Of a stretch of 37,673 bases of DNA, positions 1-37,673 are shown piece after piece. Source of the DNA: Chitinophaga pinensis (lineage in GTDB: Bacteria; Bacteroidota; Bacteroidia; Flavobacteriales_D; Crocinitomicaceae); contig CALPMC020000021.1 in assembly GCA_943324565.2 (NCBI GenBank), positions 1 to 37,673 of the forward strand, read 5' to 3'. Below the pieces are notes generated by a model. It worked only from the letters and a program-made list of their open reading frames with translations, made no database searches and was not told the origin of the DNA. Position 1 is the first letter of the stretch. The number at the start of each line of letters is the position of its first letter. The position numbers were made by a program, and so were the translations under genes.

Positions 1-1
1 A

Positions 2-43
2 AGAAATTATGGTTTAATCACTCAACCTAGCGTTGAAGCTTAG
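2..43 (+). CDS. Possible C-terminal tail of the upstream nuo gene (nuoF expected), truncated by window edge
   Basis: Frame 2 reads RNYGLITQPSVEA* just before nuoG; assignment rests mainly on operon context. Confidence 0.3.
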   Translation, partial: RNYGLITQPSVEA

Positions 44-52
44 AATAAAGTT

Positions 53-1015
53 ATGATCAAAGTCACTATTGACGATATCGAAATTGAAGTAGAACCAGGA
101 ACAACAATTTTAAATGCTGCTCGTCAGGCAGGTGGAGAAATTGTTCCTCCAGCAATGTGTTACTACTCAAAACTACCAGGTACAGGTGGGAAATGCCGTA
201 CTTGTCTTGTGGAAGTTGCTGCTGGTTCAACAGCTGACCCTCGTCCAATGCCAAAATTAGTTGCTTCGTGCTCTACGAATGTAATGGACGGAATGATTGT
301 TAAAAACAAAACAAGCCAAAAAGTACACGATAATCGTGGCGGAGTTGTTGAGTTTTTGTTAATCAATCACCCTTTAGATTGCCCAGTTTGCGATCAAGCG
401 GGAGAATGTCATTTACAAGATTTAGGCTACGAACATGGTTCAGCTAAAACACGTTACGAGGAAGAAAGAAGAACATTTGAACCAATTGATATTGGCGATA
501 CTATCAAACTTCACATGAACCGATGCATTTTATGTTACCGTTGCGTTGAAGTTGCTAAACAACTAACTGACAAAAGAGTACATGGAGTTTTAAATAGAGG
601 TGATCACTCAGAAATTAGCACTTATATAGAAAACGCTGTGGATAGTGATTTTTCAGGAAACATGATTGATGTGTGTCCCGTTGGAGCATTGACAGATAGA
701 ACCTTCAGGTTTAAAAGTCGTGTTTGGTTTTTAAAACCTATGGAAGCTGAAAGAAATTGTAGCAAATGTGCCGGAAAATCAGTTGTTTGGATGTTCGGAA
801 AAGAAATTTATCGAGTTACAGGTCGAAAAGATCAGTATGGAGAAATTGAAACAATAGACAATAAAACTGCATGGATCTGCAACGAATGTCGTTTTGAGAA
901 AAAAGAAGCTAGTGACTGGAACATTATTGGTCCAAGAAGTATTAACCGTCATTCTGTTATATCTCAAGGGAAATACAAGACAAATATGACTAGACGAATT
1001 AAAAAATTAGATTGA
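53..1015 (+). CDS. nuoG: NADH-quinone oxidoreductase subunit G, short form (Fe-S N-terminal half only)
   Basis: 2Fe-2S motif CYYSKLPGTGGKCRTC, HPLDCPVCDQAGECHLQD, NRCILCYRC, CSKC...CNEC; ends at 320 aa and overlaps nuoH. Confidence 0.9.
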   Translation: MIKVTIDDIEIEVEPGTTILNAARQAGGEIVPPAMCYYSKLPGTGGKCRTCLVEVAAGSTADPRPMPKLVASCSTNVMDGMIVKNKTSQKVHDNRGGVVEFLLINHPLDCPVCDQAGECHLQDLGYEHGSAKTRYEEERRTFEPIDIGDTIKLHMNRCILCYRCVEVAKQLTDKRVHGVLNRGDHSEISTYIENAVDSDFSGNMIDVCPVGALTDRTFRFKSRVWFLKPMEAERNCSKCAGKSVVWMFGKEIYRVTGRKDQYGEIETIDNKTAWICNECRFEKKEASDWNIIGPRSINRHSVISQGKYKTNMTRRIKKLD

Positions 1016-2067
1016 TGGACACTGGATTATTAATTGAAAAGTCAGTATTAGTTTTAATAATTTTCCTTATTTCATTAGGAATTGCTGCTTATCAAACTTA
1101 CTTTGAACGAAAATTAGCAGCTTGGATACAAGATCGTGTTGGTCCAGATCGTGCTGGTCCATTTGGTATATTACAACCAATTGCTGACGGGGTTAAAATG
1201 TTTTTGAAAGAAGACTTTATACCGAAGGATGCTGATAAATGGTTATTTATTATAGGTCCTGGAATTGCCATGTTTACCTCATTGATAACTAGCGCAATTA
1301 TTCCTTGGGGAACAGATTTAGAACTTTTTGGAAGAACTATTACTTTACAAGTTGCTGACTTTGACATTGGTATACTTTATTTATTTGCTGTTTTATCAAT
1401 CAGTGTTTACGGAATTATGATTGGTGGTTGGGCTTCAAATAATAAATACTCCTTATATGGAGCAATACGTGCCTCCTCTCAAATGATTTCTTATGAATTA
1501 GCGATGGGAATATCAGCGATAACTATAATCATGCTTTCTGGAAGTTTAAGTTTAACTGATATTGTAAATAAACAACATGGAATGAATTGGAATATTTTTT
1601 ATCAACCAGTTTGTTTTATTGTCTTTTTTATCTGTTCAATGGCTGAAACAAATCGTGCACCATTTGATTTACCTGAATGTGAAAACGAGTTAATTGGAGG
1701 ATATCATACAGAGTATAGTTCTATGAAATTAGGTCTATATCTTTTCTCAGAATACACGGCAATGTTTATATCATCTGCAATTATGGCAATTTTATTCTTA
1801 GGAGGCTACAATTTCCCTGGAATGGATTCAGATTTTTTCAAGGATCACAACAATCTATTAGCTATTACAAGTATAATAGTCTTTTTCAGTAAAATATTCC
1901 TGTTCATTTTCATCTTCATGTGGATTAGATGGACGATACCAAGATTCCGATTTGATCAATTGATGCACTTAGGATGGAAAGTTTTAATTCCTGTCGCAAT
2001 GGTCAACTTACTAATCACAGGAATTGTAATTGCAATAAAAGAAGGTTGGTTTAACGAATTAATGTAA
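1015..2067 (+). CDS. nuoH: NADH-quinone oxidoreductase subunit H
   Basis: ERKLAAWIQDRVGPDRAGPFGILQPIADGVK and AETNRAPFDLPECENELIGGYHTEYSS motifs; ATG at 1015 overlaps nuoG stop (TGATG), preferred over the TTG at 1012. Confidence 0.95.
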   Translation: MDTGLLIEKSVLVLIIFLISLGIAAYQTYFERKLAAWIQDRVGPDRAGPFGILQPIADGVKMFLKEDFIPKDADKWLFIIGPGIAMFTSLITSAIIPWGTDLELFGRTITLQVADFDIGILYLFAVLSISVYGIMIGGWASNNKYSLYGAIRASSQMISYELAMGISAITIIMLSGSLSLTDIVNKQHGMNWNIFYQPVCFIVFFICSMAETNRAPFDLPECENELIGGYHTEYSSMKLGLYLFSEYTAMFISSAIMAILFLGGYNFPGMDSDFFKDHNNLLAITSIIVFFSKIFLFIFIFMWIRWTIPRFRFDQLMHLGWKVLIPVAMVNLLITGIVIAIKEGWFNELM

Positions 2068-2609
2068 TGGAAAGTCTAACTAATAGAAAAAAAGTAGTTT
2101 CTGACAAACCGATGACATTCATGGAAGAATTGTATTTACCTGCAATTTTCCATGGGATGAAGGTTACTTTTAAGCACATGTTGCAAAAAAGAAAAACGAT
2201 TAAATATCCTGAAGAAACAAGAGTCTTTGCTCCAGTTTATCGTGGTATGCACGTATTAAAAAGAGACGAAAAAGGAAGAGAAAATTGCACAGCATGTGGT
2301 TTATGTGCAGTGGCATGTCCAGCTGAAGCAATAACAATGATTGCTGGCGAACGTAAAAAAGGAGAAGAAAATCTTTACCGCGAAGAAAAATATGCCGAAA
2401 TGTATGAAATTAACATGCTTCGATGTATTTTCTGTGGTTTATGTGAAGAAGCTTGTCCAAAAGAAGCTATTTTCTTGACGGATAGAATAGTTCCTACAGA
2501 ATTTGAACGTGGAGATTTTATTTATGGTAAAGATAAATTAGTGGAATCAATCGAATTTCCAATTGATATAACTAAAAGACAACATACTGGTAAAAGAACT
2601 GAAAAATGA
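2067..2609 (+). CDS. nuoI: NADH-quinone oxidoreductase subunit I (2x[4Fe-4S])
   Basis: CTACGLCAVACPAEA and CIFCGLCEEACPKEA motifs; TAATG overlap with nuoH. Confidence 0.95.
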   Translation: MESLTNRKKVVSDKPMTFMEELYLPAIFHGMKVTFKHMLQKRKTIKYPEETRVFAPVYRGMHVLKRDEKGRENCTACGLCAVACPAEAITMIAGERKKGEENLYREEKYAEMYEINMLRCIFCGLCEEACPKEAIFLTDRIVPTEFERGDFIYGKDKLVESIEFPIDITKRQHTGKRTEK

Positions 2610-3118
2610 GTTTACAAATTATATCAATTATCCTAGGGAGTTTAACAATTGCGTCTGCGTTAATGGTCGTTTTAAGTAAACATCCAATTAGAAGCGTCAT
2701 TTTTTTGGTGGTGACTTTTTTCTTTATTTCTAGCCTTTATATATTAATGAATGCTCAATTCTTGGCAATTGTCAATATAATAGTGTATGCAGGAGCAATT
2801 ATGGTTTTATTCCTTTTCGTGTTAATGTTGTTAAACCTTAATAAATCCGCAGAGCCAGAATCTTCAATACTAGTAAAATTCAGCTCGTTAATTGCTGCTG
2901 GTGGTTTATTCTTAGTTTTAATCGCAGCCTTAAAAGATAGTATTCTTCTATCTAAAACGTATATCCCAAATAACGAAGCAATTGGTACAGTTGAAGGATT
3001 AGGAAATTTACTTTTTTCGAAATATGTAGTACCATTTGAAGTTTCATCAATTCTTTTTATTGCAGCGATGGTTGGTGCCGTTTTGTTAGCGAAAAGAGAA
3101 AAACAAATTATAGACTAA
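2606..3118 (+). CDS. nuoJ: NADH-quinone oxidoreductase subunit J
   Basis: Multi-TM, FLAIVNIIVYAGAIMVLFLFVLMLLN signature; operon position; ATGA overlap. Confidence 0.92.
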   Translation: MSLQIISIILGSLTIASALMVVLSKHPIRSVIFLVVTFFFISSLYILMNAQFLAIVNIIVYAGAIMVLFLFVLMLLNLNKSAEPESSILVKFSSLIAAGGLFLVLIAALKDSILLSKTYIPNNEAIGTVEGLGNLLFSKYVVPFEVSSILFIAAMVGAVLLAKREKQIID

Positions 3119-3119
3119 C

Positions 3120-3446
3120 ATGACAACGAACTTGAATAATATAGGCACATCGCTCGATTTCTTTGTGGTTGTGGCTATTGCACTTTTTGTTATCGGTGCA
3201 TTTGGCGTATTGACACGCAAAAATATGATTGTACTCTTAATGTGCATTGAATTAATGCTGAATTCTGTGAATTTGCTTTTGGTAACTTTTTCAAAATATC
3301 ACGGTGCAGCTGATCCACAAGTTTTTGTGTTTTTCATTGTAGTTGTAGCCGCAGCAGAAGCAACAGTTGGTTTATCCATTTTAATTATGGCATACAGAAA
3401 TAGAAAATCAATTGATATTGAATTATTTAATAAACTTAAAGACTAA
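3120..3446 (+). CDS. nuoK: NADH-quinone oxidoreductase subunit K
   Basis: 108 aa, LTRKNMIVLLMCIELMLNSVNLLLV signature. Confidence 0.94.
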   Translation: MTTNLNNIGTSLDFFVVVAIALFVIGAFGVLTRKNMIVLLMCIELMLNSVNLLLVTFSKYHGAADPQVFVFFIVVVAAAEATVGLSILIMAYRNRKSIDIELFNKLKD

Positions 3447-3450
3447 GTAG

Positions 3451-5394
3451 ATGGGACAAAATATACTTTTATTAACGCTCATTGCCTTGCCCCTAGTAGG
3501 TTTTATAATTACTGGAATTTTTGGTAAAAAACTTTCAAAATTAGTAACGGTATCTATTGCAACCCTCGCTGTATTTAGTGCTTTTGTATGTGCTTTGATG
3601 CTATTCAACATGAATAATAAAGTTCAATATGTTCATTTATTCAATGTTGTACATTTTGAAGATTTCAAATTAAGCGCAAATTTCCAGATTGATTCCTTAT
3701 CCATTTGGATGACTCTAATTATTACGGGGGTTGGAACTTTGATTCATTTGTTTTCTATTGGATATATGTATCACGATAAAGGAATTTTTAAATTCTTTGC
3801 CTACCTAAATCTATTTATCTTCTCTATGCTATTATTGGTATTAGGAAGTAATTATTTTGTGTTATTCTTCGGTTGGGAAGGTGTTGGTATTTGTTCTTAC
3901 CTATTAATTGGTTTTCATTATAGTGATGAAGAAAAAGGAATAGAAAATAGCGTTGCAGCAAGAAAGGCATTTATAATGAATCGAATTGGTGATGTTGGTT
4001 TATTGTTCGCCTTATTTATGTTATTAAATACATTTGGAACTTTAGAGTACGCTGGAATAGCAGCTAAAATAAATGAATTGAAATTAAGTGGAACGTCATT
4101 ACCATTGGTTGCAATTAGCGCAATAACCATCTGTTTATTCGTTGCTGCAACTGGAAAAAGTGCTCAAATTCCATTATTTACATGGTTGCCTGATGCAATG
4201 GCGGGTCCAACCCCTGTTTCGGCTTTGATTCACGCGGCAACAATGGTAACTGCAGGTATTTACTTAGTTGTTCGTTCTAATTTCTTATTTGAATTAGCAC
4301 CTGCTACAAAAGATATTATTCTTTACATTGGACTTGCGACATCTCTTATCGCAGCTTTCATTGCTATGCGTCAAAGTGATATTAAAAAAGTACTTGCCTA
4401 TTCAACAGTATCGCAGTTGGGTTTAATGTTTGTGGCTTTGGGAATGGGAGCTTACACAGTAGCATTATTTCATGTCACTACACATGCCTTTTTTAAAGCT
4501 CTTTTATTCCTTGGATCAGGAAGCGTAATTCACGCAATGTCTGATGAGCAAGATATTCGTAAAATGGGTGGTTTGGCTAAAAAAATTCCAATAACTCATT
4601 TAACCTTTTTAATTGGAACCTTGGCAATTTCTGGGTTTCCATTACTTTCAGGATTTTATTCTAAAGATGAAATACTTGCTCACGCATTAATGGAAAGTCC
4701 CGTTCTTTATGGTGTATTGATGATTGCTGTAACTCTTACTGCGATTTACATGTTTCGATTATACTTCTTGGTTTTCCATGGTAAATTCAGAGGTGGTAAT
4801 GAGTTAGAATCACATATCCATGAAAGTGGAGCTACAATGACAATTCCTTTAATTGTATTAGCTATTTTATCTGTTTTTGGTGGAATACTAAACTTACCAG
4901 GTATTTTCTTTCATGATTACGCTCATTGGTTCAGTCATTATTTAGAAAGTACAACAGCTGGCTTAAATGAAATTGAAACACATCATTTAGAAAGTTCTAA
5001 ATCAATTATGCTAATGGTTGCTGCAAGTACAATAGCAATAGGAATCATGATTTGGGCTTATATTAATTATGCAAAAAATGGGAAGTTAGCAAAAGAAGAT
5101 TCAGAATTGAATGCTTGGGAAAAACTATCAAACAAAAAATTATATATTGATGAAATTTATAATTTTCTTTTCGTCAAACCACTTGAATTGATTTCAAAAT
5201 TAATCTATACCTATTTTGATGTTTTATTACTTAAAAATGGTGTTTTTGCAATTGCAGGTTTAATTGAAAAAACAGGAAATATCACTCGTAAATGGCAGTC
5301 CGGATTTTTGTCAAGTTACCTTTTTTGGATGCTTCTTAGTATAGTTGGTTTAATTACTTATTACGTTATAAAAATACAGTTTTGGAATTATTAA
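3451..5394 (+). CDS. nuoL: NADH-quinone oxidoreductase subunit L
   Basis: GWEGVGICSYLLIGFHY, TWLPDAMAGPTPVSALIHAATMVTAGIYLV motifs. Confidence 0.95.
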   Translation: MGQNILLLTLIALPLVGFIITGIFGKKLSKLVTVSIATLAVFSAFVCALMLFNMNNKVQYVHLFNVVHFEDFKLSANFQIDSLSIWMTLIITGVGTLIHLFSIGYMYHDKGIFKFFAYLNLFIFSMLLLVLGSNYFVLFFGWEGVGICSYLLIGFHYSDEEKGIENSVAARKAFIMNRIGDVGLLFALFMLLNTFGTLEYAGIAAKINELKLSGTSLPLVAISAITICLFVAATGKSAQIPLFTWLPDAMAGPTPVSALIHAATMVTAGIYLVVRSNFLFELAPATKDIILYIGLATSLIAAFIAMRQSDIKKVLAYSTVSQLGLMFVALGMGAYTVALFHVTTHAFFKALLFLGSGSVIHAMSDEQDIRKMGGLAKKIPITHLTFLIGTLAISGFPLLSGFYSKDEILAHALMESPVLYGVLMIAVTLTAIYMFRLYFLVFHGKFRGGNELESHIHESGATMTIPLIVLAILSVFGGILNLPGIFFHDYAHWFSHYLESTTAGLNEIETHHLESSKSIMLMVAASTIAIGIMIWAYINYAKNGKLAKEDSELNAWEKLSNKKLYIDEIYNFLFVKPLELISKLIYTYFDVLLLKNGVFAIAGLIEKTGNITRKWQSGFLSSYLFWMLLSIVGLITYYVIKIQFWNY

Positions 5395-6827
5395 TATTAC
5401 CCCTCGTTTTTGCATTAATTTCTTATTTTATACCTTCTAAAGGTGTTAAGTATTTTGGGATTATTGCATCTTTAGCCATATTTGCGGTTACAATCGGACA
5501 TTTGATGAACTTCGATACGAAAGAATATGTTTCGATTTTTGATCCAAAAACAAACCTACCTTTCGGTCTAACTTTCAAACTTGGCTATGATAGTTTAAGT
5601 TTCATTTTAGTTTTGTTAGTGAACTCAGTTGTACCATTGATTTTACTTGCTAACTTCAACAAAGAACTTGCGGCTAATAAATCATTTACAGCATTGGTCT
5701 TTTTCATGCAAATGGGTTTATTGGGTGTGTTTTTAGCACAAGATGGAATGTTATTCTATATCTTTTGGGAAATCACTTTAATTCCAATTTTCTTAATCCT
5801 ATACTGGTTCGGTGAACAAAATAACAATTCTGTTTTGTTGAAATTTTTCATCTATACATTACTAGGTTCCTTGGGTATGCTTCTATCTATAATTGTTCTT
5901 GGAATTTCAGCAAGTTCATTTGACTTTGTAGATATGGCTATTTATGGAGTTATTGCACCAGCAAAAATAGCTTGTTGGGTAGCTTGTGGTTTTCTTTTGG
6001 CATTTGCAATTAAAATACCTTTATTTCCCTTTCATACTTGGCAACCTTCAACATACACTACTGCACCAATGGCAGGAACGATGTTACTCTCTGCTTTAAT
6101 GTTGAAAATGGCGTTATATGGAATGATAAAATGGATGATCCCTTTAAGTTTCACAGGTATTCCAACAATAAAATGGTTAGTTATAACTTTAGGATTAATT
6201 GGAGTTGTATATGGTGCTGTCATCGCCGTTAAACAAACTGATATTAAAAAATTGTTTGCATACGCTTCTATCAGTCACGTAGGTCTAATTGCAGCAGGTA
6301 TAATGATTTATTCAACAACTGCTATTGAGGTTGCTATCATCCAAATGATTAATCACAGTATCGTTGCAATTGGATTATTTTTGGCAGCTGATATTATTGA
6401 AAGTAGAACTAAAACTAGAGAATTATATGCTTTAGGAGGTATTGCTAAATTGGCTCCCAACTTTGGATTTTGGTTTGCAGCTCTGACCTTTGTTTCAATC
6501 TCAGTTCCTTTCACAGCAGGTTTTTTCGGTGAATTCTTATTAATTAAAGAATTATTTACTGCCCATTGGTTTGCTGGTTTTGCAGCAGCAACAACACTTG
6601 TTCTTGGTGCCGTTTACATGCTTAGAGCTTATCAATTATCGATGTTTGGAGCACCAAAATTAGAATCTTTCGAAGATTTAAAATGGAATGAAATTCTTGT
6701 TTTTGCTATTCTTTTAGCAATTGCAATTTTGATTGGTCTTTTCCCTCAATGTGTGATTGACTTTGTAAAACCAAGTATTGAAGCAATTCAAGAATTAACT
6801 GCACACGACTTAAAAATTATAAAATAG
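5382..6827 (+). CDS. nuoM: NADH-quinone oxidoreductase subunit M
   Basis: IFWEITLIPIFLILYWFG, PFHTWQPSTYTTAP motifs; non-ATG (TTG) start overlapping nuoL by 13 bp, exact start uncertain. Confidence 0.93.
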   Translation: MELLILPLVFALISYFIPSKGVKYFGIIASLAIFAVTIGHLMNFDTKEYVSIFDPKTNLPFGLTFKLGYDSLSFILVLLVNSVVPLILLANFNKELAANKSFTALVFFMQMGLLGVFLAQDGMLFYIFWEITLIPIFLILYWFGEQNNNSVLLKFFIYTLLGSLGMLLSIIVLGISASSFDFVDMAIYGVIAPAKIACWVACGFLLAFAIKIPLFPFHTWQPSTYTTAPMAGTMLLSALMLKMALYGMIKWMIPLSFTGIPTIKWLVITLGLIGVVYGAVIAVKQTDIKKLFAYASISHVGLIAAGIMIYSTTAIEVAIIQMINHSIVAIGLFLAADIIESRTKTRELYALGGIAKLAPNFGFWFAALTFVSISVPFTAGFFGEFLLIKELFTAHWFAGFAAATTLVLGAVYMLRAYQLSMFGAPKLESFEDLKWNEILVFAILLAIAILIGLFPQCVIDFVKPSIEAIQELTAHDLKIIK

Positions 6828-6828
6828 A

Positions 6829-8166
6829 ATGGACGCACTGATTGTTATATTTATTACTGCTTTGATAGGTTTGTTTGTCGGAATGATGAAAAAACCTAAT
6901 CTTACTCTTTTTCTCTCAATTATTGGGTTATCTGCAGCCTTCGTATTAATGAGCTATTATGGTAAATACAATTCCTTATTCAACAATTTTGAAGGATTAG
7001 CATTTGATTCCTTTCATTGGCTTTTTGCTGAATTAGTTATTGGGCTTACATTACTTATAATAGTTGGTGGTTTTCATTATTTCAAAAAAGATGTTGAACA
7101 TACAGCAGATTATTATGGATTGATTCTCTTTTCTTTATGCGGTGCACTTGTATTAATTGGAAGTGAAAACTTTTTTATGTTCTTTTTAGGTATAGAAATT
7201 ATGTCTATTCCTGTTTATGTATTGGTTGGTATTAAAAAACAAAATATCTTATCATCAGAAGCTTCGATAAAATATTTCTTTACAGGGTCCTTTGCTACAG
7301 CAATTTTACTTTTCGGAGTTGCCTTAGTCTATGGTGCAACAGGTACTTTTGACTTTTCGGAACTCTCTTCACTTTTCGATTCTAATTCACCAATGGCAAT
7401 TGTTGGTATTTTATTTGTTTTTGCAGCACTATTATTTAAAATTGGTTCTGTTCCTTTTCATTTTTGGAGTCCAGATGTTTATGAAGGAAGTCCAGATCCT
7501 GTGACTGCTTTCATGGCAACAGTTGTAAAAGTTGCTGGATTAACATCAATTGTTAGTTTGTTTGCTTATACTTTTGGAGCCGCAACGGATGTTTTACTTC
7601 CAATCTTTTATGTTGTAACAATAGGTTCTCTTTTCTTAGGTTATTTATCAGCTTTAAAACAAACTAATTTCAGACGTTTAATGGCTTATTCTGGAATCAG
7701 TAACACTGGTTTTGCAATGCTTACTTTACTTTCAGGAAATTTCATAACTCTTTGGGTTTTCTTACTTGGATATACAGCTGCAACAGTTGGATTATTAATA
7801 ATTAGTCAAATTCTAGAAAAATCAAATTCCGATGAAATTGTTAATTGGAAGGGAATTGGATACAAAAATCCATTTTTAGGAGTGGTTATTCTAATATCAT
7901 TTCTTTCACTTGCAGGTATTCCTCCTTTTACTGGTTTTTTCGCAAAATTATTGCTTTTAATTAATACTTATCAAAGTAATCCAGTGTTAGTGTATTTAAC
8001 GTTGATTACATCAGTAATCGGTGCGTTTTTATACATTCGATTTATTCTCAATGCATTTGCAAAAGATTCGAACGCTGAGAAGATTACTATTCATCCTTTA
8101 CATATTCTTGTGTTAAGTGTTTGTTCACTTGTAGTACTTTCAGGATGGACTTTGATTTTGTTTTAG
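6829..8166 (+). CDS. nuoN: NADH-quinone oxidoreductase subunit N
   Basis: PFHFWSPDVYEGSPDPVTAFMATVVKVAG motif; end of nuo operon. Confidence 0.93.
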   Translation: MDALIVIFITALIGLFVGMMKKPNLTLFLSIIGLSAAFVLMSYYGKYNSLFNNFEGLAFDSFHWLFAELVIGLTLLIIVGGFHYFKKDVEHTADYYGLILFSLCGALVLIGSENFFMFFLGIEIMSIPVYVLVGIKKQNILSSEASIKYFFTGSFATAILLFGVALVYGATGTFDFSELSSLFDSNSPMAIVGILFVFAALLFKIGSVPFHFWSPDVYEGSPDPVTAFMATVVKVAGLTSIVSLFAYTFGAATDVLLPIFYVVTIGSLFLGYLSALKQTNFRRLMAYSGISNTGFAMLTLLSGNFITLWVFLLGYTAATVGLLIISQILEKSNSDEIVNWKGIGYKNPFLGVVILISFLSLAGIPPFTGFFAKLLLLINTYQSNPVLVYLTLITSVIGAFLYIRFILNAFAKDSNAEKITIHPLHILVLSVCSLVVLSGWTLILF

Positions 8167-8266
8167 TAAAAAACTAATGAGTGCTAGGAACTAATGTTTT
8201 TTGTTTTCTAACAAGAAGTGTAAGAAAAAAATATTATTTGCCCAAGACTATTTTAAATTTAAAGTC

Positions 8267-8290
8267 AATTAATTTTCAAATTAATTTTTT
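8267..8290 (+). terminator. Possible AT-only terminator-like inverted repeat after nuoN
   Basis: AATTAATTT-TC-AAATTAATT followed by TTTT; weak pairing, very short loop. Confidence 0.2.
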
Positions 8291-8311
8291 GAATTTTAGA
8301 TATCTAAGAAG

Positions 8312-8380
8312 GGTTAAAATAAAAACTATTAATTGCAATAAAGCAAATAAATAGTGCTAAATTCAACTAAGATTTTAACC
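8312..8380. repeat. Nested inverted repeats downstream of nuoN
   Basis: GGTTAAAAT (8312-8320) / ATTTTAACC (8372-8380) enclosing imperfect stem ACTATTAATTGC-AATAAA-GCAAATAAATAGT (8325-8355). Confidence 0.5.
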
Positions 8381-8460
8381 TAATAAAAAAGAATACACAA
8401 TTTATAGAATAACAAAGATATCTTCAATTACCTTGAAGTTTGAAATTATAAATATTTATT

Positions 8461-8655
8461 TTAATTTAAACTCATAGAATAGAAAACAGAAGCTTTTGAT
8501 TCTTCTTGAAAATTTGAAAACTTCAATGTATCCATTAATTCAGCGACCTCAAAGACATTTAAATTTGTTTTAGTACCCAATTCTCTATGTTTGGACAATT
8601 TACTTTGAGCAGATTGAATTGACTTATTACGTAAAGTTTGAATATAAGCTGTCAT
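8461..8655 (-). CDS. Small hypothetical protein (64 aa)
   Basis: Isolated ORF, no overlap with other genes, plausible composition; no recognised domain. Confidence 0.4.
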   Translation of the reverse strand: MTAYIQTLRNKSIQSAQSKLSKHRELGTKTNLNVFEVAELMDTLKFSNFQEESKASVFYSMSLN

Positions 8656-8713
8656 AATTTAAAGTTTAATTATGAGTTCTTTACGTCAAATATTATTCCA
8701 AGGTTACATAATT

Positions 8714-11116
8714 TTATTTTTTCTTATAAATGTTCTTGATTTTAGATAACCATGAATAATTTCCTTTTTCGGAAAAATAGCCATTTGCATAACCGCCGTA
8801 ACCATATCCATAACCATAACCGTATCCATATTTTTTATCAAATGGATCAGTATAATTTAATACAATTACTAAATTTTCAATAACCCCATCTTCAATAAAT
8901 GACCTAGGAATAGATAACATTCTCTTCTGTAAATAACCTACTCTACCAACATATAAAAGCATGTCTGCTTCATTTTTAACAACAGGTAAACAATCTGATA
9001 TTAAACCAATTGGTGAGGTATCCATTATTATATAGTCAAAATTCTCGCGTAAATAAGTCATCAATTCTTTGAATCGTGGTTTTAATAAAAGTTCTGCTGG
9101 GTTTGGAGGAATATCACCAGCATTAATCATATATAATTGATAAGACTCAGAAATAGGCTGAATAATGTCATTTGGAGTTAAAGAATGATCAACAATAAAA
9201 TTAGTAACTCCAGTAACGTAAGTGTTTTTTACATAGTCATTCAATTTTGGCATTCTTAAATCTAAACCCAGAATAACTACTTTAAGACCTGTTTTCGAAA
9301 GTGAGTTTGCTAAATTCATAGAAATGAACGTTTTTCCTTCCCCTGGCAAAGTTGATGAAAGGGCAATTACCTTACAATCTATATTATCTGCTAATGAAAA
9401 ATTTATGTTAGTTCTCAACATTCTAAATGATTCTGAAAGAAAAGTTCTATCAGTATCGTCAATAATACAATCTGCTTTATTACTTTTAGGTATTTGCCCT
9501 AATAAGGTTAAATCCCCTAAATCTTTTGCACTTTTAACTTTGTTATCAAGTAATTCAATAAAATAAATTACACCAATTGGAATAATTAATGCTAATGCAA
9601 AAGCAATTAAATAAAGTAAAGAATTTCTTGGTGCAACCTGAATTCCTTCGGAGTATGGTGGAATTATCACTTTAATATTCGTAACTGATGCAGCTAACTC
9701 AATTTCATTTTCTTCTCTTTTTTGAAGAAGGTATAAATAGAGTGATTCCTTAATTTGTTGTTGACGAATTATTGTTCGATATTCTCTCTCAAATTTCGGC
9801 ATTCCATCCAATTGGTTTTCATACCTTTTGAATTGACGTTCATAAGACTGAACCTTTAATTCACAGGAATTCTTTACATTTTTCAATGAGCGTTCCAAAC
9901 TTGCTTTTATAGATGCTAATTGAGATTCCGATTTAATTACTAATGGATTATTTTCTTTAGTGTTTTGAAGAAGTTTTTTTCTTTCTAAAATTAATTTATT
10001 GTATTGACTAGTTAGGCTATTAATTGTTTCATCCTCAAATCCTAAATTAGAGGGTAACAAATCTTCAAAACCAATTGATTTAGTCATAAAATCATAAAGC
10101 AAGTTCACCAAATTCAATTGAATAGAACTTTCTAATAATTCCCTTTCGGAAGCACCTTTACTATTTAAAAAAGAATTTAAATCTGCTTGATAATCAACAA
10201 TTCCTTTGTTCGACTTATAGTTTTCACCATCAGCTTCTACCACATTTAATTCTTCCAATAAAAACTTAATTCGTTCTTTTATAAAATCACTTGTATTTGA
10301 TTTTACTATATTTTTATCATTCAAGCAATCAAATTGATAACTTTCTATTAATTCACTTAATATTTTATTATTCTTTTGTTGATTTGGTCCTTTAATTGAA
10401 AGTGTAATAACTGAGGATTCTTTGTTTTTCTTTTCAATTAGTAGTTCGTTTCTTAGACGTTCAATTGCCTTTTGATTGGAAGTTATTATTATTTCTAATT
10501 TTCTTCCAATCCAAGTTTCTCTAAAAATTTCACTTTTATTAAAAATAATTTTGCTTCCAAAATCATCAAACACTACTGTATCTTTATAAGCACATATTCT
10601 TCTTTTTCCACTTAGACTAATTAATTCAATTTTATTAAATGAATAAAAATTTATCTCAAAACTCTTAAAATAATTATTTGGAGCATTCTTACTTAATTTC
10701 GTTTTAATTCTAATAGGACTTTCATCAAACAGTTCAAATCGTCTCAGTTTAGATTTATCTCCTATTAAATAGGTAGTTGTATTTAAATCAAGAGAATCTA
10801 CAACAGGAGCTAAGACAGAATGGCTTTTCAAAACTTCAATCTCATTCATTAAATTAGAAGAAGAGGGTACTAACTCTAATTCCTCTAAAACATTGATATT
10901 ACCATTTCCGCCTTTACCATTTTCTTCATTGATTATAATTGATGCAGAATTTAAATAGATTGGAATAGTATATCGAACATACAGATAAACGGAAGAAAGA
11001 GAAATAATTAAAGCTAAAATATAGAAATACCATCTTTTTGTAAATGGTTCAATCAACTCAGTAAAATTAATAGCTTCCTTTCTTGTATTTATCACTTTAA
11101 TCTTTCTTTTTATCAT
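8714..11116 (-). CDS. Wzc-type polysaccharide co-polymerase / bacterial tyrosine kinase (BY-kinase)
   Basis: N-terminal Wzz-like region, C-terminal LPGEGKTFISMNLANSL Walker A, VVILGLDLRMP Walker A', Tyr/Gly-rich C-terminus. Confidence 0.92.
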   Translation of the reverse strand: MIKRKIKVINTRKEAINFTELIEPFTKRWYFYILALIISLSSVYLYVRYTIPIYLNSASIIINEENGKGGNGNINVLEELELVPSSSNLMNEIEVLKSHSVLAPVVDSLDLNTTTYLIGDKSKLRRFELFDESPIRIKTKLSKNAPNNYFKSFEINFYSFNKIELISLSGKRRICAYKDTVVFDDFGSKIIFNKSEIFRETWIGRKLEIIITSNQKAIERLRNELLIEKKNKESSVITLSIKGPNQQKNNKILSELIESYQFDCLNDKNIVKSNTSDFIKERIKFLLEELNVVEADGENYKSNKGIVDYQADLNSFLNSKGASERELLESSIQLNLVNLLYDFMTKSIGFEDLLPSNLGFEDETINSLTSQYNKLILERKKLLQNTKENNPLVIKSESQLASIKASLERSLKNVKNSCELKVQSYERQFKRYENQLDGMPKFEREYRTIIRQQQIKESLYLYLLQKREENEIELAASVTNIKVIIPPYSEGIQVAPRNSLLYLIAFALALIIPIGVIYFIELLDNKVKSAKDLGDLTLLGQIPKSNKADCIIDDTDRTFLSESFRMLRTNINFSLADNIDCKVIALSSTLPGEGKTFISMNLANSLSKTGLKVVILGLDLRMPKLNDYVKNTYVTGVTNFIVDHSLTPNDIIQPISESYQLYMINAGDIPPNPAELLLKPRFKELMTYLRENFDYIIMDTSPIGLISDCLPVVKNEADMLLYVGRVGYLQKRMLSIPRSFIEDGVIENLVIVLNYTDPFDKKYGYGYGYGYGYGGYANGYFSEKGNYSWLSKIKNIYKKK
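8791..8832. repeat. Hexanucleotide microsatellite (about GGTTAT/GGATAT) encoding the GYGYGYGYGYGG tail of Wzc
   Basis: cgtaac catatc cataac cataac cgtatc catatt on + strand. Confidence 0.85.
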
Positions 11117-11898
11117 CTATTCAAAATTATTAATATGGAAAGAACCAAGGAGGTAACGGAAATTATCAATGAACCATTTGATTTTATAAAAGTTGAATTA
11201 GTAATGGCTGCAGCATTTGGTTCAACGTATACAACATCGTTTTGATGTAAATAATAAACTGGTGAATTAAATACTTTTTTAGAAGTCAAATCAACATGAT
11301 ATTCTTTGCGTATTCCATTTTCTTCTCTAACGACCAGTACGTTTCTTCTTAAACCAGAGATTTTCAAATCTCCAGCTAATCCTAATGCTTCTAGTAATGT
11401 TATTCTTTCATTTGGAACTCTAAATGTACCTGGTGAACTTACCTCACCTAAAACTGTAATTTTAAAGTTTAAAATTTGTAATTGAACAACAGGGTTTTTT
11501 AGATAAAATTTAAGCTTTTCTTCAATCAAAAGAATAGCGTCTTCCCTAATTAAATTAACAAGTTTAACCCTTCCAATTACTGGTAAATTTACTTCACCAT
11601 TTCTATCAATAAGATAACCAACCGCAGCATTATTTCCATTGCTATAGCTCGATTGTTGAACGCTATTAGATTGTGCATTAAAAAGTGCTACTGTTTCTAG
11701 ATCTGCATCAGAAACTGTTACAGAAATAAAATCGTCTATTTTTAGTATAGGTGAGAAATTTAAATTCGTCGAAGTGTTTGTTGAATCTTTGCTTTCTTTA
11801 TTAAAATAAACCATTTTCTCTCTTGTTTTACAGGAGTTTAAAACGAAAATAAAAGCAATAAGTAGAATTAAAAAATGTGAAAAATTATTTTTTTTCAT
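11113..11898 (-). CDS. Polysaccharide export outer-membrane lipoprotein (Wza-like, SLBB domain)
   Basis: Lipobox-like LNSCK; SPILKIDDFISVTV...; VTVLGEVSSPGTFRVP; LLEALGLAGDL. Confidence 0.9.
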   Translation of the reverse strand: MKKNNFSHFLILLIAFIFVLNSCKTREKMVYFNKESKDSTNTSTNLNFSPILKIDDFISVTVSDADLETVALFNAQSNSVQQSSYSNGNNAAVGYLIDRNGEVNLPVIGRVKLVNLIREDAILLIEEKLKFYLKNPVVQLQILNFKITVLGEVSSPGTFRVPNERITLLEALGLAGDLKISGLRRNVLVVREENGIRKEYHVDLTSKKVFNSPVYYLHQNDVVYVEPNAAAITNSTFIKSNGSLIISVTSLVLSILIILNR

Positions 11899-12976
11899 TC
11901 GTTTGTAATGTTTTGTTTAGAGATTTTAACTTAAGTCGATTAAAAACAAGAATTAAAATCCCAAATAATAAAAACGTAAATGTAAGGCAAATCCATTGGT
12001 TAGTCAAATAAACTAGTGGGAGAAAAGCACCTATAATAACTAAATTCAAAATTGCTAGAATTAAACTTACCTTAAAATGTGATAATTTATAAAAATCTAA
12101 AATTACATGATGTATATGATTTCTATCTGCATCAAAAGGACTTTTTCCATTGTAAATTCGCATCAAAAAAACACGACTTGTATCTATTAAAGGAACTGAT
12201 AAAATTGCTAAAATTAAAAAAGGCCAATTCTGTAATGGTAGTCTCATTCTTAACAAACTACTCTCCTCTAATGCAAAGAATCGTAAAACAATGAGAGCAA
12301 TTATAAAACCTAAAATTAAAGAACCGGTGTCACCCATAAATATCTTATACTTTTTAGAGAAATTAAATCGAAGAAATGCTATAACAGCACCAAGAGCAAC
12401 AATTGAGATTAGAAATAATGTTTTATCATCAATTATATATGAAATAACAGAAAATGAACTAAAGATAACTATTGATATAAAACCTGCCAAACCATCAATA
12501 CCATCAATCAAATTGAACGAATTGATTATTGAAACGACAAGAAAAATAGTAAAAAATGAACTTGCAAAATAATGAACTCTTTCAAGATTAAAAAGTCCAT
12601 GCAAATCAGTTAAATGGAAAGAATTATCGAATACTAAAAACAATGCAGCAACAATTTGAGCAATCATCTTTGTTGTTGATGAAACAAGAACTAAATCATC
12701 TTTTAAACCAATAATGAATAAAACAGTTAATCCCGGAATAATGCTATTTGTAATCTTCAAATCGTCGTATGGATTAATAAAACGAAATGATAGCATTAAA
12801 CAGACATAAAAAGCAACTCCCCCTATATTTGGAATAGCATCTTGGTGAGAAGTTCTTTCATTTGGTAAACTGTGAAAGCTTCTAACTTTTGCAATTGTTC
12901 TTATTTTTGGTAACATAATATAAGCAACCGAAAAAGAGACGAAGAAAAAAAACAAAGAGACTAAAATAATAGACAT
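11885..12976 (-). CDS. Polytopic PNPT: MraY/WecA-like undecaprenyl-phosphate sugar-1-phosphate transferase
   Basis: DDLVLVSSTTKMIAQI, NSFNLIDGIDGLAG, FMGDTGSLILGF, NHIHHVILDF motifs. Confidence 0.92.
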   Translation of the reverse strand: MSIILVSLFFFFVSFSVAYIMLPKIRTIAKVRSFHSLPNERTSHQDAIPNIGGVAFYVCLMLSFRFINPYDDLKITNSIIPGLTVLFIIGLKDDLVLVSSTTKMIAQIVAALFLVFDNSFHLTDLHGLFNLERVHYFASSFFTIFLVVSIINSFNLIDGIDGLAGFISIVIFSSFSVISYIIDDKTLFLISIVALGAVIAFLRFNFSKKYKIFMGDTGSLILGFIIALIVLRFFALEESSLLRMRLPLQNWPFLILAILSVPLIDTSRVFLMRIYNGKSPFDADRNHIHHVILDFYKLSHFKVSLILAILNLVIIGAFLPLVYLTNQWICLTFTFLLFGILILVFNRLKLKSLNKTLQTNEKK

Positions 12977-13023
12977 ATATAAATATAACTTTTTTAATAC
13001 GACATATAAATAAAAATGTTACT

Positions 13024-13695
13024 TCAAAATGTTCTTGTAGGCAATCCATTAAACCAATTGTATACAATATTGCTTTTTGGCTTTAAAATTACGCAAGCTG
13101 TAACTATTATTATTTTAAAATCAACAGAAAAACCTCTATTCTCTTGATACCATTTTTCTAATTTACCTTTAAATGGATAAATTGTGTTTTTGTAAAAATC
13201 CCAAGTATCCCCCCCCTTATCTTTTACTGCTGAAATTAACTCCTCCTCATCTCTAAAAACAATGGAACCAATTCCAGTTAGTCCTGGTTGCGCATTATAA
13301 ATCACTTTTTGTACATCATCTGGATAGGCATCAAAACTAATTGGCATTACGGGTCTTGGGCCAACAAAACTCATATCTCCTAACCAAATATTCATCAATT
13401 GAGGTAATTCGTTTATTTTACTTTTTCTTAAAAATCCTCCCATTGGTGTGATACGTGGATCGCGTTTTGTAGTTATAATTCCACCAGCCATATTTGGGCT
13501 ATCTTTAAGCATCGTGGCAAATTTCAAGATACTAAAACGTTTGTTTTTATATCCAACACGTTCTTGTTTATAGAAAATATAACCTTCTCCAGTCAGTTTT
13601 AATCCAATAATGATAGGAATCAAAAGTGGGGATAAAATCAACAAACAAATGGAAGACAATAAAATATCACAAAATCTTTTAAAAATTAGATACAT
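13024..13695 (-). CDS. Monotopic initiating sugar-phosphate transferase (WcaJ/PglC family)
   Basis: KRFCDILLSSICLLILSPLL, YKQERVGYKNKRF, LRKSKINELPQLMNIWLGDMSFVGPRPV, QPGLTG motifs. Confidence 0.93.
   Translation of the reverse strand: MYLIFKRFCDILLSSICLLILSPLLIPIIIGLKLTGEGYIFYKQERVGYKNKRFSILKFATMLKDSPNMAGGIITTKRDPRITPMGGFLRKSKINELPQLMNIWLGDMSFVGPRPVMPISFDAYPDDVQKVIYNAQPGLTGIGSIVFRDEEELISAVKDKGGDTWDFYKNTIYPFKGKLEKWYQENRGFSVDFKIIIVTACVILKPKSNIVYNWFNGLPTRTF
13209..13216. repeat. Homopolymer (C)8 = (G)8 on the coding strand inside the sugar transferase gene
   Basis: ...AAG GGG GGG GAT... (DKGGD); longest G/C homopolymer I saw in the window. Confidence 0.95.
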
Positions 13696-13716
13696 ATTTT
13701 TTTTGTTAATTAATGT

Positions 13717-13820
13717 TAATGCGCGAAATCGCTAATGGGTTGGTAGGAGAAACCGCTGATGCGTAGTGTTGCTAATTCGCTGATTTGCAAAATCTCTGAT
13801 GCGTAGGATTGCTGATACGA
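13717..13820. repeat. Degenerate octamer array I (13 x 8 bp), including a 40-bp (5 x 8) direct repeat
   Basis: + strand units: TAATGCGC GAAATCGC TAATGGGT TGGTAGGA GAAACCGC TGATGCGT AGTGTTGC TAATTCGC TGATTTGC AAAATCTC TGATGCGT AGGATTGC TGATACGA. Confidence 0.8.
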
Positions 13821-13834
13821 TTTTTTAAAGTTAC

Positions 13835-14191
13835 TCATCTTTCAAATTTACTATACAAACTGTTCAACTGATTTGTTATCCTTTCCAACTTTTCTCTTAA
13901 TTGATTGTAATCACTTTCTCTAATTAGTTCTAGATCATTCGCTAGAACAAGGAAATTGACTACTTCAATTGCTGAACCAAAAGAAATACTAATAAATCGA
14001 GCTTTATCTTTTTCAGTTTTCCTAGACATTCCTTCAGCAATATTAGCTGAAATACTTAAGGATGCTCTTCTTATTTGTGAAGTCAAACCAAATCTTTCAT
14101 CATCAGGAAAACTTTTTGTAACAGAATATATTTCTTTAACAAATCCTCTTGAATTTTGCCAGACTTCTAATTTCTCAAAGTAGAATTGCAT
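13835..14191 (-). CDS. Four-helix-bundle protein (S23/IVP-like family, structurally related to Avd)
   Basis: 118 aa; FEKLEVWQNSRGFVKEIYSVTKSFPDDERFGLTSQIRRASLSISANIAEGMSRKTEKDKARFISISFGSAIE is characteristic of the family. Confidence 0.92.
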   Translation of the reverse strand: MQFYFEKLEVWQNSRGFVKEIYSVTKSFPDDERFGLTSQIRRASLSISANIAEGMSRKTEKDKARFISISFGSAIEVVNFLVLANDLELIRESDYNQLREKLERITNQLNSLYSKFER

Positions 14192-14222
14192 TAGTTTTGA
14201 GTTTTATTATTAATTTTTTAGG

Positions 14223-14286
14223 TTGAATCGCATATTGCAGATGTTCTGAATTGCAAATTCGCGATTCTGCAAATATGCTAATCTAT
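14223..14286. repeat. Degenerate octamer array II (8 x 8 bp)
   Basis: + strand units: TTGAATCG CATATTGC AGATGTTC TGAATTGC AAATTCGC GATTCTGC AAATATGC TAATCTAT; GC recurs every 8 bp. Confidence 0.75.
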
Positions 14287-14287
14287 A

Positions 14288-15499
14288 TTACATTTTTTGG
14301 TCTAAGGTTTTTCCAGTTTCTATATGTTGAAAATCTGGTATATACTTTTGTAATAATTCAACAATGGAAGATTTATCATAATTTCCAGAATCCATTAGTG
14401 ATTTTAGGTCTGTTATAGTGGCTTCAATTTCATTTTTAGATAATTTTCTTGCATTCTTAATCACACCTAAGCTTGAAAATATTTCTTGATCAACAAAATC
14501 TGTTTCTGTATAAAATTCCTCATAAAGTTTTTCTCCTGATGTGTCAGACTCGAAGAAATAAACTGGATATGGATCAGTTGTTTTTAAATTTCGTGATTTC
14601 TCAATTGCCTCTTTATCAGAATTACAAAGTACAATTTTACGATTTGATTGATTGAAAAAATCTTCTGTTATTTGCTTAAAATAGGTCATTTCTTCATCAT
14701 CTAATTTTGGAAAAAAGATTTCACCCGAATTCCCAAGCATACATGCTAACATACAAATTTGACCACTTTCTTCTGGAGAAACAAAAAATCGCTTAACATC
14801 CGACGGACAAGAAATTGGTTGATTTTTATATAAACGTTCTATATAACCAGCTAGTAGAGAACCATTTGAAAAAGCAACATTCGCAAAACGAGCTGTAGTA
14901 ATTTGAAGTTCAGAGCTGTAAGCCATAATAACCTCTTCCATTAATTTTTTACTTGCCCCCATAACATTAACTGGGTTTGCAGCTTTATCTGTTGAAACAC
15001 AGAAGAAATGTTCTGGTTTGTGATCTACTAATAAATCTAAAAACTCTTTCGCTTTAAACACATTATTTTCAATCATGGCTTCAATCGAATATTTATCTTT
15101 TTCACTGCGAACATGTTTATGTGCAGCAAAATTGGCAACAATATGAAATGGACCTTCTTCTACAAACATTTTTCTAAAAACAGGATCTCCAAAACTCATT
15201 GGATACGTTTTGTAATCATCTGGGACAAATTGATTGTCTGAGCTTCGTAAATCTCTTGTCAATTCAGTTAAACCATTTTCATTCGTGTCAACCACAAATA
15301 ACTTAGTTGGTTTGAATTTCAAAATTGCTTTAATATACGATGAGCCAATTGTCCCTGCTCCACCTATTACTAAAACAGATTTACCTTTGATTTTATGAGA
15401 TAAAATAGCTGAATTTTGTTGAATGTCCTGTTCAAAAAAACTTGATTCTCTTTTTGTAATAAATTTCCCAATGAAACTTGGAATGTCGATTAAATTCAT
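14288..15499 (-). CDS. Nucleotide-sugar 4,6-dehydratase, short CapD/FlaA1/PglF-like SDR
   Basis: VLVIGGAGTIGSSYIKAI Rossmann motif; ANPVNVMGASKKLMEE (MxxxK active-site motif typical of FlaA1/PglF). Confidence 0.85.
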   Translation of the reverse strand: MNLIDIPSFIGKFITKRESSFFEQDIQQNSAILSHKIKGKSVLVIGGAGTIGSSYIKAILKFKPTKLFVVDTNENGLTELTRDLRSSDNQFVPDDYKTYPMSFGDPVFRKMFVEEGPFHIVANFAAHKHVRSEKDKYSIEAMIENNVFKAKEFLDLLVDHKPEHFFCVSTDKAANPVNVMGASKKLMEEVIMAYSSELQITTARFANVAFSNGSLLAGYIERLYKNQPISCPSDVKRFFVSPEESGQICMLACMLGNSGEIFFPKLDDEEMTYFKQITEDFFNQSNRKIVLCNSDKEAIEKSRNLKTTDPYPVYFFESDTSGEKLYEEFYTETDFVDQEIFSSLGVIKNARKLSKNEIEATITDLKSLMDSGNYDKSSIVELLQKYIPDFQHIETGKTLDQKM

Positions 15500-15532
15500 T
15501 TTTTAGTTTTCTTTAGATAGTAATTTATTTGT

Positions 15533-15572
15533 GATTACGCAGATTCTCGAATTTGCAGATTTGCGAATTCGC
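15533..15572. repeat. Degenerate octamer array III (5 x 8 bp)
   Basis: - strand units: GCGAATTC GCAAATCT GCAAATTC GAGAATCT GCGTAATC, directly downstream of the aminotransferase stop. Confidence 0.82.
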
Positions 15573-15573
15573 T

Positions 15574-16722
15574 TCACTTTTTATAAAATTCTTTTACTTT
15601 TTTGACAACTTCGTTCATTTGTGCTTGGGTTATTCCAGCCGAACTTGGAATGCTTATACAAGTTTCGTAAATACTATCTGAATTATCGTTTACAGAAACA
15701 TAAATTTCATCTTTGAACATTTCTAATTGATTCATTGGCATCCAAAAAGGACGTGATTGAACTCCATTTGCATTAAGAAATTCTAATAATCCTCGCATTT
15801 GTTTAGTTTTAAAAGTAAACAACCAACTATTCGCAGAAACATCTGCTGAAACTTCTTGAAAAATTATATCTCCTACCCCATTTAATTCGGATCGGTAAAA
15901 GGAATCCATTTCTTGTTTACTTATCAATAAATCAGGAAATTGTTCCATTTGTGCTACACCTATTGCTGCTAATATGTTTACTAATCGATAGTTGTAACCA
16001 ATTTCATCGTGAATATATTCCATTTGACTAGCCTTTGCTTGAGTCGTTAAATGTTTGGCTTTTTTAGCAAGTTCCTCATCATCAGTTACAATAACTCCAC
16101 CACCACCAGTTGAAATGATTTTATTTCCATTGAAACTAAAAACGCCAAATTTACCAAAAGTTCCAGCATGTTTTCCTTTGAAATAAGAGCCTAACGCTTC
16201 TGTACTATCTTCAATAATATCTAAATAATATTTTTCAGCAATTGAAACAAGTCGATCGATGTTGCCCATATTTCCTAAAACATGAACTGGCATAATTGCC
16301 TTGATTCTTTTTAGGGTAATTAAATGGTGAGTAAAAATACCTTCTTCAGATTCTTTTGTAAATGTATTTTCAGAAAGGTATTTTTCTAATAAATCCAAAT
16401 CCATTTGCCAATCAGATGCGTTAACATCAATTAAAATAGGAGTTGCACCTGTGTATTTTATTGCATTAAGCGTAGCTATGAAAGTTATATTTGGTGCAAT
16501 TACATGGTCTTCAGAAGTAACACCTGAAAGAATTTGCGAGATGTGTAAGCCAACTGTTCCATTCATGCAAGCAACACCATATTTTGCTCCTACATAATCA
16601 GCAACCATCTGTTCAAACTGATTTACATAAGCGCCTGCTGAAGAAATCCATCCTGTATCTAAACAATCTTTAACGTATTTCCATTCGTTGCCGTTAAGGT
16701 GAGGTATTGAAAGTGGAATCAT
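15574..16722 (-). CDS. DegT/DnrJ/EryC1/StrS PLP-dependent sugar aminotransferase
   Basis: IPLSIPHLNGNEWKYVKDCLDTGWISSAGAYVNQFE; SFNGNKIISTGGGGVIVT PLP-lysine motif. Confidence 0.93.
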   Translation of the reverse strand: MIPLSIPHLNGNEWKYVKDCLDTGWISSAGAYVNQFEQMVADYVGAKYGVACMNGTVGLHISQILSGVTSEDHVIAPNITFIATLNAIKYTGATPILIDVNASDWQMDLDLLEKYLSENTFTKESEEGIFTHHLITLKRIKAIMPVHVLGNMGNIDRLVSIAEKYYLDIIEDSTEALGSYFKGKHAGTFGKFGVFSFNGNKIISTGGGGVIVTDDEELAKKAKHLTTQAKASQMEYIHDEIGYNYRLVNILAAIGVAQMEQFPDLLISKQEMDSFYRSELNGVGDIIFQEVSADVSANSWLFTFKTKQMRGLLEFLNANGVQSRPFWMPMNQLEMFKDEIYVSVNDNSDSIYETCISIPSSAGITQAQMNEVVKKVKEFYKK

Positions 16723-16782
16723 TTTAGTTTAATTAGCATTTAAAACAAAGTAAGTGATTTTTTTGATTTTTGAGAGCTATTG

Positions 16783-17928
16783 TCACTTCTTAATTAGTTC
16801 GTTGTATGATATTAATGTGTTTTCCCAAACAATAACTTGATCAAACTTTTGAGCAACAATTTCACGGGATTGATTTTTCATTGATTGAATTATTGATTTA
16901 TTAGCCAAACAAAACAACATTGTATCCTTAAGTCTTTGTTGATCTTTTGGAGGAACTAAAAACCCATTTTTACCTTCTACAACAATTTCATCACAACCTG
17001 TTATTTCACTAGAAATTACAGGTATTCTCATTGCGTTTGCTTCAATTAAGGTTAGTCCAAAACCTTCACGATAGGATGGGAAGACAAAAATATCCATACA
17101 CATTAAAAAAGGTCTTACATCCTTTTGAAAACCAACATTAATTATCATAGGGTTTCTTTCAATCTCCGCGACTGTTTCTTGCTCCAACGGGTCTAATTCA
17201 TTTTCAAAAACTCCAACTAAAAGAAGTTTAACTTGGGGATAAGTTATAGCGATTTCTGCAAAAGACTTTACCAATTCATTGATTCCTTTGTCGCCAACAA
17301 ACCTGCCCACAAAACCAAATACAAAATCATCTGAGTGAATAGAAATTTTGTTTCTTTCTTCTTGAGCTTTAAATAAGTCAGGATCAAAATGAGTCAAATT
17401 TATACCATTCGGGCTTCCATCCCCAATAACTGTAATGTTTTTTTTCGTTAGTTCTTTTTTTGCTGTTTTTTTAACTCCATTACTTACTGCATATATATCT
17501 GTCGCGCAAAAACAAGTGATTTTTTCCATGAAGATTAAAAGATTTCTTTTAAATCCAAAAGTACCTTCATAGCGAAGTCCGTGTAAAAAATAAATTCTTA
17601 TTGGTCTTCTTGTGATTTTTGCAGCAATCAACGACAAGAAAGAACCTTTTGGTGTATTGCCATGCACTATATATGGTTTTTCTTTTAAAAATAAAACAAT
17701 AAAGGCGAATAAAGCTTTGAAATCTTTGAACAACGAAATCTCGCGTGCCATGGTTATTTTATGAGCAATTACATTGTCATTTTTTTGTGCATCCTCTAAT
17801 TTTTCGCCTGGTGAAGAAACAATATGTACATCAAATTCTTTCTTCAAATGTGTCAAGAGTCCTTTGAAAAAAATAAACGAAAGGGGAATTGTTGTAACGA
17901 CAAAAAATTTCTTTTTTTCAGGCATCAA
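16783..17928 (-). CDS. GT4-family glycosyltransferase
   Basis: VFGFVGRFVGDKGINELVKSFAEI; FVFPSYREGFGLTLIEANAMRIPVISS motifs. Confidence 0.92.
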   Translation of the reverse strand: MMPEKKKFFVVTTIPLSFIFFKGLLTHLKKEFDVHIVSSPGEKLEDAQKNDNVIAHKITMAREISLFKDFKALFAFIVLFLKEKPYIVHGNTPKGSFLSLIAAKITRRPIRIYFLHGLRYEGTFGFKRNLLIFMEKITCFCATDIYAVSNGVKKTAKKELTKKNITVIGDGSPNGINLTHFDPDLFKAQEERNKISIHSDDFVFGFVGRFVGDKGINELVKSFAEIAITYPQVKLLLVGVFENELDPLEQETVAEIERNPMIINVGFQKDVRPFLMCMDIFVFPSYREGFGLTLIEANAMRIPVISSEITGCDEIVVEGKNGFLVPPKDQQRLKDTMLFCLANKSIIQSMKNQSREIVAQKFDQVIVWENTLISYNELIKK

Positions 17929-18790
17929 TTCCAGGTATTTTAGTATTTCTTATTGTTGTTAAAGCTTTTTCAAATTCTGTTTTTAAAAGGTCAGAAATTG
18001 TTTCTTTGCCTCGTCGTTTTTGTAATTGTTGAATATTCCCAGTAATTGCTAATGTTCTTACCACCAAAGATTTAAATCGAGATTTCGACAATAGCTTTAC
18101 TTTTTGATTGGAACCATATTTTCTGACCATTTTCCGTTCATTTTTGTAGGCTCGCAAAAGTTTATCCTTGGTGATATTTCCTTCTTCGCGATAGATGTAC
18201 AAATAATCAGAAATGGATTTAATTTTAAAATCATTATTTTTTGCTGCACGAATCCATAAATCTAAATCTTGAGCAATTTTCAATGATTCATCATACTGAT
18301 TTCGTTCATACCACGATTTTTTAGCTAAAATAGCTGCATGCACTACACCTAAATTTCTACTTACAATTGACTCGAAGTTTGGATACTCAAAATCTTGACC
18401 ACGAACACCTTGTATTTCCAAATTATTGGTAACAGAATAAACACCAGTTGTCACAATATCAAGGTTTGGATCTTCTTCAAAATATGCTAATTGTGTAGCT
18501 ATCTTGCTAGGAAAAATCAAATCATCTGCATCCATTCGTGCAATGAAATCATATTTGGCAATATTGGTGACCTCATTTAACCGACCAGCTAATCGTTTGT
18601 TTTTTCCATCAGAGATAACCCGAACCCGATCATCTTTTATGGACTTAGCAATTTCTAACGACTTATCCGTTGAACCATCATCAATTAAAATTAACTCCCA
18701 ATCTTTGTAAGTTTGGGCAAAAACGGAACGAATTGCATCAGTTAAGTATGCTTCAGCATTGAAAAAAGGGATTGCGATTGTTACAGCCAT
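17918..18790 (-). CDS. GT2-family glycosyltransferase
   Basis: VTIAIPFFNAEAYLTDAIRSVFAQTYKDWELILIDDGSTD; ARMDADD. Confidence 0.93.
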   Translation of the reverse strand: MAVTIAIPFFNAEAYLTDAIRSVFAQTYKDWELILIDDGSTDKSLEIAKSIKDDRVRVISDGKNKRLAGRLNEVTNIAKYDFIARMDADDLIFPSKIATQLAYFEEDPNLDIVTTGVYSVTNNLEIQGVRGQDFEYPNFESIVSRNLGVVHAAILAKKSWYERNQYDESLKIAQDLDLWIRAAKNNDFKIKSISDYLYIYREEGNITKDKLLRAYKNERKMVRKYGSNQKVKLLSKSRFKSLVVRTLAITGNIQQLQKRRGKETISDLLKTEFEKALTTIRNTKIPGIDA

Positions 18791-19860
18791 TCTAGATAAA
18801 TTTCATTTAATTCATAAGGAACTAAATTGGACATTTTACTGAGGTAAACAGCAAAAAACAATAAGTGAACTAATACGAAGCCGAATTTAACCCCATTGCT
18901 CTTAAAAAAACGAACATCCTCAAAAATTATAGGCCAAATTAAGGCATAACCAATAGCGAAATAATTTGTTAGTCGAATAAAATTAACGTCACTTCCAGTT
19001 AAGATTACAACCAAGTAAATAATGCCAGTAAAAATGGCTAAATTCAAATAGATGTCATACAAATAAAGGTTTTCTTCAGAAATTTCATTACGCCAACTAA
19101 TAAACAGAAGGGCTACCAAAACAAAAAAAGTTGCTAATAAGAATCCTCCGGTTGCACCTCGATCTTCATAAACTCCATATCTCGACTCAACATCTGGTGA
19201 AATTGAACTCAAAATCGTACTCAAAAAATAGAAAGCAAAAAACCCAATAAATAAAAAGAGCAAAACTCTTTTCGTTGAAAAAGGTAACACAATTATGAAA
19301 TAAAAAGGAATCATAATAAATGCAGTTTTATGAAACAGAGAAGCGATAAAAATGCAAATTAGGTATTTCACTATAGAACGATCCAGAATATATAACAAAC
19401 CGACTGTCGAAATTGCAACAGAAATCCCCTGTCTTCCAGCGTTGAAAAATAACAAATAAACACCTAAAGTAACGTAAATGAAAATTGAAATAATCACATT
19501 TTGAGTTAATTCCCTTACAACATAATAAGTTGGTATTACTGAAATGATAGCAATTAAAGTTAAAATCGACCAATATTTTGATGAAACAAAATAAGCAACT
19601 TGTTGTAAAAATAAATAACCTAATTCTACATTTCCTTCTATTTCAAAAATTGATTGTTCTTGATTACTTTTTGCAATAAACATACCAATATAATTGTTGG
19701 TATCAGTTCCAACAAAATTGGCCCGAAAACCAGCAAATAAAACTAAAATAATAGCGGATGAATAAAAAATTACAGTTTCTAAAGTTGGATTATCTCTTAA
19801 ATTATTAGATGCAAAAACAAGTAATAAAACAATAAATAAAATAGCAAAATAAACTAGCAT
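18781..19860 (-). CDS. EpsG-like multi-TM polysaccharide polymerase (Wzy role)
   Basis: About 10 TM helices; FAGFRANFVGTDTNNYIGMF near N-terminus; locus context. Confidence 0.8.
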   Translation of the reverse strand: MLVYFAILFIVLLLVFASNNLRDNPTLETVIFYSSAIILVLFAGFRANFVGTDTNNYIGMFIAKSNQEQSIFEIEGNVELGYLFLQQVAYFVSSKYWSILTLIAIISVIPTYYVVRELTQNVIISIFIYVTLGVYLLFFNAGRQGISVAISTVGLLYILDRSIVKYLICIFIASLFHKTAFIMIPFYFIIVLPFSTKRVLLFLFIGFFAFYFLSTILSSISPDVESRYGVYEDRGATGGFLLATFFVLVALLFISWRNEISEENLYLYDIYLNLAIFTGIIYLVVILTGSDVNFIRLTNYFAIGYALIWPIIFEDVRFFKSNGVKFGFVLVHLLFFAVYLSKMSNLVPYELNEIYLEWL

Positions 19861-21002
19861 CTATTACTTTCTTTATACAATAATGTTTGAATTACTTCAT
19901 AATGTGCCTCACAACGAATGATATTATGTGAAGTTCTAAGTTTTGATTTAGGATAAAACAATCTAACTAGTCCGTTTTTTGTCAATCTATTTAAATGAAT
20001 CAATGTACGATTGTATCCAAAATAAAAAGGAAAATATAGACCTTCTTTCTGCTTACAAAACTTCAACCATTCTTGTTCTAGAAAAGCATCATCGCTTATT
20101 TTCATTGACTTTTTAGCTACATCTTCTAATAATTTATCTCCTGAACTTTTCTCCATTTTTTGAATTCCAATTTTAGTTGCATGAATTGGGATAAACTTAA
20201 TTAAAGGTTTAACATCTCCAGAATTCCATTCTAATTCAATCACTAAACCTTGATTCCAAGAAGGATCTTTTTCACGAAATCCAAAAACAGAATTCCCTTG
20301 ACCATAAACTATCTTTTTATCCTTGTAATCATCAATTGTACCAACGCAATGTGAATGTTGACAAGTGACCAAATCGGCTCCTTTATCAATAAATTTTCGG
20401 CATTTTTTTTTCAAAAGTGGGCTTGGAAAAGCGTAGTATTCAACGCCACCGTGATAAATTACAATCAGGTAATCAACACTAGCTTTCGTTTTTTCAATTA
20501 AATCCAAATCTTCATAAGGGTCAAAGAAATTTGCACCATATTCGTTAGTAGTAGCAGTATTAAATTCTTGTTCAGCAAAAGCAATTATGCCAATTTTTAA
20601 ACCATTAACTGTTGCAATATAAGGTTCTTTGGCTTTTGATAAATCAGCGTCTGCACCCGTTGTGTCAATTCCAGCTTTCTTACATGTATCAATTGTATTA
20701 GCAACTCCCTCTTCTCCACAATCTTTGATGTGATTATTCGCTAGACTAAATAACCTAAAATTTGCTTGCTTCAAAACATTAATACATTTCGTTTTTGCAG
20801 AAAGAACTGGACCAGCTTTTTGAATTGGCTTTGGAGAATCGGTTAGAACAAACTCAAGATTTCCAAGAGTAAAATCTACTTGCTTTAAGTCAACTAAAAC
20901 GTCATTAAACAAATTTTCGACATCACCTGATTCAAAAAGAGATACCGTGTCATTAGTAGGACATATATCTCCAAAAATCATCATTTTTGTTTGATTTTCC
21001 AT
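19854..21002 (-). CDS. CapA-family protein (poly-gamma-glutamate capsule synthesis, metallophosphatase-like)
   Basis: IFGDICPTND, NLEFVLTDS, FSLANNHIKDCGEEGVANTIDTCKKAGIDTTGA, VDYLIVIYHGGVEYYAFPS, CQHSH. Confidence 0.92.
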   Translation of the reverse strand: MENQTKMMIFGDICPTNDTVSLFESGDVENLFNDVLVDLKQVDFTLGNLEFVLTDSPKPIQKAGPVLSAKTKCINVLKQANFRLFSLANNHIKDCGEEGVANTIDTCKKAGIDTTGADADLSKAKEPYIATVNGLKIGIIAFAEQEFNTATTNEYGANFFDPYEDLDLIEKTKASVDYLIVIYHGGVEYYAFPSPLLKKKCRKFIDKGADLVTCQHSHCVGTIDDYKDKKIVYGQGNSVFGFREKDPSWNQGLVIELEWNSGDVKPLIKFIPIHATKIGIQKMEKSSGDKLLEDVAKKSMKISDDAFLEQEWLKFCKQKEGLYFPFYFGYNRTLIHLNRLTKNGLVRLFYPKSKLRTSHNIIRCEAHYEVIQTLLYKESNRC

Positions 21003-21057
21003 TAGTTTACTATTTAAAAGCTGAATTCAATTATTTAAAAAAATACGCTTAAATAAA

Positions 21058-21618
21058 TTAAAGATTTGGATAATTCTCTAAAATATGATAAAAATAATCA
21101 TTCATCTCTATTTTCTTATTTATAACATTGGCAGGGTTACCAATAACAACACTATCACATGGTATGTCATGATTTACAAAGCTATTAGGTGCAATAATTA
21201 CCCTATCACCAACTGTAATACCACCTATTAATACAGCATTACTTCCTATGTAAACAAAATCACCAATTGTTGGACAACCTGAATTTTTCTTTCCTGGTTT
21301 AACTCCTAAAGTTACCCCTGGTAAAATAGCACAATTATTACCAATTTTAACACCTGGATTGATTACTACATGACCGTGATGACCTAAATATAAACCATGA
21401 CCAATTTTTACTGAACTTGGTATTTGAAAACCAAAAATAAATGAAAAAAATTTCTTCATCAATTTACTTAAAAACCTTCGTATTCCAATAGATTGTTGTG
21501 CATTTCTTAAAAAGTATGTGTAAAGAAATCCAGGAATTACCAAACCTCTTAAAAAGCCATTATATCCATGAAGACCATAACGGATTAAATCTCTTTTAAT
21601 AATTTCTTTTTTTTTCAT
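21058..21618 (-). CDS. LbH serine O-acetyltransferase-like protein
   Basis: GHGLYLGHHGHVVINPGVKIGNNCAILPGVTLG; ATG at 21618 (MKKKEIIKRD) preferred; TTG at 21702 lies in a decayed capA fragment. Confidence 0.85.
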   Translation of the reverse strand: MKKKEIIKRDLIRYGLHGYNGFLRGLVIPGFLYTYFLRNAQQSIGIRRFLSKLMKKFFSFIFGFQIPSSVKIGHGLYLGHHGHVVINPGVKIGNNCAILPGVTLGVKPGKKNSGCPTIGDFVYIGSNAVLIGGITVGDRVIIAPNSFVNHDIPCDSVVIGNPANVINKKIEMNDYFYHILENYPNL

Positions 21619-21732
21619 AAGATAAATCATATTATCAATAAAAATAAACATTTCCAGATTCAAAAAGAGATAAAGTGTCATTTGTGGGACAACCATCTCC
21701 AAAAAGAAATATTTTTGTTGTTGGTGTTTTAA
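21619..21732 (-). pseudogene. Remnant of a second capA 5' end
   Basis: - strand frame reads KIFLFGDGCPTNDTLSLFESGNV vs intact CapA KMMIFGDICPTNDTVSLFESGDV; about 48/58 nt identical by eye, then frameshift/stop. Confidence 0.85.
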
Positions 21733-22818
21733 TCACATTCTGCTTTTAATACTTGAAAATTTATCTTTCATTCGAATGAATTTATTTTCAAAAAAATGAA
21801 AAGATAAATAGGAAAGTAAAATAGTTAAACCAAAAATTAGCAAGAAAACCAAAACATAATTTATATTGGAATCTTGCTGGAATTTACCTAAAAATTGAAT
21901 AGTTAAGAAAATTAAAATCGGGTGATAAATATAGATTCCGTAAGAAATTTTACCAAAAAAATCGAATACACGATTATCCAAATTGACAATTTTATTCTTT
22001 TCGGTAATCTGAGTTAAAATAACAATTACAGTAACTATCGACATAATTTCATGATCAATTAAAGCAGATGAAATTTGAAATTTATTTATAATCGCTAGAA
22101 ACAAAATGAGCCATGCAGCAATTGCAACATATTTATTTGTTAATCTAGCAATCCAAATTGATTTCTGAACAAACAAAATTGCAGCGATGCAACCGAGTAA
22201 CATGCAATAAAATCGAGTAGTTGTAAGTGTTATTAATGGTAATTTTAATGCAAACTTGCTACTTAAAACGTAACTTATATCTTTCAATAATATTAATGAG
22301 AAAGTTAGTAGAATTGTATAAAATAATAATTTTTTCGTGTCAATTTTAGAAAACCATGGCCAAAACAAATAAAACTGTTCTTCAACAGCAACCGACCATA
22401 AATGACCAATAAAAGGAAGTGTTTGTTCAATAATCAGTGGGACATTTGCCAACAAGAAGAAATAGAAAAAAAGCATTTTAGAATCAAAATCAATACTGAA
22501 ATACCAGTAAGTTAAAAGACACAAAAACACATAAAGAAAATACAAGGGCCAAATTCTCAATATTCTACGAATGTAAAAATTTGAAATGTTTATTTGATTC
22601 TTTTCGTTTGCTACTTTTTCTTTGAGTAACAAATAAGTAATCAAAAATCCACTTAATGTAAAAAACATCGTTACTCCTAATGAAGCAATATTTAACGAAC
22701 TCGGTAATTTTTTCAATCCGAATTGACCTAAGTCACCCAAAATATGGGCAAGCATAACACCAACCGCAGCGATTGCGCGAATACCATTTAATCCTTTAAA
22801 ATGAATTGCTTTACTCAT
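21733..22818 (-). CDS. Acyltransferase family 3 (OafA/YrhL-like O-acyltransferase)
   Basis: KGLNGIRAIAAVGVMLAHI; FFTLSGFLITYLLLKE; GHLWSVAVEEQFYLFWPW; multi-TM. Confidence 0.92.
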   Translation of the reverse strand: MSKAIHFKGLNGIRAIAAVGVMLAHILGDLGQFGLKKLPSSLNIASLGVTMFFTLSGFLITYLLLKEKVANEKNQINISNFYIRRILRIWPLYFLYVFLCLLTYWYFSIDFDSKMLFFYFFLLANVPLIIEQTLPFIGHLWSVAVEEQFYLFWPWFSKIDTKKLLFYTILLTFSLILLKDISYVLSSKFALKLPLITLTTTRFYCMLLGCIAAILFVQKSIWIARLTNKYVAIAAWLILFLAIINKFQISSALIDHEIMSIVTVIVILTQITEKNKIVNLDNRVFDFFGKISYGIYIYHPILIFLTIQFLGKFQQDSNINYVLVFLLIFGLTILLSYLSFHFFENKFIRMKDKFSSIKSRM

Positions 22819-23971
22819 TTACTATTTTTCTATACATCGTTTCAATTGTTTCAACATTCATTTGAATATCAAAACCTTTTGAAATAATTTTCTTTTTAGC
22901 CTCCTTCAAATCTACTCTTTTAAAGTTGATATTTTGAATTGCCTTTACCCAATAATTAACCTCAAAATTTGGAATAAAGGTCACCAATCCAAGTTCCATA
23001 TCCACTAATTTGGGAAAACCAGTATATAAAATACTTGGTAATCCTGCTGCTTGAGCCTCGACAGCAACCATTCCAAAACCTTCTTTCAAAGCTGGACCTA
23101 AAAAAACATCAAAGCTTCTGAATATTAATGGTACATCCGAACGAACTCCGATGTACTTAATTTTTTCAGTTAAACCGTAAGATTTGGCTTTAATAGTAAA
23201 TGCATCATAATAAGTTTGATCTTCAATTCGACCTGCTATCACAAAAATAAAATCAGAATTTACAGTTTGATAAACATTTAAAACATCCAAAAGAAAGTCA
23301 ATATTTTTATGCGCCACAATTCTTCCAACATTTCCAAACACAATTGTATTCGAAGTTACTACCCAAGATTTACGCATTGTTTCAATTTCAATAGTTGAAA
23401 TAGAAACATAAGCATCTACATCAATTGCATTATTTATAACAGCTGATTTTGAAGGAGTTAATAATCGATAATAAAACAAGCTTTTGTTTGCTTCTGGCGA
23501 ACATCCCCAAAAATTATCTGCATATTTTGCAATCAATCTTTTTTGAAATTGAAGCTCCAAATTGGAGGCAATTCTACTTTTTAAACTTCCTCTGAATTTT
23601 AAATCAGCGTGTGAATGAGCAATAACATGCTTAATGCCAGCTAACTTTGCAGCTTTGGCTATTACACCACATTTTGAGTTCATGTGTATGTGAACAATAT
23701 CAGGCACCCCTATATCAGCAATTAATTTTTGAAATGCTTTGATATAATTTTTTACTCCCAAATCCCATTGCGCAGGTATGTAATGAATATTCGAATCAGT
23801 CAGTAAAATTTCTTCATCAAAATCACCCTTTGGAATGCCTGAAGAAATTTTATAATTCACTAAAAAATCGAAATGGAAATCACTGGAAATTTGACGAAAC
23901 AAATCTATTAACATTACCTCTGCTCCACCTCTATTCATTGTCCCAACAACTTGTAATACTTTAATTTTCAT
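22811..23971 (-). CDS. GT4-family glycosyltransferase
   Basis: VLQVVGTMNRGGAEVMLIDL; FGNVGRIVAHKNIDFLLDVL; GPALKEGFGMVAVEAQAAGLPSI. Confidence 0.93.
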   Translation of the reverse strand: MKIKVLQVVGTMNRGGAEVMLIDLFRQISSDFHFDFLVNYKISSGIPKGDFDEEILLTDSNIHYIPAQWDLGVKNYIKAFQKLIADIGVPDIVHIHMNSKCGVIAKAAKLAGIKHVIAHSHADLKFRGSLKSRIASNLELQFQKRLIAKYADNFWGCSPEANKSLFYYRLLTPSKSAVINNAIDVDAYVSISTIEIETMRKSWVVTSNTIVFGNVGRIVAHKNIDFLLDVLNVYQTVNSDFIFVIAGRIEDQTYYDAFTIKAKSYGLTEKIKYIGVRSDVPLIFRSFDVFLGPALKEGFGMVAVEAQAAGLPSILYTGFPKLVDMELGLVTFIPNFEVNYWVKAIQNINFKRVDLKEAKKKIISKGFDIQMNVETIETMYRKIVNE

Positions 23972-23974
23972 TTG

Positions 23975-24895
23975 CTATGAATTTGGGATTTCAAAGTAAG
24001 AACCAAGAATTTCGTCATATTCTGGAGGTGTAAAATCTGGCAACCCACTTTTTGGATAAAAAGTTAATTCACCAAAAATCACTTTCCCATTTACTTCATA
24101 AAAATCTACCCGAACAAACGGAAATTCAATAGCTAAATCTTGTGCTATTTCAATCATTTGATTCAAACAAGAGGGAGCATCGATGTTTATGTCTGGTCTT
24201 GGTTTTAAATCTTTTCCAAATGGTAAAATTTTCCAGTCTAAGTCATAGAAATTTTGAGCATGATCTAATGTCTCTCTTCCTTTATTTGCTTGAACAAATT
24301 TAGCTTTCCCATTGAAACAGAAAAATTTGTAATCCATTAATTGTCCGCTTTTGTCAGTCATAAATTCTTCTACCAAAAGACGAGGCTGCATATTTTTATA
24401 TGGCCACTCTCTACCTGGCCAAAAGATATTATTGTGCAACCAGACATTCATGATTTTTTTCCACCAAAACCAATTGATTTTCTTTTTGTCTGTGCAAATT
24501 AAATTCCATCCGCTTCCATGTGTAGCTTTTATAACGAATTTTTTAGGCAAACTATTTATATCTAAATTTTCAATGGAATCAACAGTGCAAATGACTTTAC
24601 TTAAAATAGATTCATACCCTTTCTGTATTAAAAAATCTCTCACCAAGTATTTATCTGCACAAATTGTTTGTAAAGGGTTAGGATAGTTTAATTTCAACCA
24701 TTGGAGCTTTTCACTGAAAGTAGTTGGATTAACCAAATTTGGTCGACGTCCAGCATAATTCTGGTATAAATTGATAATTGCCTCCTTGTCGGAAAAAAAT
24801 TTCAAACTTTTAATTCCTCTTTTTTGTTGTTGTAAACTCCAGATGTACAATAAAAAAGGATTAGTGTTTTTCAATCTTACTAAAAATTCTCTCAT
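23975..24895 (-). CDS. TupA-like ATP-grasp family protein
   Basis: NPTTFSEKLQWLKLNYPNPLQTICADKYLVRDFL; FVIKATHGSGWNLICTDK; LLVEEFM; DYKFFCFNGK; FVRVDFYEVNGKVIFGELTFYPKSG. Confidence 0.92.
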   Translation of the reverse strand: MREFLVRLKNTNPFLLYIWSLQQQKRGIKSLKFFSDKEAIINLYQNYAGRRPNLVNPTTFSEKLQWLKLNYPNPLQTICADKYLVRDFLIQKGYESILSKVICTVDSIENLDINSLPKKFVIKATHGSGWNLICTDKKKINWFWWKKIMNVWLHNNIFWPGREWPYKNMQPRLLVEEFMTDKSGQLMDYKFFCFNGKAKFVQANKGRETLDHAQNFYDLDWKILPFGKDLKPRPDINIDAPSCLNQMIEIAQDLAIEFPFVRVDFYEVNGKVIFGELTFYPKSGLPDFTPPEYDEILGSYFEIPNS

Positions 24896-25882
24896 TTAAT
24901 TCCTTTTAATTAATCTGTATATTTTTCTGGTTAACTTCCAAATTTTGAGTTTAAAATGCGACAAATTATCTCCTTTAATTCCTAACAAAAATAATTTGGT
25001 TTGTGGACGAACAAGGTTTGTTGCTTTTAAAAATTGAATGTGATCAATAGAAAGTCTTTCATTTATTAATCCAAGTGCCTCAGCTTTGTATTGCTCTTGA
25101 ATATTGTCAAACATTCCGTGAAAGAAATTCAACTGTTGAGTGTAAAACTGATGTTTATAGGTTTCGAACAATTTTTCATCCTTTAAATACTTCTCAACTA
25201 CATCCATCACAAAAACGAGGTGAAACAATTTTTTATCTTTTTTAGCTGTTGTTGCTTCATTTTGTTGACGATAATAAGCTAATCGTTCAGGAAGAACCTC
25301 AATTTTTGACAATTTAGTGATTAGGTGCCAATGTACAGGGATATCTTGACGAGTAAAACCTTTGGGGAAATGTATTCCTAAAGATTTTGCCTTTTCCGTC
25401 CGCAATAATTTCACCCAAGTAAAAGAAGGTCGTTGAAGTAAAGCTATTTTATCAGATGTATCAAAATTTAATAAATCAGACCGTATAGCTTTTAATTTTT
25501 CAATTTCATTGGGTTGGTAAAAAGTTACATAGTCCCAAAGAACCAAATCTGCTTGTGTTTTATCAGCCAAATTAACCGCTTTTTCAAACAAGGTTAAATC
25601 ATAAAAATCATCTCCGTCTAAAAAAGTTACGTATTCACCTTTTGCGAGTTGCAAAGACAAATTCCTAGCCACCGCTAATCCTTCATTTACCTCTTTCTCC
25701 ACAATTTGAATGCGTTTGTCTGTTAAAGCGAATTCTTTTAATATAGAAACTGTACTATCCTTAGAACCATCATCAATACAAATTACCTCAAAGTCTTGAA
25801 ACGTTTGATTCAAAATGCTTTCCATGCTTTCACGAATGAAATTTTGGACGTTGTAGGTTGCTATGGTTATTGACAGCTTCAA
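24896..25882 (-). CDS. GT2-family glycosyltransferase
   Basis: LSITIATYNVQNFIRESMESILNQTFQDFEVICIDDGSKDST; TFLDGDDFYD. Confidence 0.93.
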   Translation of the reverse strand: MKLSITIATYNVQNFIRESMESILNQTFQDFEVICIDDGSKDSTVSILKEFALTDKRIQIVEKEVNEGLAVARNLSLQLAKGEYVTFLDGDDFYDLTLFEKAVNLADKTQADLVLWDYVTFYQPNEIEKLKAIRSDLLNFDTSDKIALLQRPSFTWVKLLRTEKAKSLGIHFPKGFTRQDIPVHWHLITKLSKIEVLPERLAYYRQQNEATTAKKDKKLFHLVFVMDVVEKYLKDEKLFETYKHQFYTQQLNFFHGMFDNIQEQYKAEALGLINERLSIDHIQFLKATNLVRPQTKLFLLGIKGDNLSHFKLKIWKLTRKIYRLIKRN

Positions 25883-26832
25883 TTTCTATTATTTAAATGA
25901 AAGGTTTTTTTAAAAAATTGTTTGAATTTAACTACCTTGTTAATAAAAGAACCTTTAAATCTCTTTTTGAAAGGTATATCTTTAAAATATTTCTGTAAAA
26001 AATAATCATATAAATCAGTATTTTCTTTCAAAAAAACCCACCAAACATCTGATTGGTTTAAGTACTTTGAATGCCAGGGTTTTGATGCTGTAAAATGATA
26101 AACAATAGGTGTTTCTAAAAGCAAATTTTCATTAAACAACCCCCATTTATAAGCTTCATCTTCTCTTAATGGGTAAGTCATATTATACTTTGGGGGTAAA
26201 AAATGAATTTTATTTTTACAAGTAAAATTTAATATATCCTGATCATGAAATTCCCATTGATTTTTAGATAGATCTATCCATTTTTCCCAAATCTTTGTTT
26301 TTCGAATTTCTTTCAAATTCATTATTAAAAAACCAGAATTAATATATTCATCTTTTAAATCAAAAAAATATTTACTCCAATAATCAAATTTCAACATAAG
26401 ACTATCAAAAACTTGATGAATATATAAATTTTTAACACCTGCTAATATATTCTTTTTTAAATCAACTTCAAACAACTCCTTAAGGTCACCATTAAATAAA
26501 ATATCAACATCTGCGTAAATAACTTTATCTTCAAGTGGGATAAGTTCATGCAGCATCAATCTGTAATAGGCTGCTTGGGTTATTTTACGGTGCACGTGGG
26601 CTTGATTAAAATGATTATTTGCTTTTAAAAAAATTATTTCATGTCTCTGATTTTTTGATAATTGTATTATACTATCTAAGTTCTTTTCGTCAATATCATT
26701 ACTTACAATACAATATACTTTGTAAATTGTATTATCGAGTGCATACTTAAACAATGAAGTTATTGTTACTTTAATCGGAATTGAAAAATTATTGTCAAAT
26801 GCAAAAACAATAGGTACGTAGGTCAATTTCAT
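25879..26832 (-). CDS. GT8-family glycosyltransferase
   Basis: VPIVFAFDNNFSIPIKVTITSLFKYA; KVIYADVDILFNGDLKELFEVDL; YINSGFLIMNL; HFTASKPWHSKY. Confidence 0.92.
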   Translation of the reverse strand: MKLTYVPIVFAFDNNFSIPIKVTITSLFKYALDNTIYKVYCIVSNDIDEKNLDSIIQLSKNQRHEIIFLKANNHFNQAHVHRKITQAAYYRLMLHELIPLEDKVIYADVDILFNGDLKELFEVDLKKNILAGVKNLYIHQVFDSLMLKFDYWSKYFFDLKDEYINSGFLIMNLKEIRKTKIWEKWIDLSKNQWEFHDQDILNFTCKNKIHFLPPKYNMTYPLREDEAYKWGLFNENLLLETPIVYHFTASKPWHSKYLNQSDVWWVFLKENTDLYDYFLQKYFKDIPFKKRFKGSFINKVVKFKQFFKKTFHLNNRN

Positions 26833-27731
26833 TTCTTTTTAATAAAATAATTAAAAGCTTTAAAAATTAATTTTGGTTTGAAATATATTGCCCTAAACAA
26901 ATAATAAAAACATAAAATACTTCTTTTTTTAAAATATAAAACAAATAAAGTCATACTATTATCGACAAATAAATCATTCATAATATCTTTAGAAATGCTT
27001 TTAAATTTACTTTGAATGTAGATTAATTGCTTATAATTTTTCTTTTTAGCCAATATTTCATTCGTTCTAATTCTTGAAATTGAAACGCCATTAGAATGAA
27101 TCCGATAAACAGACATAACATCTACCATACCCATAACTTTTCCTTTTTCTGAACATTCTAAAAAAAGTATTTGATCACCATTAGCAATTAATTTATTCTT
27201 GAGCGTATTCATGTTTAATATATTCCGAAACATAACCGTTGATGTTTGAAAAAGCCTTCCTTTAATAATTTCATTAATTGAATATTGTCTGTTTTCAATA
27301 ATTCCAAGTTTAAATTCATAATCTTCAATTTCAATTTTAATATTTGCACTATGAAAACACAAACTAAAATCTTCATTTTTTTCCAAAAAATCCACTTGTT
27401 TTTGTAGTTTGTTTGGGTCTGTCCAATAATCATCTCCTTCACAAAAAGCTATATATTTTCCTTTGCATCTTGGATAATTAAAATTAGGTGCAATTACATT
27501 AACACCCTTAGAATATTGATTTTCAGTTTGAATCAAGGGGAAGATTTTTGTTGGATACTTAGTGGCATACTCAAGAATAATTTCACTCGTTCCATCTGTT
27601 GACGCGTCATCATGAATAATTATTTCGAATTCAAAACTTGTTTTTTGCATCAAAAAACCATCCAGACATTCACTAATAAAAGCTGCATGATTATAGGTAA
27701 TACAAGAAATAGAAACTAAAGGATGATTCAT
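26829..27731 (-). CDS. GT2-family glycosyltransferase
   Basis: LVSISCITYNHAAFISECLDGFLMQKTSFEFEIIIHDDASTDGTSEII; AFCEGDDYWTDPNKLQKQVDFLE. Confidence 0.93.
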   Translation of the reverse strand: MNHPLVSISCITYNHAAFISECLDGFLMQKTSFEFEIIIHDDASTDGTSEIILEYATKYPTKIFPLIQTENQYSKGVNVIAPNFNYPRCKGKYIAFCEGDDYWTDPNKLQKQVDFLEKNEDFSLCFHSANIKIEIEDYEFKLGIIENRQYSINEIIKGRLFQTSTVMFRNILNMNTLKNKLIANGDQILFLECSEKGKVMGMVDVMSVYRIHSNGVSISRIRTNEILAKKKNYKQLIYIQSKFKSISKDIMNDLFVDNSMTLFVLYFKKRSILCFYYLFRAIYFKPKLIFKAFNYFIKKK

Positions 27732-28222
27732 TTACTCTTAAAATGCTTTGCTGGATTTCCAAACCAAATTTCATTATCTCCAACATTGTTTCTAACTTGA
27801 GAGCAAGCTCCAATTGTTGCGTTTTTGCCGATATTAAAACCTGGCATTAAAGTAACATTAGCTCCGATTAACGTATTGTCTCCAATATATCCAACCACTT
27901 TTTCATCTCCTTTCTCAAGTACTGGCGTATCAGTTAAAACAAAACCGTATTTGACAGTAACATTTTCTCCAATAGTTGCATTTGCAGAAATCGTACATCT
28001 ACTTCCGAACGTAGTCCAATTTCCTACCTTTACATTATCTCTAATTTCGCAATAAGCTGTGAATTTACAATTTGAACCTATAACAGCACCTTTTTTAACA
28101 ATACAGTAATTTCCTATCGTTGTATTATCCCCAATTATTACATCATCTTCAATTATACAAAAATGTCCGATTTTGACATTTTTCCCAATTATTGCTTTTT
28201 CTGAAATGATACTAGTGCTCAT
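27728..28222 (-). CDS. LbH (hexapeptide-repeat) sugar N/O-acetyltransferase
   Basis: Repeated [IV]G-hexapeptides, IGKNVKIGHFCIIEDDVIIGDNTTIGNYC..., C-terminal FGNPAKH. Confidence 0.9.
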   Translation of the reverse strand: MSTSIISEKAIIGKNVKIGHFCIIEDDVIIGDNTTIGNYCIVKKGAVIGSNCKFTAYCEIRDNVKVGNWTTFGSRCTISANATIGENVTVKYGFVLTDTPVLEKGDEKVVGYIGDNTLIGANVTLMPGFNIGKNATIGACSQVRNNVGDNEIWFGNPAKHFKSK

Positions 28223-28242
28223 AATTTATAGTATTTATTAGA

Positions 28243-29187
28243 TTACTTATTTTTAAATGGTTTAGGTGCTCCGTTTGGTTTTGAATCGAAATTATTTTTC
28301 TTTATAACTTTTGCTGGAACACCAGCAAGTGTACAAAATTCCTCCTCATTGCTTTTATTTACAACAGCACCGGCACCAACAATCGTATTGTCTGCAATTT
28401 TCACACTTGAAGATATAACACAAGCACTTCCTAAAAAACATCTGTTACCAATTACTGCGTTGCCAGCAATACTAACATTATTTGCCATGTGAACTTCACT
28501 CATAATTTGTGCACCATGTCCAATCTTAGTTCCATGAGCAATAACAGTTCCTTTTCCAATTAATGTATTTTCAGACAATGATCCTTTTACAACAGTTATA
28601 TCAGTTGCTAAGCTGCAATTTTCCTCAATCACAACACCACCCATCTGTGGCTGAATTACTCTATTTCCATTTTCATCCCAAATCCATGCTAAACCTCCTG
28701 CACCAATAACTGAATTGCTATCTATGAAAACATTTTTTCTTAAAACAACATTATCCTCAATCACAACATTGTGTTTAATAACCACTCCTTCTTCAATTTC
28801 ACATTCGCCAATAACACAATTTTCACCAATAGAAATGTTCTTTGCTAATTTCGCTTTCGGGTTGATTTTTGTTGTTTGTGCTATTTCAAAAATAATAGGT
28901 TTATTAGCTAAACTACAAAGTTTGTAATGAACTAATTGCGGATTTGAGACAACTATTAAGCAATTATTAGTTTTGGCTTTTTTATTTGAAACAACAACAC
29001 TGTTTGTGATTTCAAATTTTGAGAGAGATTCTACATTTTCTAAATAGAAAATCCCTTTTTTAACAATACTTTTTACACTAGCAAAAGTAAAATCATCTTC
29101 AATATCAATTCCATTCAAAACTAGCTCGAAGTCTATTTTGTTATCCTTCAAAAAATCTATAAGATTTTTAATTTTTAGATTTTTCAT
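28243..29187 (-). CDS. LpxD-like LbH N-acyltransferase
   Basis: N-terminal non-hexapeptide region plus long hexapeptide array with VIGAGGLAWIWDENGNRVIQPQMGGVVIEENC and IAHGTKIGHGAQIM. Confidence 0.8.
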   Translation of the reverse strand: MKNLKIKNLIDFLKDNKIDFELVLNGIDIEDDFTFASVKSIVKKGIFYLENVESLSKFEITNSVVVSNKKAKTNNCLIVVSNPQLVHYKLCSLANKPIIFEIAQTTKINPKAKLAKNISIGENCVIGECEIEEGVVIKHNVVIEDNVVLRKNVFIDSNSVIGAGGLAWIWDENGNRVIQPQMGGVVIEENCSLATDITVVKGSLSENTLIGKGTVIAHGTKIGHGAQIMSEVHMANNVSIAGNAVIGNRCFLGSACVISSSVKIADNTIVGAGAVVNKSNEEEFCTLAGVPAKVIKKNNFDSKPNGAPKPFKNK

Positions 29188-30251
29188 GAATTAATTATTT
29201 TTGAAATCAGTTCAATTTGGTCTTTTTTCAACCCAACATAAAGTGGTAAACATATTATTCTTGAAGCAATACTCTCGCTAATTGGCATTGAATTACCTTT
29301 CGCGTAGGCAATTGTATTCAAGGATGGATAAAAATACCTTCTCGGAAAAATATTTTGGTTATTTAATTTTTCTAGAATAATCAATAATTCTTCTGATGAT
29401 TTAAAAACAATTGGATAATAACTGTGATTCCAATTAGTACCTTCTCTCAATTCTATTTTTTTAATTTTAGAGAAATCAAGCAGTTCATCGTATAATTCTG
29501 TTATATTTTTTCGTTGAGAAATAATTTCATTTAGATGTGGAAAAACAGCCAAGCCCATAGCTGCATGTAATTCACTTATTTTTCCATTAATACCTAATCC
29601 ATGAAATTCTAACGGACCATTATGTCCAAAATTATGACTGTAATAAATTTTATGAAACAATTCTGAATCTTTGCAAAAAACAGCTCCTCCTTCACCAGTA
29701 TGAAATAACTTTGTGGCATGAAAACTACATGTACTTATATCTCCATATTCAAAAATACTTTTTCCTTTATATTGAACACCAAAACAATGAGCAGCATCAT
29801 AGATTACTTTAAGGTTGTGTTTTGCTGCTATTCGTTGTATTTCGTCAATGTCGCATGGATTTCCAAAAACATGAGTCGCTAAAATACAAGTTGTTTTTGA
29901 TGTTATCTCAGCTTCTATTTTTGAAGCATCAATCGTTAGGTTGTTTGGATTAATATCAACAAAAACAGGGGTGCAATTTTCCCAAACGATTGCGGCTGTT
30001 GTTGCCACATAGCTAAAGGGTGTTGTAATAATTTCTCCTCTATTTCCTAAAAGTTTTAAAGCAATTTGAAGTGGGATTGTTCCGTTATTTGTAACTAGAA
30101 TATTCGAAACATTCAAATGGCTTTTGAGTTTAGATTCCAATTCCAACACTAGCTGTCCTCTATTAGTTAACCATTCAGCTTTAAACGCTCGACCAACGAT
30201 GTCGGAATATTCTTCTATTGGTGGTAAAAAGGATTTGGTTACTGGAATCAT
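29184..30251 (-). CDS. DegT/DnrJ/EryC1/StrS sugar aminotransferase (VioA/FdtB-like character)
   Basis: TTPFSYVATTAAIVWENCTPVFVDINP; IYDAAHCFGVQYKGKSIFEYGDISTCSFHATKLFHTGEGGAVF. Confidence 0.92.
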   Translation of the reverse strand: MIPVTKSFLPPIEEYSDIVGRAFKAEWLTNRGQLVLELESKLKSHLNVSNILVTNNGTIPLQIALKLLGNRGEIITTPFSYVATTAAIVWENCTPVFVDINPNNLTIDASKIEAEITSKTTCILATHVFGNPCDIDEIQRIAAKHNLKVIYDAAHCFGVQYKGKSIFEYGDISTCSFHATKLFHTGEGGAVFCKDSELFHKIYYSHNFGHNGPLEFHGLGINGKISELHAAMGLAVFPHLNEIISQRKNITELYDELLDFSKIKKIELREGTNWNHSYYPIVFKSSEELLIILEKLNNQNIFPRRYFYPSLNTIAYAKGNSMPISESIASRIICLPLYVGLKKDQIELISKIINS

Positions 30252-31687
30252 TTTTTCTGTAAAATATTTTTAAACTCTGTGAGTGCTTGTATTTTTAAAT
30301 AGTAAGACAAGATAATAAAAAGAATTAAACCAATTAAAAAATTTAATAATAATCTTAAAAAATCTATAAGATTTGGTTTAAAAACATACGTATCGATTAA
30401 GTAAATTATACTACCCGAAAAAGCTGCAATTATGACAATTGGCAGAACATCTTTTAATTGCTCGAACGCATTATACCCAATATATTTACCTGAATAATAA
30501 TTATTTAAAAAAAAAGCTATTGTTGAAGTTATTGTGCTTCCTATTAACAAACCAAAAATTCCAAATTGGAAAGATATGACTAACATTATCACCACAATTA
30601 CTTTCTTTATTAATTCCAATTTTAAGAATAAATCACTACGACCTTTAACATTCAAAATTTGTAAATTATAAGAATGCAATGGGTACAAAATACCGTTGAA
30701 GCATAAAATTTGAAAATACGGGACAGCAGGGAGCCACTTTTCAGTAAACAGAAATCGGAATAAAGGTTCAGCTAAAACTCCCATAAAAATAAGAGTTGGT
30801 GCAATCAAAAAAGTAACCATTTGCATCATTTTTTTATAAACTGATTTCAATTTTTCGTTATCATGTTGAATTTTTGCAAATAAAGGAAATGAAACTTTAG
30901 AAAGAATCATACTAAGATTTACGACAGGAAACATTTGTAATGTACTTGCGCGATTATAAAAACCAACTTGAGCAGGTAAGAAATATCGACCAATAATTAT
31001 TGCATAAATGTTAGTGAACAATATATCAATTGTACCTGACAACATTATTTTAAAACCATAATTGAAATGAATTTTAAACTTTTCTGCACTAAATTTTAAA
31101 ATTGGAATCCATTTTGAGTGATACCAGAGTTGTATTGTAGAAAGTCCCGAATAGATTAAATAATACCAAACCAAACTCCAAACCCCATATCCATTGTAAG
31201 CCAAGGAAATTCCAATTGTACTACTAATAATCATTGAAGGTATAGCAGCAATCATTTGGGTTTTAAAGTCCATTTGCTTTGTCAACCTGGCTAATTGTAC
31301 AGCTGAAAAAGCATTAATTATAAATACAACACCATAAATTTGAATTATTTCAGCTAATTGCGATTGATTATAAAACTTTGCTATCAAGGGTGCAGAAAAA
31401 TAAAGTATTCCATAAACAACAAAACTTCCTAATAAATTAAAGTAAAAAACGGTTGAATAGTCTAACTCATCCAAATTGTCACTTCTTATTAGCGAGTTCG
31501 TTAAACCGCTTTTTATAACCCCGTCACCCAAAGCTATAAAAACACTAATCATAGCAATCAAACCAAATTCTTGTGGAGAAAGCAATCTTGCTAAAATCAA
31601 AGAAGTTAAAAAAGCAATTCCTTGTTTACCAAATTGTTGAATAGTAGTCCAAAAAAAACCTGAAACTGCTTGTTTTTTAAGTGTCAT
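30248..31687 (-). CDS. Wzx-type lipopolysaccharide/O-unit flippase
   Basis: Multi-TM; SGFFWTTIQQFGKQGIAFLTSLILARLLSPQEFGLIAMISVFIALGDGVIKSGLTNSLIR. Confidence 0.92.
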   Translation of the reverse strand: MTLKKQAVSGFFWTTIQQFGKQGIAFLTSLILARLLSPQEFGLIAMISVFIALGDGVIKSGLTNSLIRSDNLDELDYSTVFYFNLLGSFVVYGILYFSAPLIAKFYNQSQLAEIIQIYGVVFIINAFSAVQLARLTKQMDFKTQMIAAIPSMIISSTIGISLAYNGYGVWSLVWYYLIYSGLSTIQLWYHSKWIPILKFSAEKFKIHFNYGFKIMLSGTIDILFTNIYAIIIGRYFLPAQVGFYNRASTLQMFPVVNLSMILSKVSFPLFAKIQHDNEKLKSVYKKMMQMVTFLIAPTLIFMGVLAEPLFRFLFTEKWLPAVPYFQILCFNGILYPLHSYNLQILNVKGRSDLFLKLELIKKVIVVIMLVISFQFGIFGLLIGSTITSTIAFFLNNYYSGKYIGYNAFEQLKDVLPIVIIAAFSGSIIYLIDTYVFKPNLIDFLRLLLNFLIGLILFIILSYYLKIQALTEFKNILQKK

Positions 31688-32691
31688 TTATGGGTGGAAT
31701 AATACATTTTATACCAAGAAATAAACTTCATAATTCCTTCTGAAACTTCGACGGATGCTTTATAATTGTATTCTTTTTCAAATTCTGAAGTATCAGCCCA
31801 AGTTCTTTCAACATCACCTGGTTGCATAGGATACAATTCCCGTTTAAACTTCAAATTTGTTTCAACCTCAATTGCATCGATAAAATCAGTTAATTTTATT
31901 GGGTTTCCATTTCCGATGTTGTAGATTTCATAATTCTTCTCATTATTTTGAGTTAAAGTTGCAACAACGCCGTTTACAATATCATCAATGTAAGTGAAAT
32001 CACGATATAACTCACCTTGATTAAAAACCTTAATTGGTTTCTCGTTAAAAATGGCATCGGTAAATAAAAACATTGCCATATCTGGTCTTCCCCAAGGTCC
32101 GTAAACTGTAAAAAAACGTAAACCAATTGTTTGAATACCAAACAAATGAGAATAAGTATGTGCCATTAACTCATTTGCTTTTTTGGATGCTGCATACAAA
32201 CTTATTGGTTCATCTACTTTGTCTTTTGTACTAAATGGTACATTTTTACTATTACCGTAAACGCTCGAACTACTTGCGAAGACAAATTTCTTAACCATAA
32301 AATTGCGCATACACTCTAACAAGTTTAAGAATCCGATAATATTACTTTCTGCATAAACCATTGGATCTTCAATACTGTAACGTACTCCAGCTTGAGCAGC
32401 TAAATTACAAACCGCATCAAATTCAAACTTTTGAAACAATTGTGGTAAATGAATTTGATCTTCTAGACTTATTTTTATAAACTGAAACTGAGAATTATAA
32501 ATTGTACTTTCTGATAATTTATGTTCAAAAACTTCCTCTATTCCTAGCTCTTTTAATCGAGCCATTTTTAATTTTATGTCATAATAACCATTGATATTAT
32601 CTAAACCAACAACCTCGTGACCTAACTTTAACAGTTTAACACATAAATGAAAACCAATAAATCCTGCCGCTCCCGTTACTAAAACCCTCAT
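31684..32691 (-). CDS. NAD-dependent epimerase, UDP-glucuronate 4-epimerase-like
   Basis: VTGAAGFIGFHLCVKLLKLGHEVVGLDNINGYYD; SSSVYG; YAASKKANE; VYGPWGRPDMAMFLFTDAI. Confidence 0.88.
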   Translation of the reverse strand: MRVLVTGAAGFIGFHLCVKLLKLGHEVVGLDNINGYYDIKLKMARLKELGIEEVFEHKLSESTIYNSQFQFIKISLEDQIHLPQLFQKFEFDAVCNLAAQAGVRYSIEDPMVYAESNIIGFLNLLECMRNFMVKKFVFASSSSVYGNSKNVPFSTKDKVDEPISLYAASKKANELMAHTYSHLFGIQTIGLRFFTVYGPWGRPDMAMFLFTDAIFNEKPIKVFNQGELYRDFTYIDDIVNGVVATLTQNNEKNYEIYNIGNGNPIKLTDFIDAIEVETNLKFKRELYPMQPGDVERTWADTSEFEKEYNYKASVEVSEGIMKFISWYKMYYSTHK

Positions 32692-32733
32692 TTACAATTA
32701 ATTTAAAACAAATTACACACAAAAAAACGGTAG

Positions 32734-32761
32734 ATTTTTGTATTATTATATCTACAAAAAT
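32734..32761. repeat. Inverted repeat between smpB and the capsule operon
   Basis: ATTTTTGTA - 10 nt - TACAAAAAT, perfect 9-bp stem. Confidence 0.6.
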
Positions 32762-32785
32762 AACAAATTTTAAAAAAATATATCT

Positions 32786-32799
32786 AAGGTAAAAACCTT
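32786..32799 (-). terminator. Weak hairpin downstream of smpB
   Basis: AAGGT-AAAA-ACCTT just after the smpB stop (- strand); short. Confidence 0.3.
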
Positions 32800-32810
32800 T
32801 GTAACATATT

Positions 32811-33263
32811 TTATTTCTTCATCGCACGGTCCATTTCTCTGCGATCATCTTTTTCTTTCAAATCTTGGCGCTTGTCATGAAGTTTTTTCCCAGTTGCACA
32901 AGCAAAATCAACTTTAACCCAACCTTTTTCAGACAAGAATAATTTTAAAGGAACAAGTGTATTTCCTTTAATTTTTAGAAATTTTTCAATTGATATTATT
33001 TCTTTCTTGTTAAGTAACAATTTTCTATCAGCTTTTGGTTTATGATTATAAAATGAACCATTTACATATTCATTGATATGCATATTTCGAATCCAAACTT
33101 CACGGTTTTCACAAATACAGTAGGCCTCAAGAATACTCGCTTTTCCACTTCGAATACTTTTAATTTCAGTTCCAGACAATTGAATTCCAGCAGTAAATTG
33201 ATCCTCCAAATGGTATTCAAATTTTGCTTTTTTATTACGAATATTTAGTTCTTTCACTGACAT
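32811..33263 (-). CDS. smpB: SsrA-binding protein SmpB
   Basis: NKKAKFEYHLEDQFTAGIQLSGTEIKSIRSGKASILEAYC...; ...DKRQDLKEKDDRREMDRAMKK tail. Confidence 0.96.
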   Translation of the reverse strand: MSVKELNIRNKKAKFEYHLEDQFTAGIQLSGTEIKSIRSGKASILEAYCICENREVWIRNMHINEYVNGSFYNHKPKADRKLLLNKKEIISIEKFLKIKGNTLVPLKLFLSEKGWVKVDFACATGKKLHDKRQDLKEKDDRREMDRAMKK

Positions 33264-33398
33264 ATTGCAAATTTAAGAAAAACAACGAAAGCTTTACTTT
33301 TCAGATTTATCGAATGTCTGATTAATTGTTAATTTTAGATTTCAACCTGAAAGATTAAATCGCGAAGATTTACTTAAATTTGACTCGAAAAAAAACAG

Positions 33399-34010
33399 AT
33401 GCAAATTCCTTCTAAATATCTTGAAAATGCAACCGAGCAAATTGCTTCTTTGCCCGGAATTGGCAAAAAAACAGCTTTGCGTTTGGCTTTGAGTTTATTA
33501 AAACGCTCGGAGATTGAAATTGCAGACTTCACAAAATCAATTCTTGAATTAAAAAGCAACTTAATGAATTGTAAAAGCTGTGGAAATATTTCAGACGAAC
33601 CTATTTGCTCGATTTGTGAAAATCCTTCTCGTGATCATTCAATCGTTTGCGTTGTTGAAGATATTCGTGATGTTATGGCGATAGAGTCAACGTCCACATT
33701 TAAAGGTGTCTACCACGTTCTCGGCGGACTCATTTCTCCAATGGATGGAATTGGCCCTTCTGATTTAAATATCGAAAATCTCGTCCAAAAAGCAGCGTCA
33801 AACAAGTTAATTGAAGTAATTTTTGCACTCAGTTCAACAATGGAAGGCGATACAACCAACTTTTATTTATTTAAAAAACTTCAATCATTTGAGATTTTAA
33901 TAACTACACTTTCAAGAGGAATTTCTGTTGGTTCAGAATTGCAGTATGCCGATGAAATAACACTCGGACGCTCAATGCAACATCGTCATCCTTTTCAATT
34001 AGCAAAATAA
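33399..34010 (+). CDS. recR: Recombination protein RecR
   Basis: ASLPGIGKKTALRLALSLL; CKSCGNISDEPICSIC zinc finger; VVEDIRDVMAIEST Toprim; ALSSTMEGDTT. Confidence 0.96.
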   Translation: MQIPSKYLENATEQIASLPGIGKKTALRLALSLLKRSEIEIADFTKSILELKSNLMNCKSCGNISDEPICSICENPSRDHSIVCVVEDIRDVMAIESTSTFKGVYHVLGGLISPMDGIGPSDLNIENLVQKAASNKLIEVIFALSSTMEGDTTNFYLFKKLQSFEILITTLSRGISVGSELQYADEITLGRSMQHRHPFQLAK

Positions 34011-34771
34011 TGAATAAACTCCTACTTTTTTTATTTCTTTTCGGAACGACTATTTCCTTTAGTCAAAAGGACAAAATTTATATTGCAACAGCCAAAACGA
34101 ACAAAAACATAGAACAATTTTTACAAGAAGTTGATTCTTCCATTGAATTGATTGATTTTATGAAGATTGATAAAAAGAAATGGAACATAAATCTTAATAA
34201 ATGTTCTGGATTACTATTAAGTGGAGGATATGATATTCATCCTAAAAATTATGGACTTGATTCGTTAGAAACGTTTTGTAAAACTGAAATTGAAAGAGAT
34301 AAAATCGAATTACTTTTACTTAATAATGCGATGAATGATTCACTTCCAATTTTGGGGATTTGTCGCGGAATGCAATTGTTGAATGTTTATTTCGGGGGAC
34401 AATTGTGCGTAGACATTCCATCTTTTTGTACCAATGACAGTGTGATTGTCACTCATCGTGACCCAAAAGAAATGAACGATGTCATTCATCCTGTAGTAAT
34501 TTATACCAATTCTGATTTATTCAAAATATTAAAAATTGGGCAAACAAAAGTTAATAGTTGGCATCATCAATCTATTTCTGAATTAAGTAAAAAAATGCGA
34601 ATTGGGGCAACAAGTCCTGACGGAGGGGTGGAAGCAATTGAATGGAAAGAAGGACTTGATAAACGCTGGATTCTTGGTGTCCAATGGCACCCTGAAAGAT
34701 ATTACACTGTTCAGCCTGAAAATTTATTAATTCTAAAAGAATTTGTAAAACAACTTAAATCAAAGGGTTGA
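34010..34771 (+). CDS. Exported class-I glutamine amidotransferase-like / gamma-glutamyl hydrolase family (peptidase C26-like)
   Basis: N-terminal signal peptide; SGGYDIHPKNYG; LGICRGMQLLNVYFGG; SWHHQS; GVQWHPER; start overlaps recR stop (TAATG). Confidence 0.87.
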   Translation: MNKLLLFLFLFGTTISFSQKDKIYIATAKTNKNIEQFLQEVDSSIELIDFMKIDKKKWNINLNKCSGLLLSGGYDIHPKNYGLDSLETFCKTEIERDKIELLLLNNAMNDSLPILGICRGMQLLNVYFGGQLCVDIPSFCTNDSVIVTHRDPKEMNDVIHPVVIYTNSDLFKILKIGQTKVNSWHHQSISELSKKMRIGATSPDGGVEAIEWKEGLDKRWILGVQWHPERYYTVQPENLLILKEFVKQLKSKG

Positions 34772-34791
34772 AAGAAAAATATGACTTAACC

Positions 34792-34814
34792 CGAAAAATT
34801 CTTGAAATTTTTCG
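34792..34814. repeat. Perfect 9-bp stem hairpin downstream of the C26-like gene
   Basis: CGAAAAATT-CTTGA-AATTTTTCG. Confidence 0.85.
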
Positions 34815-34831
34815 CCCTAAGGGTTGACGAA

Positions 34832-34924
34832 TTATAAAAACCAATAAAACAACACGTTAGAGATTTTATGTTTTTTTAGTTAATAAACTGCATAACCCAA
34901 ATTTGGGCTAGTTGGTTTTTATAA
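34832..34924. repeat. 13-bp perfect inverted repeat enclosing a 12-bp palindrome
   Basis: TTATAAAAACCAA (34832-34844) / TTGGTTTTTATAA (34912-34924); CCCAAATTTGGG at 34896-34907. Confidence 0.9.
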
Positions 34925-34940
34925 ATATCAAGGTTAACCC

Positions 34941-34986
34941 TGACATATTAATTTGTAAAACAGCCATTTACAAATTAATATCGTCA
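34941..34986. repeat. Long hairpin: 15-bp perfect stem, extendable to 19 bp with one bulge
   Basis: TGAC-ATATTAATTTGTAAA-ACAGCCA-TTTACAAATTAATAT-c-GTCA; outer TTAACCCT/AGGGTTAA at 34934-34941/35013-35020. Confidence 0.92.
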
Positions 34987-35144
34987 TTTATTGAGAGTTT
35001 CTATGAATAATAAGGGTTAATTTTCACGATTACCAAATCTAAGTTTTGCTAAGAATAAAGGATTAAGATTACCTTATAAGTATTTTCTAATATCCATAAA
35101 ACAAGCAGCAACTTGTACCGATTTTACACTCAAAAGGTTCAATT

Positions 35145-35160
35145 ACCAAACTGGTTTGGT
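35145..35160. repeat. Palindrome between convergent genes
   Basis: ACCAAAC-TG-GTTTGGT. Confidence 0.8.
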
Positions 35161-35175
35161 TGTTAGATCTGGTTT

Positions 35176-36039
35176 TTAGAGTGAGAGTTCAATTTCATAA
35201 AGCATCGATATTTCACCGTCATTATCCGAAGCCACGAAAAACCGATTTCTATCATTCGTTTGGCAAATTGCTTCTAATTTTATTGGTGCTAGTTTTCCAT
35301 TTATTTTGAATTGCTCAAATTGTAAGGTCATTTCTACCTTTAATTCCTGAATATTAAAAATTGTGATAACACTTCCAATAATTTCACCATCATTATACCA
35401 ATCACTTGTATTTTCAGCGCTTGCAGTACAATAAAAATTGCCATTTTCGTCAACATTTACACTAGAAATCCCTAAATCATACCCATTTAATTGATTAAAA
35501 TTTAGTTGATACTTTTTTGATGCGAAACTTGAGCTTTTTTGCTCCAAAAAATTAAAAAAATCGGTTTGATTCACTTCAAAAATAGAATTTGTACCACGAT
35601 TAAAAAAGAACAATCTATCTTGATAACAAGCTAATGCTTCGATGTTCCAATCTTTTAGTTCTATGATATATTTAGTTCTGATTGCAGCATAAAATGGAAA
35701 TAAATCATACTGAATTGTTTTTTCTGAATTTAAATCAAATAGTTTTGCCAAATTTCTATTTTTCACTGTCGAACCAGAGCCAAGCACCAACAAGAAAGTA
35801 CTACTTTCATAACTTAACAAAGAAGAAGCTTCAAAATCCGCTTTATCCTTTTTTGGCAATTCATTGATTTTTAAATTTTTTGAATGAAGGATTCTAATCA
35901 ATTTTCCTTGCTGATTACAAATAGAAATTTCATTCGCTGAATCGGAAATCATCATCAAATCACCTTTATAAAACTCCATACCTGAAACCGCAGGAATAAC
36001 TAATGGAAAAGAATTTATTAATCTAAATTTCATTTTCAA
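35176..36039 (-). CDS. Hypothetical protein, beta-propeller-like
   Basis: 287-aa ORF with repeated beta-strand-like segments (GDLMMISDSANEISICNQQGKLIRIL, RLFFFNRGTNSIFEV); no firm family. Confidence 0.75.
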   Translation of the reverse strand: MKMKFRLINSFPLVIPAVSGMEFYKGDLMMISDSANEISICNQQGKLIRILHSKNLKINELPKKDKADFEASSLLSYESSTFLLVLGSGSTVKNRNLAKLFDLNSEKTIQYDLFPFYAAIRTKYIIELKDWNIEALACYQDRLFFFNRGTNSIFEVNQTDFFNFLEQKSSSFASKKYQLNFNQLNGYDLGISSVNVDENGNFYCTASAENTSDWYNDGEIIGSVITIFNIQELKVEMTLQFEQFKINGKLAPIKLEAICQTNDRNRFFVASDNDGEISMLYEIELSL

Positions 36040-36049
36040 ATTAGTTTAA

Positions 36050-37673
36050 TCATTCTTCACTATAAGCTCGATGTACTCTTTTTGAAATCGAAGTCATCAC
36101 CTCGTATGGAATTGTGTCCATTGCATTTGCGAATGTTTCTATCGTTTGATTTCCTCCAATTATCTCAACTTCATCACCTTCAGTAACATTCAGTTTACTC
36201 ACATCCACAATAATCATATCCATACACACTTTTCCAAGAATTGGACAATACGTATTTTTGATAAAAACGCCTCCTTTTCCATTGCTCAAACTTCTTCTGA
36301 AACCATCAGCGTATCCAACCGGAATGATTGCGATTTTCATTTTTTCGTTGGCTATAAACGTTCTGGAATAACCGACGCTCTCCCCTACTTGAATTGTTTT
36401 TATTTGCGAAATCTCACTTTTCCAATTGATTACAGCTTGCAATCTCTTATGCAAAGTTGGGTTCGAAGAAATACCATACATTCCAATTCCAATTCGAACC
36501 ATATCAAATTGTGCTTCGCTGAAATTGGCAATTCCTTCTGAGTTCAACAAATGGCGAATAAAAGGATACGGTACTTTATTGGAAATCCAAGTACATGTTT
36601 CGTTAAAACGCGTGATTTGCGACTGTGTAAAACGCTTGTCTCTGCGATTGTCGGCGTCAGCTAAATGAGAATAAACACCAGCAATTCGAACTTCAGGTTG
36701 TGCTTGAATAATTTCCATCAATTTCGACAATTCTTCGCGCTCAAAACCCAAACGGCGCATTCCAGTGTCTAACTTAATATGAATCGGAAAATTAGATTTC
36801 TCCATCGAAATTAAAGTTGAAATCAAATCATCTAATTGATTTAAGGAATAAATCGCTGGTTCTAAATTGTATTTAATGCACGCTTCAAAACCTTCATCTT
36901 CGGGATTCATTACTAAAATAGGAATTTTTATCCCGCTTTTTCTCAACTCAACTCCTTCATCTGAATAAGCAACTCCTAAATATGAAATTCCGATTTTTTC
37001 TAAAAACGAAGCGATTTTCTCCAAACCAACACCATAGGACTGAGCTTTCACCATCGCAAGTATTTTAGTGCTTGCTTGTAACTGATTTTTGAAAACCGAC
37101 AAATTGTGCTTTATCGCCGACAAATTGTAAATCACTTCTGTTTTGTGCTGTTTCGATTTAAACGAACGGGCAATTTTTTCCATTTTCGCACCGCGCGTAC
37201 CTTTCACTAAAACAACAGCATCCTTCAACTCGGCATCAGTAATTTTAGGTTTACGAGAAAAGACCAATAAATCAGGTTTGAAATCGTCAATTGTTAAACG
37301 AATTTTATCTTCCAAATGAGTCCATTCTTCTTCCAATCCAACAATCACAATACGTTTTTTTCCATCAGCTAAAGCCAATTGATATTCCAAAGAAAGTTTT
37401 AAAGCGTCTAAATCTAAATTATAAGTATCGTTGATGATGATTGAATTTTCTCGACCTTCAAAAGTTTCCAAACGCAAAGCTAATCGCGGAAGCGAAGCAA
37501 TTTTTTGAATTTCTAAACCTTTTAAAATTTTCGCTGTGGCAATCGCCAATAAAGCCGAAGCAACACTTCCACGATCTTGAAAAGGTAATAATTGTAATTC
37601 TTTGGTAAACTCTCCAACCGTTGGCTGATAAGCTTTGATGGAACGCATTTGTTCTTGACTAATCAAAAATCCA
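36050..37673 (-). CDS. Bifunctional MurF (D-Ala-D-Ala ligase) / alanine racemase fusion, 5' end beyond window
   Basis: Mur ligase-like N-terminal part (IIINDTYNLDLDALKLSLEY) and alanine racemase (SAIKHNLSVFKNQL...MVKAQSYGVG; HIKLDTGMRRLGF; YADGFRRSLSNG); frame open to window end. Confidence 0.92.
   Translation of the reverse strand, partial: GFLISQEQMRSIKAYQPTVGEFTKELQLLPFQDRGSVASALLAIATAKILKGLEIQKIASLPRLALRLETFEGRENSIIINDTYNLDLDALKLSLEYQLALADGKKRIVIVGLEEEWTHLEDKIRLTIDDFKPDLLVFSRKPKITDAELKDAVVLVKGTRGAKMEKIARSFKSKQHKTEVIYNLSAIKHNLSVFKNQLQASTKILAMVKAQSYGVGLEKIASFLEKIGISYLGVAYSDEGVELRKSGIKIPILVMNPEDEGFEACIKYNLEPAIYSLNQLDDLISTLISMEKSNFPIHIKLDTGMRRLGFEREELSKLMEIIQAQPEVRIAGVYSHLADADNRRDKRFTQSQITRFNETCTWISNKVPYPFIRHLLNSEGIANFSEAQFDMVRIGIGMYGISSNPTLHKRLQAVINWKSEISQIKTIQVGESVGYSRTFIANEKMKIAIIPVGYADGFRRSLSNGKGGVFIKNTYCPILGKVCMDMIIVDVSKLNVTEGDEVEIIGGNQTIETFANAMDTIPYEVMTSISKRVHRAYSEE

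Follow-up and report, generated by a model that had tools for sequence, protein, structure and literature searches.

Octamer ladders around an S23/IVP gene in a polysaccharide locus of a Bacteroidota genome

We describe ladders of degenerate octamers at three consecutive gene junctions around a gene of the S23 or 23S rRNA intervening sequence protein (IVP) family. The ladders lie in a 37,673-nt stretch of DNA, contig CALPMC020000021.1 of the assembly GCA_943324565.2, which is referred to as the window. We take the arrays, with a probability of about one half, to be ladders that flank an S23/IVP cassette akin to the intervening sequences (IVS) of 23S rRNA, and that a ring-shaped S23 protein would read.

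The octamer register in the window

Read along the minus strand, the aminotransferase gene comes first, followed by ladder III, the dehydratase gene, ladder II, the S23 gene, ladder I and the sugar transferase gene.

13024..13695, minus strand: bacterial sugar transferase gene, downstream of ladder I (PF02397, E=7.3e-48)
13717..13820, minus strand: ladder I, the downstream flank of S23, 13 octamer units reading GC..AT.. in the gene direction (z=6.5)
13756..13806, minus strand: 11-base word present twice, 40 bp (5 units) apart, within ladder I (seen in the sequence)
13835..14191, minus strand: S23 / 23S-rRNA-intervening-sequence-protein gene, four helix bundle of 118 aa (PF05635, E=5.3e-38; TIGR02436)
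14223..14286, minus strand: ladder II, the upstream flank of S23, 8 units, directly behind the dehydratase stop codon (z=3.3)
14288..15499, minus strand: nucleotide-sugar dehydratase/epimerase gene, between ladders II and III (PF02719, E=6.9e-41)
15533..15573, minus strand: ladder III, a satellite one gene upstream, 5 units, directly behind the aminotransferase stop codon (z=4.7)
15574..16722, minus strand: DegT/DnrJ/EryC1 aminotransferase gene, upstream of ladder III (PF01041, E=2.2e-93)

The arrays start at, or shortly after, the stop codons of the upstream genes. An earlier reading of the letters alone (the sequence-only reading) had described an 8-bp register at these three junctions and proposed autocorrelation at lag 8 as a check; positions and units were as described, and the signal in all three gaps was stronger than in dinucleotide shuffles. 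The mean autocorrelation at lags 8, 16 and 24 gave z=6.5 (P≤0.0002) for array I, z=3.3 (P≤0.0016) for array II and z=4.7 (P≤0.0004) for array III, and 8 was the best period among 4-12 in each gap (P≤0.0002, 0.015 and 0.0004, respectively). Other top lag-8 stretches within the window start at 12917, 17429, 26901 and 29129, and none of them exceeds arrays I-III. The GC at a fixed phase that had been claimed for the units was also found, as 16 of the 20 GC dinucleotides in the three gaps lie on the best 8-phase of their own gap, against 6.7 ± 1.1 and a maximum of 12 in 5000 shuffles (P≤0.0002). GC stands at phase 1-2 in 16 of the 26 octamer units, which makes for a strict register with a loosely defined unit. 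The core is matched at five of six letters by at most two successive units in array I and by four successive units in arrays II and III, and array II contains a one-base slip close to its end (lag 23 scores 0.51). The 40-bp direct repeat of array I was confirmed (CTGATGCGTAG at 13756 and 13796).

The arrays had been set apart from CRISPR and from ordinary tandem repeats, and rightly so. A CRISPR array, with near-identical repeats of about 21-48 nt and unique spacers, is excluded by the 8-nt register and the loose units. An ordinary tandem repeat or microsatellite is excluded by the spacers of neighbouring units, which are as unlike one another (identity 0.10) as those of different loci (0.11), and by Tandem Repeats Finder, which reported two-copy 16-mers at 13769 and 15539 and nothing more. 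Rfam 15 gave no match above the gathering score, either for the window or for five related loci. Folded as RNA, the whole cassette of the window (592 nt) scored z=-1.8 against shuffles with no clear stem between the flanks, and a stem formed by the window's own flanks was thus not convincing; ladder II, the upstream arm alone, folds better than shuffles (z=-3.2).

Ladder unit and S23 subfamily

S23/IVP genes are present in 116 of 148 sampled Bacteroidota genomes, in up to 16 copies, and the genome of the window has five. The octamer ladder was shown, by sequence comparison, to belong to the subfamily of the window's S23, unit and subfamily going together. Among the closest named relatives of this protein are those of Mangrovimonas, Mesohalobacter, Paenimyroides, Chryseobacterium lacus, Saprospiraceae, a Flavobacteriales MAG and two species of Sphingobacterium, and GCRAATNN-type ladders surround S23 in all of these. 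We counted 8-spaced GC[AG][AG]AT pairs within 400 nt of the S23 gene and scored two or more as positive. The ladder was present at 10 of 11 full-length relatives at least 59% identical to the window's S23, at 0 of 14 relatives below 59% and at 0 of 113 other S23 loci, while shuffled sequence reached at most 1. Drift of its units leaves the window itself with a score of only 1 under this strict criterion. Furthermore, the flanks of the subfamily share polarity, with a direct score well above the inverted one, unlike other S23 loci. The tie between unit and subfamily could nevertheless reflect the shared history of a slowly spreading element, without recognition.

The recurrent intergenic element postulated from the sequence does recur, in the same genome and in relatives, beside the four-helix-bundle gene, and its suggested link to polysaccharide loci holds for this S23 subfamily. 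The module of S23 and ladder sits mostly in polysaccharide loci, flanked by different gene pairs in different genera, and the genes around window-type S23 of relatives encode epimerases, UDP-sugar dehydrogenases, Wzc-like proteins and cytidylyltransferases. Ladders at several successive junctions occur also in the relatives L290, L293 and L302. Comparison of array length among relatives, as had been proposed, gave an aminotransferase-dehydratase gap of 20 nt in the congener G003, where ladder III is absent, 74 nt in the window and 449 nt in L290, the closest relative. The L290 gap (1277-1725) holds ladder III expanded to 449 nt with higher-order repeats (AAATCAGCAAATTCACGAATCAGCANTAAGCAGTATGAAAATCAA...). 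In L292 a gap of 913 nt (898-1810), two genes from S23, opens with another strict 8-nt ladder with a unit of about CGAATANN, and in two Saprospiraceae a gene for an AAA_14/DUF4143 ATPase adjoins the window-type S23 (L294:1659-2780, L298:1274-2527).

The element is not specific to capsule genes, since orphan ladders occur elsewhere in the same genome. The motif was found at C155:976, after a stop codon and before a gene reading like uvrB, and at C46:8277 and C5:47200; a relaxed motif gave 26 matches, many of them overlapping, against 3 for the reversed control. Searching from the ladder side, we found exact three-unit GCRRAT ladders in 20 of 393 Bacteroidota genomes, a few of the matches falling in long open frames and some orphans resembling small hairpins. 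No S23 gene lies within 1.5 kb of 28 of the 29 ladder loci examined, and the S23 at the single remaining locus is only 37% identical. Thus ladders can exist without a neighbouring S23, and the link runs from gene to ladder and not the reverse. In the window's genus, direct-repeat arrays were present in 22 of 55 S23-adjacent gaps, in 39 of 269 other gaps of the same genomes and in 0 of 83 gaps of S23-less congeners. Random gaps across the phylum showed no difference between genomes with S23 (9/184) and those lacking it (5/142), and a genome-wide link between S23 and arrays, strong within the genus, was rejected for the phylum sample.

Two further groups of ladders were observed. Genomes of genus g30 (G135, G542, G587, G666, G677; L326-L330, L341-L345) carry up to 63 GCRRAT ladder matches each (GCAGATGT, GCAAATAT), several of which make small hairpins between genes, with no S23. 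In G015 (L064, L065) many gaps are full of TGTGCTAATG-type ladders broken by a CCGCCGCGGCGG palindrome, and no RVT_1 match was found there.

Inverted arms at other S23 loci

Comparison of flanks further showed that other S23 subfamilies come with different ladders, of 7- or 8-nt units, which in most cases form inverted arms. In relatives, short-period arrays line the S23 genes, and their unit changes from locus to locus. In the pooled flanks (70 upstream, 59 downstream) lag 7 reached z=16.7 on both sides, with lags 14 and 21 strong too; lag 8 and its multiples make a weaker second class among these 129 flanks, and the window falls in this 8-nt class. The arms were then compared at 50 S23 loci held out from forming the idea, with genes of 100-250 aa as controls. 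Matched with the upstream flank, the reverse complement of the locus's own downstream flank had a median rank of 2.2 of 50 (score 29 against 17 for other loci), compared with 22.2 of 50 for control genes. Moreover, the RNA duplex energy of cognate S23 arms had a median rank of 11 of 83, against 40 for control genes.

G003, G005 and G007 carry the S23 cassette at the rpsO-pnp junction, with a gap of 592-761 nt; the gap lacking S23 in the congeners G002 and G015 and in others measures 91-93 nt. Because the same gap is empty in congeners, the cassette at this site is a discrete insertion. One orthologous S23 locus in 30 genomes of one genus carries CTRAGNNN upstream and CTYAGNNN downstream in a strict 8-nt register, the downstream arm scoring 0.62, 0.61 and 0.57 at lags 8, 16 and 24. 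Apart from the R/Y position its core is conserved at 94% or above, and the spacers of neighbours are unrelated. The upstream arm most often has five units (17/30), the number of subunits in a pentamer, but window-type ladders run from 3 to 23 units. Among these 30 genomes CAAAG upstream shifts with CTTTG downstream (rho 0.79, a value inflated by species relatedness), and R/Y covariation between the arms (CTGAG-CTCAG) was absent (rho 0.10). Over all S23 pairs, protein identity showed no overall positive correlation with arm similarity, which appears only above about 55-70% protein identity, in pairs that are mostly syntenic.

Three single loci were observed besides. The rpsO-pnp gap of G000:C9 (L225) has CCCCTTCTTCGCCGCGGCGAAGGGGG hairpins inserted before pnp, and S23 is missing there. 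At L005 (G000:C4:7135-7446) the S23 gene lies beside a tRNA-like stretch (CCCCGGTGGCGGAAC...GGTTCGATTCCGGCCCGGGG) and a GAGAGTGAG hairpin. A below-cut-off PF05635 match at L045 (G009:C43), 1486-1827 and beyond, is probably the Avd of a diversity-generating retroelement, as a reverse transcriptase match (G009:C43:2794-3474) lies about 0.6 kb away; no inverted arms were seen in its flanks.

The inverted arms could instead make the element an IVS-like RNA hairpin cassette, an account that we regard as possible but doubtful. The flanks would pair within the transcript, RNase III or another RNase would cut the stem and S23 would be a passenger; the 7-/8-nt units would be a by-product of stem growth and shrinkage, and the element would tune 3' end formation and operon splitting. 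Such a hairpin agrees with the locus-specific inverted arms of most S23 loci, with the duplex energy of cognate arms, with the joint shift of CAAAG and CTTTG at orthologous loci, as far as its inflated rho permits, and with the IVS of Coxiella, a stem-loop cut by RNase III (PMC4990558). However, the window element and its subfamily have flanks of the same polarity and no strong stem, and a stem alone does not require a fixed core with free, uncorrelated spacers.

This last property was determined on window-type units sandwiched between two exact matches (n=55, 21 of them from L297), and on these only, which avoids selecting a unit by its own sequence. Position 1 is G in 96% of them, position 2 is C in 100%, position 5 is A in 89% and position 6 is T in 98%, positions 3 and 4 are purines, and positions 7-8 are free. 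The 2-nt spacer is the same in 10% of neighbouring units and in 11% of units from different loci. The ladders also favour one strand, with 84 sense against 19 antisense pairs. A fixed GCRRAT core with a spacer that is free and uncorrelated between neighbours argues against recent slippage: slippage copies whole units, so that spacers would match, and neutral decay erodes core and spacer alike, and a selected spaced core fits the pattern. Slippage, one origin offered by the sequence-only reading, is thus not supported as the sole maker of the arrays; a fixed core with a free spacer is best read as a putative protein-binding array, which that reading also offered.

Neutral simple-sequence expansion would make the arrays the product of 7-/8-nt slippage in weakly constrained gaps, followed by decay, with S23 merely inserting there. 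Although heptamers are reported to outnumber other long simple repeats in most genomes, with polymerase slippage suggested (Mrazek 2007, as cited in PMC4679880), exact runs occur (e.g. GCAGATGT in G666) and the gap of one junction varies between 20, 74 and 449 nt among relatives, this explanation is unlikely, and as sole cause it is disfavoured. The unit is tied to an S23 subfamily across genera, the core is fixed beside free and uncorrelated spacers, and matched inverted dialects stand on both sides of S23. It is about as improbable that the ladders are kept as recombination joints, same-polarity homology at successive junctions letting polysaccharide genes swap, for although ladders stand at several consecutive junctions and the circumstantial part of the proposed shuffling role survives (from genus to genus the S23 subfamily is found between other pairs of polysaccharide genes, and in Chryseobacterium lacus two wza-wzc-S23 blocks are homologous up to the ladder and part inside it), this is a single breakpoint case, ladders also lie far from polysaccharide genes (uvrB), and degenerate homology of 8 bp is poor for RecA.

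Possible recognition by S23 and comparison with known systems

In the cassette reading that we prefer, a ring-shaped S23 oligomer would read the ladder, either as RNA in the transcript or as DNA, with one core per subunit contact, in a way similar to the reading of spaced triplets by TRAP. Five chains are seen in each of the solved S23 relatives 2gsc and 2rld, and a Xanthomonas S23-family protein was described as a toroidal homopentamer (PMC4990558). A ring protein together with a ladder of short cores and free spacers suggests multivalent recognition, comparable to that of triplets by TRAP, and on this analogy multivalent recognition by S23 is the most likely reading of the ladder. Reading by S23 would mark the cassette ends and would decide what becomes of the cassette or of the polysaccharide mRNA around it; copies of the ladder might then seed neighbouring junctions and act as homology for rearrangement of the locus. 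More tentatively, S23/IVP proteins at large may be ring-shaped, sequence-specific ladder binders, each subfamily with its own core at a 7- or 8-nt pitch and co-evolving with its ladder.

In open-licence PMC full text we found no link between intergenic 7-/8-nt arrays and S23 genes and no function assigned to S23/IVP, and literature searches by unit sequence gave unrelated matches or none. A subfamily-specific ladder with a fixed core and a free spacer is a concrete candidate for the S23 ligand, and the question of what S23 does becomes addressable by binding assay and deletion. It would also join two unconnected reports, on the heptamers of the Coxiella IVS and on intergenic heptamer arrays. 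Repeat finders and gene-neighbourhood scans may take these ladders for other arrays. If S23 proteins are ladder binders, this huge family would amount to a regulatory or mobile module that marks itself, with most of its Bacteroidota members living outside rRNA.

Earlier work has recorded IVP genes within cas loci (PMC3936711) and among listed CRISPR-associated genes (PMC10910872). Avd of diversity-generating retroelements is a relative by fold and a distant match to the window protein, but the window contig has no reverse transcriptase. Such a retroelement was rejected for the window (C21), as the only RVT_1 match of the genome lies on contig C27; arrays made by reverse transcriptase were likewise rejected, as several ladder-bearing genomes, including G002 and the ladder-rich G015, gave no RVT_1 match. 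REP/REPIN elements with their RAYT transposases share with the ladders dispersed intergenic repeats that flank a system gene and have orphan copies elsewhere, but REPs are palindromes of 20-40 nt and the ladders have units of 7-8 nt; S23 is not known to be a nuclease. TRAP reads (G/U)AG-N2-3 repeats. It resembles the proposed system, as a model of how it may work only, in joining a ring protein to a series of short cores set apart by free spacers, and differs in a protein unrelated to S23 and in another core.

Closer in form are the TAACTGA direct-repeat arrays of Beggiatoaceae, Cyanobacteria and five Bacteroidetes (MacGregor 2015, PMC4679880), which are likewise intergenic and fixed in orientation, with a 7-nt unit, sporadic across phyla and of no known function. 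They consist of one exact heptamer, whereas the ladder unit differs between S23 subfamilies with the core alone kept, and no link to S23 was reported (S23 is absent from PMC4679880).

The 23S rRNA IVS shares with the window element an S23/IVP protein (PF05635, E=5.3e-38) and short repeats flanking its gene, and with most Bacteroidota S23 loci complementary ends. The window element differs in its place between dehydratase and sugar transferase genes, outside any 23S rRNA helix, in a unit of 8 nt with a fixed core and a free spacer, in flanks of the same polarity that form no clear stem (592-nt RNA, z=-1.8) and in ladders of its type spreading to further junctions. In Coxiella burnetii the IVS has three tandem heptamers and a degenerate copy immediately ahead of the S23p start, their copy number varies between strains, and the IVS is cut by RNase III (PMC4990558). 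These heptamers, together with the RNase III cut, support a role at the RNA level for the inverted class of S23 loci, and their position before S23p ties the window element, although it lies outside rRNA, to elements of the IVS kind.
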